Shown here: in pieces, positions 1-64,000 of the stretch
Numbering within the stretch: the stretch's first letter is position 1
Layout: every line of letters starts with the position of its first letter
Assembly: GCF_003012935.1 (NCBI RefSeq)
Contig: NZ_PUDR01000008.1
Coordinates: forward strand, 124,001 to 188,000
Source: Pannonibacter carbonis
GTDB lineage: Bacteria; Pseudomonadota; Alphaproteobacteria; Rhizobiales; Stappiaceae
Direction of reading: 5' to 3'
Length of the DNA stretch: 64,000 nucleotides
Made by a program: the position numbers and the translations under genes
Notes under the pieces: generated by a model
Seen by the model: the letters and a program-made list of their open reading frames with translations, nothing else
Told to the model about the DNA's origin: nothing
Databases searched by the model: none

Positions 1-709
1 TCGGCCAGCGTACCAGCTGCATGCCGCCAGCGTCGGCCAGCATGTGGCTGAGCATGACGTCGGAGAAGCGGGCGGCGTGGGTGGCGGTGACAACGTCGTT
101 CCAGAGCACGCCGGACTTCATGACGTTGCGCTTTTCCATCGAGCAGACTTCGTTGCGGCGGGTGCGGGCCAGCTCGAAGGCGACGGCGGCGATGCGCTCG
201 ATCTCGTAGGTGTCATAGACCTGGGTGTCGATGCCGCGCTTCTGGCCGTTCGGCAGATCGATGATCTCCTTCGGCTCGCCGAAATAGACGCCGCCGGTCA
301 GCTCGCGCACGATCAGGATGTCGAGGCCTTCGATGATCTCGCGCTTCAGCGACGAGGCATCGGCCAGGGCCGGGTAGCAGATCGCCGGGCGCAGGTTGGC
401 GAAGAGCTGCATGTCCTTGCGCAGGCGCAGGAGGCCAGCTTCCGGGCGCACGTCATAGGGCACCTTGTCCCACTTCGGGCCGCCGACGGCGCCGAAGATG
501 ACCGCATCGGCCGCCATTGCCTTGGCCATGTCGGCCTCGGAGATCGACTTGCCATGGGCGTCATAGGCCGAGCCGCCAACCAGGCCCTCGTCTGTCTCGA
601 AGGTGTCGCCGCCGCGTGCGTTGAACCAGGCGATGATTTTCTTCACTTCCGGCATGATTTCCGGACCGATGCCGTCGCCCGGCAGCAGGAGCAGGTTGTG
701 GGTGGCCAT
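1..709 (-). CDS. leuB: 3-isopropylmalate dehydrogenase, N-terminal part (runs off window)
   Basis: Catalyses NAD-dependent oxidative decarboxylation of 3-isopropylmalate in cytosolic leucine synthesis. The first ~236 residues are present and the C-terminal third lies beyond the left edge. The start has the family motif LPGDGIG at residues 9-15, and the segment AVGGPKWD and the [12 protein letters not shown] block (substrate and NAD region) are typical of LeuB rather than isocitrate dehydrogenase. The ATG at 707-709 gives the standard N-terminus. No leader or other leu gene is visible upstream; the next gene on the same strand is an unrelated dehydratase ending 110 bp away. Confidence 0.95.
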
Positions 710-819
710 GGGTGTTCCGTCCCGATCTTGTGTGGAATATGGCTATGTCGGTAGCGGCTCGGCCCGGTCTTTTCAAGTCGGACGAGCGGGCGTTTGCTCA
801 AGCGTGGGCGGGCGAAACG

Positions 820-1773
820 TCAAGTGACGCTGGCCAGGGCGGGCGCTGCAAGGGCGCTGAGGTCGGCATTGCCGCCACAGACAAGGATGCCGATGCGCTC
901 GCCGCGCTGAGGGACGTAGCGGCTGCTGGTGAGGGCGGCAAGGGCGGCCGCGCCACCTGGTTCAGCGACGACCTGGGCTTCGCGCCACAGGCGAAGCTGG
1001 GCGTCGCGGATGTCGTTGTCGGTCACGATGATCACGTCATCCACCGCCATGCGGCAGATGTCATAGACCAGTTCGCCGCAGCGGCGGGCCCCGAGACTGT
1101 CGGCGGCAATGCCTCCGACATCCACATCGACCGGACCACCGGCGGCGAGCGCCGCCGACAGGGAGCGGCAGCCTTCGGGCTCGACGCCGATGACACGCGT
1201 CTTGCCGGCAAACCAGGTGGCGATGCCTGAAATCAGGCCACCACCACCAACGGCGACAAGCAGTGTGTCGAGGCCGCGCGTCTGGGCTTCCCATTCGAGG
1301 GCAAGGGTGCCCTGGCCAACAATGGTGGCCTCAGCGTCATAGGCGTGGATGTCGAGCGCGCCCGATGCCTCGCGCCAGGTCTCGCAGGCCCGCCGCGCTT
1401 CGGCGTAGCTGGCCCCGCCAACCTCGATCTCGGCACCATAGGCGCGGATGCGGGCGACCTTCGCCGGGGTGGCGATCTGCGGCACGAAGATCCGGGCGGG
1501 AATGTCGAGAGCCCGGGCGGCGAAGGCGACGGCAGCGCCATGGTTGCCGCCCGATGCCGCCGTGACGCCGGACAGCGGCACGTCCTGGCTGAGCAAGGCA
1601 TTGAAGGCGCCGCGTGCCTTGAAGGATCCGCTGTGCTGCAGGGACTCCAGCTTCAGGGACGTTGCAAAAGGCAAGCCGAGGTCGCCCTTGCGCAGTTGCA
1701 GCAAGGGTGTAACACGAATATGCGGGGTGATGCGATCATAGGCGGCCTCGATGGCTGCAGCTGTAATTGGCAT
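820..1773 (-). CDS. PLP-dependent serine/threonine dehydratase-family protein
   Basis: A 317-residue fold-type II PLP enzyme, expected to deaminate serine or threonine to pyruvate or 2-oxobutyrate in the cytosol. K52 in SGSFKARGA is the predicted Schiff-base lysine; AASGGNHG (phosphate/substrate loop) and VAVGGGGLISG (PLP phosphate-binding glycine loop) follow in the expected order. There is no C-terminal ACT regulatory domain, so it is the short, catabolic or racemase-like type rather than biosynthetic IlvA. Substrate cannot be fixed from sequence: threonine dehydratase, serine racemase and hydroxyaspartate dehydratase share these motifs. It stands alone between leuB and a TSUP permease. Confidence 0.85.
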   Translation of the reverse strand: MPITAAAIEAAYDRITPHIRVTPLLQLRKGDLGLPFATSLKLESLQHSGSFKARGAFNALLSQDVPLSGVTAASGGNHGAAVAFAARALDIPARIFVPQIATPAKVARIRAYGAEIEVGGASYAEARRACETWREASGALDIHAYDAEATIVGQGTLALEWEAQTRGLDTLLVAVGGGGLISGIATWFAGKTRVIGVEPEGCRSLSAALAAGGPVDVDVGGIAADSLGARRCGELVYDICRMAVDDVIIVTDNDIRDAQLRLWREAQVVAEPGGAAALAALTSSRYVPQRGERIGILVCGGNADLSALAAPALASVT

Positions 1774-1799
1774 TTTCCTGTCCAGTCAGGCGGATTTCC

Positions 1800-2570
1800 T
1801 TACATGCTAAGGAAATCGCCGATGGGCCGCCACAGGAGATTTATGGCAAGAAGCGTCATAACCCAACGAAATGCTTTGCGAAACCTAGCCTCTGGCATAT
1901 GTCCGAGCAGCCGCGTGCCAGTCAGCGTGCCGAGAAAGCCGCTGATGATCATCGTGGCGATGAGGCCAGCCCAAGGCGCGAAGGCAAAGCCGAGCAGGCC
2001 GAAGACGGCGATTTTCAACACATGCATGGTCAATGCGGTTGCAGCCTGGGTTGCAACGAAACTCTGGCGCGGAATGTCTAGGCCCGACAGAACAGCTCCG
2101 CTGATGGGGCCAGCAGCGCCGAAGAACATGCTGAGCGCCGTGGACACGAAGCCCGCGACAGCAATGGCCGGCTTCGGCGTGTGGCGGTAGCGCGGGGCCT
2201 TTCCCCACACGGTCCAGAGCAGGAACAGCCCGATGCCGATGTTGAGCCAGACCTCCGGCAGGGTGATGGCGATCTGGCCGCCGACCAGGGCGCCCAGAAC
2301 AGCGCCGGCGGCAAACCAGGCCATCAGGTCCCAGGCGATGTGGCGCACGAGCACGATGGCGCGGCCGGCATTGGAGCCGAGCTGCACCAGCCCATGCACC
2401 GGAACGAGGGCGGCCAGCGGCATGAGGTTTGCCATCAATGCCAGCAGCGCCACGCCGCCGCCAAGGCCCACTGCAGCCGTCAGGGCCGAGGTAAAGAAAC
2501 TGGCGAGGATGAGCACAAGCGAGGACCAGATCGGGAGCTGATCCGGCAGAAGAAGGGCAAGCAGGTCCAT
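1800..2570 (-). CDS. TSUP (TauE/SafE) family membrane permease
   Basis: A 256-residue integral inner-membrane protein with about eight hydrophobic helices and the glycine-rich AAVGLGGGVALLALMA segment near residue 35 that is typical of the TauE/SafE family (COG0730). Members export or import sulfite, sulfonates, sulfoacetate or other organic anions, usually with protons. Substrate is not inferable here. It ends 26 bp upstream of the dehydratase start region on the same strand, so co-transcription is possible. A second, distinct member of the family lies at about 39 kb. Confidence 0.85.
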   Translation of the reverse strand: MDLLALLLPDQLPIWSSLVLILASFFTSALTAAVGLGGGVALLALMANLMPLAALVPVHGLVQLGSNAGRAIVLVRHIAWDLMAWFAAGAVLGALVGGQIAITLPEVWLNIGIGLFLLWTVWGKAPRYRHTPKPAIAVAGFVSTALSMFFGAAGPISGAVLSGLDIPRQSFVATQAATALTMHVLKIAVFGLLGFAFAPWAGLIATMIISGFLGTLTGTRLLGHMPEARFRKAFRWVMTLLAINLLWRPIGDFLSM

Positions 2571-2675
2571 GTGCTGGGCTCCTTGTCAGGATGACCTGTT
2601 ATCGCATGGCTCATTTTTGTATGCAAGTGTATGCAATATTCGGTGTGCCCGGTGTTGGCCGTGCCGGCGGCAGGG

Positions 2676-3569
2676 TCACACGCCGAAAATCAGGGCGCAG
2701 CCGATGACCACCAGGGCGGCGCCGATCCACGCACCAAGCGCCGGGCATTCCCGGGTGCGGGCCCACAGAAGCGGTAGCTGGATGGCGGGTGTGGTTGCCG
2801 AGAGGGTGGAGATGATGCCGACCTCGCCGCCGGACAGGGCGAAGAGGATGAGCGTCATGCCGATGCCCATGCCCATGATGCCGGTCATGGCAACGCCAAT
2901 GCCGACACTGAGCGTCATCGGCTTCTGGGCCTTCACCATGGGCGTCGGCAGGGCGGCGATCAGCGTCAGGCCGAAGGCCGCCACGCCGATGCGCAGCGCT
3001 GAGGCCGCCACCGGATCGACACCGGCTTCCATGATGGGGCGGGCAATGAGCGAGCCGACGGACTGCGACAGGGCAGCGGCCAGACCCAGGACGAGACCAA
3101 TCCAGAGCGGTCCCTTGATCGCCTCCCACTGGTGCAGCTGTGACCGCCTCTTGCCGAAGCCGATGGCGAGGATGACACCGGCAAAAGCAACGAGCACGCC
3201 GGCTAGCGCCTGACCGGACAGCGTCTCACCCAGGATGATCCAGCCGAGGAGGGCCGAGATCGGCGCATTCAGCGAGAACAGCATCGCCGTGCGGCGCGGG
3301 CCGAGCCGGTTGAGCGAAAGAAACAGCGCCGTATCGCCGAGGAAAATCCCAATGAACCCGGAGAGGATCAGAGGCAGCAGATGTGCGCTGCCAATCGAGC
3401 CCCAACCGGGAACGACGGTGACATAGGCGGCAAGCACCGCAAACACCATGAGCATCCGGTAGCGGTTGAACGCGATGGCGCCGAGATGCTGGGACGGGGT
3501 GGTGGCAATGAGGCCAGTGACGGCCCACAGGGCAGCTGCGGCCAGGGCCGCGATTTCATAGACGTACAT
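2676..3569 (-). CDS. EamA/DMT-superfamily permease
   Basis: About 297 residues forming ten predicted transmembrane helices in two EamA-type halves; the first half contains the family-like stretch RRTAMLFSLNAPISALLGW and the second repeats the same topology. Drug/metabolite transporters of this kind usually export amino acids, nucleotides or small metabolites; the substrate is unknown. The ATG at 3567-3569 is preferred over an in-frame GTG two codons upstream, although neither has a clear Shine-Dalgarno sequence. It follows the TenA-family gene on the same strand with a gap of about 70 bp, suggesting but not proving co-transcription. Confidence 0.82.
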   Translation of the reverse strand: MYVYEIAALAAAALWAVTGLIATTPSQHLGAIAFNRYRMLMVFAVLAAYVTVVPGWGSIGSAHLLPLILSGFIGIFLGDTALFLSLNRLGPRRTAMLFSLNAPISALLGWIILGETLSGQALAGVLVAFAGVILAIGFGKRRSQLHQWEAIKGPLWIGLVLGLAAALSQSVGSLIARPIMEAGVDPVAASALRIGVAAFGLTLIAALPTPMVKAQKPMTLSVGIGVAMTGIMGMGIGMTLILFALSGGEVGIISTLSATTPAIQLPLLWARTRECPALGAWIGAALVVIGCALIFGV

Positions 3570-3637
3570 GAACACACACTGTGGGGCGTGGCGAATGAGG
3601 TCCAGGCAGTGCTGGGCCTCACCCGACTGGCGCGGAA

Positions 3638-4354
3638 TCAGGCAGGGAGCACAGGCTTACCAGTCCAGGCGGCCTCAAAGAAAGCGAATTCCAGTTCGCA
3701 CATGCGGGAGAAAATGGCGGAAACACGGGCCTGATCGGCTTGCGACAGCGCCGGGCCGACCCTGTCCATTTCCTCGCGCAGCCAGCCGACAAAGCCTGAA
3801 AAGCCGGGGCCGGCATGGAGATCGATCCACTCCGCCAGCCAGAAGGCATCGGGCCGCGGGTGGGCTGCTTCCCGTTCACCCCAGGTGAGATAGACCCATT
3901 CGGCGCAGAGCAGGCAGGCAAGGCCCTCGGCGTAGGTGCCCGCCCCGGCGCTGTCGAGCAACAGCTGCGCAAAGGCGCGGGTGACCGGACCCTGGGCTGC
4001 GGCCACATAGGTCTCCGATGGCGCGTTCAACGCCGCAAAGGACCGCAGGAAATAGTCATTTTCCTCTGAGGTCAGCAGGGCAAGGAAGCCGGCGAGCCGC
4101 CGCTTTGCCGCCATGTCCGGTGCCTTGGCGACGAGATAGCCGAGGACCGAGGCGAGATCGGTGATGAACGTGTAGTCCTCGATCAGGTAACGGACATAGG
4201 CCGCCTCCGGCATCGAGCCGTTGCCGATCGCGACGGTGAAAGGATGGCCGCAGGCCTGGTTCCATCTGTCGTCCGCTTGCGCAACCAGCCAGTCAGAGAA
4301 GCGGGCATCGGGATGAGCGGCTGCAAAGCCAGCAAAGGTGCGGGGCGATGTCAT
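3638..4354 (-). CDS. TenA family protein (thiaminase II / thiamin salvage type)
   Basis: An all-helical 238-residue cytosolic protein of the TenA/THI-4 family, which hydrolyses degraded thiamin or aminopyrimidine derivatives for HMP salvage. Supporting segments are the N-terminal HPFTVAIGNGSM and YLIEDYTFITDLA, the central CLLCAEWVYLTWGE and the C-terminal ELEFAFFEAAW containing the conserved acidic residue. By eye, the position of the classical catalytic cysteine (preceding Y-W-x-Y in Bacillus TenA) is occupied by Ala, with a Cys one residue earlier, which would place it nearer the glutamate-type TenA group. No thi gene is adjacent and no thiamin riboswitch is seen. Confidence 0.8.
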   Translation of the reverse strand: MTSPRTFAGFAAAHPDARFSDWLVAQADDRWNQACGHPFTVAIGNGSMPEAAYVRYLIEDYTFITDLASVLGYLVAKAPDMAAKRRLAGFLALLTSEENDYFLRSFAALNAPSETYVAAAQGPVTRAFAQLLLDSAGAGTYAEGLACLLCAEWVYLTWGEREAAHPRPDAFWLAEWIDLHAGPGFSGFVGWLREEMDRVGPALSQADQARVSAIFSRMCELEFAFFEAAWTGKPVLPA

Positions 4355-4385
4355 GGCAGGACCTGGCGTCAGGAAAGGCGGGCTG

Positions 4386-4418
4386 AAAGAAAAATCCCGG
4401 GGCGCTAGGCCCCGGGAT
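4386..4418 (-). terminator. Rho-independent terminator of asd
   Basis: On the minus strand a perfect 10-bp stem (ATCCCGGGGC / GCCCCGGGAT, loop of 5) is followed by a T-rich tract (TTTTTCTTT). It lies about 30 bp past the asd stop codon. Confidence 0.9.
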
Positions 4419-4446
4419 GGCAGTCTGGTGATGAGATCGCGCGGGA

Positions 4447-5481
4447 TCAGGCGGCCTGCTTCTTCGGGGTCAGCAGGCGACGGTTGACCAGCACTTCGGC
4501 GATCTGGATCGCGTTGAGGGCGGCACCCTTGCGCAGGTTGTCGGCGACCACCCAGATGTTGAGGCCGTTCTCGACGGTCGCGTCTTCGCGGATGCGCGAG
4601 ATGTAGGTGGCGTCTTCACCGGCGGTTTCGTAAGGCGTGATGTAGCCACCGTCCTCGTGCTTGTCGATGACAAGGCAGCCCGGAGCCTCGCGCAGGATGT
4701 CGCGGGCTTCATCGGCCGTGATCGGACGCTCGAACTCGATGTTGACGCTTTCCGAGTGGCTGATGAACACCGGCACGCGGACGGCCGTGCAGGTCAGCTT
4801 GATCTTCGGGTCGAGGATCTTCTTGGTCTCGGCCATCACCTTCCACTCTTCCTTCGTGTAGCCGTCTTCCATGAAGACGTCGATGTGCGGAATGAGGTTG
4901 AAGGCGATGCGCTTGGTGAACTTCTGGTTCTCGACCGGGTCGTTGACGAAGATGGCGCGGGTCTGGTTGAACAGCTCTTCCATCGCTTCCTTGCCGGCGC
5001 CGGACACCGACTGGTAGGTGGAAACGACAACGCGCTTGATGCCGGCCGCTTCGTGCAGCGGCTTGAGCGCGACAACGAGCTGGGCCGTCGAGCAGTTCGG
5101 GTTGGCGATGATGTTCTTCTTGGTGAAGCCGGTGATGGCGTCAGCGTTCACTTCCGGAACGATCAGCGGGACTTCCGCGTCGTAGCGCCAGGCGGAGGAG
5201 TTGTCGATGACAACGCAGCCCTGTGCACCGATCTTCGGCGCCCATTCCTTCGCGACGTTGCCGCCGGCGGACATGAGGCAGATGTCGGTGTCGGAGAAGT
5301 CGTAGTTCTCGAGGGCCTGGACCTTCAGCGTCCTGTCGCCAAAGGACACTTCCGTGCCAAGCGAGCGGCGGGAGGCCAGCGCGACGACTTCGTCCGCCGG
5401 GAAACCGCGCTCGGCCAGAATGTCCAGCATTTCGCGGCCCACATTGCCCGTGGCGCCAACAATCGCAACCTTGTAACCCAT
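4447..5481 (-). CDS. asd: aspartate-semialdehyde dehydrogenase
   Basis: Reduces L-aspartyl-4-phosphate to aspartate semialdehyde with NADPH, the branch-point step for lysine/diaminopimelate, methionine and threonine. The 344-residue protein begins GYKVAIVGATGNVGREML (Rossmann loop); C130 in NPNCSTAQL is the catalytic cysteine; the C-terminal domain carries VRVPVFISHSESVN. Start chosen at ATG 5481, which has AGGAA 8 nt upstream. The frame stays open upstream to an ATG at 5589 that overlaps the stop of the leader ORF; that extension is low-complexity and not part of the normal fold. Expression is probably controlled by the Thr/Met/Lys-rich leader. A strong terminator follows. Confidence 0.96.
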   Translation of the reverse strand: MGYKVAIVGATGNVGREMLDILAERGFPADEVVALASRRSLGTEVSFGDRTLKVQALENYDFSDTDICLMSAGGNVAKEWAPKIGAQGCVVIDNSSAWRYDAEVPLIVPEVNADAITGFTKKNIIANPNCSTAQLVVALKPLHEAAGIKRVVVSTYQSVSGAGKEAMEELFNQTRAIFVNDPVENQKFTKRIAFNLIPHIDVFMEDGYTKEEWKVMAETKKILDPKIKLTCTAVRVPVFISHSESVNIEFERPITADEARDILREAPGCLVIDKHEDGGYITPYETAGEDATYISRIREDATVENGLNIWVVADNLRKGAALNAIQIAEVLVNRRLLTPKKQAA

Positions 5482-5588
5482 GATCGTGTTCCTCATCCGT
5501 CTCCCCGAGACCCGGCGCCGCGACGCATCACGACTGCCTGGCTCTCTGGCGCTCCCCATCCCGGGGGAGAGCGGGACGAGAGGCACCA
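5482..5588 (-). promoter_or_regulatory. structured 5' leader between leader peptide and asd
   Basis: The 107 nt between the leader stop and the asd start contain two candidate stem-loops: a long one between about 5583 and 5542, with outer CTCTC/GAGAG and inner GCTC..CCC/GGGGAGC arms, and a short GTCTC-GGG-GAGAC hairpin at 5511-5499 immediately before the asd ribosome-binding site. No U-run follows either stem, so this is not an obvious Rho-independent attenuator. Translational masking or a Rho-dependent mechanism fits better. Pairing was done by eye. Confidence 0.5.
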
Positions 5589-5714
5589 TTAACGGGTAGT
5601 TTTGGTAGTCGTTTTGGTGAGTTTGGTGGCGGTGACGAGCGTGCGAGCGCGAGCAGCGACGGCGGTTGCCATCGTCATCATGCCCGTCATGTCGGCGGCG
5701 TGCCGAATGCCCAT
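5589..5714 (-). CDS. 41-residue Thr/Met/Lys-rich leader peptide of asd
   Basis: A small ORF directly upstream of asd: ATG at 5714, TAA at 5591-5589, with AGGAAA about 9 nt upstream as ribosome-binding site. The 41 residues contain 12 Thr, 5 Met and 3 Lys; the end is KLTKTTTKTTR followed by stop, and the middle is DMTGMMTMAT. Thr, Met and Lys are exactly the amino acids made downstream of Asd. The composition, RBS and position are those expected of an attenuator leader whose ribosome stalls when these charged tRNAs are scarce. The stop overlaps an ATG (TAATG) in the asd frame. I do not recognise a published description of this peptide. Confidence 0.75.
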   Translation of the reverse strand: MGIRHAADMTGMMTMATAVAARARTLVTATKLTKTTTKTTR

Positions 5715-5985
5715 AACTCGTCTTTCCTGTCCGAGACGGGCAAGGTTGTGACCGGGAACACCCGTCTTGTCAACATTTCATTGCGCGGTGCGGGAAGTGG
5801 CACGGCAGCGGCATGCATGCGGCGGCGGGTGCTGATGGGGGCGGTTGTGGCTGCTTGACTACCCGTTGGAGGCAGTCGCATCATGCGTCCGGATTGCTGA
5901 TTTTGACGTCTTGTCATATTTTACATGAATAATACTTGCGATAATAATCTATATTATTTTCAATTTACGTTGCGTATAAACCTGA

Positions 5986-6017
5986 TTGGTTAAACTTAAT
6001 ATTAATAAATTAACCAA
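5986..6017. promoter_or_regulatory. inverted repeat in AT-rich promoter region of chemoreceptor gene
   Basis: TTGGTTAA at 5986-5993 and its exact reverse complement TTAACCAA at 6010-6017 are separated by 16 nt, within an unusually AT-rich stretch (about 5915-6030) upstream of the chemoreceptor start. It could be a regulator site or simply the promoter region. It does not match the TTAA-N7-TTAA spacing of a CtrA box. Confidence 0.4.
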
Positions 6018-6053
6018 ATTCTACTTCAGTCTTCATATTCGGGTGTCTTGATC

Positions 6054-8021
6054 ATGATCTCCATCTTCGGAAGATTGCGGGTTGCGGCTCGCGTTCTGCT
6101 CCTGGTCGGTATTTCTGTTGCGTCGGCGTGTTTCCTGGTTGCGGCGCATTTTTACAGCGAAGCCGAGCAGGCCGTGATCCTTCATGACCAGGCGGAGTTT
6201 GTTGCCTTGTCCGAGACCTCGCAGGAGTTGCAGGTGGGCGCGTTGCAGATGCGGCGCCGCGAGAAGGACTTTCTGCTGCGGCGGGACATGAAATATGTCG
6301 AGCAGTACAGGCAGGCCGCGGCCGAGGTATCGAAGTCCGTGAATGAGGTCCGGACCATGTCACTCGCAGGGCCTATCGCGGGCACTGTAAAAGGGCTTGG
6401 TGAGGGAATTGACCACGCCACGGCGCAGTTTGCCAAGGTTGTCGAGTTGCAGCAGACGCTTGGGCTGACCGAGAACGAAGGCTTGCAAGGCAAGCTGCGT
6501 GCGGCGGTACACGGCGTCGAGAAGGTGATCGGTGAGGCCGGGCTCGATCCGATGACAGTCAAGATGCTGATGATGCGGCGGCACGAAAAGGACTTCATGC
6601 TGCGAGGCGATGCCAAATACATCAAAAGCGTCGATGATCGCCGGGCAGAGTTCGATGTATTGCTCTCGGCCTCGACGCTGAATGACAGCCAGAAGGCGGA
6701 TCTGTCAAAGCTGATGGATACGTATCAGACGAGCTTCAAGCAGTATGCGGCCGGCGTTACGGACTTCAATGCGGCCGTGGCCGAATTGAGCGCGATCTAT
6801 GGTGAGGTCGAACCTCTGTTTGACGAGGTGATGCTTTTTGCGGCTGAGGGCCGCAGCGGGATGGAGGCACGGCTGAAAGAGCGGCAGGCGCTGGTGGGAC
6901 ACATGTTCCTCGCCTTCGCCGGCCTGATGCTGGTGCTGACCACCGGACTTGGGGTGATGATTTCGCTCAGCGTATCGCGGCCGCTCAATGCCCTTACCCG
7001 CGTCATGGGACAGCTGGCCGAGGGCGACACCAGTGGGACGGTGCCGGTGCAGGCTCCCAAGACGGAGCTTGGCATGATGGCTGCGACATTGCGCGTCTTC
7101 CGCGAGAACGTCCTGCGCAACCGGGAGCTGGAAGCGGAGCAGGTGCGCAGCGCAGCTGAGGCGGCGGCGGCCAAGAAGATGCTCATGCAGCAGATTGCGA
7201 ACCAGTTTGATGCCAGCGTCGGCGAAATCGTCAGCACGGTGTCTTCGGCCTCCGCCGAGCTGTCGGCAACGGCTGGTGCCATGTCGACCGTATCCGCAAA
7301 CTCGAACGACCGCGCCTTGACGGTTTCGGCGGCGGCCGAACAGGCGAGCGCCAACGTGCAGATGGTAGCGTCCGCGACCGAGGAGATGGCTGCATCTGTC
7401 GCCGAGATCAACATGCAGGTGGTCAAGGCGTCCGAAGTCGCAAGGGTGGCGTCGGACAACGTGACCAAGTCGGCGACGCAGATGGCCTCCCTGGCACAGC
7501 GGGCAGACCGGATCGGCGAGGTCGTGTCGATGATTTCTGCAATCGCCGAACAGACCAACCTTCTGGCGCTGAACGCAACGATCGAAAGCGCCCGGGCCGG
7601 TGTTGCCGGCAAGGGCTTCGCCGTGGTGGCCTCGGAAGTGAAGCAGCTGGCCAATCAGACCGGGGCGGCGACGCAGGACATCGTCAAGCTGGTTGAGGCA
7701 ATCCAGGGCGAGACGCGCAATGCCGTCAACGCCATCAACGGGATCGGTGATGTCATCCGCGATCTGGATGCGATGGCCACGGCCATTGCCGCAGCAGTCA
7801 GCGAGCAGGGCGCGACCACGCGGGAAGTGGCGCGCAACATCTCGGAGGCCGCGACCGGCGCACAGAGCGTGTCCCAGAACATGACGGCTGTGACCGAAGC
7901 CTCACAGGAAACGCTGGCGGCCTCGTCGCAGCTCTACAGTTCCGCCGAAAGCCTCTCTTCCCAGGCTGCGCGCCTGAAAACGGAAGTCAGCCGCTTCCTC
8001 GAAACGATCCGCGCGGCGTAA
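6054..8021 (+). CDS. methyl-accepting chemotaxis protein with HBM-type sensor
   Basis: A 655-residue chemoreceptor that signals to CheA/CheW from the inner membrane. Order: N-terminal transmembrane helix (about 10-33), a long periplasmic helical sensor, a second transmembrane helix (about 285-308), HAMP, and a cytoplasmic signalling domain whose hairpin tip EQTNLLALNATIESARAG lies near 499-516. The sensor carries two copies of a motif, MRRREKDFLLR and MRRHEKDFMLR, each followed by a D/Y-rich turn, typical of the HBM (helical bimodular) domain that binds small organic acids in known members. ATG at 6054 chosen; an in-frame TTG lies two codons upstream. No che genes are nearby, so it is an orphan receptor. 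Confidence 0.92.
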   Translation: MISIFGRLRVAARVLLLVGISVASACFLVAAHFYSEAEQAVILHDQAEFVALSETSQELQVGALQMRRREKDFLLRRDMKYVEQYRQAAAEVSKSVNEVRTMSLAGPIAGTVKGLGEGIDHATAQFAKVVELQQTLGLTENEGLQGKLRAAVHGVEKVIGEAGLDPMTVKMLMMRRHEKDFMLRGDAKYIKSVDDRRAEFDVLLSASTLNDSQKADLSKLMDTYQTSFKQYAAGVTDFNAAVAELSAIYGEVEPLFDEVMLFAAEGRSGMEARLKERQALVGHMFLAFAGLMLVLTTGLGVMISLSVSRPLNALTRVMGQLAEGDTSGTVPVQAPKTELGMMAATLRVFRENVLRNRELEAEQVRSAAEAAAAKKMLMQQIANQFDASVGEIVSTVSSASAELSATAGAMSTVSANSNDRALTVSAAAEQASANVQMVASATEEMAASVAEINMQVVKASEVARVASDNVTKSATQMASLAQRADRIGEVVSMISAIAEQTNLLALNATIESARAGVAGKGFAVVASEVKQLANQTGAATQDIVKLVEAIQGETRNAVNAINGIGDVIRDLDAMATAIAAAVSEQGATTREVARNISEAATGAQSVSQNMTAVTEASQETLAASSQLYSSAESLSSQAARLKTEVSRFLETIRAA

Positions 8022-8077
8022 CCGCGCGGACTATATCTGCGCAAGTCAGGTGCCCTGGTTCTGACGGTCTGCGGACC

Positions 8078-9277
8078 TCAGGCCGGGGTGCTGTTCTTGA
8101 GGTCTGGCCCAAGCGTCAGGGCCGCGAAGACCAGCGACAGGACCGAGCACAGCGCGATGGCGCCGACCATCGGCAGCACCGTGCCATCAAAGAACGGGCT
8201 GCTGGCGACGATCATCAGGCCTCCGGCAACCATCTGCAGCGTGCCGCCGAGCGACGAGGCAAGGCCGGCATTCTCGCCGTGATCGTCAAGCGCCATCACC
8301 ATGGTGGGTGCGATCACCAGACCCATGAAGGCGTTGCCGAGGAACAGCAGCGCCATGACCAGCCAGAGGCTGTCGTTGCCAAGGGCAACCAGCACCAGCA
8401 ACAGGCAGGATGAGACAGCAAAACCGAGCACGGCGAAGAAGGCCGCGCGGGCCATGCCGAAGCGCTGACCCATGCCGGCGGCCATCTGCGAGGTGGCGAA
8501 GAAGCCGATGGCATTGAGTGCGAAGGCGAGGCTGAAGCCGGTGGGCGACAGGCCGTAGTGCGACATGTAGACGAAGGCGGCCGAGGCGATGAAGACGAAG
8601 AAGCTGGCCATGCCGAAGCCGCCGATGAACGTCAGGCCGAGGAAACGGCCATCCTTCAGGAGGTCGATGCATCCGCGCAGCATCGCACCGCCGCGCATAG
8701 GCACGCGCTTGTCCGGCGCCAGGGTCTCGGGCAACTGGAATGCGGTGAGAGCCATCGCGACGATGGCCGCGCCGGCGAGTGCCACGAAGATCAGCCGCCA
8801 GCTGCCCACGGCAATGATCGCGGATCCGGTCAACGGGGCGAGCATCGGCGAGATGCTGATCACGAGCATGATGAGAGCCATCAACCGCGTCGCGTCAGTG
8901 CCGGTGTGCAGGTCGCGGATGACCGCACGCGGTATGACCATGACGGCGGCCGCGCCGAGGGCCTGAATGAACCGTCCAACCGTGAGCCAGAGGATATCCG
9001 GCGCGAAGGCGCAGACAGCCGAGCCGGCGATGAAGATGATCAGTCCGGCATAGATCGGCGGCTTGCGACCAACCCAGTCGGCCAGTGGGCCATAGGCCAG
9101 CTGTGCGACGCCGAAGGCGAGGAAGTAGGCGGTGAAGGTGAACTGGGCAGCGGCGATTGTCGTGCCGAGGTCGTCAGCGATCTGTGGCAGGGCGGGCAGG
9201 TAGAGATCCACCGCGAAAGGGCCGACGCAAGCCAATAGCCCGAGCACGATCGCCGAGCGAGCGAAGCTGATTTGCAT
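8078..9277 (-). CDS. Bcr/CflA-family MFS drug efflux transporter
   Basis: A 399-residue, twelve-helix major facilitator. The N-terminal GPFAVDLYLPALPQIADDL (helix 1) and GPLADWVGRKPP (loop 2-3 MFS signature) are characteristic of the Bcr/CflA subgroup, drug:proton antiporters that export bicyclomycin, sulfonamides or chloramphenicol-like compounds. ATG 9277 is chosen because it places helix 1 directly after a short N-terminus; an in-frame start at 9331 would add 18 residues and would lie inside a palindromic operator candidate. It is convergent with the chemoreceptor gene and divergent from the phytase-like gene. Confidence 0.88.
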   Translation of the reverse strand: MQISFARSAIVLGLLACVGPFAVDLYLPALPQIADDLGTTIAAAQFTFTAYFLAFGVAQLAYGPLADWVGRKPPIYAGLIIFIAGSAVCAFAPDILWLTVGRFIQALGAAAVMVIPRAVIRDLHTGTDATRLMALIMLVISISPMLAPLTGSAIIAVGSWRLIFVALAGAAIVAMALTAFQLPETLAPDKRVPMRGGAMLRGCIDLLKDGRFLGLTFIGGFGMASFFVFIASAAFVYMSHYGLSPTGFSLAFALNAIGFFATSQMAAGMGQRFGMARAAFFAVLGFAVSSCLLLVLVALGNDSLWLVMALLFLGNAFMGLVIAPTMVMALDDHGENAGLASSLGGTLQMVAGGLMIVASSPFFDGTVLPMVGAIALCSVLSLVFAALTLGPDLKNSTPA

Positions 9278-9321
9278 GTGTGAGGGTCCGTCAAACAGGA
9301 AGGAGGCAGGGGCCAAAACGG

Positions 9322-9348
9322 CCAGTTGCACTATGAAGTGCTAACTGG
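9322..9348. promoter_or_regulatory. 27-bp palindromic operator candidate
   Basis: Nearly perfect dyad 45 bp upstream of the efflux gene start: left half CCAGTTGCACT, four-base centre ATGA, right half AGTGC-T-AACTGG. The halves match apart from one unpaired base. The size and symmetry resemble sites of small dimeric repressors of the MarR or HxlR type; no such regulator gene is adjacent. Confidence 0.5.
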
Positions 9349-9562
9349 TCGCGCCTGTCGACTGGAAACCGCAGGCTTCTGCCATTTTCGCGCGAGGTGT
9401 TGCAATGCAACGACTGCCGCTGCGGCGACTTGCCCGGTCGATTGCTGTGATTATCCGGCTGCAAACAGCGCACGGAGGGGCTTTAACCGGTCAGCCGGTG
9501 TCAGATCGCCCGCTTGCCGCCCCCGTCGGCCTGCTCGTCAGTCAGGGCGGGTGATCGGCGCG

Positions 9563-9591
9563 ATGTCACGGAACATTCATCCCAATGTCAC
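9563..9591 (+). promoter_or_regulatory. Pho box (PhoB-binding site candidate)
   Basis: Three 7-bp elements start exactly 11 bp apart: ATGTCAC at 9563, CATTCAT at 9574 and ATGTCAC at 9585. This is the 7-plus-4 direct-repeat architecture of PhoB sites (consensus near CTGTCAT). The last repeat ends 68 bp before the start codon of the phytase-like gene, a suitable distance for PhoB activation. Confidence 0.6.
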
Positions 9592-9659
9592 GTCGAATGC
9601 ATCAAACCTCAACTAGCGTGCGCTCCGCATCGTAATTTTCTCGCATAATGGAGGCACTC

Positions 9660-11876
9660 ATGGGTTCTCTGCGCGGCCAGCTTCTGGCCAGCCTCAGCAT
9701 CCTCGTCGCAACTGCTGGCACAGCGAATGCCGCGGACGCATTCTTCAACCGCATCGCGACGATGCCCGTCTACAAGACGCTCGCCGAAGGCGTTGATCCG
9801 GCGACGCAGACGTCGGCCGAAATCATCACGGCCACGAAGGACGGCATGATGCTGGTCTTCACCGACAGCCCGTCGAAGGCGCTGGGCTTCGTTGATATCG
9901 CCACCCCGTCGGCGCCGAAGTCGGCTGGCCGTCTGGAGCTGGGCGGTGAGCCGACCTCCGTCACCACCTCGGCCAAGTTTGCCCTGGCTGGCGTGAACAC
10001 AAGCGAAAGCTACGTCAAGCCGTCCGGTCATGTTGCCGTTGTCGACCTGGCGACAAAGGCCGTCGTCGCCACCTGTGACGTCAAGGGGCAGCCGGACTCG
10101 GTCGCCATCTCGCCGGATGGCAAGTTCCTTGCCATTGCGATCGAGAACGAGCGCGACGAAGAGCTGAACAAGGGCGCTCTCCCGCAGATGCCGGCCGGCC
10201 ATGTCGCGATCTTCGATCTCGATGCCGATGGCAAGCCGGTGAACTGCGACGCTGCCCGCATCGTCGAAATGACCGGTCTGGCTGGTGTCGCCGGCGAGGA
10301 TCCGGAGCCGGAATATGTCGCAATCAACGAAGCCAATGTGGCAGTCGTGACGTTGCAGGAAAACAACCACCTCGTCCTGATTGACCTGGCGTCGGGCAAG
10401 GTCACCAATCACTTCTCCGCTGGTGCCTCCAGCGCCGAGGCCGTTCCGGTCGCCAAGGGCGTTAGCTCCGACGCCTCCGGCAACATCGAAAATGTGCTGC
10501 GTGAGCCTGATGCGGTTGCCTGGCTTGACGCTGACCGTTTTGTCACTGCCAACGAAGGCGAACACGGGGGTGGCTCGCGCGGCTTCACCATCTTCAACAC
10601 CAAGGGTGAAGTGCTGTTCGACAGCGGCAACCAGCTGGAACACATCGCCATGGCGCATGGACACTATCCGGCCAAGCGCGCCTCGAAGAAAGGCAACGAG
10701 CCGGAAGGGGTGGCCATCGGTACCTTTGGCGGCCAGACCTACATCTTCGTCAATTCCGAGCGCGCCAACATGGTCTCGGTCTACAAGGACACCGGCGCTC
10801 AGCCGGAATTCGTCCAGGTGCTGCCGACCCATGTCGGTCCGGAAGGCGTTCTGGTGATCCCGTCGCGCAACCTGTTTGTGGTTGCCAACGAGGTGGATGA
10901 CGCGGAAGCCCCGGTGCGCGCCCAGATCGGTCTCTATGAGTTCGGTGCGTCCAAGCCGGCCTATCCGTCCATCGTGTCGGTGAAGGATCCGGAAACCGGT
11001 GCTCCGATTGGCTGGGGCGCTCTGTCTGCACTTGCTGCCGACAAGACCGACCCGAACAAGGTCTATGCCGTCTCCGACAGCTTCTATGACAAGGCTCGCA
11101 TCTTCACACTGGACGTGTCCAAGCAGCCGGTCGAGATCGTCTCCTATGTCAACGTCACCGGCGGCACGCCGAAGAAGTATGACCTGGAAGGCATCGCGCT
11201 TGCCAAGGACGGCGGCTTCTGGCTGGCCAGCGAAGGCAACCCGGAAAAGGAAGGCATTCCGCACCTGCTGGTGAAGACGGATGCCAATGGCAAGGTGCTC
11301 GAAGAGATCGCCCTGCCGGAAGCGGTTGTCGCCCAGTCCAAGCGCTTTGCCTTTGAAGGCGTTGCCGAATTCGAACGCGATGGCAAGACGATGGTGATCG
11401 TCGCCGTGCAGCGCGAATGGGGTGATGACCCGAAGGGCATGGTCAAGCTGGCGCTGTACAACCCGGCTGACAAGTCCTGGGGCTTCGTCCACTACCCGCT
11501 CGACAAGGCCAAGAGCCCGGCTGGCGGCTGGGTCGGCCTTTCGGAAATCACGCATCTGGGTGGCGAGCGCTTCGCTGTGCTGGAGCGCGACAACCAGGGC
11601 GGCGAGATGGCAGCCATCAAGCAGGTCACCGTCATTGACCTGGCCGGCGTGACCCCGGCCAAGGCAGGCGAGACGCTGCCGGTGGTGACCAAGGCCGTGA
11701 AGCTGGACCTGCTGCCGGCGCTGGCCGAAGGCAATGGCTGGCTGCTCGACAAGCCGGAAGGCTTCACCGTGACCGCCGATGGCAAGATGATCCTCGTCAC
11801 CGATAACGACGGCGTCGATGACGCCCCGGGCGAGACCAAGATCCTCATGCTCGGCGATGCTGCCAAGCTGAACTGA
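9660..11876 (+). CDS. secreted esterase-like phytase family protein
   Basis: A 738-residue exported protein with a Sec signal peptide ending TANA|AD about 25 residues in. The N-terminal half is a beta-propeller-like repeat region (VAVVDLATK, VAISPDGK, VFVNSE, EGVLVIPSRNL blocks); the C-terminal part, from about GWGALSALAADK, has the LEGIAL, FEGVAEF and KPEGFTVT segments of the phytase-like esterase domain (PF13449). Phosphate-ester hydrolysis in the periplasm is likely, substrate unknown. ATG 9660 is preferred to 9648 because the latter would overlap the GGAGG ribosome-binding site at 9650-9654, five bases before 9660. The Pho box suggests phosphate-starvation control. Confidence 0.85.
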   Translation: MGSLRGQLLASLSILVATAGTANAADAFFNRIATMPVYKTLAEGVDPATQTSAEIITATKDGMMLVFTDSPSKALGFVDIATPSAPKSAGRLELGGEPTSVTTSAKFALAGVNTSESYVKPSGHVAVVDLATKAVVATCDVKGQPDSVAISPDGKFLAIAIENERDEELNKGALPQMPAGHVAIFDLDADGKPVNCDAARIVEMTGLAGVAGEDPEPEYVAINEANVAVVTLQENNHLVLIDLASGKVTNHFSAGASSAEAVPVAKGVSSDASGNIENVLREPDAVAWLDADRFVTANEGEHGGGSRGFTIFNTKGEVLFDSGNQLEHIAMAHGHYPAKRASKKGNEPEGVAIGTFGGQTYIFVNSERANMVSVYKDTGAQPEFVQVLPTHVGPEGVLVIPSRNLFVVANEVDDAEAPVRAQIGLYEFGASKPAYPSIVSVKDPETGAPIGWGALSALAADKTDPNKVYAVSDSFYDKARIFTLDVSKQPVEIVSYVNVTGGTPKKYDLEGIALAKDGGFWLASEGNPEKEGIPHLLVKTDANGKVLEEIALPEAVVAQSKRFAFEGVAEFERDGKTMVIVAVQREWGDDPKGMVKLALYNPADKSWGFVHYPLDKAKSPAGGWVGLSEITHLGGERFAVLERDNQGGEMAAIKQVTVIDLAGVTPAKAGETLPVVTKAVKLDLLPALAEGNGWLLDKPEGFTVTADGKMILVTDNDGVDDAPGETKILMLGDAAKLN

Positions 11877-11897
11877 TCGGGTTCATCGTTGAATGAG

Positions 11898-11930
11898 AAA
11901 AGCCCGGGTGCGTGAGCGCCCGGGCTTTTT
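11898..11930 (+). terminator. Rho-independent terminator after the phytase-like gene
   Basis: AAAAGCCCGGG pairs with CCCGGGCTTTT around a 10-nt loop, followed by T-run; 21 bp after the stop codon. The A-run on the left makes it potentially bidirectional. Confidence 0.95.
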
Positions 11931-11977
11931 GTATGGGCGGTGGGGTTTGGTAGGGTGCCGTGCAGCACGCGCAGGCC

Positions 11978-12774
11978 CCTCCCTCGTCGCTCCTGCGTAG
12001 GCAGGAGCCCAGTAATCGGGGCTTGGGATCTTTTTCTCTGCGCCTGAACATCAAACTGAGTCAGGTGGTTACTAGGCTCCTGCCTGCGCAGGAGCGACGA
12101 GGAGTGGCTGCAGCGTCCACCTGTCAGCCCTCACTGCGCTGTCCCGGCCTTGAGCCGGGACCTGTCATGCCCTCAGATCGCGCGCGACCGCTTCAGGGCA
12201 GTGCCTCCCTGACGGGTCCCGGCTCAAGGCCGGGACAGCGCGGAGAGGGTGTTGTGGTCGGGATGACCCGTGACTGCGCGGAGGGGGGGGCGCTCGGGAT
12301 GATCCGGGAAGGCTCCTCCCTCGTCGCTCCTGCGAAGGCAGGAGCCCAGTAATCGAGGCTTGGGATGTTTTTCTCTGCGTCTGAAAAACAAATTGATTCA
12401 GGTGGTTACTAGGCTCCTGCCTGCGCAGGAGCGACGAAGGAGGGGCAGGAGATCCTGCCTGTCAGTCGTCACCGCGCCGTCCCGGCCTTGAGCCGGGACC
12501 TGTCATGGTTTCGGATCGCGATTGACCGATTTTCGGCAGTGCTTCCCTGACGGGTCCCGGCTCAAGGCCGGGACGGCGAGGGGGGGTGGTCGGGATGACC
12601 CGTGACTGCGCGGAGGGGGGGCGCTCGGGATGATCCGGGAAGGCTCCTCCCTCGTCGCTCCTGCGAAGGCAGGAGCCCAGTAATCGGGGCTTGGGGTGTT
12701 TTTCTCTGCGCCTGAAAAACAAATTGATTCAGGTGATTACCAGGCTCCTGCCTGCGCAGGAGCGACGAAGGAGG
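11978..12774. repeat. tandem array of two palindromic repeat units (period about 335 bp)
   Basis: Non-coding. Unit A occurs three times (11978-12104, 12315-12443, 12646-12774); each begins CCTCCCTCGTCGCTCCTGCG and ends with the inverted CGCAGGAGCGACGA(A)GGAGG. Unit B occurs twice between them (about 12130-12243 and 12474-12577); each begins GTCCCGGCCTTGAGCCGGGA and ends with its inverted copy. A conserved spacer carrying GGTGGTCGGGATGACCCGTG follows each B. Copies differ by only a few substitutions, so the tandem duplication is recent. Resembles BIME/REP arrays; no transposase present. It fills the gap between convergent genes. Confidence 0.9.
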
Positions 12775-12818
12775 GGCAGGGGATCCTGCCTGTCAGCCCC
12801 ACGCGCAGTCCCGGTATC

Positions 12819-13991
12819 TCAGCTTGCCCGTTCCAGCGCGCGTTCGGCGAGGCGGACCCAGAAGGAGCTGCCGACGGGGATGAGGGTGTCGTTGAAGTCG
12901 TAGCGCGGGTGGTGAAGCCCGGCGCTGTCGCCGTTGCCGGCGAAGATGTAGGCACCGGGACGCTCCAGCAGCATGTAGGAGAAGTCCTCGCCGCCCATCA
13001 TCGGCTCGACCTTGCGATTGACGCGGCCGGGACCGGCGATCTCGTCGGCGATGCTGGCGGCAAATTCGGTCTCGGCTTCGTGGTTGAAGGTGACCGGATA
13101 GCCGCGGCGGAACTGGATCTCGGCCGTGGCGCCAAAGGCAGCGCAAACGGAGCCGGTGATCAGGCGCAGGCGTTCTTCGGCAAGCGCCCGCGTTTCCGGC
13201 GTCAGGCTGCGGATGGTGCCGCGCAGGGTCGCGGTTTCCGGAATGACGTTGAAGGCACTTCCGGCCTCGAAGACGGTGACCGAGACGACGACCGACTGCA
13301 GCGGATCGACGGTGCGGCTGGCGATGGTCTGCAGGGCGCTGACGAGCTGGCTGCCGATGACGATGGGATCAATGGTTTCCTGCGGTTTTGCGGCATGGCC
13401 GCCACGGCCGGAAATCTCGATCTTGAACTCGTCGGTGGCGGCCATGATCGGGCCGGTGCGGATGGCGAACTCGCCAACCGGAAGGCCGGGCATGTTGTGC
13501 ATGCCATAGACTTCGTCGATGGCCCAGCGGGTCATCAGGCCATCGTCGATCATGGCCTTGGCTCCGGCCCCGCCTTCCTCGGCAGGCTGGAAGATGACAA
13601 CGACGGTGCCATCGAAGTTGCGTGTCTCGGCAAGGTACTTGGCCGCGCCCAGCAGCATCGAGGTGTGCCCGTCGTGGCCGCAGGCGTGCATCTTGCCGGG
13701 AACCTTGGAGGCATAGGGCAGGCCGGTTGCTTCCTCGATCGGCAGCGCATCCATGTCGGCGCGCAGGCCGATGACCTTGCCGGAGCCGCCGTTACGCCCC
13801 TTGATGACGCCGACGACGCCGGTCTTGCCGATGCCGGTCGTCACCTCGTCGAGGCCGAAGCTCGTCAGCAGTTCAGCGACACGGGCGCCAGTGCGGACGG
13901 TTTCGTAGAGCACTTCCGGGTTCTCGTGGAAATCGCGGCGCCAGGCGGCAATTTCATCGGTGAGATCGGCAAGGCGGTTGACGATCGGCAT
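12819..13991 (-). CDS. M20 family amidohydrolase (N-acyl amino acid / hippurate hydrolase type)
   Basis: A 390-residue cytosolic metallopeptidase-like hydrolase that removes acyl groups from N-acyl amino acids. Metal-binding motifs are GLRADMDALPI, HACGHDGHTSM near residues 100-112 and FQPAEEGGAGAKAM, with the late MMGGEDFSYML histidine/glutamate region; GGHAAKP marks the dimerisation domain of the amidohydrolase (AMA/HIPO/HYUC) subfamily. Two metal ions (Mn, Ni or Zn) are expected. The substrate is not determined. Its 3' end is 45 bp from the palindromic repeat array; it is separated by 120 bp from the methyltransferase gene upstream on the same strand. Confidence 0.9.
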   Translation of the reverse strand: MPIVNRLADLTDEIAAWRRDFHENPEVLYETVRTGARVAELLTSFGLDEVTTGIGKTGVVGVIKGRNGGSGKVIGLRADMDALPIEEATGLPYASKVPGKMHACGHDGHTSMLLGAAKYLAETRNFDGTVVVIFQPAEEGGAGAKAMIDDGLMTRWAIDEVYGMHNMPGLPVGEFAIRTGPIMAATDEFKIEISGRGGHAAKPQETIDPIVIGSQLVSALQTIASRTVDPLQSVVVSVTVFEAGSAFNVIPETATLRGTIRSLTPETRALAEERLRLITGSVCAAFGATAEIQFRRGYPVTFNHEAETEFAASIADEIAGPGRVNRKVEPMMGGEDFSYMLLERPGAYIFAGNGDSAGLHHPRYDFNDTLIPVGSSFWVRLAERALERAS

Positions 13992-14111
13992 TCACGGCTC
14001 CTGGGGTGTTTTGATCCGGCGCGGCATGGGCGCCTGCGAGACTGGTCTGTATTGGAAGGGTTTGACGCAGAAAGTGCAAGTCACATCGGCTTCGGCGCCG
14101 ACGGACGCAGT

Positions 14112-14825
14112 TCAGGCCGGGGCGCGGTAGCGGTAGACGCTGGTCTTTTTCACTTCCGAATCCTCCAGGCTGCGGATTACCGGCACGGTGTAGGTGGCGA
14201 GATGCTCGAGCCGGTCCTTCGGCAGGTAGGAGCGGCCGGGATCGCCAACGAGAATGATGCTTTCGTCCGGATCCATGCGGCCGAGCCACTCAAGAATGCG
14301 GTTGCTCATCGGCAACTCGTAGAAGACATCGCCGCAGACGAGAACCTCGACCTCGGGCGGGGCCTCGCCGGTGATGTCACCCAGGCGGGTCGCGACCTCG
14401 ACACCATTCAGGGCGGCGTTCAGCTCGATGGAGGCAATGGCGAAGGCGTCGATTTCGACGGCCAGCACCTCACGGGCGCCAGCTAGTCTGGCTGCGATGG
14501 CAACCACGCCGGAACCGGCGGCGAAATCCAGCACGCGCTTGCCGGCGACCAGGTCCGGATTGTCGAGGATGTAGCGGGCAAGGGCCTGGCCACCGGCCCA
14601 GGCAAAGGCCCAGAACGGCGGCGGCAGGCCGATCTCGCCGAGTTCGTCTTCCGTCTTCTGCCACAGGTCCATGGCCTCGGACGCCAGATGCAGCCGGATC
14701 TCGGAGGCATGGGGAACCGGCAGCACCTCGGTGTTGCTGCGGATGAAGTCCTTCGGATCGACAATGCCAGCCACCAGGGGAGGCCTTTCGGGTTCGAGGC
14801 AGAGGGCCGGCGGTGAGGGCCTCAC
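14112..14825 (-). CDS. METTL20-like protein N-lysine methyltransferase (ETF-beta type)
   Basis: A 237-residue class I SAM-dependent methyltransferase. VLDFAAGSGVVAIAA is the SAM-binding motif I, VEIDAFA the acidic motif and VLVCGDVFYELPM the D-x-F-Y post-II motif typical of the METTL20 group; the preceding EIGLPPPFWAFAWAGGQALARY is the group hallmark. Characterised homologues, including an Agrobacterium one, trimethylate lysines on the electron transfer flavoprotein beta subunit. ETF genes are not in this window. The first ~17 residues look atypical, so a GTG at 14774 may be the real start. It is last in the tsaD-gpsA run of genes. Confidence 0.85.
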   Translation of the reverse strand: MRPSPPALCLEPERPPLVAGIVDPKDFIRSNTEVLPVPHASEIRLHLASEAMDLWQKTEDELGEIGLPPPFWAFAWAGGQALARYILDNPDLVAGKRVLDFAAGSGVVAIAARLAGAREVLAVEIDAFAIASIELNAALNGVEVATRLGDITGEAPPEVEVLVCGDVFYELPMSNRILEWLGRMDPDESIILVGDPGRSYLPKDRLEHLATYTVPVIRSLEDSEVKKTSVYRYRAPA

Positions 14826-14850
14826 CGCAGACCAGTCGCAGGCACGGCGG

Positions 14851-15276
14851 TCAGACGTCCGGATCCAGCCCGCCCATTTCGCAGACGACTTTCCACTCCT
14901 CCTCGGTCACCGGCTGCACCGAGAGGCGCATGGAGGTGACGAGGGCCATCTGGACAAGGCGTGGCTCGGCCTTCACGGCCGCCAGGCTGACCGGGCGAGG
15001 CACATCGCAGACGGCACGGAAATGGACGCAGTCCCAGCGGGGATCCTCCGAGGTGCTGTCGGGCGCGATGCCGCTGCAGACCTCGGCGACGCCGACGATT
15101 TCCTTGCCGATGTTGGAATGGTAGAAGAAGGCGCGGTCGCCGAGCTGCATCGCCCGCATGTTGTTGCGGGCGAGATAGTTGCGAACGCCGGTCCATTCCT
15201 CGCCGGCGGCACCCTTGGCCTTCTGCTGCTCCCAGGACCAGACATCAGGCTCGGACTTGATCAGCCAGTAGCGCAA
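14851..15276 (-). CDS. EVE domain protein
   Basis: A 141-residue single-domain protein of the EVE (PUA/YTH-like) fold, thought to bind modified nucleobases in RNA or DNA. Hallmarks are MRYWLIKSEPDVWSW, the WTGVRNYLARNNMRAM stretch and GDRAFFYHSN, lining the aromatic base-binding pocket. It starts one base after the stop of the YciI-like gene, so the two are almost certainly co-translated. Its stop is 26 bp from the methyltransferase start. Stand-alone EVE proteins near gpsA and tsaD are common in alphaproteobacteria; the cellular substrate is unknown. Confidence 0.92.
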   Translation of the reverse strand: MRYWLIKSEPDVWSWEQQKAKGAAGEEWTGVRNYLARNNMRAMQLGDRAFFYHSNIGKEIVGVAEVCSGIAPDSTSEDPRWDCVHFRAVCDVPRPVSLAAVKAEPRLVQMALVTSMRLSVQPVTEEEWKVVCEMGGLDPDV

Positions 15277-15277
15277 G

Positions 15278-15568
15278 TTACTTGGCCTCCGGGTTCTTGA
15301 TCACCCAGTTCCAGGCCTTGATCTCGACGCTCTCGAACAGGCCAGCGTGGGCATAGGGGTCCTGCTGCGACACGGCCAGAGCCGCGTCACGGCTCTCCGC
15401 CTCGATGATGACGAGGCTGCCGGTCATGGCACCCGAATCGTCGAGGAAGGGGCCGGCGGCCTTCAGTCGGTCGCCGAGGCCTTTCAGGAAGTCCACATGC
15501 GCAGGGCGGGTGTCGAGGCGGACTTGCAGGGAATTCGGCTTGTCCTTGCAGATCAGGGCATACAGCAT
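15278..15568 (-). CDS. YciI-like protein
   Basis: A 96-residue cytosolic protein with the YciI ferredoxin-like alpha/beta-barrel fold: MLYALICKDKPNSLQVRLD at the start, RPAHVDFLKG (conserved His-Asp pair) and DPYAHAGLFESVEIKAWNWV at the end. The family has dehydratase/hydrolase candidates but no firmly assigned function here. ATG at 15568 chosen from homology; the open frame extends far upstream with shadow-type sequence. It lies between gpsA and the EVE gene. Confidence 0.9.
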   Translation of the reverse strand: MLYALICKDKPNSLQVRLDTRPAHVDFLKGLGDRLKAAGPFLDDSGAMTGSLVIIEAESRDAALAVSQQDPYAHAGLFESVEIKAWNWVIKNPEAK

Positions 15569-15624
15569 GCGGGGGTCTCCGGCGTTGGCAGGTCGAGGCA
15601 ACCTATGCGGCCTTGGCCGCGAAC

Positions 15625-16632
15625 TCAATCGCTGCTCGCCTCGCGCTTCAAGGGGCGGTTCATCAGCGCGGTCAGGGCCTCGTCGATGGTCATCTGGCCG
15701 TCCAGCACGCCGGCAACGGCCTCGCACACCGGAAGCGCAACCTTGTGGCGGCGGCCAAGTTCAACGGCGATGCGGGCAGAGTGGGCGCCTTCGGCAAGTT
15801 TCTCGCCTGCGGCGATCAGATCTCCCGGCGTGCGGCCTTCGCCGAGCTTCTGGCCGAAGGCGAAGTTGCGCGACTGGGCGGAGGAGCAGGTGAGCACGAG
15901 ATCGCCGAGGCCCGACAGGCCCGTGAGCGTCTCGGGCCTTGCGCCCATGGCACTGCCCAGCCGCGACAGTTCGGCAAAGCCGCGAGCGGTGAGCGCTGCC
16001 TGGGCGCTGGCCCCCAGTTTACGGCCGACGACGGCACCGCAGGCAATCGCCAGCACGTTCTTCAGCGCGCCGCCGATCTGGGCGCCGATGATGTCGGTCG
16101 AGGCGTAGGGACGGAAGCTGGCGGAGGCAAGCGCGCGTGCGAGCGCATCGGCGATGTCGCCATCGCCTGCGGCAATTGTTACGGCCGTGGGAAGCCCACG
16201 CGCGACGTCCATGGCGAAGCTCGGGCCGGACAGAACGCCCGGATGCGCCTCAGGCGCTTCTTCGGCAAGGATTTCCGACAGGAGATGTCCGGTGCCGCGC
16301 TCGATGCCCTTGGCGCAGAGGACGACCGGAGTGCCGGGCTTCAGATGCGGCTTCAGGCTGGCGGCGAGGCTGCGGGTGGTCTGGGCGGGTGTGACCAGCA
16401 GCAGGGCGTCAGCGTCTGCGGCCTCACCGAGATCGGTGGTGGCGGTGAGGCGTTCGTCGAAGGTGATGCCGGGCAGATAGGCGCTGTTGCTCTGGCGGCT
16501 GCGCAATTCACTGACAAGCGCGGTGTCGCGGGCCCACAGGGTGACGGACCGGCCGGCGCGGGCGGCGGAGAGCGCAAGGGCCGTGCCCCAGGCACCGCCA
16601 CCGATCACACCGATGCTGTCGTAGTTTGGCAT
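15625..16632 (-). CDS. gpsA: glycerol-3-phosphate dehydrogenase [NAD(P)+]
   Basis: A 335-residue soluble dehydrogenase that reduces dihydroxyacetone phosphate to sn-glycerol-3-phosphate for phospholipid synthesis. The N-terminal GVIGGGAWGTALA is the nucleotide-binding glycine loop; VLCAKGIERGTG, LSGPSFAMDVARGLPTA, GALKNVLAIACG (active-site lysine) and the GLGDLVLTCSSAQSRN block are diagnostic. The start overlaps the end of the Nudix gene by spacing of only 2 bp, indicating an operon with tsaD and Nudix upstream and YciI downstream. Confidence 0.96.
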   Translation of the reverse strand: MPNYDSIGVIGGGAWGTALALSAARAGRSVTLWARDTALVSELRSRQSNSAYLPGITFDERLTATTDLGEAADADALLLVTPAQTTRSLAASLKPHLKPGTPVVLCAKGIERGTGHLLSEILAEEAPEAHPGVLSGPSFAMDVARGLPTAVTIAAGDGDIADALARALASASFRPYASTDIIGAQIGGALKNVLAIACGAVVGRKLGASAQAALTARGFAELSRLGSAMGARPETLTGLSGLGDLVLTCSSAQSRNFAFGQKLGEGRTPGDLIAAGEKLAEGAHSARIAVELGRRHKVALPVCEAVAGVLDGQMTIDEALTALMNRPLKREASSD

Positions 16633-16634
16633 GG

Positions 16635-17084
16635 TCAGCCTCCGGTAACGCGCTGGCGCAGCAGGGGCAGCTGCGCATCAAAGCCCTCGTAGAACGCCGC
16701 AGGATCGATCTCTCCATCAAGATCAAGCCAGAACAGACGGAAGCGGATCGGATCGCCGCCGTCATTCGGCGTCATCTCGAAATGCTCCCACTCGTCCCGG
16801 CCGATCCGGGCCACGCGAGCATGGAAATGCCGCCGGCGATGCAGGTCGCGGCCACGGCCGTTGTCGAACAGGTGGTCCTGGTCGGCGAGGTGGTCAAGCG
16901 CGCCATCGAGGAGAAGACCGGTTTCCTCGTGAAACTCGCGCCGCGCGCCGATGAGATGGCTTTCGCCCGGATCCAGCGTGCCGCCGGGGACCTGAAGCCC
17001 GACATCCGGCTGATCAGGCTGGCTGAACACGAGGAGCTTGCGGCCGCAGGTCAGATAGACATAGGCCTTGTGAAGCACGCGCAT
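16635..17084 (-). CDS. Nudix hydrolase
   Basis: A 149-residue cytosolic hydrolase of nucleoside-diphosphate-linked compounds. The Nudix box is complete: GGTLDPGESHLIGARREFHE followed by ETGL matches GX5EX7REUXEEXGU. No extra domain is present and the substrate cannot be read from the sequence. It sits between tsaD (65 bp upstream) and gpsA (2 bp downstream) on the same strand. Confidence 0.92.
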   Translation of the reverse strand: MRVLHKAYVYLTCGRKLLVFSQPDQPDVGLQVPGGTLDPGESHLIGARREFHEETGLLLDGALDHLADQDHLFDNGRGRDLHRRRHFHARVARIGRDEWEHFEMTPNDGGDPIRFRLFWLDLDGEIDPAAFYEGFDAQLPLLRQRVTGG

Positions 17085-17149
17085 GAAAGGGCATCCGGAA
17101 CGACGAGGGCCCCCTGCCTAGCAAGTTCGCGGGCAGCTGTGAACCGCCT

Positions 17150-18268
17150 TCACACCTTCGCGCCTTTCTTGCCGGCGCCGAGGAGGCTGGCGGAGGTTTC
17201 GTCGAGGGGCCAGCGGGGGCGGGGGGCGACGGACTGGTCGTCCAGGATCTCTCCCGCACGGGCGGCAATATCGAGCCGTTCGATGCCGGCCCAGGCGATC
17301 ATCGCGGCGTTGTCGGTGCACAGGCGGTGCGGCGGGGCGACGAAGCGGGCGCCGGCATTGCGGCAGGCGTCATCCAGCGCGGCGCGGATTTCGGAATTGG
17401 CCGCGACGCCGCCAGCGACAACGATAACCTTTTCGGTATCCGGAAAGCGCTCGGCGAAGAGGCTGAGGGCCGCGCGGGTGCGATGGGCGAGCACATCGGA
17501 GACGGCGCGCTGGAAGCCGGCGCAGAGGTCCCGCGCGGTCTGTTCGTCAACCGGCTGGGCCTTTTCGGCCGCATTGCGCAGGGCCGTCTTGAGGCCGGCG
17601 AAGGACATGTCGAGGCCGGGCCGGTCAAGCAGCGGGCGCGGCAGGGCGAAGCGCTTCGGATCCCCTTCGCGGGCCATGCGTTCGACGGCGGGGCCGCCGG
17701 GATAGGGCAGGCCGAGAAGCTTGGCCGTCTTGTCGAAGGCCTCGCCGATGGCATCGTCGATGGTGGAGCCGAGGCGCTCGTAGTCGCCGACGCCCTTCAC
17801 CAGCAGGAACTGGGTGTGGCCGCCGGAGACGAGCAGCAGCAGATAAGGAAACGCCAGGTCATCCGTCAGGCGCGCGGTCAGGGCGTGGCCTTCGAGATGG
17901 TTGATCGCCAGCAGCGGCTTGCCAGCGGCCATGGCGATGGCCTTGGCCGTCATCAGGCCGACAATGACACCGCCGATAAGTCCGGGACCGGCGGTGGCCG
18001 CGACGGCGTCGATCTCGTCAAAGCTGACGCCGGACTCGGCCATGGCCTCGGCGACGATGCGGTCGAGCACGGCGATGTGCGCCCGGGCGGCAATTTCCGG
18101 CACCACGCCGCCAAACTCGGTGTGTTCGTCGATCTGCGAGCGGATGACGTTGGACAGGATGCGCGACCCGGTGCCGGACCCATTGCCACTGCGCACGACA
18201 GAGGCCGCCGTTTCGTCGCAGCTGGTCTCGATCCCCAGGACAGTGAAATCGCGCAAGTCTGGCAGCAT
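17150..18268 (-). CDS. tsaD: tRNA N6-adenosine threonylcarbamoyltransferase
   Basis: A 372-residue cytosolic protein that, with TsaB and TsaE, transfers threonylcarbamoyl to A37 of ANN-decoding tRNAs. Diagnostic motifs are [14 protein letters not shown] at the N-terminus, INHLEGHAL (metal-binding histidines), [14 protein letters not shown] and the late [13 protein letters not shown] and [13 protein letters not shown] (metal-binding Asp). ATG 18268 gives the normal N-terminus; the frame is open for another 690 bp upstream but that part is the shadow of hemC. The gene is divergent from hemC across 181 bp and heads a run with Nudix and gpsA. Confidence 0.96.
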
Positions 18269-18449
18269 TGGCTCATCCAGTGGTGGTTTTGCAGATCGAC
18301 GCAAGATCAGGCGGGCCATGGCGAGGAGCAAGCCGATCGCACGGGCTTGCCGATCAACATCCGGGATAGTGCCGCATTGGCCTGTGGCGCGTGACCGCCT
18401 ATTGTGCTTCAAACCGTTAAAACTGCCCCTAACACCCGGATCGTTTGTC

Positions 18450-19373
18450 TTGCAATCAAAACCTTTGCGTATCGGAACCCGCGGCAGCGCGCTTGCTCTG
18501 GCCCAGGCCCATGAAACCCGCAGCCGGCTGATGGCTGCCCATGGTCTGGCAGAACAGGATTTCGACATCGTCGTCATCAAGACCTCCGGCGACCAGATCC
18601 AGGACCGGCCCCTGTCGGAAGCGGGCGGCAAAGGGCTTTTCACCAAGGAAATCGAGGAAGCGCTGCTCGACGGCCGCATTGATATCGCGGTGCATTCGTC
18701 CAAGGACATGCCGACGCATCTGCCGGGCGGACTGGCGCTGACCGCCTTCCTGCCGCGCGAAGACGTGCGCGATGCCTTCATTTCGCCAAAGGCCAAGCGG
18801 CTGGAAGACCTGCCGCAGGGCGCTGTGGTCGGGTCGTCCTCGCTGCGCCGGCAGGCGATGATCAAGCGCCTGCGCCCGGACATCCAGGTGGTGATGTACC
18901 GGGGCAACGTGCAGACGCGGCTGAAGAAACTGGAAGAGGGGCAGGTGGATGCCACGCTACTGGCCTATGCCGGATTGCGGCGTCTTGGCCTGGCGGACGT
19001 TGTCACGAGCCTGCTGGAGACGGACACGTTCCTGCCGGCGGTTGGTCAGGGGGCGATCTGCATCGAGAGCCGGGCGGCTGACCAGCCAGTTCTGGATATG
19101 CTGGCTGCCATCCATCACCGCGAAACCGAACTGCGTCTCACCTGCGAACGCGCGTTCCTGGCCGAGCTGGACGGCTCCTGCCGCACGCCCATTGGCGGTC
19201 TGGCGCTGATTGACGGCGAACGCCTGTCGTTCCGCGGGCTGATCCTGAAGCCGGATGGCAGCGAGCTGCATGAGCTGACGCGCGAAGGCTCGGTCGATGA
19301 CGCCGAGGCCATTGGCCGAGAGGCGGGCCGCAGCCTGAAGGCGCTGGGCGGTCCAGGTTTCTTTGCGGTCTGA
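18450..19373 (+). CDS. hemC: hydroxymethylbilane synthase (porphobilinogen deaminase)
   Basis: Polymerises four porphobilinogens into hydroxymethylbilane in the cytosol. Motifs: [15 protein letters not shown], the [13 protein letters not shown] segment, [21 protein letters not shown], and the dipyrromethane cofactor cysteine in [11 protein letters not shown]. The only start that gives a family-like N-terminus is a TTG at 18450 (307 residues); no ATG lies near. The frame continues upstream across the intergenic region and tsaD but lacks homology-like sequence there. hemD follows after 12 bp. Confidence 0.93.
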
Positions 19374-19385
19374 CGGGGAGGGGGC

Positions 19386-20084
19386 ATGCGCGTACTCGTC
19401 ACACGTCCGGAACCTTTTTGTGCTGCAACGGCGCGCCGGCTGCGCCTGATGGGGCATGTGGCGCTGGAAGCGCCGCTGCTGACCATCGTGCAGACGCCGC
19501 CCGACGAGATGGATCTTGATGTCGTGACGGCGGTGGCCGTCACCAGCGGCCAGGCGGTCGAGGTGCTGGCGCGCCATCCGCAACTGCCCAAGCTCGCGGG
19601 ATTGCCGTTCTACGCTGTTGGTGCGCGCACGGCTGCGGCCGCGCGGCAGGCCGGTTTCCGGCAGGTGCTTTCGGCAGACGGCGATTCCAGCGATCTGGCG
19701 GCCCTGATCCGCATCAGTCACGGCAGCGGCGTCGTGCTCTATGGGGCGGGACGCGACCGGGCGGGGGATCTGGAAGGGCATCTGCGCCGGTCGGGCATTT
19801 TCTGCCAGGTCGTGGAACTTTATCGCACCGATCCGGTTGTGGATTGGCCCGTGGGCGTTGACGAGATGCTGCGGCGGCAGGAGATCGACGCGATCCTGGT
19901 CTATTCGGCGCGGACAGCGGAAGTCTGCGCCACATTGCTGCAACAGACGGCGCCGAAGGTGCTTCCGCGCATCGTGGCGCTTTCGGCCAAGGCCGGGGCA
20001 CCGCTGTCAGCGCTCGGCCCGGTGGAATGGGCCGCGACGCCGGATGAACCGGCCCTGTTCGCGCGCGCCTTCACCGGCTGTTAA
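19386..20084 (+). CDS. hemD: uroporphyrinogen-III synthase
   Basis: Cyclises hydroxymethylbilane to uroporphyrinogen III. The 232-residue protein is weakly conserved as usual for HemD: MRVLVTRPEP start, a TSGQAVEVLAR segment, FYAVGARTAAAARQAGF (the VG.RTA motif) and VELYRTDPV in the linker before the second domain, then ILVYSARTAEVCATLL. Position directly between hemC and mic60 supports the call more than the sequence alone. Confidence 0.9.
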   Translation: MRVLVTRPEPFCAATARRLRLMGHVALEAPLLTIVQTPPDEMDLDVVTAVAVTSGQAVEVLARHPQLPKLAGLPFYAVGARTAAAARQAGFRQVLSADGDSSDLAALIRISHGSGVVLYGAGRDRAGDLEGHLRRSGIFCQVVELYRTDPVVDWPVGVDEMLRRQEIDAILVYSARTAEVCATLLQQTAPKVLPRIVALSAKAGAPLSALGPVEWAATPDEPALFARAFTGC

Positions 20085-20198
20085 CTGCGGCAGGCGAGTC
20101 CTTGGTGCGGCCTCGACCTTTGGTCGCGGTGCCGCCCGAGCGATCAGTGTGTATAGTCGCAAGCGGTCACCCGCTTTTCGGCAAGAGGAGGAAACGCG

Positions 20199-22070
20199 AT
20201 GGTCTCCGACGAGGACAAGTCCGGCAAGGACAAGCCCGCTGCCGGTGCCGGTGCCGGGTCTGGTGCCGGATCTGGGCCAGGCGGCGAGGCAGGCAAGACC
20301 AGTGGCCGCCGTCCGGTGACCATTGATCTCGTGCCGGAAAAGGTCGAAGCGAAGGCCGAAGCGAAGGCCGACGCAACAGCCGACGCGAAGACCGGCGCGA
20401 AAGCTGAACCTGTTTCCCAGGCGAAGGTACAGCCTGCGCCGGGGTCGGCAACCGGTGCTGCGTCCGGTGCAGCCAAGGGCGCCGATGCGGCAGCACAGGC
20501 GAAACCCGCAGCACCTGCCTCGACAACTGCGAGTGCCTCGGCTTCGGCCAGCAGCCAGCCGAAGACCAGCGAAACGTCCGCCAGCAAGCCTGCAGGCGCG
20601 GCTGACAGCGCCGCAGCGCGCCCGCCTTTGCCCGAGCGTTCCAATCCGTTCAGCCCGCAAGGCACCCCCTCTTCTACCTCGTCATCCTCGGCCGGCGCGG
20701 CGTCGGCAGGGGCAAGTTCTTCGGGAGCAGCCTCAGCGGCAGGTTCGCCGACCGCCTCTGCACCGACGGGCGCACAGCCGGCTCCCGCGTCTGCAGCGTC
20801 CTCTGCGGCCAAACCTGCCTCTGGCTCTTCCGGGTCTTCTGCGGCGTCCGACAAGCCGGCCTCGCCGCAGGGCGTCAGCTTTGGCGGTGCGATGGCTGCT
20901 GCGTTGCTGGTCGGCGTGGCGCTGCTCGGCGGTTTTTACACACTCAACCAGACCGGCGTGCTGCCGCTGAAGGGCAACGGCCCGCTGGTCACCGAGGACA
21001 TGCTGGCCGATCGGGCCCGGCTGGAGACGCTGGAGCGGCGGTTTGCAGAAATGGCAGCCGCCGAAACCAAAGCCGCGACCAATGGCAGCCCGGACACCGA
21101 GGTGGCCCTGCGCGATCTGGAAGGTCGCCTGACAGCTTCTGTTGATGCCTTGCGCGGCGATGTGGAGTCGCGGCTGGCGGAGATGACGGCTCGGATGGAC
21201 AGCCTGCAGGCGGGATCCCCCACCCCTGCGCCTACTGCCGAAGCCAGCGACACGTCAGGACCGGACGGGCTTGCCACACGGGCCGACAGCCTGCAGCAGG
21301 GACTTGAGGCGGTGAATGCTGCGCTGGCAAGCCTGCAGACGGCCGTATCGGCCTCTGATGCCGCGCTGAAAAGCCTGTCCGACGGCCAGGCCCGGGATGG
21401 CGAGGCGGTTTCGCGGTTGCAGGGGGAACTGGCAAAAGTCTCGGCCGAGGGCGAAGCTGCGCTGGCCAACCTGAGCAAGACGGCGGAGGATCTGTCGGCC
21501 CGGCTTGTCCAGGTGGAAGAAACCATGGGCGATGCCACGGCGCGGGAACTGGCGGCACGGGCGCTGTCCGTCTCCATGCTTCAGGCCGCCGTTGACGCGG
21601 GACGTCCGTTTGCAACCGAACTGGCTGCCGTGAAGGCGGCGCTGGGCGAGGCGGGTGCCGCGGACATTGCGGCTCTCGAAGCGGAAGCGGCAAAAGGGAT
21701 CGCGCCGACGGCGAAACTCATGGCCGAGTTCCCGCCGATTGCGCGGGCCATCCATCTGCAGCTGGTGCAGCCTGATCCCGAGGCGAGCGTGCTTGACAGC
21801 CTGCTGTCCAGCGCAGCGTCCCTGGTGGCGGTGCGTGGGCCGGGCGATGCCAGTGGGGAAGGGCCTGCAGCGGCGCTTCGCCGGATGGAAAACGCGGTCA
21901 AGGCCGGCGATCTTGCAGCGGCGCTGACCGCCTATGACGCGCTGCCTGCGGATGTTCGCGCACCGGCAGCAGCCTGGGTTGACGCTGCCCGGGCGCGACT
22001 TGCCGTTGACCGGCTGACCACGGACACCGCGACTGCGGTGCTCTCCGCCATCGCCCGCAAGGGCAACTGA
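20199..22070 (+). CDS. Mic60/mitofilin-like inner membrane protein
   Basis: A 623-residue protein with a strong ribosome-binding site (GAGGAGG). Residues 1 to about 220 are cytoplasmic low-complexity sequence rich in Ala, Lys, Ser and Pro. One transmembrane helix follows (about 228-247, MAAALLVGVALLGGFYTL), then a long periplasmic coiled coil (about 260-445) and a C-terminal helical mitofilin-like domain ending DRLTTDTATAVLSAIARKGN. Alphaproteobacterial Mic60 homologues bind and bend membranes and are the ancestors of the mitochondrial crista-junction protein; they are typically encoded between hemD and hemY as here (COG4223). The N-terminal tail is longer than in many homologues. Confidence 0.85.
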   Translation: MVSDEDKSGKDKPAAGAGAGSGAGSGPGGEAGKTSGRRPVTIDLVPEKVEAKAEAKADATADAKTGAKAEPVSQAKVQPAPGSATGAASGAAKGADAAAQAKPAAPASTTASASASASSQPKTSETSASKPAGAADSAAARPPLPERSNPFSPQGTPSSTSSSSAGAASAGASSSGAASAAGSPTASAPTGAQPAPASAASSAAKPASGSSGSSAASDKPASPQGVSFGGAMAAALLVGVALLGGFYTLNQTGVLPLKGNGPLVTEDMLADRARLETLERRFAEMAAAETKAATNGSPDTEVALRDLEGRLTASVDALRGDVESRLAEMTARMDSLQAGSPTPAPTAEASDTSGPDGLATRADSLQQGLEAVNAALASLQTAVSASDAALKSLSDGQARDGEAVSRLQGELAKVSAEGEAALANLSKTAEDLSARLVQVEETMGDATARELAARALSVSMLQAAVDAGRPFATELAAVKAALGEAGAADIAALEAEAAKGIAPTAKLMAEFPPIARAIHLQLVQPDPEASVLDSLLSSAASLVAVRGPGDASGEGPAAALRRMENAVKAGDLAAALTAYDALPADVRAPAAAWVDAARARLAVDRLTTDTATAVLSAIARKGN

Positions 22071-22097
22071 GGTGACCTGGAACCGGGAGCAAGCGGC

Positions 22098-23912
22098 ATG
22101 ATCCGTGCGTTCGTCTTTTTCGCCCTGCTGTTCGCCGTCGCCATGGGCCTTGCCTGGATGGCTGACTTGCCGGGCTTCGTTTCCATCGGCTGGGAAGGCT
22201 ATGTCTGGGAGCAGCCGCCGATCGTGGCGGCGCTGCTGTTTGGCTTGTTTCTGGCACTGTTTCTCGGGTTGGTCTGGCTGGTGCTGACCATCCTGCGCTC
22301 GCCGAAGATCGCCGGCCGCTTTTTCCGCCGCCGCCGCCGTGATCGCGGCTATCATGCCTTGTCCAGTGGACTGCTGGCGCTGGGAACCGGCAACGCAAAA
22401 CTGGCACGCAAGCTCGGGCTGGAAGCGGACAAGCTGCTGACCCGGGAGCCGGCAGCGAAATTGCTGCTGGCGCAGGCTGCACAGCTGTCTGGCCAGCATG
22501 CGGAGGCTCGGCAACGCTTCGAGGCGATGCTGGAGGATCCGCAGACACGGGCCCTCGGCCTGCATGGGCTGTTTATTGAGGCGGAAAGCCAGGGCGAGCC
22601 TGTGGCCGCTCGGCACTATGCCGAGGAGGCGCTGAAGGCGCAGCCTGGCCTCGAATGGGCCGGGCGCGCCGTGCTCGGCTATCAGGCGGTCGCCAATGAC
22701 TTCGAGGCGGCCATTGCCACGCTGGAGCGCAACTTCACCGCCAAGCTCATCGACAAGCCGACCTATCGCCGGCACCGGGCCGTGCTCTTGACGGCGCGGG
22801 CGCTGGAGCTGGAGGACCGGGAGCCGGATCTGGCCATGAGCCTTGCCAAGGAGGCGCATGGCCTTGCCGCAGACCTCGTGCCGGCTGCCGTTGTTGGCGC
22901 CCGGCTGGCGACACGCAAGGGCGATGTGCGCAAGGCTGCCAAGTTGATCGAGACCACCTGGCGTCTGTCGCCGCATCCCGATCTGGCCGAGGCCTATGCC
23001 CATGCGCGCATCGGCGATTCGGCCAAGGACCGGCTGAAACGGGTGAAGGCATTGGCCCAGATGCGGGCGCACACGGCGACTGGCGCGCTGGCGGTGGCCC
23101 GCGCGGCCCTAGAGGCGCGTGATTTTGAAGAGGCGCGGGAGCAGCTGAAATTTGCCCTGACGACCGAGCCGAGCCGGGGCGCCTTCGTCATGATGGCCGA
23201 ACTGGAAGAGGCCGAACATGGCGACAAGGGCCGCATGCGCGAGTGGCTGGCCCGTGCCGTGCAGGCACCGGCGGACATGGCGTGGATGGCTGATGGCATG
23301 GTCCTCACCGACTGGCGGCCCGTGTCGCCAGTGACGGGCCGGATCGATGCCCTGGAATGGGCCCGGCCGCAGGGGCCGGAGACCGGCAATCTACTGCTTG
23401 AGGAAGCGTTGTTCGAGACGCTGCAACTGGACGAGCCACGCGATACCGACAACGGGGCCGCGGCGGTCATTGCCGCTGTCTCTGCTGCCAGTGACCCGAA
23501 ACCGAGGCGTGACGAGACGGCCAAGCCTGTGGACGTGATCGAGGCCGAGGTGGTCAGCGTGGCAGCAAAGGCAACGCAGGCTTCGCCGGGCAATTCGGGA
23601 GCCGCAGCCGCTTCGGCACCGTCTGAGGAAACCGAAGCGTCCCGGGGCGTTGCCGAGGACAAGCCGGCATCTGATGCCGCTGCAACGCCGGGTGCGTCTC
23701 CTGAGGGCGGGCCAGACAAGGGGCCGAGGCCCCAGCCCCCAGCAGTGGTGTCAGCCGCAACGACACAGGCGGCGCGTCCTGCCAGTCGCTCCCCGTTCAA
23801 GACGCCGATGGATTATCCGCCGGCGCGCATGCCTGATGATCCGGGTCCAGAGGCCGAGGCAGAGGAAGATGCCGCCAAGAAACGCGAGCCGGGGGCCGCA
23901 TTCTTCGGTTAG
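22098..23912 (+). CDS. hemY: HemY N-terminal family TPR protein
   Basis: A 604-residue inner membrane protein of the HemY_N family (COG3898), not the protoporphyrinogen oxidase of the same name. Two transmembrane helices occupy residues about 2-22 and 40-62, followed by a basic stretch (RFFRRRRRDRGYHA) and TPR-like helical repeats to about residue 430. The last ~150 residues are Ala/Pro/Glu-rich and probably disordered. It may scaffold late heme synthesis enzymes or assist Mic60. The gene is 27 bp after mic60 and ends the operon. Confidence 0.88.
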   Translation: MIRAFVFFALLFAVAMGLAWMADLPGFVSIGWEGYVWEQPPIVAALLFGLFLALFLGLVWLVLTILRSPKIAGRFFRRRRRDRGYHALSSGLLALGTGNAKLARKLGLEADKLLTREPAAKLLLAQAAQLSGQHAEARQRFEAMLEDPQTRALGLHGLFIEAESQGEPVAARHYAEEALKAQPGLEWAGRAVLGYQAVANDFEAAIATLERNFTAKLIDKPTYRRHRAVLLTARALELEDREPDLAMSLAKEAHGLAADLVPAAVVGARLATRKGDVRKAAKLIETTWRLSPHPDLAEAYAHARIGDSAKDRLKRVKALAQMRAHTATGALAVARAALEARDFEEAREQLKFALTTEPSRGAFVMMAELEEAEHGDKGRMREWLARAVQAPADMAWMADGMVLTDWRPVSPVTGRIDALEWARPQGPETGNLLLEEALFETLQLDEPRDTDNGAAAVIAAVSAASDPKPRRDETAKPVDVIEAEVVSVAAKATQASPGNSGAAAASAPSEETEASRGVAEDKPASDAAATPGASPEGGPDKGPRPQPPAVVSAATTQAARPASRSPFKTPMDYPPARMPDDPGPEAEAEEDAAKKREPGAAFFG

Positions 23913-24490
23913 AGCAATTCCGGCAAAAGGGGCAACCTGTTTCCCGTCTCGGCTTGCCTGCAAGCGAAGAGCAGCGCAGGTTCAGCAGCTCCGGTCTGGC
24001 CGAAAATGCCAGGCCAGTGAGCCAGCTTTTCAGTGAGTCAGTGTGCTGCGGAGAAATGTGAATTCAGCGGCAGGGCGCCCCACGACGACCTTGAGTGCCC
24101 TGCTTAGTGGCTAGGCGCCCGTTTGGATCACGGCCCTCGGAAAAGTGTGCCTTTGCTCAGGCCCGTGTTTGACCGGATGTGCTGCCTGACCTTGCGGGTT
24201 CAAGCGGGCAGGGGGGCAGGGGGGCAAGGCGGAGTTCCGCTTCCCCGTTTCCCTGACCCGGGCGTTCAATGAGCCATCAGGCAGTCTGTCCGCCAAAGCC
24301 TGGCCGCTGCTTGGTCAGATGCGGCTCTCTTGTTGTTGCCGGATGTGGCAAACGCTACAGACCTGCAGCAAGGGGCTTGCATCGCTCGCCTCTCTCCGCT
24401 ATCACCCGCACCAGCCGCGCAGGACAGTGCCTGTCCGCCGGCAAGCCTGCCTGACCCGCAGGCGCCTGTTCCGCACGCCGGGGCCGGAAT
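23913..24490. other. non-coding stretch between hemY and tRNA-Thr
   Basis: No convincing gene. It opens with GAGCAATTCCGGCAAAAGG overlapping the hemY stop, which resembles a short motif widely scattered in rhizobial intergenic DNA (a recollection, not a search), and contains a G-rich run around 24208-24232. No terminator with a clear U-run was found for the hem operon. Confidence 0.5.
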
Positions 24491-24566
24491 GCCGCTGTAG
24501 CTCAGATGGTAGAGCACGTCATTCGTAATGATGGGGTCGTAGGTTCGAGTCCTATCAGCGGCACCA
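24491..24566 (+). tRNA. tRNA-Thr (anticodon CGU)
   Basis: A complete cloverleaf with CCA encoded: acceptor GCCGCTG/CAGCGGC, D-arm GCTCAGATGGTAGAGC, anticodon stem CGTCA/TGATG with loop TTCGTAA, and T-arm GTAGG-TTCGAGT-CCTAT. Anticodon CGT reads ACG. Confidence 0.97.
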
Positions 24567-24821
24567 GTTTTCAAGTTCCCATGTAAAGCCCAGCCTGTTG
24601 GCTGCAAGGTGTTGCCCTTGTGACGTGGCGATCCGGTTCTGCTTGCTGTCAGACCGTGCCAGATGCGCAAGTCTGCCGGCGGTCTGTCGCATGACGGACT
24701 GACAATCGCTGGAACGACCGGGTTCTGTGGCCGCCGGGATGCCGGATTGTTCGGGCGGATCGCCGTCCTGTCACCGGCTCTGATCCTGCCGGCCAGGTGG
24801 TGAGAGCCCGGCAGTTGGAAA

Positions 24822-24898
24822 TGGTGATCCCGGCGCGATTCGAACGCGCGACCCTCAGATTAGGAATCTGATGCTCTATCCTGCTGAGCTACGGGACC
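24822..24898 (-). tRNA. tRNA-Arg (anticodon CCU)
   Basis: A complete cloverleaf on the minus strand with CCA encoded: acceptor GGTCCCG/CGGGATC, anticodon stem TCAGA/TCTGA with loop TTCCTAA, and T-loop GTTCGAATC. Anticodon CCT reads AGG, a rare codon in such genomes. No integrase or duplicated tRNA end is nearby. Confidence 0.97.
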
Positions 24899-24976
24899 AG
24901 CCGAAATCGCCTGTAGCATGTTTTGCCGGTCAGGGCGAGACTGTGCATGCAGCGTTTTCTGCTGTGCCCGTGAAGC

Positions 24977-25909
24977 TTGGGGACGGTCATGTGGATGAGG
25001 CAACGCCGGCATCTCTCGAAATGGATGTGCTGGATGGCGTCCCGCCGGATAAACCGCGCAGGTACCGGGTTGTCCGGCCATAGCCGGGTGCTGACGGCTG
25101 GTGCCGACCGGATCCTTGCGGAAACTGGCTTCAGGCGCGGACTTTGCGCTGCCGTCAGAAGTGTGCTGTTGCAGGGGCTTGCCACAGGACTGGTCCTCTG
25201 GCCGGGGCCGGCCCACTCGGCGGCCTGTTTGCCCGGCGCCCCCGAGCGTGAGCTGGATCGGGGGCAAGCTGGCAGCGTAGAACGTGTCCGGGCAGACGGC
25301 GCGCTGGTGCTTGACGACGGGCGGCTCGTGATGCTTGCAGGCCTCTATCTTGATAGCACCGCTGCGCAGTCATTGACTGGTCGTCAGCTTCGGCTGCTGC
25401 CTGTGGAGGAGCCGGATCGCTGGGGCCACGTGCTGGTGCTGGCTTTTGACGGTGATCTGCTGCAAGCGCAACTACTTGCAGATGGTCTGGCGGCGGTCTG
25501 GCCGTTGAGGGTGCCGGCGTCCTTGCCTCCGGGGTGCGCTGCGGAGTTTGCCCGGGCAGAGGCCGCCGCACGGGCCGAGGGTAAGGGGCTTTGGGGCCGG
25601 CCCGGTCTGCGCTTCGAGGCAAGTGACCCGCAAGCGGTGCTGGCGCGCAACGGTCGGTTTGCAATTGTCGAAGGCCGCGTTGAATCGCTTGGAAAAGCTC
25701 GCGATACCCGGTATTTGAATTTTGGAGGTCGCTGGGCCACCGACTTTACCGTTACATTCAGCAGCAGCATCGAGGGCCAACTGGCCGCAAAGGGGATGGA
25801 CCCGGCGCGGATGGAGGGGGCAAGGGTGCGTGTGCGGGGCGTTGTGCTGGAAAAGGATGGCCCCCATATTGAAGTGGCCGATCCGGCCCAGATCCAGTGG
25901 GCCAATTGA
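24977..25909 (+). CDS. thermonuclease-like (SNase/OB-fold) exported protein
   Basis: Up to 310 residues. A likely signal peptide lies inside the frame (SVLLQGLATGLVLWPGPAHSA), so the first 40-50 residues may not be translated; GTG 25088 or another internal start is possible. The mature part shows a SNase-like OB-fold with RVRADGALVLDDGRLVMLAGLYL, WGHVLVLAFDGDLLQAQLLADGLA and EAAARAEGKGLWG, followed by a second OB-like domain (FAIVEGRVESLGKARDTRYLNF). The usual catalytic Arg/Asp/Glu set is not clearly complete, so nuclease activity is uncertain. The stop is 4 bp before the M48 protease start, implying one operon. Confidence 0.7.
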   Translation: MGTVMWMRQRRHLSKWMCWMASRRINRAGTGLSGHSRVLTAGADRILAETGFRRGLCAAVRSVLLQGLATGLVLWPGPAHSAACLPGAPERELDRGQAGSVERVRADGALVLDDGRLVMLAGLYLDSTAAQSLTGRQLRLLPVEEPDRWGHVLVLAFDGDLLQAQLLADGLAAVWPLRVPASLPPGCAAEFARAEAAARAEGKGLWGRPGLRFEASDPQAVLARNGRFAIVEGRVESLGKARDTRYLNFGGRWATDFTVTFSSSIEGQLAAKGMDPARMEGARVRVRGVVLEKDGPHIEVADPAQIQWAN

Positions 25910-25913
25910 CGAG

Positions 25914-27479
25914 ATGCGACAGGCGGGAAGCAAGTTGCCGGTTGAGATGATGCCCACACCGACGGAACGCCTGGAACGCAGCGCTTCGGCGCGCTCTTTT
26001 GGCAGCGGCAGGCAAGCCCTGCGCCAGGCTGTGCGAGCGACCGTGCGTGCGACCGTGCTGGTGTCGGCCATTGCCCTGCTGGCGGGCTGCCAGATGCTTG
26101 GCGGCAAGTCGGCGACCGTCGGCGTCGTGACGCCCGGAACGCTGCGGCCGGGGCTCGCCGCAGATATTGGCGAGCGCGAGCATCCACGTGTCGTGGCCAC
26201 CTATGGCGGCGTCTATGAGGACGCCGGCGCGGAGCGTGCGATCGCCTCGGTCGTCGGGCGGCTGGTTGCCGCATCGGATGACCCCAGCCAGAGCTACCGT
26301 ATCACCATCCTGAACTCTCCGGCTGTCAACGCTTTCGCGTTGCCGGGAGGTTATCTCTACATCACGCGCGGGCTGCTGGCGCTGGCCAATGACACATCCG
26401 AAGTGGCCGCCGTGCTGGCGCATGAAATGGCGCATGTGACTGCCAATCATGCCATCGAGCGGCAGCAGAAGGCCGAAGCGACGGAACTTGCCAACCGGGT
26501 TGTCTCGAATGTGGTGCGGGATCCGGCGCGGGCCCGTGAAGCTGTGCTGTCGTCACAATTGTCCTTTGCAAGGTTCTCGCAGGTGCAGGAGCTGCAGGCG
26601 GATGTCGTTGGCGTGAAAACGCTGGCGGGCGCCGGGTTCGACCCGTTTGCGGCGGCCCGCTTCCTGTCGTCCATGTCGCAGTTTGCAGCGCTGCAGAACG
26701 CCCGCAAGGATGGCTCCAGCGCACCGGACTTCCTGTCCTCGCACCCGACGACGCCGGAGCGCGTGACGCTGGCGGTACAGGCGGCGCGGCAGGTCGGAGC
26801 GCCCGGCATCGGGGAGCGGGACCGGACCGCTTATCTGGCCAGCATCGACGGCATGCTGTTCGGGGATGATCCGCTGGAAGGCTTCGTCCGCGGACGTGAC
26901 TTCCTGCACAAAGCGCTGGGTATCGGTTTTTCTGTGCCGGCGGGCTATGTGCTGGAGAACTCGCCCGAGGCGGTGCTGGCCAGCAATGGCGCGGGCACGG
27001 CCATGCGTTTCGACGGTGCGGACCTCACGAATTACGATGACTTGCGCAAATACATGACTGCGGGCTGGATCAACGGGCTCCTGCCGGAAAGCGTGCGCGA
27101 GACCACCATCAACGGGCTTCCGGCCGTGGTCGGATCGGCAATCACGCAGGGATGGTCGTTCCGCATTGCTGTTGTCCGGATCGGGCGCAATGGCTATCGC
27201 TTCATCTTTGCCAGCCGGGATCCGAACACGGCCTTCAACCGGGAATATGAAGACACGATCCAGAGTTTCCGCCAGCTGACGCCGACCGAACGGGCGCGGC
27301 TGCAGTCGCTGCGGATCAAGGTCGTGAAAAGCCAGCCCGGCGATACTGCCCGCCAACTCGCCATCGGCATGGGCGGCATCGAACCGTCGCGGCGGCTGGA
27401 GTTCTTCTCGGTGCTGAACGGCTTCGGCCCGGATGAGGAAATCCCGGCCGGCACGGCTGTGAAGCTAGTGGTTGACTGA
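25914..27479 (+). CDS. M48-family zinc metalloprotease, lipoprotein
   Basis: A 521-residue protease probably acting at the outer membrane or in the periplasm on misfolded proteins (BepA/YfgC-like). A lipobox LLAGC about residue 58 indicates lipidation. The zinc site is HEMAH at 170-174 with the third ligand in the downstream ELQADVVGVK helix (Glu). A central domain of unknown type follows, and the C-terminus (about residues 455-521, LRIKVVKSQPGDTARQLAIG to IPAGTAVKLVVD) resembles a LysM-like module. ATG 25914 is preferred over the longer open frame because it is the first Met before the signal sequence. Confidence 0.88.
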   Translation: MRQAGSKLPVEMMPTPTERLERSASARSFGSGRQALRQAVRATVRATVLVSAIALLAGCQMLGGKSATVGVVTPGTLRPGLAADIGEREHPRVVATYGGVYEDAGAERAIASVVGRLVAASDDPSQSYRITILNSPAVNAFALPGGYLYITRGLLALANDTSEVAAVLAHEMAHVTANHAIERQQKAEATELANRVVSNVVRDPARAREAVLSSQLSFARFSQVQELQADVVGVKTLAGAGFDPFAAARFLSSMSQFAALQNARKDGSSAPDFLSSHPTTPERVTLAVQAARQVGAPGIGERDRTAYLASIDGMLFGDDPLEGFVRGRDFLHKALGIGFSVPAGYVLENSPEAVLASNGAGTAMRFDGADLTNYDDLRKYMTAGWINGLLPESVRETTINGLPAVVGSAITQGWSFRIAVVRIGRNGYRFIFASRDPNTAFNREYEDTIQSFRQLTPTERARLQSLRIKVVKSQPGDTARQLAIGMGGIEPSRRLEFFSVLNGFGPDEEIPAGTAVKLVVD

Positions 27480-27522
27480 AGGCAAAACAGAAAGCCGGAC
27501 CCTGGGATCTGGCTGAGCTTGA

Positions 27523-27598
27523 TGACAAACCTCGGCTTCACCGAAGTCATCCCGGCTCGGCGCTGCGCTTGGCCGGGATGACCATTGAGGGTTTGTCA
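27523..27598. repeat. TGACAAACC-ended palindromic repeat, short copy
   Basis: Ends TGACAAACC and its inverse GGTTTGTCA flank a core palindrome GTCATCCCGGC...GGCCGGGATGAC. At 76 bp it is a deleted version of the ~167-bp copies near 38.4 and 46.7 kb. On the left lies a decayed hairpin beginning AGCCGGACC (27493); on the right the same bases (27607) start the functional terminator of the M48 gene. Confidence 0.8.
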
Positions 27599-27607
27599 CC
27601 AGTCTGA

Positions 27608-27633
27608 GCCGGACCATTGGGTCCGGCTTTTTC
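27608..27633 (+). terminator. Rho-independent terminator of the M48 protease gene
   Basis: GCCGGACC pairs with GGTCCGGC around a 4-nt loop and is followed by TTTTTCTTTT. It is 129 bp after the stop codon because a palindromic repeat lies in between. Confidence 0.92.
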
Positions 27634-27656
27634 TTTTCGGCTTGTGAAGCGCTGCA

Positions 27657-28526
27657 TCAGGGCATGAAGGCGAGACGGTCCGGGTGGATCTTCAGCAAGG
27701 CTGCGCGGAGTTTCTCCAGGGCGCGGTTCTCGATCTGGCGCACGCGTTCTTTCGAAATGCCCATGGTCTGGCCAATGGATTCCAGCGTGGCGCTGTCATC
27801 GCGCAGACGCCGTTCCTCAAGCACCTTGCGCTCGCGTTCGGTCAAGACGTCCATGGCAGACCGCAACCAGCGACGCTGGCGTTCGCCGTCGATGTTGTCG
27901 CTCACAAGCTCCTCCGGCAGCGGGGCATCGGCGACCAGGAAGTCCTGCCGATCCGCAGTGCCGCCATCAGCCTCGTTCAGCGGGGCATTGAGGGATGTGT
28001 CGGGGCCGGACAGGCGCGCGGCCATCAGGTCGACGTCGGAGGTCTTCACGCCCAGGGTCTCGGCGATCTGGCGGTGCATCTCGCTGTCCGGGAGGCCCTG
28101 CTGCTCGGATGCGAGCTTGGCGCGCAGGCGGCGCAGGTTGAAGAACAGGGCTTTTTGGGTCGAGGATGTGCCACCACGCACGATGGACCAGTTGCGCAGG
28201 ATGTAGTCCTGGATCGAAGCGCGGATCCACCAGGTGGCATAGGTGGAGAAGCGGACTTCACGCTCCGGCTCGAAGCGGCTTGCGGCCTCGAGCAGGCCGA
28301 CATGGCCTTCCTGGATTAGATCACTCATGGACAGGCCAAAGGTGCGGAAGCGGGATGCAACCGCGATGACCAGGCGCATATGCGACAGGGACAGGCGCTC
28401 GAGGGATTTCTGGTCGCCTTCAGCGCGCCATTTCACGGCAAGTGCGTGTTCTTCCTCGCGGGTCAGATAGGGGGCGGACATGGCTGCCTTGACCATGTTC
28501 CGGCGGTCGCTCATCGATGTAGACAT
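27657..28526 (-). CDS. rpoH: RNA polymerase sigma-32 factor, heat shock
   Basis: A 289-residue alternative sigma factor. Region 2 contains LIQEGHVGLLEAASRFEPER and FSTYATWWIRASIQDYILRN; the RpoH box TQKALFFNLRR near residue 130 separates it from other sigma factors; region 4 has the helix-turn-helix ESIGQTMGISKERVRQIENR. ATG 28526 is preferred because AGGAG lies 10 nt upstream; an in-frame ATG at 28544 overlaps that site. Hyphomicrobiales often carry two rpoH genes; which paralogue this is cannot be told. The 5' region could hold an RNA thermosensor but no clear one was seen. Confidence 0.95.
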   Translation of the reverse strand: MSTSMSDRRNMVKAAMSAPYLTREEEHALAVKWRAEGDQKSLERLSLSHMRLVIAVASRFRTFGLSMSDLIQEGHVGLLEAASRFEPEREVRFSTYATWWIRASIQDYILRNWSIVRGGTSSTQKALFFNLRRLRAKLASEQQGLPDSEMHRQIAETLGVKTSDVDLMAARLSGPDTSLNAPLNEADGGTADRQDFLVADAPLPEELVSDNIDGERQRRWLRSAMDVLTERERKVLEERRLRDDSATLESIGQTMGISKERVRQIENRALEKLRAALLKIHPDRLAFMP

Positions 28527-28718
28527 GATGGCATCGCTCCTCATCGTTGCTGGTCCATCTACGCCGTCTCAATGACTGTAGATCAATCGCACGCGATGAA
28601 TCTACGGGGTCAAGGCTCACTTTTCCGGCACTTCAGCCGTGGCGGGACGTCGCAGGCTGACCGAATGGAAACGCGGCGGGGGCGCCCGGGTTGGTAGACC
28701 GGTCGTGCCTTCATCGCT

Positions 28719-28847
28719 GTCATCCCGGCCAAGCGTAGCGCCGAGCCGGGACCGGAGAGCCGAGGTCTGCATGTTTCATAGAGCTTGATGCGGAAAGGCT
28801 TTGGCTCTCCGGTCCCGGATCTCCGCTTCGCTCTCGTCCGGGACGAC
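28719..28847. repeat. palindromic repeat, variant copy without TGACAAACC ends
   Basis: Begins GTCATCCCGGCCAAGCGTAG and continues with GAGCCGGGACCGGAGAGCC, inverted on the right as GGCTCTCCGGTCCCGG and GTCCGGGACGAC. It shares the core of the copies at 38.4 and 46.7 kb but lacks their outer ends and flanking duplication. It occupies most of the gap between rpoH and the carD terminator. Confidence 0.8.
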
Positions 28848-28868
28848 GAATGGGGTTCGTCTGCAAGC

Positions 28869-28899
28869 AAAAAGGCCCGGCAGGGGTCTGCCGGGCCTT
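28869..28899 (-). terminator. Rho-independent terminator of carD
   Basis: On the minus strand GGCCCGGCAG pairs with CTGCCGGGCC (4-nt loop) and TTTTT follows; about 31 bp past the carD stop. Confidence 0.95.
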
Positions 28900-28930
28900 T
28901 GAATGGTCTGGTTCGGATCGAAGCTGCCGA

Positions 28931-29515
28931 TCAGGCGGCTTCTTCCTGGTCGCCATCGGTCTCGTCGTCGACGCCATCGAGCGGCTTGGCGCGGGCCGGG
29001 GTCTTGGCGAGGTTCTGCTCGATCTGCTTGACGGCCTCGGTCTCGGAGCACTTGTTCACGGCTGCGATCTCGCGGGCCATGCGGTCGAGAGCTGCTTCAT
29101 ACAGCTGGCGTTCGGAGTAGGACTGTTCCGGCTGGGTGTCGGAACGGTACAGGTCGCGCACGACTTCCGAGATGGCCAGCAGGTCGCCGGAGTTGATCTT
29201 GGCTTCGTATTCCTGCGCGCGGCGGCTCCACATGGTGCGCTTGACGCGCGGGCGGCCGCGGACGGTTTCCAGGGCTTTCTTGATGGCCGGACCATCGGCC
29301 AGCTTGCGCATGCCGACAGTGACGATCTTGGCCACCGGAACGCGCAAGGTCATCTTGTCCTTTTCAAAGCTGATCACCAGCAGTTCCAGTGTATGGCCGG
29401 CGACGCTCTGCTCTTCGATGGCCATGATCTGGCCGACACCATGGGCCGGATAAACGATGTGCTCACCGGTCTTGAAACCCTGACGCTGCGCGGTCTTCTT
29501 AATCGTGGTTGCCAT
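28931..29515 (-). CDS. CarD-family transcriptional regulator
   Basis: A 194-residue RNA polymerase-binding regulator (CarD_CdnL_TRCF N-terminal domain, residues about 10-75: GEHIVYPAHGVGQIMAIEEQ and FEKDKMTLRVPVAKI), then a helical DNA-contacting domain with the conserved W of TMWSRRAQEYEAKINSGDL. The family stabilises open promoter complexes, often at rRNA and housekeeping promoters. The acidic tail (DGVDDETDGDQEEAA) is typical of alphaproteobacterial members. ATG 29515 chosen from the family N-terminus. It is followed by a strong terminator and lies downstream of fdxA on the same strand. Confidence 0.93.
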   Translation of the reverse strand: MATTIKKTAQRQGFKTGEHIVYPAHGVGQIMAIEEQSVAGHTLELLVISFEKDKMTLRVPVAKIVTVGMRKLADGPAIKKALETVRGRPRVKRTMWSRRAQEYEAKINSGDLLAISEVVRDLYRSDTQPEQSYSERQLYEAALDRMAREIAAVNKCSETEAVKQIEQNLAKTPARAKPLDGVDDETDGDQEEAA

Positions 29516-29760
29516 ACGCCTTGTAACTCCTGCGCAGTTGCCGGCCCGATGGGCCGTATCATGCCGCCTCGGCGGCGGCACGTGTTTGTGTTGAAACGAA
29601 AACCGGGCGCGCGAATGCATAAGAAAAGCGCCGCACCAGTCTTTACGTCTATGGATGGTCAGTCATCGGAGACTGCGTGTCCCAGCGGGTCGCTCTTCAT
29701 CTGGTTATCTGTGGTAGGCGGCAGGGCCTGACACACAATCCAGCATCGGACTGCGACCAT

Positions 29761-29781
29761 AAAAAAACCTCCTGCGGGAGG
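29761..29781 (-). terminator. terminator-like hairpin downstream of fdxA
   Basis: On the minus strand CCTCC-CGCA-GGAGG is followed by seven T. It is about 150 bp past the fdxA stop. The remaining 29516-29932 interval holds no gene I can support and should contain the carD promoter. Confidence 0.75.
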
Positions 29782-29932
29782 GTGGGGACCAAAGACTGCG
29801 ACGACAACTTCAGTAAGCTAGCACAAAAACCATGAAAACCAAAGCACAAAGCGCACAGGCTGTTTTCAGCCGGTGCGCCTGCATTGCTTACGCAAGGGCA
29901 GTTGGTATGTTCCGGAATGCTGTTCTACAGCC

Positions 29933-30271
29933 TCAGCCCTCGTTCGGACCCTTGGCGGAGAAGTGGTTCTCGAGCTTGTTCTTGACGCCGTCGAACTCGG
30001 GCGCTTCGGGCAGCGCATCCTTTTTCTCGGTGATGTTCGGCCATTTCGCCGCATATTCGGCGTTGAGCTCGATCCATTTTTCGAGGCCAGGTTCGGTATC
30101 CGGCAGGATGGCCTCGGCCGGGCATTCGGGCTCACAGACGCCGCAGTCGATGCACTCGTCCGGATTGATGACGAGCATGTTCTCGCCCTCGTAGAAGCAA
30201 TCCACCGGGCAGACTTCGACGCAGTCCGTGTACTTGCACTTAATGCAGTTGTCAGTGACGACGTAGGTCAT
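29933..30271 (-). CDS. fdxA: 7Fe ferredoxin FdxA
   Basis: A 112-residue cytosolic electron carrier with one 3Fe-4S and one 4Fe-4S cluster. The cysteines are in [14 protein letters not shown] (from C9) and [12 protein letters not shown]; the C-terminal extension ([20 protein letters not shown]) is the usual FdxA tail. ATG 30271 chosen from the family start [17 protein letters not shown]; the open frame extends 41 codons further without homology. It follows the S4-domain gene by about 190 bp on the same strand. Confidence 0.96.
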
Positions 30272-30460
30272 CGCGATCCTCTTGCTGATGGCCGTCCCAT
30301 GGGACCGGTTCGCCCGCCCGTTGGTCGCAGGCTTTGGCCAAGGCACCGTTTCTGGGCCGCTTGGGTATCTCTTTTGGCTTTTCCTGGCAAGCAAACTAAG
30401 GCGATCCGCAGCGCCGGGAAAGAAAAGCTGGTGCGTCTCGTTGCCTCTCCGGGGATCAAC

Positions 30461-30913
30461 TTACTCCGGATCATCCCTTCCGGGCCTCAATCCATCCAAG
30501 AAGCCGTCTGCAGGCTCTTCTGTGAAGGCATCCATGCGGCGGCGGTCGCGTTTCGTCGGGCGTCCTGAGCCCGGGTCGCGCGCGGCCACCCGCTGCGGTC
30601 TTGCGCCCTGCTCTGCCGGTGCCGGCGGGGGCGTCAGGTCCTTGTAAAGCAGTGCGGCTTCTGGCGCCGGCCCGCGACGTGTGCCAAACCCTGCAACCTC
30701 GAGCACCAGAACACGGCGATCGAGGGTGATTGTCAGTACGTCGCCCAGGCGGATCGCCTTGCTGGCGCTGTCGATCTTGTCGCGATTGACCCGGACATGA
30801 CCTCCGGAGGCCAGCTTCTGCGCCAGCGTGCGCGACTTCGTGACCCTGGCGAACCAGAGCCACTTGTCGATCCGCTGTGAGGGCTGCGGGCCTGCCGAAG
30901 ATGTCTGGCTCAG
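30461..30913 (-). CDS. S4-domain RNA-binding protein (Hsp15-like), apparent CTG start
   Basis: About 150 residues. The S4 domain QRIDKWLWFARVTKSRTLAQ...GGHVRVNRDKIDSASKAIRLGD is that of Hsp15/HslR, which binds stalled 50S subunits carrying peptidyl-tRNA. A basic C-terminal tail follows. The frame contains no ATG, GTG or TTG before the S4 domain: upstream it is open only to a TGA about 20 codons into the helicase 3' end. A CTG at 30913-30911 overlaps the helicase TGA (CTGA) and has AAGG 6 nt upstream, so non-canonical initiation coupled to helicase termination is my best model. A -1 frameshift at the A5 run is the alternative. Confidence 0.8.
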   Translation of the reverse strand: MSQTSSAGPQPSQRIDKWLWFARVTKSRTLAQKLASGGHVRVNRDKIDSASKAIRLGDVLTITLDRRVLVLEVAGFGTRRGPAPEAALLYKDLTPPPAPAEQGARPQRVAARDPGSGRPTKRDRRRMDAFTEEPADGFLDGLRPGRDDPE

Positions 30914-33900
30914 GACTTGCCTTTTTCCATGCTGGCCTTCAGCGCAAGCAGTGCGGCGAAGGGCGAGTTCGGATCAATCGGCTTTTCGGCGCGCGGCGCG
31001 CGGTTGGCCTGGTTGCCCTGGTCACGGTTGCCCTGGTCGCGATTGCCGTGACCCTGTGGCTTGCCGCCCTTGCGGTCATCCCGGCGCGGGCCGCCACGGC
31101 GGTCATCGCCACGCGGTGCACCATCAGGACGATTGGCGTCGTTGCGACGGCCTTCGGGACGACCGCCCTCACGCGCAGCTTCCGGCCCGCCATCGCGCTT
31201 GCCCTGATAGGGACGACGGTCGCCGCGACCCTGGCCACGGCCTTCACCCCTTGCCTCGCCCTGGCCTTCGCCCTGCGTCTGACCCTGGCCCTGGCCTTGC
31301 CCCTGGCGGCGGTTGCGGTCGCCGCCGCGACGGGCATCGCCTTCAGGCCGGCCACGACGCTCGCCGCGGCCCGGACGCCAGATGTCGATGGAGATGGTTT
31401 CCAGTTCGGGAGCATCGGCAGAAGCCTCGGCGCCCGTTTCAGCGGCAGCCTGTTCCACCGGGGCAACATCGGCAGCCGGAGCATCCTCGGAAACCGCATC
31501 GGTTGCCGGGATTTCGGCCGGAACGTCCGCAGCTTCGGCGGTCTGTTCCACCGAGGTTTCAGTCTCGACCGGTGCGGCTTCGGCAACGGCTTCGGCAGCC
31601 TTCGCTTTGGCGCTGACCGGGCGCTGGATCTCGCGCTTCTCGGCGCGGTAGCCGAGCGACTTGAGGATCTCGGCGAAGTCCTCGCCAGCACAACCGAGCA
31701 GCGATGTCATTGCCACGGTGACGGTAAAGGCTCCGCCCTGGGCGATGGCGCCATCGGGCGGCATGACGGTCGGGTCAAGCGGCTTCCAGGCAATCAGCGG
31801 ACGGATGAGGTCGGCCAGACGCTCCAGGATGTCGACGCGCACGGCGCGCGGACCGCAAACGCGGAAGCCGACGACCTTGTACAGCGTCTTGTCGATCTGC
31901 GGATCGACCATGATCGAGGTACGGCCCGATGCAGACAATTGCGGCAGTTCGGCGAGGCCCGGCATGTCCGGCGTGCCATGCTTCAACGCCCAGAGCTGGG
32001 CGAGCAACTGGCTCGGCGCCGGCTTCAAAAGCGCAGGCACATAGATGTTGTAGGCGCCAAAGCGCACGCCCAGCTTGCGCATGGAGGCGCGCATGTCCTG
32101 GTCGAGCTGGCGGATTTCATTGGCGGCGTCCTGGCGTTCCAGAATGCCGAGGCTTTCATAGATGCGGAAGGCGATGCCACGGGCGAGGCCTTCAAGGCCT
32201 TCGGCATCCTTCAGATCGGTCAGCGGCTTCAGCAGCGTGCCGATATGGGCCTTGAGCCAGAGATTGACCCGCTCCTGCACCTTGTCACGGGCCGGACCCG
32301 TCAGATGCTCGTCTGCGAGCAGCACAAAACCGGGGGCAAGGGCATCCTCGCCTGCGGTCAGCTTGGCGACCGGTTCACCCTGCCAGCGAATGCTGCCTTC
32401 GCTCGACAGGACAAAATCCTCGTTCGGAGCGCGCGACAAGCGATCTGCGCGCGCCTCGATTTCGCTCGCAAGCGCCTTCTGGGCAGCGGCGCGGACGGCT
32501 TTGCCCTCCGGACTGTCCGCAACCGCATCGGGTGCGAAGCGGAAGCCCTGCAGGCGGCCAATATGCTGGCCCTCCACAAGCACGTCTCCACTCGGCGTGA
32601 TTTCCGCTTCCAGCATGGCGTTCTCTCTCAAACGTCTCATCAATACGCTTGTCCGCCTGTCAACGAAACGCTGGGTCAAGCGTTCGTGCAAGGCGTCCGA
32701 CAGTCTGTCTTCTATGCCGCGGGTGACGCCCTGCCAGTGGGCAGGGTCCTTCAGCCAGTCGGCACGGTTGGCTACGAACGTCCAGGTGCGGATATGCGCA
32801 ATCCGGTTCGCCAAAGTGTCGATATCACCATCCACCCTGTCTGCGAAAGCCACTTGACGCTGAAACCAGTCATCGTCGACGTGGCCGTTGCGCACGAGCA
32901 ACGTGTAAAGTTGCGTCAAGAGGTCCGCGTGGTTGGCAGGCGCTATCTTCCGGTAGTCCGGAACCTGGCATACATCCCATAGCAGTTCGATGCGTGCCTG
33001 TGCACGCGCCATGTCGCGGATGTCGGTATCGCGGGCGGCGTGTTCAAGGGCGAGAATGTCATCGCCGACCGGTGCCCGGGTGAGGCCCTCCTCGCGCGGC
33101 GGCTGGTCAAGGCTTTCGCGCAAGCTGACCAGCGAGGAAAAGTCGAGCTGGCTGTTGCGCCACTGCAGCACTTTCAGCGAATCGAAGCGATGGCTTTCGA
33201 TGGCCTCGACCAGATCGTCGTCGAGCGGATCGACGCGGCCAGTGACGCCAAATGTGCCGTCGCGCATGTGACGTCCGGCGCGGCCGGCGATCTGGGCCAT
33301 CTCCGATGGGCTGAGGGCCCGGTACTGGTAGCCGTCGTACTTGCGGTTACCGGCAAAGGCGATGTGGTCGACATCCAGGTTGAGGCCCATCCCGATGGCA
33401 TCGGTGGCCACGAGATAGTCGACATCGCCGTTCTGGAACAGTTCGACCTGGGCATTGCGCGTGCGCGGGCTGAGCGAGCCGAGGACCACGGCTGCGCCGC
33501 CGCGCTGACGCCGCACCAGTTCCGCGATGGCGTAGACTTCCGAGGCAGAAAAGGCGACGGCGGCCGACCTCGGGGGCAGGCGGGTGATCTTTTTCGAGCC
33601 GGCGTAGGTGAGCACTGACATGCGCGGCCGGGTGACCACGTTCAGGCCCGGAATCAGCTTTTCCAACAGGGGGCGGACCGTGGCCGCTCCGAGCAGAAGC
33701 GTTTCAGAGCGACCACGCAGGTTGAGAATGCGATTGGTGAAGACGTGGCCGCGATCCAGATCGGCGGCGAGCTGCACCTCGTCGATGGCGACAAATTCGG
33801 TGTTGAGGTCGAGCGGCATCGCCTCGACCGTCGAGACCCAGAAGCGCGGCGACTTCGGGATGATCTTTTCCTCGCCCGTGATCAGGGCGACGGCTGCCTC

Positions 33901-34095
33901 GCCCGCGCGGGAGACAAGCCGTGTGTAGACCTCCCGCGCCAGAAGGCGCAGCGGCAGGCCGATGAGGCCGGAGGGCTGGGCCAGCATCCGTTCGATGGCC
34001 AGATGCGTCTTGCCCGTGTTGGTCGGGCCAAGCACAGCGGTCACGGTTCTGGACCGGGCGGCCGGTGGCAACGGCAAGGTCTTGATGGAAGGCAT
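30910..34095 (-). CDS. Suv3-like DExH RNA helicase with long RG-rich tail
   Basis: A 1061-residue superfamily 2 helicase related to mitochondrial SUV3. Walker A is GPTNTGKT (23-30); FVAIDEVQLAADLDRG carries the DEVQ box; VVLGSLSPRTRNAQVELF and VATDAIGMGLNLDVDHIAF plus QIAGRAGRH are motifs IV-VI. The middle region is helical, and the SUV3-type C-terminal domain is followed from about residue 790 by an Ala/Glu-rich linker, then a ~170-residue Arg/Gly/Gln-rich basic tail (GQGQGQGQTQGEGQGEARG-like) and ending FAALLALKASMEKGKS. The tail probably binds RNA or ribonucleases. The stop overlaps the S4 gene start. Confidence 0.92.
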   Translation of the reverse strand: MPSIKTLPLPPAARSRTVTAVLGPTNTGKTHLAIERMLAQPSGLIGLPLRLLAREVYTRLVSRAGEAAVALITGEEKIIPKSPRFWVSTVEAMPLDLNTEFVAIDEVQLAADLDRGHVFTNRILNLRGRSETLLLGAATVRPLLEKLIPGLNVVTRPRMSVLTYAGSKKITRLPPRSAAVAFSASEVYAIAELVRRQRGGAAVVLGSLSPRTRNAQVELFQNGDVDYLVATDAIGMGLNLDVDHIAFAGNRKYDGYQYRALSPSEMAQIAGRAGRHMRDGTFGVTGRVDPLDDDLVEAIESHRFDSLKVLQWRNSQLDFSSLVSLRESLDQPPREEGLTRAPVGDDILALEHAARDTDIRDMARAQARIELLWDVCQVPDYRKIAPANHADLLTQLYTLLVRNGHVDDDWFQRQVAFADRVDGDIDTLANRIAHIRTWTFVANRADWLKDPAHWQGVTRGIEDRLSDALHERLTQRFVDRRTSVLMRRLRENAMLEAEITPSGDVLVEGQHIGRLQGFRFAPDAVADSPEGKAVRAAAQKALASEIEARADRLSRAPNEDFVLSSEGSIRWQGEPVAKLTAGEDALAPGFVLLADEHLTGPARDKVQERVNLWLKAHIGTLLKPLTDLKDAEGLEGLARGIAFRIYESLGILERQDAANEIRQLDQDMRASMRKLGVRFGAYNIYVPALLKPAPSQLLAQLWALKHGTPDMPGLAELPQLSASGRTSIMVDPQIDKTLYKVVGFRVCGPRAVRVDILERLADLIRPLIAWKPLDPTVMPPDGAIAQGGAFTVTVAMTSLLGCAGEDFAEILKSLGYRAEKREIQRPVSAKAKAAEAVAEAAPVETETSVEQTAEAADVPAEIPATDAVSEDAPAADVAPVEQAAAETGAEASADAPELETISIDIWRPGRGERRGRPEGDARRGGDRNRRQGQGQGQGQTQGEGQGEARGEGRGQGRGDRRPYQGKRDGGPEAAREGGRPEGRRNDANRPDGAPRGDDRRGGPRRDDRKGGKPQGHGNRDQGNRDQGNQANRAPRAEKPIDPNSPFAALLALKASMEKGKS

Positions 34096-34825
34096 TGCGG
34101 CGGGTGCTTTGTTCCGGCCTTGCAGGTTGCGGCCTTGCAGTGGAGGGGTCGGCCGGTCCCGGAGGACGCGGGCCAGACCGCAGAAGAAGGCTTCCCTGCA
34201 GCAGCTTTTCTGGCAAGGAAGCCGGGTCGTGGCTGTCTAGCACAGGCTTTGCGGCTCTGTCCCCCTCTCATTTTGGCGGCTCTGAAGGGGGAGTTCCGAT
34301 GCACGCGGAACGAGTCTGGAACAAAGCGCGCCCGAATCGCTGACATCGTCTGATTCAGGATTTGTTCCCTACGATATGTAGTTGTCGGGTCAGGGTGCGC
34401 CACGAAATCATGAATCTGCTCAAGGATTTGGCGCGATTTCCCGAGAAGTGAGGCGACTCGCGCCGGGTGCCGTCAAGTGTCAAGATCGGGTTAATCTGCC
34501 AGGTGATTTTGCAACCCGCATCTGCTACCTGTGGGGCTATTGGTGAACACAGCACGGACGAATCGCTGACCTGGCGTTGTTCCGGACTTGTTCTGTCTGG
34601 ATCTGGTGTCCCTTGCTGGGGCAGCTACCAGATGAGCGCAGCGTATCCGGCTCGGTTTCTGATGTAACCAATCTTGCCGCGCGAACTATTAAGGAAACTG
34701 TCCCATTTCAGGGCGCAAAGGCGTCAGAAGAGATCATCGACCGGAAGGTCAGTGATACTGGCCCTTTCCTTGCACATCATCCCTTTGTATGAGTTGTCGC
34801 CATCAATCCAAGGGAGGGTACGGGC
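34096..34825. other. 730-bp intergenic region between helicase and pyc
   Basis: No supported gene. Divergent promoters for the helicase (minus) and pyc (plus) must lie here. A sentence-like repeat is visible: GAATCGCTGAC at 34333-34343 and 34560-34570, each followed within 30 bp by TTGTTC, possibly paired regulator sites. The pyc ribosome-binding site GGGAGGG is at 34812-34818. Confidence 0.5.
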
Positions 34826-37800
34826 TTGAGCATCCGCAAGATACTTGTCGCCAACCGGTCAGAAATCGCAATTCGTGTATTCCGTGCGGCCAATGAGCTT
34901 GGCCTGAAAACCGTGGCCATCTTTGCGGAGCAGGATAAACTCGCCCTGCACAGATTTAAGGCAGACGAAGCCTATCAAGTAGGCAAAGGTCTCGGTCCCA
35001 TCGAGGCCTATCTGTCGATCGACGAAATTATCCGCGTTGCCAAGCTGTCCGGCGCCGATGCAATCCATCCCGGCTACGGCTTCCTGTCCGAAAGCCCGGA
35101 ATTCGCCGAGGCCTGTGCCCAGAACGGCATCATCTTCATCGGCCCGAAGCCGGACACCATGCGCCGGCTCGGCAACAAGGTGGCCGCGCGCAACCTCGCC
35201 ATCGAGGCTGGCGTGCCGGTGATGCCGGCGACCGATCCGCTGCCGGACGACATCGAAGAGATCAAGAAGCTCGCCGCCGGCATCGGTTATCCGGTGATGC
35301 TGAAGGCATCCTGGGGCGGCGGCGGTCGCGGCATGCGCGTCATCCGTGACGAGGCGACGCTGGTGCGCGAAGTCGTTGCCGCCAAGCGTGAGGCCAAGGC
35401 CGCCTTCGGCAAGGACGAGATCTATCTGGAAAAGCTGGTCCAGCGCGCCCGTCACGTCGAGGTGCAGATCCTGGGCGATAGCCACGGCAACCTCGTCCAC
35501 CTGTTCGAGCGTGACTGCTCGATCCAGCGGCGGCACCAGAAAGTGGTCGAGCGCGCGCCGGCGCCTTATCTCGCCGAAGACCGTCGCAAGGAACTGTGCG
35601 ACTACGGCCTGAAGATCGGCCGTGCGGTGGACTATTGCGGTGCGGGTACGGTCGAGTTCCTGATGGATGCCGACACGGGCGCGATCTACTTCATCGAAGT
35701 GAATCCGCGCGTGCAGGTCGAGCACACGGTGACCGAACAGGTGACCGGCATCGATATCGTGAAGGCACAGATCCGGATCGCCGGGGGGGCTGCTATTGGA
35801 ACCGAGGCCAGCGGCGTGCCGGTGCAGGCGGATGTGCGCCTCAACGGCCATGCCCTGCAGTGCCGCATCACCACGGAAGATCCGGAACAGAACTTCATCC
35901 CGGATTACGGCCGCATCACCGCCTATCGCGGCGCGACCGGTTTTGGCATCCGTCTGGACGGTGGCACCGCCTATTCCGGCGCGGTGATCACCCGTTTCTA
36001 TGATCCGCTGCTGGAAAAGGTCACCGCCTGGGCACCGAGTGCCGAGGAAGCCTGCCTGCGCATGGACCGCGCCTTGCGCGAGTTCCGCATCCGCGGCGTT
36101 GCCACCAACCTGGTGTTCCTGGAGAACATCATTGGTCACCCGGCCTTCCGCGCCAATGACTACACCACGCGCTTCATCGATGACACGCCGGAGCTGTTTG
36201 CCCAGGTCAAGCGGCAGGACCGCGCCACCAAGCTCCTGACCTACATCGCCGATGTGTCGGTGAACGGCCATCCGGAAACACGCGGCCGGCCGCGTCCGGG
36301 CAAGGATGTTGCCGATCCGGTGGTGCCGGACTTCGGCAGCGTCAAGCCTGAGGGCACACGGCAGCTGCTGGAACAGCTGGGCCCGAAGGGCTTTGCCGCC
36401 TGGATGAAGGCGCAGCCGCAGGTGCTGGTGACGGATACGACGATGCGCGACGGCCATCAGTCGCTGCTGGCCACCCGCATGCGCACCCACGACATCGTTG
36501 CCATCACGGATGCCTATGCCACCGGCCTGCCGCAGCTGTTCTCGCTGGAGTGCTGGGGCGGGGCGACCTTTGACGTGGCCATCCGCTTCCTGACGGAAGA
36601 TCCGTGGGAGCGCCTGCGTCTCATCCGCCAGAAGGCGCCGAACATCCTGCTGCAGATGCTGCTGCGCGGCTCCAACGGCGTCGGCTACACCAATTATCCC
36701 GACAACGTGGTGCGCTTCTTCGTGCATCAGGCGGCCAGCGCCGGTGTCGATGTGTTCCGTGTGTTCGACTGCCTGAACTGGGTGGAGAACATGCGTGTTT
36801 CCATCGATGCGGTGCTGGAGACCGACAAGCTCTGCGAAGGTGCGCTGTGCTACACCGGTGACCTCCTGGACAGCGCGCGGCCGAAGTATGACCTGAAGTA
36901 CTACGTCAATCTGGCGAAGGACCTCGAGAAGGCCGGCGCGCACATCCTCGGCGTGAAGGACATGGCGGGCCTCCTGAAGCCGGCCGCCGCGCGGGTGCTG
37001 TTCAAGGCCCTGAAGGAAGAAGTTGGCCTGCCGATCCACTTCCACACCCACGACACCTCGGGCATCGCGGCGGCCACTGTTCTGGCGGCGGTCGAGGCCG
37101 GCGTCGATGCGGTCGACGGGGCGATGGATGCCTTCTCCGGCAACACGTCGCAGCCGTGCCTCGGCTCCATCGTCGAGGCGCTGAAGGGCTCGGACCGCGA
37201 TCCCGGCCTTTCGGCCGAAGCGATCCGCCGCATCTCGTTCTACTGGGAAGCCGTGCGCAACCAGTATGCGGCCTTCGAGAGCGACCTGAAGGGCCCGGCG
37301 TCGGAAGTCTACCTGCATGAAATGCCTGGCGGACAGTTCACCAACCTGAAGGAACAGGCCCGCTCGCTCGGCCTCGAGACCCGCTGGCACGAGGTGGCGC
37401 AGGCCTATGCCGACGCCAACATGATGTTCGGCGACATCGTCAAGGTGACGCCGTCGTCCAAGGTGGTCGGTGACATGGCGCTGATGATGGTCAGCCAGGG
37501 CTTGACCGTTGCCGATGTCGAAAATCCGGACAAGGACGTGGCTTTCCCGGATTCCGTGGTGCAGATGCTGCGCGGCGATCTTGGTCAGCCGCCTGCCGGC
37601 TGGCCGCAGGCACTGCAGGCCAAGGTGCTGAAGGGCGATGCCCCGATCACCGCGCGACCGGGCTCGCTGCTCAAGACGGAAGACCTGGAAGCACGGCGCA
37701 AGGAAGCGGCCGAGAAGACCGGCATGGACATCGACGACCACGCACTGGCGTCCTACCTCATGTATCCGAAGGTCTTCACCGACTTCGCCAAGGCACAGAG

Positions 37801-38269
37801 CCAGTATGGCCCGACCTCGGTGCTGCCGACGCCGGCCTATTTCTACGGGCTGGAAGCGGGCGACGAACTGTTCATCGAGCTGGAGCCGGGCAAGACCCTC
37901 GTGGTCCGCTGCCAGGCGTTTGGCGAGACCGACGAGCAGGGCGAGAAGAAGGTGTTCTTCGAGCTGAACGGCCAGCCGCGCATCGTCAAGGTGCCGGATC
38001 GCGCCCATGGTGCCGCTGGCGCCGCCCTGCGCCGAAAGGCGGAAGTTGGCAACGAGGCGCATGTGGGCGCGCCGATGCCGGGCGTCGTGTCGACCGTTGC
38101 CATTGCCGCTGGTCAGGCGGTCAAGGCCGGCGATGTGCTGCTGTCGATCGAGGCCATGAAGATGGAAACCGCCCTGCATGCGGAGCGCGATGGCACCATT
38201 TCGGAAGTGCTGGTGACGCCGGGCAGCCAGATTGACGCCAAGGACCTGCTGGTCGTCTACAAGGCGTGA
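34826..38269 (+). CDS. pyc: pyruvate carboxylase
   Basis: A 1147-residue multidomain enzyme that carboxylates pyruvate to oxaloacetate, filling the TCA cycle. Domains: biotin carboxylase (about 1-455, with GWGGGGRGMRVI-type ATP loop ASWGGGGRGMRVIRD and EVNPRVQVEHTVTEQVTG), carboxyltransferase (about 530-800, VTDTTMRDGHQSLLATRMRT and a metal-binding HTHDTSG), PYC_OADA allosteric region, and a biotin carrier with K1112 in EAMKMET. The start is TTG at 34826, preceded by a strong GGGAGGG at 7 nt; no ATG fits. Full-length for the family. Monocistronic; followed by a terminator interrupted by a repeat. Confidence 0.97.
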   Translation: MSIRKILVANRSEIAIRVFRAANELGLKTVAIFAEQDKLALHRFKADEAYQVGKGLGPIEAYLSIDEIIRVAKLSGADAIHPGYGFLSESPEFAEACAQNGIIFIGPKPDTMRRLGNKVAARNLAIEAGVPVMPATDPLPDDIEEIKKLAAGIGYPVMLKASWGGGGRGMRVIRDEATLVREVVAAKREAKAAFGKDEIYLEKLVQRARHVEVQILGDSHGNLVHLFERDCSIQRRHQKVVERAPAPYLAEDRRKELCDYGLKIGRAVDYCGAGTVEFLMDADTGAIYFIEVNPRVQVEHTVTEQVTGIDIVKAQIRIAGGAAIGTEASGVPVQADVRLNGHALQCRITTEDPEQNFIPDYGRITAYRGATGFGIRLDGGTAYSGAVITRFYDPLLEKVTAWAPSAEEACLRMDRALREFRIRGVATNLVFLENIIGHPAFRANDYTTRFIDDTPELFAQVKRQDRATKLLTYIADVSVNGHPETRGRPRPGKDVADPVVPDFGSVKPEGTRQLLEQLGPKGFAAWMKAQPQVLVTDTTMRDGHQSLLATRMRTHDIVAITDAYATGLPQLFSLECWGGATFDVAIRFLTEDPWERLRLIRQKAPNILLQMLLRGSNGVGYTNYPDNVVRFFVHQAASAGVDVFRVFDCLNWVENMRVSIDAVLETDKLCEGALCYTGDLLDSARPKYDLKYYVNLAKDLEKAGAHILGVKDMAGLLKPAAARVLFKALKEEVGLPIHFHTHDTSGIAAATVLAAVEAGVDAVDGAMDAFSGNTSQPCLGSIVEALKGSDRDPGLSAEAIRRISFYWEAVRNQYAAFESDLKGPASEVYLHEMPGGQFTNLKEQARSLGLETRWHEVAQAYADANMMFGDIVKVTPSSKVVGDMALMMVSQGLTVADVENPDKDVAFPDSVVQMLRGDLGQPPAGWPQALQAKVLKGDAPITARPGSLLKTEDLEARRKEAAEKTGMDIDDHALASYLMYPKVFTDFAKAQSQYGPTSVLPTPAYFYGLEAGDELFIELEPGKTLVVRCQAFGETDEQGEKKVFFELNGQPRIVKVPDRAHGAAGAALRRKAEVGNEAHVGAPMPGVVSTVAIAAGQAVKAGDVLLSIEAMKMETALHAERDGTISEVLVTPGSQIDAKDLLVVYKA

Positions 38270-38343
38270 GTCTGGATGTAATTCTGGTCTGACCGGAACA
38301 AGACGACAGGGGAGGCCGGTGGGCTGGCCTCCCCTCAGACTAC

Positions 38344-38510
38344 TGACAAACCCTCTATGGTCATCCCGGACGCAGCGAAGCGGAGATCCGGGACCGGAGA
38401 GCCAAAGTCTCTTCGGGATGAACTCATTGAAACATTGAGGCCTCGACTCTCCGGTCCCGGCTCGGCGCTACGCTTGGCCGGGATGACTTCGGTGAGGTAG
38501 AGGTTTGTCA
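38344..38510. repeat. TGACAAACC-ended palindromic repeat inserted at pyc terminator
   Basis: A 167-bp element bounded by TGACAAACC and GGTTTGTCA. Inside, GTCATCCCGGACGCAGCGAA and GGGACCGGAGAGCC on the left are matched by GGCTCTCC-like ACTCTCCGGTCCCGG and GGCCGGGATGAC on the right. Sixteen identical bases, CAGGGGAGGCCGGTGG, flank it at 38307-38322 and 38518-38533; both copies form hairpins (left one GGGGAGGCC/GGCCTCCCC), but only the right has a T-run. Confidence 0.85.
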
Positions 38511-38519
38511 TCAACCTCA

Positions 38520-38546
38520 GGGGAGGCCGGTGGTCTCCCCTTTTTT
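38520..38546 (+). terminator. Rho-independent terminator of pyc
   Basis: GGGGAG..CC pairs with GG..CTCCCC and is followed by TTTTTT. A second hairpin made of the same sequence, without T-run, lies 210 bp closer to pyc (38309-38334). Confidence 0.85.
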
Positions 38547-38687
38547 GTTGGCTCTGCTTCAGTTTTGCAGCGCTCGTGTAGTCATCGCGGGTCTCGCGCT
38601 GCGCTTCGCCCGGGGTAACCGAGGAGGATGTGGCGGAGTATGGAGGCATGTGAATCAGATGGCCGGACTGCCCTGAGACTGCTACAG

Positions 38688-38786
38688 CTCCCCGCCTTGT
38701 ACGGGGATCTTTTTGGCTACTCCCGGGCTTTCGCGACGCTCTGCTGCTGGTTCGGTGCTGTGTGGATCCCCGCACAATGCGGGGAT
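38688..38786. repeat. pair of inverted CCCCGC...CGGGGAT palindromes
   Basis: CTCCCCGCCTTGTACGGGG (38688) and ATCCCCGCACAATGCGGGG (38766) are each hairpins and together form an imperfect inverted repeat about 100 bp long, BIME-like. The first hairpin is followed by CTTTTTG and might act as a terminator. The rest of 38547-38914 shows no gene. Confidence 0.6.
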
Positions 38787-38914
38787 GTCCGCCGAGTGTG
38801 GCGTGGAGCCGAACCTGCAGGGGCGGTCTGCACGGACGTGACCGGGTGGAACCGCAAGGTTGAACATTGCCCTGTCCCAGCGCTGCCGGGACAGCGCGGC
38901 TTGAGGCGTCGTCG

Positions 38915-39676
38915 ATGGAATTCTCCTACGAAATTCTCGCCATCCTGTTTGCTGTCGCACTGCTGGCCGGATGGGTGGATGCCATCGCCGGAGGTGGGGG
39001 GCTGTTGACCATTCCCGCGCTTTTGCTGGTTGGCGTGCCGCCGGCAACTGCGCTGGCGACCAACAAGTTGCAGGGCAGCTTCGGCGCAATGACGGCAGCG
39101 GTCTATTTCATCCGGCGCAAGATGGTGTCGGTGCGCGCAAACCTCTTGCCGATTGCCGCGATTGCCATTGGTTCGATGTTTGGCGGCTGGGTGCTGCAAC
39201 AGATCAACGCGGACATTCTCGTCCTGTTCATTCCAGTGCTGCTCGTTTCGATCGGCCTCTATTTCCTGTTCTTTGCCCGCAATCTTGATGAGGAACGGGA
39301 GCCGAAGATCAGTGAAACCCGATATGCAACGACGGCGGCGCCGCTGCTCGGCTTTTATGACGGGTTTTTCGGGCCGGGTACGGGATCGTTCATGGCGACG
39401 TCGCTGGTCATCTTGCGCGGCATGCCGATCCGTGTTGCAACGGCCCATGCCAAGCTGTTCAACGTCACCAGCAATCTGGCAGCGCTCGCCTATTTCGTGC
39501 TGTTCGGGAACATTGCCTGGATCGCCGGTGGCGTCATGATCCTCGGCCAGATCGGCGGGGCCTATCTCGGCGCGCATTTTGCCTTCAAGGGCGGCGCGAA
39601 GATCATCCGGCCGATCACCGTGATCATGTGCTTTGCCATGAGCATCCGGGTGCTGATCCGGATGTGGCCAGCCTGA
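38915..39676 (+). CDS. TSUP (TauE/SafE) family permease
   Basis: A 253-residue inner membrane protein with eight or so helices. The first half has GWVDAIAGGGGLLTIPALLLVG with ATNKLQGSFG, the second repeats it as GFYDGFFGPGTGSFMATSLVIL with THAKLFNVTSN-like ATAHAKLFNVTSNLAAL; these duplicated motifs define COG0730. Substrate unknown (sulfur oxyanions or organosulfonates in studied members). ATG 38915 is used because the upstream frame is GC-rich filler. It is convergent with the glutamine amidotransferase gene, 23 bp away. Confidence 0.87.
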   Translation: MEFSYEILAILFAVALLAGWVDAIAGGGGLLTIPALLLVGVPPATALATNKLQGSFGAMTAAVYFIRRKMVSVRANLLPIAAIAIGSMFGGWVLQQINADILVLFIPVLLVSIGLYFLFFARNLDEEREPKISETRYATTAAPLLGFYDGFFGPGTGSFMATSLVILRGMPIRVATAHAKLFNVTSNLAALAYFVLFGNIAWIAGGVMILGQIGGAYLGAHFAFKGGAKIIRPITVIMCFAMSIRVLIRMWPA

Positions 39677-39699
39677 GGCTTGCCTGAAAGGCGGACCCG

Positions 39700-40401
39700 T
39701 CAGGCCTTGTCGGCCCGGCCGATCCACAAGTCCAGGAAATCGTCCAGCCATTTGCGCACGGCGCCATCGAAGACGAAACGGCCGGCGAAATGGTCCTGGC
39801 GGCCCTGTGCGCCGGGCTGCGCCATGCGCGGCGCACCCTTCGTGGTCCAGCGCACCATCATGGCGTGAGTCAGTTCGGGATGAAACTGGATGCCATAGGC
39901 TCGCGGACCGACGCGGATGGCCTGGTTGGGATAGGTGTCGCCCGTTGCCAGCAGATCTGCACCGCGCGGCAGGTCAAAGCCCTCGTTGTGCCATTGATAG
40001 ACCTTGCCGGGCCAGGACATCAGCGACTTGCCTGTCTCGGTCGGGTGCAGCGGATAGTAGCCGATTTCCACCTCCTCGCGGGGGTGCGCGGCGACCTTGC
40101 CACCGAGATGGCGGACCATCATTTGCGCGCCAAGGCAGATGCCGAGAAATGGCTTCTGCTCTTTCAGTGGAACGCCGATCCAGTCGATTTCCCGGCTGAT
40201 GTAGGCGTCCGGGTCGTTGGCGCTCATTGGGCCGCCGAACACCACGGCACCGGCATGGTGCTGCATGTCGGCCGGCAAGGGATCGCCGAAGCGCGGGCGG
40301 CGGATGTCGAGGCTGAACCCGCGCCGGACAAGTTCCTGGCCGACACGTCCCGGTGTCGACGTTTCCTGGTGCAGGACAATCAATACGCGCTTGTCTGTCA
40401 T
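39700..40401 (-). CDS. class I glutamine amidotransferase-like protein
   Basis: A 233-residue cytosolic protein of the GMP synthase-like GATase1 group. Catalytic cysteine is in FLGICLGAQMM, with the oxyanion glycine region VVFGGPMSAND and the His-Glu of YGIQFHPELTHAMM completing the triad. There is no synthetase domain, so it may hydrolyse gamma-glutamyl compounds or serve a separate synthase. It starts about 50 bp downstream of the TerB-like gene on the same strand. Confidence 0.87.
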   Translation of the reverse strand: MTDKRVLIVLHQETSTPGRVGQELVRRGFSLDIRRPRFGDPLPADMQHHAGAVVFGGPMSANDPDAYISREIDWIGVPLKEQKPFLGICLGAQMMVRHLGGKVAAHPREEVEIGYYPLHPTETGKSLMSWPGKVYQWHNEGFDLPRGADLLATGDTYPNQAIRVGPRAYGIQFHPELTHAMMVRWTTKGAPRMAQPGAQGRQDHFAGRFVFDGAVRKWLDDFLDLWIGRADKA

Positions 40402-40452
40402 GTCTGGCCGCTGGAACGGCTGATCCGACTGGGGTCCCTGTGGGGGCGTGGA

Positions 40453-40941
40453 TCAGCTGTTGCTGGTGTCGGTTGCGTCGGTGTGATCCTGCTCCCGGGC
40501 GACCTTCTGGCGCAAGGCAATCCGGTCACGCGACGAGACGCCCAGCAGTTCTGCCACACGCCAGACCGTGTTGTCCTCGAACTCGTGCACATGGCCGTCA
40601 GCGTAGGCGATCTGCCACATCATCTCGATGATGGCATGGCGTTCAGTCTCATCCGTCTTGCGCTTGAGGATCGAGGTGAAGCCGTAGAGATCGACTGCCT
40701 CGTTGTCCCGATCCGTCGCGAGCTTGATCAGCTCCTCGGTGTCCTCGTCGGTCAGCTCGTAATGCTGCTTCAAGATGTTGGTCAGCTTCGTCTGCTCGGC
40801 CGGATCCATATCGCCGTCGACACTGATGACGTGGATCAGCAACGCGGCAACGGCGAGGCGCTGGTCGTCGTCGGCAAAGGTGAGCGCTTCGGTTTCTCCG
40901 AAGGTGACTTCCCTGATGAAGCGCTTGATCGATGAGAGCAT
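40453..40941 (-). CDS. TerB-like (tellurite resistance protein B family) protein
   Basis: A 162-residue helical cytosolic protein with a TerB-like fold: LAVAALLIHVISVDGDMDPAEQ followed by a second half ERHAIIEMMWQIAYADGHVHEFEDN, the two acidic metal-binding type motifs (D-x-D-x-D and A-D-G-H-V-H-x-x-E). Such proteins are common in alphaproteobacteria; their role is unproven and tellurite resistance should not be assumed. ATG 40941 fits the family start (MLSSIKRFI); the frame continues 27 codons upstream without homology. Confidence 0.85.
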   Translation of the reverse strand: MLSSIKRFIREVTFGETEALTFADDDQRLAVAALLIHVISVDGDMDPAEQTKLTNILKQHYELTDEDTEELIKLATDRDNEAVDLYGFTSILKRKTDETERHAIIEMMWQIAYADGHVHEFEDNTVWRVAELLGVSSRDRIALRQKVAREQDHTDATDTSNS

Positions 40942-41111
40942 TCGTTCCGTCCGTCCTTGAAAACCAACTCTGTTGCCGCCGGAATCCGGGTAAATGGCCT
41001 TCAGGGTTGCAGCATAAGGCATAATCCTTACGGAGCCTTTTTATATGGCGCTTTGGAGGCAGTTTGCGAATGACTTGCGGCACTTAGGACACAGTGCAAG
41101 ATCAGAGGTCC

Positions 41112-41130
41112 GTTTAGATGTATTCTAAAC
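41112..41130. promoter_or_regulatory. Irr box / iron control element
   Basis: GTTTAGATGTATTCTAAAC: a perfect 7-bp inverted repeat with a 5-nt centre that matches the rhizobial ICE motif (TTTAGAA-N3-TTCTAAA type) bound by the heme-responsive regulator Irr. It lies 142 bp upstream of the imelysin start, in a promoter region otherwise without a gene (40942-41272). Confidence 0.7.
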
Positions 41131-41272
41131 TATTGATTTTTCGACCCTATTAACTTGACACTGCGTCTCAGGAATTGTTTGGATCCCGCACCAGGTTCCG
41201 GCATTCGGCCTCTGCGGCAGTGTGCCTTGCGGAGGTTGACCGGAGCTGTTCCCTTCAAATGGAGATCAATCC

Positions 41273-42535
41273 ATGTTCCGCTCGCTTCGCCTCGCCCTCG
41301 TTGCGGCCACTGCGTTGAGTGCTTTCCCGGCCGTTGCCAAGGACGTAGCTCCTGCCGATGTGCTTGCGACCTATCAGGATGTCGCTGCTGCTGCCTACGC
41401 GGACTCCCTTGCCGGTGCCAAGGCGCTGAAGGTGGCGGTTGATGCCCTTGTCGCCAAGCCGTCGGACGAGACGCTGGCCGCCGCCCGCAAGGCCTGGATC
41501 GCGGCGCGCAACCCTTACCAGCAGACGGAGGCGTACCGGTTCGGCAACGCCATCGTCGATGACTGGGAAGGCAAGGTGAATGCCTGGCCGCTGGACGAAG
41601 GCCTGATCGACTACGTCGATACCGCGTCCTATGGCGACAGTTCGGAAGAGAACGCTTTCTTTGTTGCCAATGTGATCGCCAATCCGACCCTGAAGGTTGG
41701 CGGTGTCGAGATCGACGCCAGGGAGATCACCCCGGCGTTGCTTGCCGAGAAGCTGCAGGAGGCCGGCGAGGTCGAGGCGAATGTGGCCACCGGCTATCAC
41801 GCCATCGAGTTCCTGCTCTGGGGCCAGGACCTGAACGGCACCAAGGCCGGTGCCGGCAATCGCCCGGCCACGGACTTCGATATTGCCAAATGCACGGGCG
41901 GAAATTGTGAGCGCCGGATCGCCTATCTGAAAGCGGCGACGGATCTGCTGATTTCCGATCTGGAGGAAATGGCCAAGGCATGGGCGCCCGGCGGCGCAGC
42001 CCGGATGGAACTGAAGGCGAAGGGTGAGGCTGGCGGTCTGGCGACGATCCTGACTGGAATGGGATCGCTGTCCTATGGCGAACTGGCCGGTGAGCGCATG
42101 AAGCTCGGCCTGATGCTGAACGACCCGGAAGAGGAGCATGACTGCTTCTCCGACAACACCCACATGTCGCACTACAATGACGTCATCGGCATCCGGAACG
42201 TCTACTTCGGCACTTACGGCGGCAAGGTTGTCGGTGCGTCGCTGGCGGATTTGGTCAAGGCAAAAGACCCGAAGCTGGCCGAGGAGATGCAGGCTAAGCT
42301 GGACAAGACGCTGGCTGCCTTCGAAGCCTTGAAGACGCGGGCGGAAACGGTCGAGGCCTATGACCAGATGATCGGTGAAGGCAACAAGGACGGCAATGCC
42401 GTGGTGCAGGCTGCAATTGACGCGCTGGTGGACCAGACAAAGTCGATCGAACGCGTGGTTGCGACACTTGGTCTGGAAGCGATTGCGTTTGAAGGCTCCG
42501 ACAGCCTCGACAATCCGACGGCAGTGTTCCAGTAA
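41273..42535 (+). CDS. imelysin-family iron-regulated protein
   Basis: A 420-residue exported protein (Sec signal peptide, cleavage after AFPAVA). The imelysin (peptidase M75-like) domain carries GYHAIEFLLWGQD, the GxHxxE metal-site motif, and a second half with HDCFSDNTHMSHYNDVIGIRN, similar to IrpA of cyanobacteria. These proteins act in periplasmic iron acquisition; proteolysis is doubted. It is the first gene behind the Irr box, with GGAG eight nt from ATG. Three functionally linked genes follow on the same strand. Confidence 0.92.
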   Translation: MFRSLRLALVAATALSAFPAVAKDVAPADVLATYQDVAAAAYADSLAGAKALKVAVDALVAKPSDETLAAARKAWIAARNPYQQTEAYRFGNAIVDDWEGKVNAWPLDEGLIDYVDTASYGDSSEENAFFVANVIANPTLKVGGVEIDAREITPALLAEKLQEAGEVEANVATGYHAIEFLLWGQDLNGTKAGAGNRPATDFDIAKCTGGNCERRIAYLKAATDLLISDLEEMAKAWAPGGAARMELKAKGEAGGLATILTGMGSLSYGELAGERMKLGLMLNDPEEEHDCFSDNTHMSHYNDVIGIRNVYFGTYGGKVVGASLADLVKAKDPKLAEEMQAKLDKTLAAFEALKTRAETVEAYDQMIGEGNKDGNAVVQAAIDALVDQTKSIERVVATLGLEAIAFEGSDSLDNPTAVFQ

Positions 42536-42740
42536 ATCACTGTGAAATTTCCGGGCGGCGGACGGCCGCCCGGGATGCTGCCGGTGGTGAGAGGGATCCC
42601 GGCTGGCCACGGATGCGACCGGGGTGGTCCTGAAAATGACACATGATGTTCTGGGTGGGCTTGCTGCGCGGCATTCGTCAACGTGGACGAATGGCAGCAG
42701 TTCCGTGGGGTTCGGCGCAACACCTTGCTTTTTTGGGGAG

Positions 42741-42876
42741 GAGCCCCCCACCCCCAGCCCCTCCCCACGAGGGGGAGGGGAGCTGAGGGGCTCTCGCCCG
42801 GATCGTCTCCGAGATTTGTCGCAGGGCCTGTCTGCCCCCCTCCCCCTCGTGGGGAGGGGTTGGGGGTGGGGGGCTC
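42741..42876. repeat. GC-rich inverted-repeat element, copy 1
   Basis: A 136-bp element with ends GAGCCCCCCACCCCCAGCC and the inverted GGGGGTGGGGGGCTC, each followed inward by CCCCTCCCCACGAGGGGGAG-type hairpins. It ends 11 bp before the di-heme oxidoreductase start codon and is read through by the open frame of that gene. Related copies lie at 57.6 and 61.4 kb. Between 42536 and 42740 nothing else is apparent. Confidence 0.85.
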
Positions 42877-42887
42877 GGGCGATCAAG

Positions 42888-44387
42888 ATGACCGCAGGCC
42901 TCGCCGCGGCGTGCCTGTTGGCCCTCCCGGCTTATGCCCAGGACCTGTCCCACCGCACCGACCTGACGGAAGCGGACCGGGCGCGGGTTGGCGAGATCCT
43001 GAAAGCGCCGGAGGATTTCTCCAGGGCTGAAGCATTCGAGGCCATGAGCGCCGGGGCGGCGACGTCGAAGAAGCGCATCAACCGCGACTCCTTCTCGCAT
43101 CCGACGGCCAATCTGAGTTTCGAAGAGCAGCAGACGTTCCGGATCGGCAACGGTATCTTCCGCAAGCTCTGGGTGGCAGCGCCCTCGTCAACACAGGCCT
43201 CCGACGGGCTGGGGCCGCTCTACAACGCCCGTTCCTGTCAGGGGTGCCACCTGAAGGATGGCCGGGGCCAGCCGCCTCTGCCGGGTGACGAGGCCGTGTC
43301 CTTGTTCTTGCGGCTCTCCGTGCCGCCGCGCACCGACGCCGAGCGGGAGGCGCTGGCTGCGCGCAAGATCCAGTCTGTGCCGGAGCCAACCTATGGCGGC
43401 CAGTTCCAGACCTTTGCCGTGACCGGTCTGCCTGGCGAAGGCCGGATGTCGATCACGCATGAAGACATCCCGGTGACGCTGACCGGCGGCGAGGTCGTGA
43501 CGCTGCAGAAGCCGGTCTATGCCGCCGTTGATCTCAACTATGGCCCGATGCAGCCGGACACGATGATCTCGCCGCGCGTGGCGCCGCCGATGATCGGTCT
43601 GGGGCTCTTGGAGGCGATCCATCCAGGCGATATCCTGGCAAAAGCCGACCCGGAGGACCGGGATGGCGACGGGATATCCGGCCGGCCGAACCTGGTGCTT
43701 GATCCAAAGACCGGAGAGACGGTGCTTGGCCGGTTTGGCTGGAAGGCGACGACGCCCAATGTCCGCGTCCAGAGTGCCGGAGCGTTTTCCGGCGACATCG
43801 GCATTTCAACGCCGGATCATCCCGATCCACATGGCGATTGCACGACCGCGCAGACCGCCTGCCGCGCCCAGCCGACCGGCGAACAGGAGCGGCTGGGGCT
43901 GACGGAAGCGCCCGATCCGGTGATGGATCTGGTGACCTTCTACTCGGAAAACCTGGCGGTGCCGGCGCGGCGCAAGGTGGATGACCCGCAAGTGCTGCGC
44001 GGCAAGGCGCTGTTCAGCACGCTGGGCTGTGCCTCCTGCCATACGCCGAAATATGTCACCTCGCGCGAGGCGGCCAATCCGGCGCACCGGTTCCAGCTGA
44101 TCTGGCCCTACACCGACCTGTTGCTGCATGACATGGGCGCGGGACTGGCGGACAACCGGCCGGACGGGGACGCGGATGGCCGGGAATGGAAGACGCCGCC
44201 ACTGTGGGGCATCGGCTTGACGGAAACGGTGAGCGGGCATACGCGTTTCCTCCATGACGGCCGCGCAAGGTCTCTACTGGAAGCCGTGCTGTGGCATGGC
44301 GGCGAGGCGCAGGCCGCGCGCGACGGCGTCGTTGCCCTTGCGCCCGATGACCGCGCGGCGCTGATCCGCTTCCTGGAGTCGCTGTAA
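42888..44387 (+). CDS. di-heme oxidoreductase family protein (thiol oxidoreductase-like)
   Basis: A 499-residue periplasmic c-type cytochrome-like protein (COG3488). Signal peptide MTAGLAAACLLALPAYAQ; two heme attachment sites, CQGCH in the first third and CASCH in the last third, as in MauG-like peroxidases. Partner of imelysin proteins in iron-regulated operons. ATG 42888 begins the signal peptide. The frame continues upstream through the GC-rich repeat, but that part would be PSPSPRGGG-type repeat translation. No good ribosome-binding site remains directly upstream, presumably displaced by the repeat. Confidence 0.88.
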   Translation: MTAGLAAACLLALPAYAQDLSHRTDLTEADRARVGEILKAPEDFSRAEAFEAMSAGAATSKKRINRDSFSHPTANLSFEEQQTFRIGNGIFRKLWVAAPSSTQASDGLGPLYNARSCQGCHLKDGRGQPPLPGDEAVSLFLRLSVPPRTDAEREALAARKIQSVPEPTYGGQFQTFAVTGLPGEGRMSITHEDIPVTLTGGEVVTLQKPVYAAVDLNYGPMQPDTMISPRVAPPMIGLGLLEAIHPGDILAKADPEDRDGDGISGRPNLVLDPKTGETVLGRFGWKATTPNVRVQSAGAFSGDIGISTPDHPDPHGDCTTAQTACRAQPTGEQERLGLTEAPDPVMDLVTFYSENLAVPARRKVDDPQVLRGKALFSTLGCASCHTPKYVTSREAANPAHRFQLIWPYTDLLLHDMGAGLADNRPDGDADGREWKTPPLWGIGLTETVSGHTRFLHDGRARSLLEAVLWHGGEAQAARDGVVALAPDDRAALIRFLESL

Positions 44388-44388
44388 C

Positions 44389-45516
44389 ATGTTGAGAATC
44401 CCCGCCGCGCTCGTTGCCCTGTCCCTGCTGACGGCCGGGGGCGCGCGTGGTGAAACGACTGTTCAGCCTGTTCAGGTCGGGCAGCCGGCTCAGGTTGCGG
44501 CTACCTACGGGGATTATGCGCGCGCGAGCCTTGAGGGCTACATCCGTCCGGCGATGGGACGGTTTGCCACTGATGCCGCACGGCTGCCCGATGCCGTGCA
44601 GGGGGCTTGCGTGGACGGTGATGACAGCGCCCGCGAGGAATTCCGCGCGGTGTACGGGGCAACGCTGGCGTCCTTTGCCCGAATCAGCTTTCTGCGGTTC
44701 GGCCCTCTCGCGGAAGGTAACCGGCTGGAGCGGCTGGCCTTCATGCCGGATGCGCGTGGTGTTGCCCAGCGACAGGTGCGCAAGATCCTGGCCGACAGGG
44801 ATCCGACCGCTGCGACCGCAGAGCAGCTTGCTGGCAAGAGCGTGGCCGTGCAGGGGCTGACGGCCCTTCAGCTCGTTGCCTTTGATGACGCTGGAGCCGT
44901 AATGCTGGGCGGGCAGGGAGAGGATGCTGGTTTTGCCTGTGCCTATTCTCTCGCCATTGCCACGAATGTCGCGACCATCGCCGGCGAGCTGACCCGGGAC
45001 TGGGCTGACCCGGCCGGTTTTTCCGGGGAACTGCTTGGCCCCGGGCCTGAACGGCCACGTCTGAAGAGCGAGAAGGAAGCGGCGGAGCTGATCTTCAACG
45101 CACTGGTCACCGGCTTCGTAATCGTCCGCGATCAGGATCTGTTGCCGGCGCTGGCGAGCGGACCGGACAGTGCAAAGCCAGGACGCCTGCCCTTTGCTCG
45201 CTCCGGCTTTACGCTGGCCTATCTGTCGGCGGAGATCGGCGGGCTGGCAGAGGCGCTGGAAGCGGGCGGCTATGAGCGCGGGCTCGACAGCGAGGGTGTC
45301 TGGATCCCGGCTTCGCTCGAGTTCGAGTTCGGCAATGCGCTGAAGATGCTGGCACGCCTGCGCGAGCCGATGCGCGTGACCCTTGCCGAGCCGGAAACGC
45401 ATGCCGGACTGTCCAATGTTGCGCTCGTGCTGAAAGGCCTGCGCGACACGGTGGCGCTCAATCTCGCCGGGTCGCTGAACCTTTCCGGAGGCTTCAATGC
45501 GCTGGACGGGGACTGA
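44389..45516 (+). CDS. second imelysin-family protein
   Basis: A 375-residue exported protein with an N-terminal signal sequence (ALVALSLLTAGGARGE). Imelysin-like helical repeats are visible (YGATLASFARISFLRFGPL; ADRDPTAATAEQLAGKSVAVQGLTALQLVAFDD), but the GxHxxE motif is degraded (QGLTALQLVAFDD), so it may lack the metal site of its paralogue. It begins one base after the di-heme oxidoreductase stop, implying translational coupling. It overlaps the next gene by 20 bp. Confidence 0.82.
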   Translation: MLRIPAALVALSLLTAGGARGETTVQPVQVGQPAQVAATYGDYARASLEGYIRPAMGRFATDAARLPDAVQGACVDGDDSAREEFRAVYGATLASFARISFLRFGPLAEGNRLERLAFMPDARGVAQRQVRKILADRDPTAATAEQLAGKSVAVQGLTALQLVAFDDAGAVMLGGQGEDAGFACAYSLAIATNVATIAGELTRDWADPAGFSGELLGPGPERPRLKSEKEAAELIFNALVTGFVIVRDQDLLPALASGPDSAKPGRLPFARSGFTLAYLSAEIGGLAEALEAGGYERGLDSEGVWIPASLEFEFGNALKMLARLREPMRVTLAEPETHAGLSNVALVLKGLRDTVALNLAGSLNLSGGFNALDGD

Positions 45517-46651
45517 GGCGGCGGTTCTGAACCGCCGCAGCTTTCTCTCCGGCCTTGCCGCAGCCGGTCTCCTGCCGCTGTTGCCGGATCGCGCGGCGGC
45601 GGCTCTCGGGGCGGGAGATCCGGATGAACCGCTTTTTGCCAGCGCGCGGCGCAATGCGGACGGACGCCATGCCGTCGCGATCCTGACGGCTGACGGCCGG
45701 GACGTGCTGGACGTGCCGCTGCCCGACCGGGGCCACGGCATCGCCCTGTCGCCGGACCGCAGCCGCTTCGTCACCTTCGCACGCCGGCCGGGCCAGTTCC
45801 TGATGCTTGTCGACCGCGAAGAACGGCAGGCGCCACAGGTGACGAGCGCCGAACTGGGGCGTCACTACTATGGCCACGGGGTGTTTTCCGCCGACGGACG
45901 GCTGGTCTATGCGGTCGAGAACGCATTCGGCCCCGTCGGTGAGGAAACGCGCGGCCGCGTCGGCGTCTATGATGCAAGCGGCGAGCGCCTTATCCGGATC
46001 GGCGAGTTCGACACCCATGGCGTCGGGCCGCATGACATCCTGCTGGCCGAGGAGGGCCGGGTGCTGGTGGTCGCCAATGGCGGTATCGACACGCATCCGG
46101 TCACGGGGCGCGACATGCTCAATCTCGACCGGATGCAGCCGTCGATTGCCCGCATCGATGCTGCGAGCGGCGACCTGCTTGGGCTCTTCAGGCTGCCGCC
46201 GGACCTGTCTCAAGTATCATTGCGCCACATGGCGCTGGATGCGGCCGGATCAGTCTGGATCGGCGGACAGTTCGAGGGCGACGCGGGATTGACCCCGCCC
46301 CTGGTCGCCAGACTGTCGAGGGAGGGCGGCCTGTCGGTGGTGGATGTGCCCGAGGGATTGCTGAAGCGGCTCGGCAACTATGTCGGCTCGGTGGCGGTGA
46401 ATGCGCCGGCCGGGCTCGTCGCCCTGTCCAGTCCGCGCGGCGGCCATGTGCTTTATCTGTCGGCCGCTGACGGAACGCCGGTCGGCAGCCATCCCATTGC
46501 TGATGTCTGCGGGCTGGCCCCGCTCGACGACGGGTTCCTGGTTTCCGATGGTGCGGGTGGCCTTGCCTTCGGCACGGGCCGCGAGCCGGCGGCTGAGCCC
46601 TATGCCCGGCCGGCGGGTGTGTCCTGGGACAATCACATGGCTGCGCTGTAG
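45497..46651 (+). CDS. DUF1513 family protein, Tat-exported beta-propeller
   Basis: A 384-residue protein with a twin-arginine signal (LNRRSFLSGLAAAGLLPLL) and a beta-propeller-like body: SPDRSRFVTFARRPG, YGHGVFSADGRLVYAVEN, THGVGPHDILL and RHMALDAAGSVWIGGQ. DUF1513 proteins are the usual fourth gene in imelysin/di-heme oxidoreductase operons and are thought to act in periplasmic iron handling, function unproven. The 20-bp overlap with the preceding imelysin gene indicates one transcript. Its stop codon lies in a hairpin sequence duplicated on the other side of a downstream repeat. Confidence 0.85.
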   Translation: MRWTGTEAAVLNRRSFLSGLAAAGLLPLLPDRAAAALGAGDPDEPLFASARRNADGRHAVAILTADGRDVLDVPLPDRGHGIALSPDRSRFVTFARRPGQFLMLVDREERQAPQVTSAELGRHYYGHGVFSADGRLVYAVENAFGPVGEETRGRVGVYDASGERLIRIGEFDTHGVGPHDILLAEEGRVLVVANGGIDTHPVTGRDMLNLDRMQPSIARIDAASGDLLGLFRLPPDLSQVSLRHMALDAAGSVWIGGQFEGDAGLTPPLVARLSREGGLSVVDVPEGLLKRLGNYVGSVAVNAPAGLVALSSPRGGHVLYLSAADGTPVGSHPIADVCGLAPLDDGFLVSDGAGGLAFGTGREPAAEPYARPAGVSWDNHMAAL

Positions 46652-46667
46652 CCCAGACGCAGAGTGA

Positions 46668-46835
46668 TGACAAACCCTTCCATCGTCTTCCCGGACGCAG
46701 CGAAGCGGAGATCCGGGACCGGAGAGCCTAGGTCTCTCCGGGATTTGCTGGATGAAAAATGGAGGTCTCGACTCTCCGGTCCCGGCTCGGCGCTGCGCTT
46801 GGCCGGGATGACTGCGGAGACGTTGAAGTTTGTCA
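46668..46835. repeat. TGACAAACC-ended palindromic repeat after the DUF1513 gene
   Basis: A 168-bp element with the same inner sequence as the copy at 38.4 kb (GGGACCGGAGAGCC / GACTCTCCGGTCCCGG; GGCCGGGATGAC). Thirteen identical bases, TGGCTGCGCTGTA, flank it at 46638-46650 and 46844-46856; the left copy contains the end of the DUF1513 gene, the right forms GGCTGCG/CGCAGCC. Confidence 0.85.
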
Positions 46836-46880
46836 TCAAGCTCTGGCTGCGCTGTAACGCAGCCGCATGATCGTCAGTCC

Positions 46881-47948
46881 CTACCGCTCCCGCGCCATCA
46901 GCCAGATGAAGAACACCCCGCCGACGAGGCCGGTGACGATGCCGATGGGCATGTCCTCGGGTGCCATGATCACACGGGCGCAGATGTCGGCGAGGATCAG
47001 GAACAGGGCTCCGGCCAGCGCCGACAGCGGGATGACGCGAGCATTGTCGCCCCCGGCAATCAGGCGCACCAGATGCGGCATCATGAGGCCGACGAAGCCG
47101 ATGATGCCGGAGAAGGCAACGCAAACCCCCGTGACGAGCGCTCCGGCGACAAACACCGACAGGCGCAGCCGCGTGACAGGCACGCCAAGGGTCGAGGCGG
47201 TCTCGTCGCCGAGGGTGACGGCGTTGAGCGCGCCAGCCTTGAACCACAGCCACAGGCCACAGGGCACCAGCACCGCAAGCGGATAGATCAGGTGGTTCCA
47301 TTGCGCGAGGCCGAGCCCGCCCAGCATCCAGAACACCACCGTGTGGGTGGCCTTCGGATCGGCCAGGAAGATCAGGATGTTGGCCAGCGCCATGATGATG
47401 AAGGAGACGGCGACGCCGGCCAGCACCAGCCGGTCCGGCGAGCCGGCGCGGGCGACCTTCACCACGCCCAGCACGATGGCGGTTGCTACCAGCGCACCGG
47501 CAAAGGCCAGCAGCGGCACGGTCAGGAGACCAAGGAACAGCCCCGTGTGCAGCAGCGCCAGGATGGCACCGAAGGCCGCGCCCGACGAAATGCCAAGCAG
47601 GTGCGGATCAGCCAGAGGGTTGCGGGTGACCGACTGCAGCACCGCGCCGGTGACGGCAAGTCCGGCTCCGACAAGGGCGGCGAGCAGCGCCCGGGGGAAG
47701 CGGATGTCCCAGACAATCGCCTCCCGGGCCGTTGTCCAGGTCTTGGTCACGGAGCCGGGCAGAAGCTTGTTGGCGACGATCCCGGCGACGTCGCCGAGGG
47801 GCACGGAAATGGCCCCCACGGCGACGGCGGTCATAATGGCAAGGACGAGGAGGCCCAGGCCGATCACGCCGGTGAGCAGCACCGGCCAGAGCCGGTGTTG
47901 CTCGCCCGGAACGGCGGCCGCTGCCTCACTTTCCAGCGAAACCGTCAA
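46881..47948 (-). CDS. btuC: FecCD/BtuC-type ABC permease, predicted cobalamin or corrinoid importer
   Basis: A 355-residue permease with about ten transmembrane helices; RFPRALLAALVGAGLAVTGAVLQ, NPLADPHLLGISSGAAFGA and GIIGFVGLMMPHLVRLI are FecCD family signatures. The start is taken as TTG 47948, with GGAG 7 nt upstream; it overlaps the end of btuF by 23 bp. Being in a cobalamin-riboswitch operon makes a B12 or corrinoid role more likely than siderophore uptake. It is the last gene of the operon; a palindromic repeat lies downstream. Confidence 0.88.
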   Translation of the reverse strand: MTVSLESEAAAAVPGEQHRLWPVLLTGVIGLGLLVLAIMTAVAVGAISVPLGDVAGIVANKLLPGSVTKTWTTAREAIVWDIRFPRALLAALVGAGLAVTGAVLQSVTRNPLADPHLLGISSGAAFGAILALLHTGLFLGLLTVPLLAFAGALVATAIVLGVVKVARAGSPDRLVLAGVAVSFIIMALANILIFLADPKATHTVVFWMLGGLGLAQWNHLIYPLAVLVPCGLWLWFKAGALNAVTLGDETASTLGVPVTRLRLSVFVAGALVTGVCVAFSGIIGFVGLMMPHLVRLIAGGDNARVIPLSALAGALFLILADICARVIMAPEDMPIGIVTGLVGGVFFIWLMARER

Positions 47949-48861
47949 CGAGCTTCTCCACGGCGCGGATGTTGCGGGGGCCAGGCGTCGCCTCGACATA
48001 TTCGAGCACCACGAAGCGGTCATTCTTCACGGCATCGACATTGGCGAAGGCCGGGTTGGCCTTGAGGAACGCGATCTTCTGCTCGGCGGTGACGTTGCCG
48101 TAGTTCACGATCACGATCACTTCCGGGTTGCGGTCGACCACGGGCTCCCAGGCGACGGTGGCCCAGCTCTTGTCCAGGTCGTCCATGATGTTCTTGCCGC
48201 CGGCAGCCTCGATCAGCGCTGTCGGCATGGCGTAGCGGCCGGAGGTGAAGGGGGTGTCCTCGCCGCTGTCATAGACGAAGACGCGCAAGGGATTGGACTT
48301 GTCGACCTTGGCGGTTGCCTCGGCCAGCTTTGCCTCGTAACCGGCAACCAATTCCTTCGCCTTGTCCTCGACGCCGAAAATGCGGCCGAGGTTGATCAGG
48401 TCGTTGTACATGTCGGCCATGGAGATCTTCTCCTTCGGGCCGATATGGATGCAGCTTTCGGTCAGTTCGTAGACCGCAATGCCGAAGGGGGCGAGGGTCT
48501 CGGGCGTGACCTCGCCGCCGACCTTCATGCCGTAGTTCCAGCCAGCGAAATAGAAGTCGGCTTCCGCACCGAGCAGCACTTCCTTGGTCGGGTATTTTTC
48601 CGAAAGCTCGGGCAGCTCGGTAACGCCCTTGCGCATTTCCTCATCCAGCGTCTTCCAGCCAGACACGCCGGTGTAGCCGGCCATGCGGTCGGTCAGGCCG
48701 AGCACCAGCATCATTTCGGTGAGGTTGACGTCGTTGGAAATGGCGCGCTTCGGCGCGGCCTCGAAGGTCACGTCGCGGTTGCAGCTCTTCACGTTCACCG
48801 GATAGGCCGCGGCGGCCACGGTGGAGAGCAGGAAGGCGGCGAGGGCAAGTTTCAGACGCAT
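47926..48861 (-). CDS. btuF: periplasmic ABC substrate-binding protein (BtuF-like)
   Basis: A 311-residue protein with Sec signal (LALAAFLLSTVAAAAYP). The class III (two-lobe, helix-hinge) fold is indicated by PKRAISNDVNLTEMMLVLGL, ADFYFAGWNYGMKVGG and the C-terminal lobe AMPTALIEAAGGKNIMDDLDKSWATVAWEPVVDRNPEVIVIVNYG. The family binds siderophores, heme or corrinoids; the operon context favours corrinoids. It lies 16 bp after btuD. Confidence 0.86.
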   Translation of the reverse strand: MRLKLALAAFLLSTVAAAAYPVNVKSCNRDVTFEAAPKRAISNDVNLTEMMLVLGLTDRMAGYTGVSGWKTLDEEMRKGVTELPELSEKYPTKEVLLGAEADFYFAGWNYGMKVGGEVTPETLAPFGIAVYELTESCIHIGPKEKISMADMYNDLINLGRIFGVEDKAKELVAGYEAKLAEATAKVDKSNPLRVFVYDSGEDTPFTSGRYAMPTALIEAAGGKNIMDDLDKSWATVAWEPVVDRNPEVIVIVNYGNVTAEQKIAFLKANPAFANVDAVKNDRFVVLEYVEATPGPRNIRAVEKLVDGFAGK

Positions 48862-48877
48862 GTCAGGGTCTCTTCAG

Positions 48878-49645
48878 TCACAGGTGAAAGGAGAAGCGGG
48901 GATGTTGTCCGCTGAGATCGATCCGCGAGCGCACGGCAAAAGCGCCCGCGATGTGGGTTTCGGTGAAGACCTCGGCGGGCGCGCCCTCGGTCAGGACGCG
49001 GCCGCCAGCGAGCAGCAGCACGCGATCGGCGTATTCGGCGGCGAGCGTCAGGTCGTGCAGGGTGGTGATGACCGTGAGGCCAAGGCCCCGCAGCAGCGCC
49101 ATCAGCTCGAGCTGGTGGCGGATGTCGAGGTGGTTGGTCGGCTCGTCCAGGATCAGCAGCTTGGGCGCCTGGGCCAGCGCCCGGGCCACCATCACGCGCT
49201 GGCGCTCGCCGCCCGACAGGGTGCCGAAGGGCCGTTCGGCCAGAGCGTTGAGATGCAGGCGGGCGAGCGCATGGGCAATCGCATCGCGGTCGGCCGAACC
49301 GGCCGCGCTGAGACCGCGCTGATGCGGCAGGCGCCCGAGCGCCACGATCTGGCGCACGGTCAGGGCAAAGTCCGTCGGCTGCTCCTGCAGCACGGCAGCA
49401 ATCCGGCAGGCGACATCGCGGGCGGGCAGGCTCCAGATGTCGGTGCCTTCCAGCCGGACCTGCCCGCGGCGGGGACGATGGAAGCGGTAGAGCAGCCGCA
49501 GCAGCGACGACTTGCCGGCTCCGTTGGCGCCGCAGATCGCCAGAACCTCGCCCTGGTTGAGCGTGAGGTTGATGTCGGCCAGGAGGTCAGGCCGGCCGCG
49601 CGGTCCCCAGCAGAGGCCTTCCGCCTCGAAAAAGGGCGCGCTCAT
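48878..49645 (-). CDS. btuD: ABC transporter ATP-binding protein (BtuD/FecE-like)
   Basis: A 255-residue ATPase with Walker A GANGAGKSS, signature LSGGERQRVMVARAL, Walker B LLILDEPTNHLD and H-loop TTLHDLTLAAEYAD. ATG 49645 overlaps the stop of the DUF1636 gene (ATGA), giving translational coupling. Energises the importer with BtuC and BtuF. Confidence 0.9.
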   Translation of the reverse strand: MSAPFFEAEGLCWGPRGRPDLLADINLTLNQGEVLAICGANGAGKSSLLRLLYRFHRPRRGQVRLEGTDIWSLPARDVACRIAAVLQEQPTDFALTVRQIVALGRLPHQRGLSAAGSADRDAIAHALARLHLNALAERPFGTLSGGERQRVMVARALAQAPKLLILDEPTNHLDIRHQLELMALLRGLGLTVITTLHDLTLAAEYADRVLLLAGGRVLTEGAPAEVFTETHIAGAFAVRSRIDLSGQHPRFSFHL

Positions 49646-50088
49646 GTGCAGGCATCGGCATCCGGGGGCAGCACCCGGCCGGAGGCGGGGATGCGCGCGA
49701 GGGCGGTCCGGGCCAGCTTGCCGGGCCGCTCCGAGGCCTTGCACCAGCCGTCCGGCAGCGCTTCGTACTGGCGGGCAAAGCGGGCAATGTCCTCGGCATC
49801 GGTGAGGTCCATGTCGCCGAAGAGCCAGGTGGTCTTGTCCTGCGACTGGAGGGCGATGGCGCAGGGACGACCGCAGGCGGCCATGCACTCGATGCCGCCG
49901 ACGCGCCAGGCAGCGTCTGCAGCCATCTGTGCAGTTAGCTCTGCCAGAAGTGCCTTGCCAGGGCGGTCTTCACTGCCGCGCGGGCGGCATGTCACGCAGA
50001 CCACGAGCTCGTGCGTCGGCTCGGTGGACAAGGTCCGGTCGTCGCCGGGAATAGGGGAATGGGCCGTAACCGGCCGCTGAATGGTCAC
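49642..50088 (-). CDS. DUF1636 family cysteine-rich protein
   Basis: A 148-residue cytosolic protein of thioredoxin-like ferredoxin character: four conserved cysteines in LVVCVTCRPRG and GGIECMAACGRPCAIAL. The family occurs next to cobalamin genes and importers in alphaproteobacteria and may carry a [2Fe-2S] cluster; the role is unproven. The GTG start at 50088 has AGGAG 7 nt upstream and is the first codon after the riboswitch. The frame extends upstream through the riboswitch but that part is not coding. Confidence 0.82.
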   Translation of the reverse strand: MTIQRPVTAHSPIPGDDRTLSTEPTHELVVCVTCRPRGSEDRPGKALLAELTAQMAADAAWRVGGIECMAACGRPCAIALQSQDKTTWLFGDMDLTDAEDIARFARQYEALPDGWCKASERPGKLARTALARIPASGRVLPPDADACT

Positions 50089-50138
50089 CGAATTTCTCCT
50101 TCCGGGGCACCCCGCCCGGTGGCTGTTGTGGGTCGGTG

Positions 50139-50342
50139 ATGGCAGGTCTCCTGACTTGCGGGTCGTCGCCTTGCCCTGCCTTCCCATCCCGCGCCGGTCG
50201 TGTGGCACTTGGGACAGTGGCTGTCTGGGGTCGGCTCGCCGCCTACAGTTGCGGGGGCAGTCACGGACTTGGCGCCTGTTGGCTACACCGTACCGTGTTC
50301 CCTTTTCACCCGGCAAAGCGCTTGTTCGCCGGGAACCATCAC
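50139..50342 (-). ncRNA. cobalamin (B12) riboswitch
   Basis: On the minus strand the B12-box elements occur in order: GGTGAAAAGGGAACACGGT, GACTGCCCCCGCAACTGTA, CACTGTCCC, GGGAAGGC and the terminal AAGTCAGGAGACCTGCC. Downstream, CCGGGCGGGGTGCCCCGG folds next to the AGGAG of the DUF1636 gene, a plausible translational expression platform. It controls the DUF1636-btuDFC operon. Confidence 0.93.
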
Positions 50343-50450
50343 GGCGAATGATCAGGGCAGGGGCGTGTGTTGTCAAGGCGATGTCACCGGGTTTGGACGA
50401 GAGCACCCGGTGTTTATATGTAATGTAATTACGTTACAAGCGCGGACTGT

Positions 50451-51149
50451 CTATCCGGCGTCCATCGCGATGGAGAAGTACTGTGTGCCGGACCAGCGCA
50501 ACGTCCAGCTGGCCCCCGGCCGAACGTTCTGGATGATGCCAGGATCGAAGGCGACAAAGCAGCGGCCGCCAGGCTGGCGCACGGACGGGTAGAGCAGTCC
50601 GCGATGTCCCTGACGGCGCAGATCGGCCGCCAGCGCCTGGCCAGCCGGATAGCCGGCCGCCGGTTCCGCCGCCAGCGCCGGGTGCTCGGGCGTGTCTGTC
50701 AGGTCCGGAAAGTCGCCGATGAAGTCGGCGAGGAGTTCCACATAGGCGGCCTCTTCGTGGAAATGGCCGATGTAGGAGAGTTCCCGCGTGCGGTGAAACC
50801 CCACCTCGGCGGCGGAGGTCAATGGATCATAGGCACAATACCACGCGCCGCGGTCGCCGCCGTTGAAGCGGTTGCCGGTTGGCCGCGTGTAGACAAACGC
50901 GGCGTTGATATGGGTCTCGCCATAGAGGGCGAGATCGGCCTTGCGGCGGAAGAACGCCAACTCCCGCCTGTCGATGCCGGGGCTGCCCTCCCGCTCGGCC
51001 TTCAGCCGCGCGTTGGTCAGGCCCTCCAACTCGGCCAGGATTTCCGCTTCCCGGTCGCTGTCGACAAGACCGCGCAGCACGGGCGGCTTGTGGTGCGTCT
51101 TCGAGATCAGCCGGATCAGGGCGCGGTCGGCGATCGCGGTAAGCTTCAC
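50451..51149 (-). CDS. RES-domain toxin (NAD-degrading type)
   Basis: A 232-residue cytosolic toxin. The RES core RPTGNRFNGGDRGAWYCAYDPLTSAAEVG carries the conserved Arg, Tyr and Glu, with the Ser of RGLLYPSVRQPGG; characterised members phosphorolyse or hydrolyse NAD+. The GTG start at 51149 overlaps the antitoxin stop (GTGA). The upstream open frame is a shadow of the antitoxin gene. Confidence 0.87.
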   Translation of the reverse strand: MKLTAIADRALIRLISKTHHKPPVLRGLVDSDREAEILAELEGLTNARLKAEREGSPGIDRRELAFFRRKADLALYGETHINAAFVYTRPTGNRFNGGDRGAWYCAYDPLTSAAEVGFHRTRELSYIGHFHEEAAYVELLADFIGDFPDLTDTPEHPALAAEPAAGYPAGQALAADLRRQGHRGLLYPSVRQPGGRCFVAFDPGIIQNVRPGASWTLRWSGTQYFSIAMDAG

Positions 51150-51535
51150 GCGCCACCTCGGAGGGCATCGAGATAGGTCCGCACGCTGAGGATCTTCGGC
51201 AGGCCGCCGTCGATCATCGCGTCGACCGGGCGCTGGCCGTCGAATTCCGGCCCGGTGTTGGGCAGCTTGATCCAGCGGTCGGCAAGATCCGGACTGAAGT
51301 AGAGCTGCAGCGACTTGTAGATGCCGATGAGGGCACTGAGGCGCAACAGCTGATCGCGGGTCAGCTCGCCGCGGAAGCTCGCGGACTTGGCGCGTTTCCA
51401 GGAGGAGTCCGACATGTCGCAAAGACCGGCGGCCTCGCGAACCGTCAACGACCAGGCGTCGGCGACGCGGCTGTAGGCCTTGAGGCCGACGGCCTGAAGG
51501 TCGTCGACGGGCCGGGGCTTGAGGGCAGCTTCCAT
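51146..51535 (-). CDS. Xre/MbcA/ParS-type antitoxin
   Basis: A 129-residue protein with an N-terminal helix-turn-helix-like region (TVREAAGLCDMSDSSWKRAKSA) and the C-terminal MbcA/ParS toxin-binding motif (RWIKLPNTGPEFDGQRPVDAMIDGG, then TYLDALRGGA). It neutralises the RES toxin and probably represses its own promoter. ATG at 51535 follows a palindromic operator candidate. Confidence 0.88.
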   Translation of the reverse strand: MEAALKPRPVDDLQAVGLKAYSRVADAWSLTVREAAGLCDMSDSSWKRAKSASFRGELTRDQLLRLSALIGIYKSLQLYFSPDLADRWIKLPNTGPEFDGQRPVDAMIDGGLPKILSVRTYLDALRGGA

Positions 51536-51573
51536 GCGGTCACCGTGCCAATGCGGTTCAATACTCTAAAATA

Positions 51574-51607
51574 GATCATATGGACCATAATACAAGGTCA
51601 AATGATC
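51574..51607. promoter_or_regulatory. inverted-repeat operator candidate of the toxin-antitoxin pair
   Basis: GATCATATGGACC (51574-51586) and GGTCAAATGATC (51596-51607) form an imperfect inverted repeat 38 bp upstream of the antitoxin start, in an AT-rich promoter-like stretch. It is also just beyond the 3' end of the response regulator gene. Confidence 0.55.
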
Positions 51608-51610
51608 CAG

Positions 51611-52561
51611 TTAGAGGTCCCGAAGCACCTCGCTGGCCCGGACGGCGGCGGAGGCGCGGTTCTCGACGCCGAGTTTGACGTAGATCTGCTCGAGGTGCTT
51701 GTTCACCGTGCGCGGGCTGAGGCCGAGAATGTCGCCGATGTCCTTGTTGGGCTTGCCGCGCGAGATCCAGGTCAGGACGTCCGCCTCGCGCGGGGTGAGA
51801 CCGAAGCGCTGGCGCAGGGCGTCCGTCTGGCCGGGGTGGCTGGCGCTGGTCAGGCGGAACAGGTGCTCGTCGGCGCTGATCGAGCCGATGGGGGCGAATT
51901 CATACTGGCCGGCGGCCCCGAGGTCGAGCACCAGCGGGTCGGGCCGTCCTGTCGCCTGCCGGCTTGCGGTGGCGATCCAGCCGGCCAGCGCGGTTCGGAT
52001 ACGGTCCAGCGCGGTTTCGCCCACAGCAACGGTGCCCCGATCCAGGGCTTCGAGAACCTGGCTGGTCTGCGGTGTGGACCACTTGATGTTGCCATCCGCG
52101 CTGACGGCGATCAGGTGCCGGCCTGCGGCATCCAGCGCAATGCGGGCGCTCTGGACCTGTCGCGCATTGGCGAGGTGCACCCGGATGCGGGCCTGCAGCT
52201 CGTCGAGATTGATCGGCTTGGTGAGAAAGTCGACACCGCCGCTTTCCAGCGCATGCACCACATGCTCGGTCTCGCTGAGGCCGGTCATGAAGATCACCGG
52301 CACATGTTCCAGCCCGCGCCGGGCCTTGAGCAGGCGGCAGGTCTCGAAGCCGTCGGGTGCGGGCATCACTGCGTCCATCAGCACCATGTCCGGCGTGATG
52401 CGGTCGCAGATGGCCAGCGCGGCGGTGCCGGAGGTGGCGACCAGCACGGTGACGCCGGAGGTCTCCAGCGCCTTCGTCAGAAAGCCGAGGGTCTCGGGGG
52501 AATCATCCACCACGAGGACGATGTCGCGCGAGGCGGCGGGGGATCCGGCGGCGTCAGTCAT
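51611..52561 (-). CDS. response regulator with LuxR-type DNA-binding domain
   Basis: A 316-residue cytosolic transcription factor. The receiver domain (about 11-125) has DIVLVVDDSPETLGF, the phosphoacceptor Asp in DMVLMDAVMP and the K of DFLTKPINL. A middle segment of about 100 residues resembles a degenerate PAS or sensor region. The C-terminal LuxR helix-turn-helix is LTPREADVLTWISRGKPNKD followed by GLSPRTVNKHLEQIYVKLGV. ATG 52561 overlaps the kinase gene by 8 bp, so it is the partner of that kinase and probably regulates urt genes. Confidence 0.9.
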   Translation of the reverse strand: MTDAAGSPAASRDIVLVVDDSPETLGFLTKALETSGVTVLVATSGTAALAICDRITPDMVLMDAVMPAPDGFETCRLLKARRGLEHVPVIFMTGLSETEHVVHALESGGVDFLTKPINLDELQARIRVHLANARQVQSARIALDAAGRHLIAVSADGNIKWSTPQTSQVLEALDRGTVAVGETALDRIRTALAGWIATASRQATGRPDPLVLDLGAAGQYEFAPIGSISADEHLFRLTSASHPGQTDALRQRFGLTPREADVLTWISRGKPNKDIGDILGLSPRTVNKHLEQIYVKLGVENRASAAVRASEVLRDL

Positions 52562-55500
52562 GGGGGGCTGTGTCCTCGAGGATCTTGCGATAGCCGGCAA
52601 AGTCGAACTGTTCGATGCTCGTGCGAAGACGGGCGATGAGCGCGGCATCTGCGCCCGCGCCGTCCAGCTCGCTGAGCTTGGCCTCGATGCCATGGACATA
52701 GCCGATGTCGCCGAGGCTGATCAGGTCGCGGATGTGCCGCGATGACAGGGAGGCGGCTGCAACCGGAGCCTTGTCGTTCTCGCCGACCACGGCCGGGGCT
52801 GGCGCCGCAGGGGCCGGGACCAAGGAGGGGGCATCGCCGGCCCGGGTCCAGCTCAGGCCCAGCAGGCGGCCTATGCGGTCCAAGAGCTGGGCGAGATCGA
52901 CGGGTTTCGACAGGGCGTCGTCATGCGCCGGTTCGCCGGCCGGGCGTAGGGCCGTGTCGCCGATGTTGGCCGAGAGCATGACGATGGGCGCGGTGAGGCC
53001 GCGCTGGCGCAAGAGGCTTGCCACCTGCCAGCCGTTCATGCCGGGCATGGAAATGTCGACCAGCAGCAAGTCCGGTCTGGCGCGGAAGGCGCTGTCGATG
53101 CCCTGCGGCCCGTCGTCGGCCAGTTCCACTTCAAAGCCGAGCGGGGCGAGGATTTCGACCATCAGCGCCCGGTGATCGGCATTGTCGTCGATGACGAGGA
53201 TCCGGCGGCGCGGGCCGGTGTAGCCGGTGACGGGGCGCTCGGGAGAGACCAGCGGCTGCTGGTCGGCAAGGGCGGCCAGCATCAGCCGCACCTCGAAGGT
53301 GCTGCCCTCACCGGGACGGCTCGTGACGGCCAGCGACCCGCCGAGGGTCTGCGCCATCAGCTTGGTGATCGTCAGGCCCAGTCCCAGACCGGGCGTGCGG
53401 GCGACGCTTTCGCCGCTGCCGCGTCCGAAGGGCTCGAAGATGCGGGTCATGTCCTCCTCGCCGATGCCGGTGCCGGTGTCGGAAATGCGGAAGGTGGCGA
53501 CCTGCGACCTGTAGCCGACCTCCAGCGTGATGGTGCCGGCGCTGGTGAATTTCACCGCATTCGACAACAGGTTGACGAGGATCTGGCGCAGGCGCTTTTC
53601 ATCGGTGCGCACCAGCGTCGGCAGGTTGGGTGCCTTGCGGAATGCGAAGGCTAGGCCGGCCGCCTGGGTCTGTAGCCGCACCATGGCGACGATCTGGTCG
53701 AGGAACTCGTGGATGTTGACCGTGGCCATGTCCACCTGCAACCGGCCGGCCTCGATGCGGGAGATGTCAAGCAAGCCGTCGATCAGGCCGGAGAGGTGCT
53801 CGGCGCTGCGGCGGATGACGCGGATTGATGCCTTGCGTTCGCGCGGGATGGCCTCGTCCCGTTCCAGTACCTGGGCATAGCCCAGCACCGCGTTGAGCGG
53901 TGTGCGCAGCTCGTGGCTGAGGCCGATGACATAGCGGCTCTTGGCAAGGTTGGCGGCTTCAGCCGCTTCCTTCGCCTTCTGCAGCGCGGCGTCGGTCTTG
54001 CGGTGCGCTTCGATCTCCTTCAGCAGCAGCGAGTTCTGGCGCAGGGATTCTTCCTCCGCCACGTGGCGGGTGTCATGCGCCAGCACCAGGAACCAGACGC
54101 CAATGCCCGCCGAGATGGCGAAGACGACGAAGATCAGCGCCACCGTCCGTCCGACCACATCGGCGCCCGGCGGCAGGCTGGTGGCGGCCTGGTGGGTGAT
54201 CACGGTGAGGATCAGGGCGATGCCGGCGATGACCGGAACGGCGGTCATCAGATAGCGGCCGAGCCGGGTGGAAAGATGGGCCAGGATCCAGGACGGCAGC
54301 GTGGCCTCGGCGACGCTGCGGGTCTGATATTTCAGCCGGGCCTTCGGCTTGCAGCTGTCGTGGCAGCGGGCATCCAGCGTGCAGCAGAGCGAGCAGATCG
54401 GCACCTGATAGGCCGGGCAATAGGCCATGTCCTCGGGCTCGAACGGGTTCTCGCAGATCGAGCAGGTGATGGCCGTCTTTGTCTGCCAGTGCCGGCGCGG
54501 CTTGCGCGCGAGATAGTACTTGCCACCCGTGGCGAAGGCGATGGCCGGGGCGAGCACGAAGGCGAGCGCCAGCGCGATGAAGGTGGCGAGGGATGCCGCC
54601 AGTTGCCCGAAGGTGCCATAATGGGCGAGCAGCGCGACGATGGCGGCAAGGCTCATGGCGCCGGTGCCGACCGGGTTGATGTCATAAAGATGCGCGCGCT
54701 TGAACTCGATGCCGGGGGGCGACAGGCCGAGCGGCTTGTTCACGAACAGGTCCGCCGAGATCGCCGACAGCCAGGCCATGGCGATGATCGAGAACACGCC
54801 GAGCGTTTCCTCCAGGAGGCCGTAGATGCCGAGTTCCATCAGGAGGAGCGCGATGCCGACGTTGAAGACCAGCCAGACCACGCGGCCTGGATGGGAATGC
54901 GTAAGGCGGGAGAAGAAGTTCGACCAGGCCAGCGACCCGGCATAGGCATTCATCACGTTGATCTTCAGCTGTGCCACCACGACGAAGGCGGCCATCAGCA
55001 GCACGGCGGCCTGCTCGGACGGCAGCATGTAGCCGAAGGCGACCGCATACATGCGCGACGGCTCGTCTGCCTCCGCCACCGGGACGCCGGCGGAGAGCAC
55101 CAGCACGGCCAGGAATGACCCGGCGATCAGCTTCGGCAGGCCGATGATGACCCAGCCTGGGCCGGCCAGGAACAGGGCAAAGCGGCGCAGGATCCCGGGC
55201 TTTTCCCCCGGAGGAAGGAAGCGCAGGAAGTCGACCTGCTCGCCGATCTGGGCCATCAGCGCCAGGATGACTGCCGAGGCAGCACCGAACTGCATCAGAT
55301 CGACGGGGTTGGAGTCCGGCGCGCGGGGGGCTCCTGTCGCCGGATCAATGCCGGAAAAGCTGAGCCAGTCCGCCACGGCACCCCAGTCTGCGAAGGCGAT
55401 GAAGACAAAGGGCAGGATGTTGAGCACCAGCCAGAACGGCTGCGTCAGGATCTGGAAGCGGCTGATGAGCGTGATTCCATGGGTGACCAGCGGGATGACC

Positions 55501-55976
55501 ACCAGCGCGCTGACGATGTAGCCGATCCACAGAGGCAGGCCGAAGGCGTAGTCGAGCGCGCTCGACATGATCGAGGCCTCGATGGCGAACAGGATGAAGG
55601 TGAAGCTGGCGTAGATCAGCGAGGTCAGCGTCGAGCCGATGTAGCCGAAACCGGCGCCGCGGGTCAGCAGGTCGATGTCGACGCCATGGCGCATGGCCGA
55701 GCGGGCAATCGGCCAGCCGACCAGCAGAAGCACGAGACAGCCGACCAGGATCGCGGCAAAGGCATTGGCCGTGCCGTAGGACAGGGTGATGGCGCCGCCG
55801 ATGGCCTCCAGTGCCAGAAAGGCGATTGCACCGCCGGCCGTATGCGAGATGGCGCGGCTGGACAGGCGACGGGCGCTCTTGGCGGTGAAGCGCAGGGCAT
55901 AGTCTTCCAGGGTCTGGTTGTTGACCCATTGGTTGTAATGCCGCCGCACCGGCAGGATGCGCTGGCGCGCGGTCAT
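52554..55976 (-). CDS. permease-like hybrid sensor histidine kinase (NCS1-like domain, zinc-type Cys cluster, HisKA/HATPase, receiver)
   Basis: A 1140-residue membrane kinase. Residues about 15-490 form a complete twelve-helix purine/cytosine-permease-like (NCS1, CodB-type) domain with motifs such as NNQTLEDYALRFTAKSARRLS and GVDIDLLTRGAGFGYIGSTL. Eight cysteines follow (505, 508, 520, 528, 531, 532, 538, 542), a probable zinc cluster. Two more helices (about 565-640) and a coiled linker precede HisKA with H688 in SHELRTPLNAV, then HATPase (N box NLLSNAVKFT, G boxes SDTGTGIG and GLGLGLTI). Receiver phosphoacceptor is D974. ATG 55976 has GGGAGG 8 nt upstream. Divergent from urtABCDE. Confidence 0.88.
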   Translation of the reverse strand: MTARQRILPVRRHYNQWVNNQTLEDYALRFTAKSARRLSSRAISHTAGGAIAFLALEAIGGAITLSYGTANAFAAILVGCLVLLLVGWPIARSAMRHGVDIDLLTRGAGFGYIGSTLTSLIYASFTFILFAIEASIMSSALDYAFGLPLWIGYIVSALVVIPLVTHGITLISRFQILTQPFWLVLNILPFVFIAFADWGAVADWLSFSGIDPATGAPRAPDSNPVDLMQFGAASAVILALMAQIGEQVDFLRFLPPGEKPGILRRFALFLAGPGWVIIGLPKLIAGSFLAVLVLSAGVPVAEADEPSRMYAVAFGYMLPSEQAAVLLMAAFVVVAQLKINVMNAYAGSLAWSNFFSRLTHSHPGRVVWLVFNVGIALLLMELGIYGLLEETLGVFSIIAMAWLSAISADLFVNKPLGLSPPGIEFKRAHLYDINPVGTGAMSLAAIVALLAHYGTFGQLAASLATFIALALAFVLAPAIAFATGGKYYLARKPRRHWQTKTAITCSICENPFEPEDMAYCPAYQVPICSLCCTLDARCHDSCKPKARLKYQTRSVAEATLPSWILAHLSTRLGRYLMTAVPVIAGIALILTVITHQAATSLPPGADVVGRTVALIFVVFAISAGIGVWFLVLAHDTRHVAEEESLRQNSLLLKEIEAHRKTDAALQKAKEAAEAANLAKSRYVIGLSHELRTPLNAVLGYAQVLERDEAIPRERKASIRVIRRSAEHLSGLIDGLLDISRIEAGRLQVDMATVNIHEFLDQIVAMVRLQTQAAGLAFAFRKAPNLPTLVRTDEKRLRQILVNLLSNAVKFTSAGTITLEVGYRSQVATFRISDTGTGIGEEDMTRIFEPFGRGSGESVARTPGLGLGLTITKLMAQTLGGSLAVTSRPGEGSTFEVRLMLAALADQQPLVSPERPVTGYTGPRRRILVIDDNADHRALMVEILAPLGFEVELADDGPQGIDSAFRARPDLLLVDISMPGMNGWQVASLLRQRGLTAPIVMLSANIGDTALRPAGEPAHDDALSKPVDLAQLLDRIGRLLGLSWTRAGDAPSLVPAPAAPAPAVVGENDKAPVAAASLSSRHIRDLISLGDIGYVHGIEAKLSELDGAGADAALIARLRTSIEQFDFAGYRKILEDTAPHD

Positions 55977-56274
55977 GCAATCCGCCTCCCTTCTGGGCAT
56001 GTGCCGAAATTTTAAGCCGTTGCGGCAGGTTCGGCCCGGCCTGAACCGTCATTTCTGCCGGATCCCGCGTCGTCTCACCCGGCATTGCAGGGTTCGTGCC
56101 GCTTTGCCTGCCTATCGCACGGGCGACGGCGCGGATGACGCAGGGCGCTTACGTCAATCGACGTATGTTGCGCCGCGATATCGCAGCGCACGATCCCCTT
56201 CGACGGCTGAGGGAACCAGCCGGCCGCAAGAATGGCCAAGGTCAAGGCAGGCGGGGACAGAAGGGGACAAACAG

Positions 56275-57567
56275 ATGATGAAGCTGAAAAGCCGCATGGC
56301 AGGGCTGACGCTCGCAGGTCTGATGGCATCGACCATGATGGGCGGTGCGATGGCCGAAGAGACCATCAAGATCGGCATCCTGCATTCGCTCTCGGGCACA
56401 ATGGCGATTTCCGAGACCACGCTGAAGGACACGATGCTGTTCCTCATCGAGGAGCAGAACAAGAAGGGCGGCGTGCTCGGCAAGAAGCTGGAAGCCGTGG
56501 TCGTTGACCCGGCCTCCGACTGGCCGCTGTTTGCCGAAAAGGCGCGCGAGCTGATCTCGGTCAACAAGGTCTCGGCCGTGTTCGGCTGCTGGACCTCGGT
56601 GTCGCGCAAGTCCGTCCTGCCGGTGTTCGAGGAGCTGAACTCGATCCTGTTCTACCCCGTCCAGTATGAGGGCGAGGAAAGCCAGCGCAACGTGTTCTAC
56701 ACCGGCGCTGCCCCCAACCAGCAGGCGATCCCGGCGGTTGACTACCTGATGAAGGACGAAGGCGTCGAGCGCTGGGTTCTGGCCGGCACCGACTATGTCT
56801 ATCCGCGCACGACCAACAAGATCCTTGAAGCCTACCTGAAGTCGAAGGGCGTCAAGGACGAGGACATCATGATCAACTACACGCCGTTCGGTCACTCCGA
56901 CTGGCAGACGATCGTGTCCGATATCAAGGCTTTCGGTTCGGCAGGCAAGAAGACGGCAGTGGTCTCGACCATCAACGGTGACGCCAACGTGCCGTTCTAC
57001 AAGGAACTGGGCAACGCAGGCGTCAAGGCCGAAGACATCCCGGTCGTCGCCTTCTCGGTGGGTGAGGAAGAACTCGCCGGCCTCGACACCGCGCCGCTGG
57101 TTGGTCACCTGGCCGCCTGGAACTACTTCCAGTCCGTCGACAACCCGGTCAATGCCGAGTTCATCTCCAGCTGGCGCGCCTTCACCGGCAACGACAAGCG
57201 CGTGACCAATGACCCGATGGAAGCGCATTACATCGGCTTCAACATGTGGGTGAAGGCGGTCGAGAAGGCTGGCACCGTTGATCCGGATGCCGTGATCGAC
57301 TCCCTCGTCGGCGTGTCCGTGCCGAACCTCTCCGGCGGCTACTCGGCCATGATGCCGAACCACCACATCACCAAGCCGGTGCTGATCGGCGAGATCCAGG
57401 CCGACGGCCAGTTCGAGACCGTCTGGGAAACCCCCGGCCTCGTGGTGGGCGACGAGTGGTCTGACTACCTCGAAGGCTCCATGGATCTGATCGCCGACTG
57501 GCGCGCGCCGCTGTCCTGCGGAAACTTCAACGTCAAGACCGGCAAGTGCGGCGGTTCCGGCAGCTGA
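56275..57567 (+). CDS. urtA: urea ABC transporter substrate-binding protein
   Basis: A 430-residue periplasmic protein with Sec signal ending MGGAMAEE. The body is UrtA-like: ETIKIGILHSLSGTMAISE, VFGCWTSVSRKSVLPVFEE, LFYPVQYEGEESQRNVFYTG and the late SCGNFNVKTGKCGGSGS. ATG 56275 (with a second ATG three bases on) has AAGGGG 8 nt upstream. It is the first gene of the operon; the 298-bp gap before it is shared with the sensor kinase gene. Confidence 0.97.
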   Translation: MMKLKSRMAGLTLAGLMASTMMGGAMAEETIKIGILHSLSGTMAISETTLKDTMLFLIEEQNKKGGVLGKKLEAVVVDPASDWPLFAEKARELISVNKVSAVFGCWTSVSRKSVLPVFEELNSILFYPVQYEGEESQRNVFYTGAAPNQQAIPAVDYLMKDEGVERWVLAGTDYVYPRTTNKILEAYLKSKGVKDEDIMINYTPFGHSDWQTIVSDIKAFGSAGKKTAVVSTINGDANVPFYKELGNAGVKAEDIPVVAFSVGEEELAGLDTAPLVGHLAAWNYFQSVDNPVNAEFISSWRAFTGNDKRVTNDPMEAHYIGFNMWVKAVEKAGTVDPDAVIDSLVGVSVPNLSGGYSAMMPNHHITKPVLIGEIQADGQFETVWETPGLVVGDEWSDYLEGSMDLIADWRAPLSCGNFNVKTGKCGGSGS

Positions 57568-57624
57568 TGTGAGCGCAAGCGAGGTCCCCTTTCCGGATGT
57601 CCGGGAAGGGGATTTTCGAGATGC

Positions 57625-57784
57625 TGAGGCTGCCCCCCACCCCCGACCCCTCCCCACGAGGGGGAGGGGAGCAGAGGGGCGGAGCCAGTCGCCAGCGATT
57701 GATATCGCCTGTTCATTGGCGCAGGTGCCAAACGCACCCCTCCCCCTGGTGGGGAGGGGGTAGGGGTGGGGGGCTGCAGCCTCT
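57625..57784. repeat. GC-rich inverted-repeat element, copy 2 (between urtA and urtB)
   Basis: Ends GAGGCTG...CAGCCTC flank CCCCCCACCCCCGACCCCTC on the left and its inverted form on the right, with inner CCCCACGAGGGGGAGGGG hairpins. Open in the urtB frame. It separates urtA from urtB in an otherwise tight operon. Confidence 0.85.
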
Positions 57785-57818
57785 CGCTGCCATGATTCCT
57801 TCCAGCCTGGTGGCGCAT

Positions 57819-59447
57819 ATGTCTCTGAAAAATCTGATGATCTGCCTCATGATTCTGGTGATGGGCTGCATGGTCCAGACGCAGGGTCATGCGCAAGACA
57901 TTGAGGCGCTCCGGCCGCAGGTCAATGCGCTGGCCAAAGGCGGCTTCAAGGAAACGGAGGCGCAGGTCGGGGCTCTGGCTGCCATCGGAGATCCGGTCGT
58001 TGCGCCTGCGCTCGAGGCGCTGTCCAATGGTGATCTTTATGAACGCAGGAGCGATGGTCTGGTCGTGATCGGCACCAAGGCCGGAGCTGATCTTGCCTTG
58101 ACCGATCCGCTGACCGGCGAGGCGCTGGGCACCGCGCCGGCCGCCTCGCTGACAAAGATCAAGGTCAACAACGGCCTGCGCCGCACGATCCGCAGCGCGC
58201 TGGGAGGCCTGACGCTGATGGCGCCGGATCCGCAGGTGCGGATGACGGCTGCGGCGGCAATGTTCAAGTCGCTGGATGTGGAAGGCCTGGCCCTGCTTGA
58301 TACGGCCATGGCTGCCGAGACGGATGCGCGCGTGCTGAAAGCGATGCAGGAAGCACGGGCGGCGGTGCTGCTGGCGGTTGACGCGCCGGAGACAACCAAG
58401 CTTGAGGCTGTCCAGGTGCTCGCAAGCCGTGGCGACAGGGAAGCGCTGTCGATCCTGACAGGCGTCGCTGCAAATGCGCAAACGCCTGTGGCGCTGCGAG
58501 ATGCTGCCGACCGCGCGGTGGCGGCGATTTCAAAGAATCTTGTCTTTTGGGATATCGGCCAGAATGTCTGGTACGGCATTTCGCTGGGGTCGGTGCTGCT
58601 GCTGGCCGCCATTGGCCTTGCCATCACCTTCGGCGTGATGGGCGTCATCAACATGGCGCATGGCGAGATGGTGATGATCGGGGCCTATGTCACCTTCATG
58701 GTGCAGGAGGTGATCCGGACCAGTGCGCCGGAACTGTTCGGCGGCTCGCTCGCCATCGCCCTGCCGCTTGCCTTTCTTGTGACCGCGCTGATTGGCATTG
58801 CCATCGAGAGGGGTATCATCCGCTTCCTTTATGGCCGGCCGCTGGAGACCCTGCTGGCCACCTGGGGCCTGTCGCTGATCCTGCAGCAGGCCGTGCGTTC
58901 CATCTTCGGCCCGACCAACCGGGAAGTCGGCAATCCGGACTGGATGTCCGGTGCCTTCCAACTGGGCGAGATGACGATCACCTATAACCGGCTCTGGATC
59001 GTGGTGTTCTCGCTGCTGGTCTTCGCGGGGCTCATGCTGGTGCTGAAGAAGACGCCCTTCGGCCTTTATACGCGGGCTGTGACCCAGAACCGGCGCATGG
59101 CTGCCTCGATGGGCATCCGCACACCCTGGATCGACGCGCTGACCTTCGGGCTTGGGTCGGGCATCGCCGGCATCGCCGGAGTGGCGCTGTCGCAGATCGA
59201 CAACGTGTCGCCAAACCTCGGTCAGGGCTACATCATCGACAGTTTCATGGTCGTGGTGTTCGGCGGGGTCGGCAATCTCTGGGGCACACTGGTTGGCGCG
59301 CTGACGCTTGGTGTGGTGAACAAGTTCCTGGAACCCTATGCCGGGGCGGTGCTCGCCAAGATCCTCATGCTCGTCTTCATCATCCTCTTCATCCAGAAGC
59401 GTCCGCGGGGGCTGTTTGCCCTCAAGGGCCGGGCAGTCGAAGCATGA
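57819..59447 (+). CDS. urtB: urea ABC transporter permease UrtB
   Basis: A 542-residue protein: signal-like N-terminus (LMICLMILVMGCMVQTQGHAQ), then an extended ~200-residue HEAT-like periplasmic region typical of UrtB (LRPQVNALAKGGFKETEAQV), then a branched-chain-type permease with GVINMAHGEMVMIGAY and GNLWGTLVGALTLGVVNKF. ATG 57819 is preferred; ATG 57792 would add nine residues, and the longer open frame runs through the repeat. The stop overlaps the urtC start (ATGA). Confidence 0.94.
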   Translation: MSLKNLMICLMILVMGCMVQTQGHAQDIEALRPQVNALAKGGFKETEAQVGALAAIGDPVVAPALEALSNGDLYERRSDGLVVIGTKAGADLALTDPLTGEALGTAPAASLTKIKVNNGLRRTIRSALGGLTLMAPDPQVRMTAAAAMFKSLDVEGLALLDTAMAAETDARVLKAMQEARAAVLLAVDAPETTKLEAVQVLASRGDREALSILTGVAANAQTPVALRDAADRAVAAISKNLVFWDIGQNVWYGISLGSVLLLAAIGLAITFGVMGVINMAHGEMVMIGAYVTFMVQEVIRTSAPELFGGSLAIALPLAFLVTALIGIAIERGIIRFLYGRPLETLLATWGLSLILQQAVRSIFGPTNREVGNPDWMSGAFQLGEMTITYNRLWIVVFSLLVFAGLMLVLKKTPFGLYTRAVTQNRRMAASMGIRTPWIDALTFGLGSGIAGIAGVALSQIDNVSPNLGQGYIIDSFMVVVFGGVGNLWGTLVGALTLGVVNKFLEPYAGAVLAKILMLVFIILFIQKRPRGLFALKGRAVEA

Positions 59448-60601
59448 TCACGTCGTTTCTCGTTCGCGCCTTCGACCGTCAGGCGGCGCTGTTTCTGGCC
59501 ATCCTCGGTCTTGTCATTGTCGCGGTGCCGGCGCTCAACCTGCTGCTGCCGCCGGACCATCCGCTGCATGTGCCGACCTATGCGGTCAGCCTGATGGGCA
59601 AGTATCTGACCTATGCGCTGCTGGCGCTGTCGGTGGATCTGGTCTGGGGTTACTGCGGCATCCTCTCGCTCGGACATGGCGCCTTCTTTGCCCTCGGCGG
59701 CTATGCGATGGGCATGTATCTGATGCGTCAGATCGGACCGCGCGGCGTCTATGGTGACCCGGTGCTTCCCGATTTCATGGTGTTCCTGAACTGGAAAGAG
59801 CTGCCCTGGTATTGGACCGGCTTCGACATGTTCCCCTATGCGCTGATGATGGTGCTCTTGGTGCCGGGCGTGCTGGCCTTTATCTTCGGCTGGTTCGCCT
59901 TCCGCTCGCGCGTGTCCGGGGTCTATCTGTCGATCATCACCCAGGCGCTCACCTATGCGCTGCTGCTCGCCTTTTTCCGCAATGACATGGGCTTTGGCGG
60001 CAACAACGGCCTCACCGACTTCAAGGACATCCTCGGCTTCCCGGTGCAGGCGGACGGAACCCGCGCGGCGTTGTTCGTTGCCTCGGGTCTGGCCCTGGTG
60101 CTGTGTTTCTTGCTGGCCCGCTCGGTCACCCGCTCCAAGCTCGGCAAGGTGCTGGTGGCGGTGCGTGATGCGGAAAGCAGGACACGCTTCCTCGGCTACC
60201 GGGTGGAGCATTACAAGCTGTTTGTCTGGACCCTGTCGGCGATGATGGCCGGGCTCGCAGGTGCGCTCTACGTGCCACAGGTCGGCATCATCAATCCGGG
60301 TGAATTTCAGCCGGCCAATTCCATCGAAGCGGTCATCTGGGTGGCCGTTGGCGGGCGTGGCACGCTGTTCGGGCCGATCCTTGGCGCGGTGCTCGTCAAC
60401 TACGGCAAGACCTGGTTCACGGCCGTGCTGCCGGAGGTCTGGCTGTTTGCCCTTGGAGCCCTGTTCGTCGTCGTCACCCTGTTCCTGCCGAAAGGGCTGG
60501 TCGGTCTGGTCGCCATGGTGCGGACCCGTTTGCCCAAGCGCCGGACGCAGAAGCCCGAACCCGCAACGCCCTCCACGGGCGAACCCCAACCAGCGGAGTA
60601 A
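59444..60601 (+). CDS. urtC: urea ABC transporter permease UrtC
   Basis: A 385-residue integral membrane permease of the LivM type: YALLALSVDLVWGYCGILSLGHGAFFALGGYAMGMY near residue 60 and VGGRGTLFGPILGAVLVNYGKTW near 305 are the subunit-specific signatures. The C-terminus is charged and Pro-rich. Translationally coupled to urtB and 3 bp from urtD. Confidence 0.96.
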   Translation: MITSFLVRAFDRQAALFLAILGLVIVAVPALNLLLPPDHPLHVPTYAVSLMGKYLTYALLALSVDLVWGYCGILSLGHGAFFALGGYAMGMYLMRQIGPRGVYGDPVLPDFMVFLNWKELPWYWTGFDMFPYALMMVLLVPGVLAFIFGWFAFRSRVSGVYLSIITQALTYALLLAFFRNDMGFGGNNGLTDFKDILGFPVQADGTRAALFVASGLALVLCFLLARSVTRSKLGKVLVAVRDAESRTRFLGYRVEHYKLFVWTLSAMMAGLAGALYVPQVGIINPGEFQPANSIEAVIWVAVGGRGTLFGPILGAVLVNYGKTWFTAVLPEVWLFALGALFVVVTLFLPKGLVGLVAMVRTRLPKRRTQKPEPATPSTGEPQPAE

Positions 60602-60604
60602 GCC

Positions 60605-61348
60605 ATGCGCCAGTCCAGCCTTCTCTATCTCGACGGCGTCAGTGTTTCCTTCGACGGGTTCCGCGCGCTCAATTCGCTCTCGCTGGTGATCGAGCCGGGG
60701 GAAATGCGGGCGATCATCGGCCCCAATGGCGCCGGCAAGACAACGATGATGGATGTCATCACCGGCAAGACCCGGCCCGACAGCGGCGAGGTGTTTTTTG
60801 GCGGGGATACGGACCTGACCCGCATGGATGAAGCGGCGATTGCGGAACTCGGCATTGGCCGCAAGTTCCAGAAGCCGACGGTGTTCGAGAGCCACACCGT
60901 GTGGGACAATCTCGAGCTGGCGCTGAAGGCACCGCGCGGTCCGTTCTCGACGCTGTTCCATGTGCTGCGACCTGCAGAACGAGCTCGCATCGAGGACTTG
61001 CTGGAGCTGATCCGGCTCGGCAGCCGGCGGGACGATCTGGCGGCCAACCTCAGCCACGGCCAGAAGCAGTGGCTGGAGATCGGCATGCTGCTGGCGCAGG
61101 AACCGCAGCTGCTTCTGGTCGACGAGCCGGCAGCAGGCATGACCGACGCGGAGACTGCCGAGACGGCCGATCTCCTGCGTGACATCAACAAGACCCGCTC
61201 GGTCGTGGTGGTGGAACACGACATGACCTTCATCCGCGCGCTGGGCGTCAAGGTGACGGTGCTGCACGAGGGATCGGTGCTGGCCGAGGGCTCGATCGAC
61301 CACGTGTCGTCTGACGAGCGGGTGGTGGAGGTTTATTTGGGGCGGTGA
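60605..61348 (+). CDS. urtD: urea ABC transporter ATP-binding protein UrtD
   Basis: A 247-residue ATPase of the LivG type: Walker A GPNGAGKTT, the family-specific signature LSHGQKQWLEIGML, Walker B LLLVDEPAAGMTDAETAETA and H-loop VVVVEHDMTFIRALG. The motif RKFQKPTVFESHTVWDNLELAL is typical of UrtD. Separated from urtE by a repeat element. Confidence 0.96.
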   Translation: MRQSSLLYLDGVSVSFDGFRALNSLSLVIEPGEMRAIIGPNGAGKTTMMDVITGKTRPDSGEVFFGGDTDLTRMDEAAIAELGIGRKFQKPTVFESHTVWDNLELALKAPRGPFSTLFHVLRPAERARIEDLLELIRLGSRRDDLAANLSHGQKQWLEIGMLLAQEPQLLLVDEPAAGMTDAETAETADLLRDINKTRSVVVVEHDMTFIRALGVKVTVLHEGSVLAEGSIDHVSSDERVVEVYLGR

Positions 61349-61360
61349 GCGTTTCTACTG

Positions 61361-61544
61361 GGCCTCTCAGCTCCCCTCCCCCTCGTGGGGAGGGGCAGGG
61401 GGTGGGGGGATAGGCCTCTCATGCCTGCCTGAGAGCGCTGGTCTGGCAAGGGCGCTATGCCGGATCGACCATTTCGAAATCTTGCGAGCTCAGTCCCCCC
61501 ACCCCTCACCCCTCCCCACGAGGGGGAGGGGGGGCTGAGAGGCC
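61361..61544. repeat. GC-rich inverted-repeat element, copy 3 (between urtD and urtE)
   Basis: Ends GGCCTCTCAGC and GCTGAGAGGCC, then CCCCTCCCCCTCGTGGGG on the left and its inverse on the right; longer central spacer (about 80 bp) than copies 1 and 2. It is inserted in the urt operon without breaking a gene. Confidence 0.85.
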
Positions 61545-61632
61545 GTGCCACCAATCGGAGAATGGCCTCGACCGCATCGGGGTGCACTGACGAAGGCCGA
61601 TGGGCCTGGCGATGAACAACCTGGAGCAGGCC

Positions 61633-62328
61633 ATGCTGAGCGTTGAGAAGATTGATCTGCATTACGGGGCCGCGCAGGCGTTGAAGGCGGTGTCGCTGGA
61701 GGCGAAGGTTGGCGAAGTGACCTGCATCATGGGGCGCAACGGGGTGGGCAAGACGTCGACCTTGCGCGCGATTGCAGGGCAACAAGGCATCAGTGCCGGA
61801 CGCATCCTGTGGAACGGGCAGGACATTTCGAAACTAGCGCCGCATCAGCGGGCAAAGCTTGGAATTGCCGTGGTGCCGCAGGGGCGCGAGATATTCCCGC
61901 TCCTGAGCGTGAAGGAAAACCTTGAGACAGGCTTTGCGCCGCTGCCCTGGCGCGACCGCAAGCTTCCGGCCGAGATCTTCGAGCTGTTTCCGGTGCTGAA
62001 GGCGATGCTGTCGCGTCGCGGCGGCGACCTTTCGGGTGGCCAGCAGCAGCAGCTCGCCATTGCCCGCGCTCTGGTGACGCGGCCGCGCCTACTGATCCTC
62101 GACGAGCCGACCGAAGGCATCCAGCCGTCGATCATCAAGGATATCGGCCGGGCCATCGACTGGTTGCGGCAGCAAGGCACGATGGCCATCGTTCTGGTGG
62201 AGCAGTACTTCGAATTTGCCCGCGATCTGGCTGACACATTCGCGGTCATGGATCGCGGCGAGGTGGTCATGGCTGGCGCGCGCGCCGAGCTGGACGAGCA
62301 GGAAGTCCGCCGCCACCTGACAGTTTAG
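61633..62328 (+). CDS. urtE: urea ABC transporter ATP-binding protein UrtE
   Basis: A 231-residue ATPase of the LivF type: MLSVEKIDLHYGAAQALKAV, Walker A GRNGVGKTS, signature LSGGQQQQLAIARAL, Walker B LLILDEPTEGIQPSI, VVPQGREIFPLLSVKENL (family motif) and H-loop IVLVEQYFEFARDLAD. ATG 61633 has GGAG six nt upstream; in-frame ATGs at 61600 and 61612 would add residues without homology. Confidence 0.96.
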   Translation: MLSVEKIDLHYGAAQALKAVSLEAKVGEVTCIMGRNGVGKTSTLRAIAGQQGISAGRILWNGQDISKLAPHQRAKLGIAVVPQGREIFPLLSVKENLETGFAPLPWRDRKLPAEIFELFPVLKAMLSRRGGDLSGGQQQQLAIARALVTRPRLLILDEPTEGIQPSIIKDIGRAIDWLRQQGTMAIVLVEQYFEFARDLADTFAVMDRGEVVMAGARAELDEQEVRRHLTV

Positions 62329-62417
62329 ACGATCCCGGAGGTCGCCGGGCGATCAATGGTCACGCTGTTGACACGCTTTGCCTTAGACTAGCCGCGATTC
62401 GATTGCGGAGAGACGGG

Positions 62418-64000
62418 ATGAAGCGCGCGCTGATCGCACTGGCCGGAACGGGCCTCGTCGTCGGGACGGCTGTGTTCGTTGTGCCCATGTTCCTTCCGCG
62501 CGACGCGATCAAGGCGCGGGTGGTGCAGGAACTGGAAGCGGCCACGGGCTGGTATCTGAGGGTTGACGGACCGGTGTCGGTTTCCTTGATCCCCGGTTTA
62601 CACCTGACCGCGCGTGATGTCGGCCTGTCAGGCGAGGCCGGTGCGCAAGGCATCGAGTTCGCAAAGGCGGAGGCGATCGAGTTTTCGCTTGCCTGGGACG
62701 CGTTGTTCGGCGGTGCGATCCAGGTCACCGGAGTTCGGCTTGAGGCGCCGCAGTTGCAGCTCGAAGTTGGAGTAGATGGCCGGACGAGCTGGGCGCCGCG
62801 TCAGCCAATGAAGCGGATCGAGAGCGTCTTCACCCAGTTTGACGGGGCAACACCAGCGCCGGCACCGGGGGCTGGCACAGCGGAACCCGAGATCGCGATC
62901 ACCGGCCCGGATGCAGGGACAGTAAGGGAACTGTCCGGTCTCACCCGTGTTGGCTTTGATGACATCGAGATCGTCAAGGGCCGGATCGCTTATGCCGATG
63001 CGCGCAGCGGCCAGTCTGTTCTTCTGAAGGAAGTTGATGCCCGCCTGTCGGTACCTGATCTTTCCGGTCCGGCCCGTTTGTCGGGATCGGCCAAATGGCA
63101 GGAGCAGCCGGTCAGTGTCGTAGCGGAAGCGGATTCCCCGGTGAAGCTCGCAGGCGGGGCGTCGGCAGCCGTGTCTATCACGCTGTCGTCCGGTAGCGCC
63201 AGCCTGTCGGCCAAGGGCAGTCTCGGCCTTCGCCCGCTGGCGCTTGACCTCAGGCTTGACGGGGCAGCGCCGTCCCTGGCCGAGGCAGGCGCCCTGGCTG
63301 GCGTGGCTCCGGCAGATCTTCCGGGGCTTGCGGGTGCCGTCAGTCTCGCAGGCCGCGTCGCCGCGAGTCCGGCAGAAATTCTGGTGCATGAAGCTGCGCT
63401 GAGTGTCGGGGCATTGAAACTGTCGGGTGCTGCGCAAGCCGAACTTGGCAGCAAGGCTCCCCGCATCTCCGGACGCCTGCAGTCGACGGGCGGTGCCCTT
63501 GGCGATCTCTTGGCATTGACCGGCAGCACCCTGCCAGCGGAGGGGGCCTTTGGTGCGGATGTGGCCTTTGCCGCCCGCGGGGCCTCAGCGGCTGAATTGC
63601 TCGCAAGCCTTGCCCTGTCCGGTAGCGTGTCGTTGCAGGATGGCACTGTTTCCGGCCTCGGCCTAGCATCTGTTGCTGGTGGCGATCCGCAGGCGGATCG
63701 ATTGACCGGCCTCAACATGACGGCAAAATTCGACGGGCTGGACAAGCCCGTCTCTGTCACGGGTCAGGTCAACTGGCGCGGTGAACCCTTTGCCATTCGC
63801 GGCAAGGCAACGCCGGCGCCGCTGCTGGCCGGGCTGCCGGCGCCGGTCGAAGTCAGGGCTCAAGGCCAGCGGGTGACCGTCGGCTTTGACGGGCAACTGG
63901 CCGGGGCGCAGGGGCTGGAAGGTGACGTCCTGCTGGAAACCGCCGACTTGCGCGGTCTTTTGTCCTGGATGGGGCGGCCGCTGCCGAGTGGCGATGGACT
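62418..64000 (+). CDS. AsmA family protein, N-terminal part (runs off window)
   Basis: At least 527 residues. An N-terminal signal anchor (ALIALAGTGLVVGTAVFVVP) is followed by FLPRDAIKARVVQELEAATG and a domain with GPVSVSLIPGLHLTARDVGL, the AsmA N-terminal (bridge-like lipid-transfer family) pattern, then long repetitive beta-strand sequence (SLGLRPLALDLRLDGAAPSL). Members are periplasmic inner-membrane-anchored proteins linked to outer membrane lipid homeostasis. Spaced 89 bp from urtE and probably a separate transcription unit. ATG 62418 follows GGGA weakly; the stop lies outside. Confidence 0.85.
   Translation, partial: MKRALIALAGTGLVVGTAVFVVPMFLPRDAIKARVVQELEAATGWYLRVDGPVSVSLIPGLHLTARDVGLSGEAGAQGIEFAKAEAIEFSLAWDALFGGAIQVTGVRLEAPQLQLEVGVDGRTSWAPRQPMKRIESVFTQFDGATPAPAPGAGTAEPEIAITGPDAGTVRELSGLTRVGFDDIEIVKGRIAYADARSGQSVLLKEVDARLSVPDLSGPARLSGSAKWQEQPVSVVAEADSPVKLAGGASAAVSITLSSGSASLSAKGSLGLRPLALDLRLDGAAPSLAEAGALAGVAPADLPGLAGAVSLAGRVAASPAEILVHEAALSVGALKLSGAAQAELGSKAPRISGRLQSTGGALGDLLALTGSTLPAEGAFGADVAFAARGASAAELLASLALSGSVSLQDGTVSGLGLASVAGGDPQADRLTGLNMTAKFDGLDKPVSVTGQVNWRGEPFAIRGKATPAPLLAGLPAPVEVRAQGQRVTVGFDGQLAGAQGLEGDVLLETADLRGLLSWMGRPLPSGDG

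Follow-up and report, generated by a model that had tools for sequence, protein, structure and literature searches.

A threonine- and lysine-rich leader peptide upstream of asd is spread across the order Rhizobiales and adjoins a predicted pseudoknot-forming RNA element

Results

The window analysed here, i.e. the whole stretch of 64,000 nucleotides from Pannonibacter carbonis, contains asd, the gene for aspartate-semialdehyde dehydrogenase (4447..5481, minus strand; 344 aa, MGYKVAIVGATG; Pfam PF01118 and PF02774), which is the only asd match of the genome at E <= 0.001 and whose nearest named relative among the matches listed is that of Pannonibacter phragmitetus, with 94% identity. On the same strand, with 107 nt between its stop codon and the asd ATG, lies a short open reading frame (5589..5714, minus strand) that starts with ATG and encodes a peptide of 41 residues (MGIRHAADMTGMMTMATAVAARARTLVTATKLTKTTTKTTR), 12 of them Thr, 5 Met and 3 Lys; its last 11 codons, which make up the Thr/Lys-rich C-terminal tail KLTKTTTKTTR, include six for Thr and three for Lys. 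Coordinates and counts agree with those of the initial annotation, and the ribosome-binding site that it assigned to this frame is recognizable as a putative Shine-Dalgarno sequence AGGA (5725..5728, minus strand) 10 nt before the leader ATG, which is, like the Shine-Dalgarno sequence GAGGA of asd (5490..5494, minus strand), a consensus reading only. By its sequence, the leader is a short frame with its own start and ribosome-binding site upstream of a biosynthesis gene, as attenuator leaders are, and the tail codons together with the stop codon (5589..5624, minus strand) constitute the proposed stalling zone. To quantify the composition, a tail score was defined as the number of Thr codons among the last 12 codons, to which Lys codons were added where at least three Thr codons were present. 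Of 1058 ORF ends in all six reading frames of the window, a single one has a score of at least 6, namely the leader ORF with a score of 10. The richness of the leader in Thr and Lys is not due to chance.

The leader stop codon overlaps with an ATG (TAATG, 5589-5587, minus strand) that is in frame with asd, giving an extended ORF (5589-4447, minus strand), and an ORF caller could by this route add an N-terminal extension of 36 residues to Asd. The overlapping ATG looks accidental, as it is absent for example from the related loci L002 and L003. As for the neighbourhood, a gene for a methyl-accepting chemotaxis protein (6048-8021, plus strand; HAMP and MCPsignal domains) is oriented divergently from asd, and a TENA/THI-4 family gene (3638-4354, minus strand) lies downstream of asd.

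How far is this leader spread? In a first set of 81 loci, consisting of the window and the best 80 of 572 relatives by asd search, which are the closest ones, a tail score of at least 5 was found upstream of asd in 74 cases, as compared to 0/81 on the reverse strand and 1.4% in shuffled sequences. With a score of at least 6, the respective numbers are 73/81, 0/81 and 0.37% (dinucleotide shuffles). The seven loci below a score of 5 are five loci of Ancylobacter, one whose upstream region is cut off (L042), and one (L040) in which a leader was found by eye in another frame, with the weaker tail KHTAKTSKII and ending right before the same hairpin as described below. This makes 75/81 loci with a leader, 74 by the scan and one by eye, and all 75 of the 75 loci that neither belong to Ancylobacter nor are cut off. 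Leader-bearing genera include Pannonibacter, Roseibium, Stappia, Pseudovibrio, Kaistia, Agrobacterium, Rhizobium, Ensifer, Shinella, Neorhizobium and Ciceribacter. The Ancylobacter loci (L026, L043, L048, L060, L075) have no such leader and share the stretch GCGTAAAAGCCCGCxCTCGxCCGAGCxTGTGAATGGCAGG before asd, which is perhaps a different leader element.

For the order as a whole, 193 of 199 genomes gave asd matches, from which 89 loci were taken, 29 as returned by the search (the window's own excluded) and 60 picked by hand across families. This sample covers 40 of the 52 families in which the search had matches, and it is biased to the most similar Asd sequences because weaker matches were not listed. 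A score of at least 5 was reached by 58/89 loci (reverse strand 1/89, shuffles 0.6%) and of at least 6 by 51/89, and 24 of the 40 sampled families have the leader. At the level of the class, 127 of 142 genomes matched, and 69 loci (29 returned, 40 picked by hand) were analysed, including L171, which belongs to the window's own order and duplicates L155. Here, 5/69 loci have a leader, all of them in other orders (L176, L177, L211, L215, L223), and the controls at a score of at least 5 gave 1/69 on the reverse strand and 0.7% in shuffles. In several of the leaderless loci of the class, the frame before asd is presumably the end of LeuB, and asd is therefore probably part of an operon there. The leader is thus spread order-wide. 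The initial annotation had made its reading depend in part on whether peptide and codon bias are conserved in close relatives, and the leader is kept far beyond these.

Which amino acids are encoded by the conserved tail? In 55 diverse leader tails with a total of 660 codons, 303 codons specify Thr, 117 Lys and only 11 Met. While the Thr- and Lys-rich character ascribed to the peptide is conserved upstream of asd, Met, which had been counted as a further signal, is not conserved; the signal, if the leader is indeed a sensor, therefore consists of Thr and Lys, and Met was rejected as a third sensed amino acid. In pairwise comparisons of eight Roseibium-type leaders (28 pairs), the last 12 codons contain 93 synonymous and 39 non-synonymous differences, a synonymous share of 70% (93/132) versus 27% expected for random single changes, and the preceding 20 codons of the same leaders contain 98 synonymous and 155 non-synonymous differences (98/253). 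Conservation of the tail by far exceeds that of the residues before it and, as judged from these sequence comparisons, Thr and Lys in the tail are under selection at the amino-acid level. All four Thr codons are used in the tails. Of the 229 Lys codons in the tails of the window (5624-5592) and 73 named loci, 81% are AAA, as compared to 6% of the 1716 Lys codons in the asd genes next to these tails; in the 55 diverse tails, AAA accounts for 69% of 117. The preference for AAA could reflect a rare-codon tuning or an avoidance of RNA structure. Ile, which is made from Thr, occurs in the tail of some Rhizobiaceae leaders (KTTIKTV, KIIV or SKII, among L021, L062, L078 and L040).

Between leader and asd, several RNA elements are predicted (all minus strand). 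The 5' arm of a hairpin termed P2 (TGGTGCCTCTCGTCCCG, 5572..5588) would start directly after the leader stop codon and pair with a 3' arm (CGGGATGGGGAGCGCCA, 5547..5563). The apical loop of P2, UCUCCCC (5564..5570), is complementary to the purine tract GGGGAGA (5500..5506) just 5' of the asd Shine-Dalgarno sequence, and their pairing, termed P3, would generate a pseudoknot, as predicted in the lowest pseudoknot fold of the window. The register given here is that of the pseudoknot fold; a plain helix search prefers CCCCGGGAU:GUCUCGGGG. Competing pairings are present in the folds of the window: a segment within the P2 5' arm, CCTCTCGTCC, has the Shine-Dalgarno region of asd as a possible alternative partner, and for CACCAAAACG (5619-5610) in the leader tail a weakly supported pairing with the stop region, termed P1, is predicted. 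The position of P2 was compared in those 51 loci in which stop codon and asd are separated by 95 nt or more (the remaining 4/55 are shorter and were left out). In all 51, the first paired base of the predicted P2 lies at -2 to +5 nt from the last base of the stop codon, -2 being the limit of the search. The purine tract that P3 would target is usually found 16-40 nt before the asd ATG. In several loci, both strands of P3 have changed and are still complementary, as in L140 (CGCUCUUUCC/GGAAAGGGCG), L154 (CUCUCUCGCC/GGCGGGAGAG), L160 (AUGCUCUCCCG/UGGGAGAGCAU) and, outside the order, L176 (UCUCUUCUGC/GCGGAAGAGA).

The statistical tests of these pairings were done with 55 loci of 29 families, i.e. 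the 63 of 158 loci with a score of at least 5, limited to three per family (8 dropped). P2 selected by minimum free energy was often another hairpin (loops of 3-6 nt in 32/55), and P2 was anchored on P3 instead. For the P2 arms, 0/5000 permutations were as good as the own pairs, and 11/51 loci were in the top 5% of their own shuffles as compared to 2.6 expected, with a mean z of -0.38 for the reversed arm, but flanks shifted by +8 nt paired nearly as well (20.4 versus 21.9 kcal). For P3, own pairs were equalled in cross-species permutations 1/2000 times by helix score and 7/2000 times by duplex energy. The P2 loop against the region before the ATG gave 7/5000 permutations, with 2531/5000 for the reversed loop as control, and a weak 243/5000 with one locus per family. 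In fixed windows, permutations gave z 4.4 (0/3000) for leader loci and z 3.0 (5/3000) for leaderless loci; as the loci without a leader are positive as well, composition contributes to the permutation signal. Tests against own dinucleotide shuffles of the partner strand were used to separate composition from pairing, and with fixed windows 15/55 leader loci were in the top 5% for P3 (2.8 expected), as compared to 7/91 leaderless loci (4.5 expected). When the test was anchored at the stop codon, 18/51 leader loci were in the top 5% (2.6 expected), and 7/28 with one locus per family (1.4 expected).

In an alignment of 16 of 19 Stappiaceae-type sequences (A1; L007, L018 and L019 were left out for differing spacing), 97.4% of the cells of P2 and P3 pair, a value reached by 6/500 shuffles, versus 47.5-56.6% in slid controls, and the covariation score was reached by 0/500 shuffles. 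Three pairs, all in P2, have changed on both sides, as many as in 53/500 shuffles, the number of further pair types was reached by 370/500 shuffles, and in P3 six of seven pairs are invariant and none has changed on both sides. RNAalifold found 0 pairs and hence no consensus structure in an order-wide MAFFT alignment (A3), which we take to be out of register, and we rely on the permutations and shuffles done locus by locus. Under an assumed penalty of 9 kcal, the pseudoknot of the window scores -60.3 kcal/mol and the best nested fold -54.2 kcal/mol, but the pseudoknot form including the hairpin is below the nested minimum in only 21/65 loci, with energies and penalty being rough. P1, calculated with non-overlapping segments, gave 13/2000 permutations by duplex energy and 187/2000 by helix, with little or no excess over shuffles. 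Order-wide permutations gave no significant pairing of the asd ribosome-binding site with the stop region (982/2000) or with the leader codons (214/2000). On balance, the P2/P3 pairing and its link to the leader are statistically supported, with the weaknesses given above, and the complementarity of the hairpin loop to the tract in front of the asd Shine-Dalgarno sequence is a prediction only.

Known types of elements were also considered. Between 5380 and 6080 of the window, 0 terminator-like sites were detected on either strand (shuffles average 1.1), in line with the earlier remark that the stems lack a U-run and do not form a classical Thr/His attenuator, and a transcription attenuator of the thr/his/trp type was rejected for the window on this ground. 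A search of 4500..6100 against Rfam release 15 resulted in only two matches, mir-598 and IRES_Bip, with E values of 0.29 and 0.33 and far below the gathering scores, and ten loci had no match at E <= 0.5 in the same release. A known Rfam element, including any described leader family, was thus rejected for the window and these ten loci. A metabolite riboswitch with a conserved core was rejected for the P2 region, of which 46 order-wide sequences in the sequence-based alignment A3 have no invariant column and a mean identity of 44%.

Discussion

How might such a leader control asd? As there is no terminator-like site in the window and the conserved element reaches into the ribosome-binding region of asd, the simplest assumption is that translation of asd is controlled, and we consider it fairly probable that the locus contains a cis-acting ribosome-mediated attenuator by which asd translation initiation follows the supply of charged tRNA-Thr and tRNA-Lys, and which does not use an intrinsic terminator. 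In such a mechanism, the leader ORF would be translated, and a shortage of Thr or Lys would let the ribosome stall within the K-T-T-x-K-T codons that lead up to the stop codon. The stop codon adjoins P2, whose C/U-rich loop would form P3 with the purine tract that immediately precedes the asd Shine-Dalgarno sequence. A ribosome that is parked upstream of the stop codon would leave P2-P3 intact and block the competing pairing of the leader codons, whereas a ribosome at the stop codon would cover the P2 5' arm and thereby open P2. P2-P3 would be the fold of the starvation state with an accessible asd Shine-Dalgarno sequence (ON), and translation up to the stop codon would permit alternative pairings that hide the Shine-Dalgarno sequence (OFF). 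Since asd is needed in starvation, we propose P2-P3 as the ON state, in analogy to the repZ pseudoknot of ColIb-P9 (see below). That ribosomes stall, that asd is affected and in which direction, and that the control is exerted on translation rather than on transcription or mRNA stability, is inferred. Of the attenuator logic that had originally been suggested, the conserved Thr/Lys leader peptide and the lack of an intrinsic terminator have held, and Met had to be removed as signal. The more specific idea of an ancient alphaproteobacterial attenuator, in which one leader senses Thr and Lys and a pseudoknot gated by the leader ribosome controls asd without any terminator, is put forward tentatively, and we would not be surprised if it had to be abandoned.

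What alternatives exist for this mechanism? Attenuation could be translational but without a functional pseudoknot, if the segment behind the stop codon pairs with the asd Shine-Dalgarno sequence and the leader ribosome relieves this pairing. In nested folds, the post-stop segments (CCTCTCGTCC in the window, GCTCTCT in Rhizobiaceae) indeed pair with the Shine-Dalgarno sequence, 31 aligned Rhizobiaceae-type rows have an invariant GCTCTCT and a nearly invariant AGAGAGC, and in the window the accessibility of the Shine-Dalgarno sequence rises from 0.25 to 0.68 once the ribosome edge is at stop+12. However, this relief requires a ribosome at the stop codon and not at the Thr/Lys codons, and the pairing of the post-stop segment with the asd ribosome-binding site is not significant order-wide (364/2000); we regard this alternative as unlikely. 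Against the pseudoknot-based reading preferred here, however, stands the nested-fold scan of ribosome positions with all 55 loci, in which no consistent change in Shine-Dalgarno accessibility was found for stalls at Thr/Lys codons, the mean being 0.48-0.54 for ribosome edges from -60 to +6 and at most 0.60 at +36.

Transcription could also be attenuated without intrinsic terminator, for example by Rho within the 107 nt stretch, with a stalled ribosome or the hairpin relieving termination. The stretch is untranslated and C-rich at its start, and Rho-dependent attenuation by leader ORFs is on record (PMC12218461), but the conserved structure extends to the asd ribosome-binding region, which termination would not need, and such a mechanism appears quite improbable to us. 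It is very unlikely that the element serves as a reinitiation aid, in which a folded P2-P3 brings the leader stop close to the asd start and the Thr/Lys codons set the flow of ribosomes: reinitiation at leader peptides has been proposed (PMC4833913), and the predicted P2 would begin at the stop codon and P3 end near the Shine-Dalgarno sequence, but stop and start are 107 nt apart, and starvation would then lower Asd, which is the opposite of what is needed. Finally, that the ORF simply encodes a small functional protein whose tail composition serves the peptide, any asd regulation being incidental, is hardly credible, as the Thr/Lys tail is far better conserved than the remaining peptide and no similar ORF was found in four loci around the hom and aspartokinase matches of this genome, even though a tagged fusion of the probable homologue from S. 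meliloti has been made and found in the soluble fraction (PMC10117765).

We return to the ribosome-mediated control of asd translation as the preferred reading, and ask whether the element has been seen before. In S. meliloti, the small ORF SEP5, which has six Thr and three Lys codons near its 3' end and is located in the 5'-UTR of a gene annotated as “aspartate dehydrogenase”, has been proposed as a possible leader peptide, and its translation is supported by Ribo-seq and by a Western blot of a tagged fusion (PMC10117765). Four Ensifer loci of our set (L050, L055, L057, L077) end in KTTAKTTTKTV, which likewise comprises six Thr and three Lys, and by this sequence likeness SEP5 very probably is the same element as the leader of the window. 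It is called conserved only in Sinorhizobium, and the passages on SEP5 give no RNA structure (PMC10117765), whereas we find an order-wide spread, a hairpin adjacent to the stop codon and a predicted pseudoknot. The initial view that an asd leader of this kind had not been described needs to be amended, since SEP5 very probably is an earlier sighting (PMC10117765); the order-wide spread and the predicted RNA fold are new here. Beyond SEP5, no other paper pointing to an asd leader element was found in a literature search outside of which most subscription papers remained.

The thrL leader of E. coli (Rfam Thr_leader) is rich in Thr and Ile codons, precedes aspartate-family genes and acts by ribosome stalling. 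The asd leader resembles it as a Thr-rich leader before an aspartate-family gene, and differs in the gene, in having Lys instead of most Ile, and in lacking an intrinsic terminator and an Rfam match. The predicted RNA fold is reminiscent of the repY-repZ pseudoknot switch of ColIb-P9 (IncI-alpha), reportedly described by Asano and Mizobuchi in two papers of 1998. There, a leader ORF is present and translation is controlled by a hairpin loop that pairs with nucleotides immediately preceding the Shine-Dalgarno sequence of the downstream gene. Leader ORF and complementary loop are common to both systems, the pseudoknot at asd being predicted only, but repY-repZ belongs to a plasmid replication gene, is controlled by antisense RNA and does not sense amino acids, and no homology is implied. 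In alphaproteobacteria, leaders are also known from trp (trpL/peTrpL), where rnTrpL is described as the tryptophan attenuator sRNA (PMC10117765), and an ilvB leader has been mentioned (PMC1273637). Like these, the asd leader encodes a peptide before an amino-acid biosynthesis gene in related bacteria, but the amino acids are different, and there is no terminator at asd, which sets it apart from the tryptophan attenuator sRNA.

The asd enzyme makes the metabolite at which the routes to Lys, cell-wall diaminopimelate, Thr, Met and Ile branch. The leader looks like a built-in sensor that would adjust asd when Thr or Lys run short, and its order-wide presence offers a ready, testable control point of this pathway in rhizobia and their relatives. 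Pseudoknot-controlled translation is mainly known from plasmid replication genes, and if the pseudoknot is indeed the switch, leader-peptide attenuation of an amino-acid gene would here be joined to this type of control. The case also illustrates that a small ORF regarded as genus-specific can prove to be order-wide once only the regulatory tail is compared. A particular variant occurs in L050 and 30 other Rhizobiaceae-type loci, in which the loop CUCUCUCC faces two near-invariant tandem targets, GGAGAG upstream and AGAGAGC at the Shine-Dalgarno sequence, an arrangement that could act as a sliding lock.
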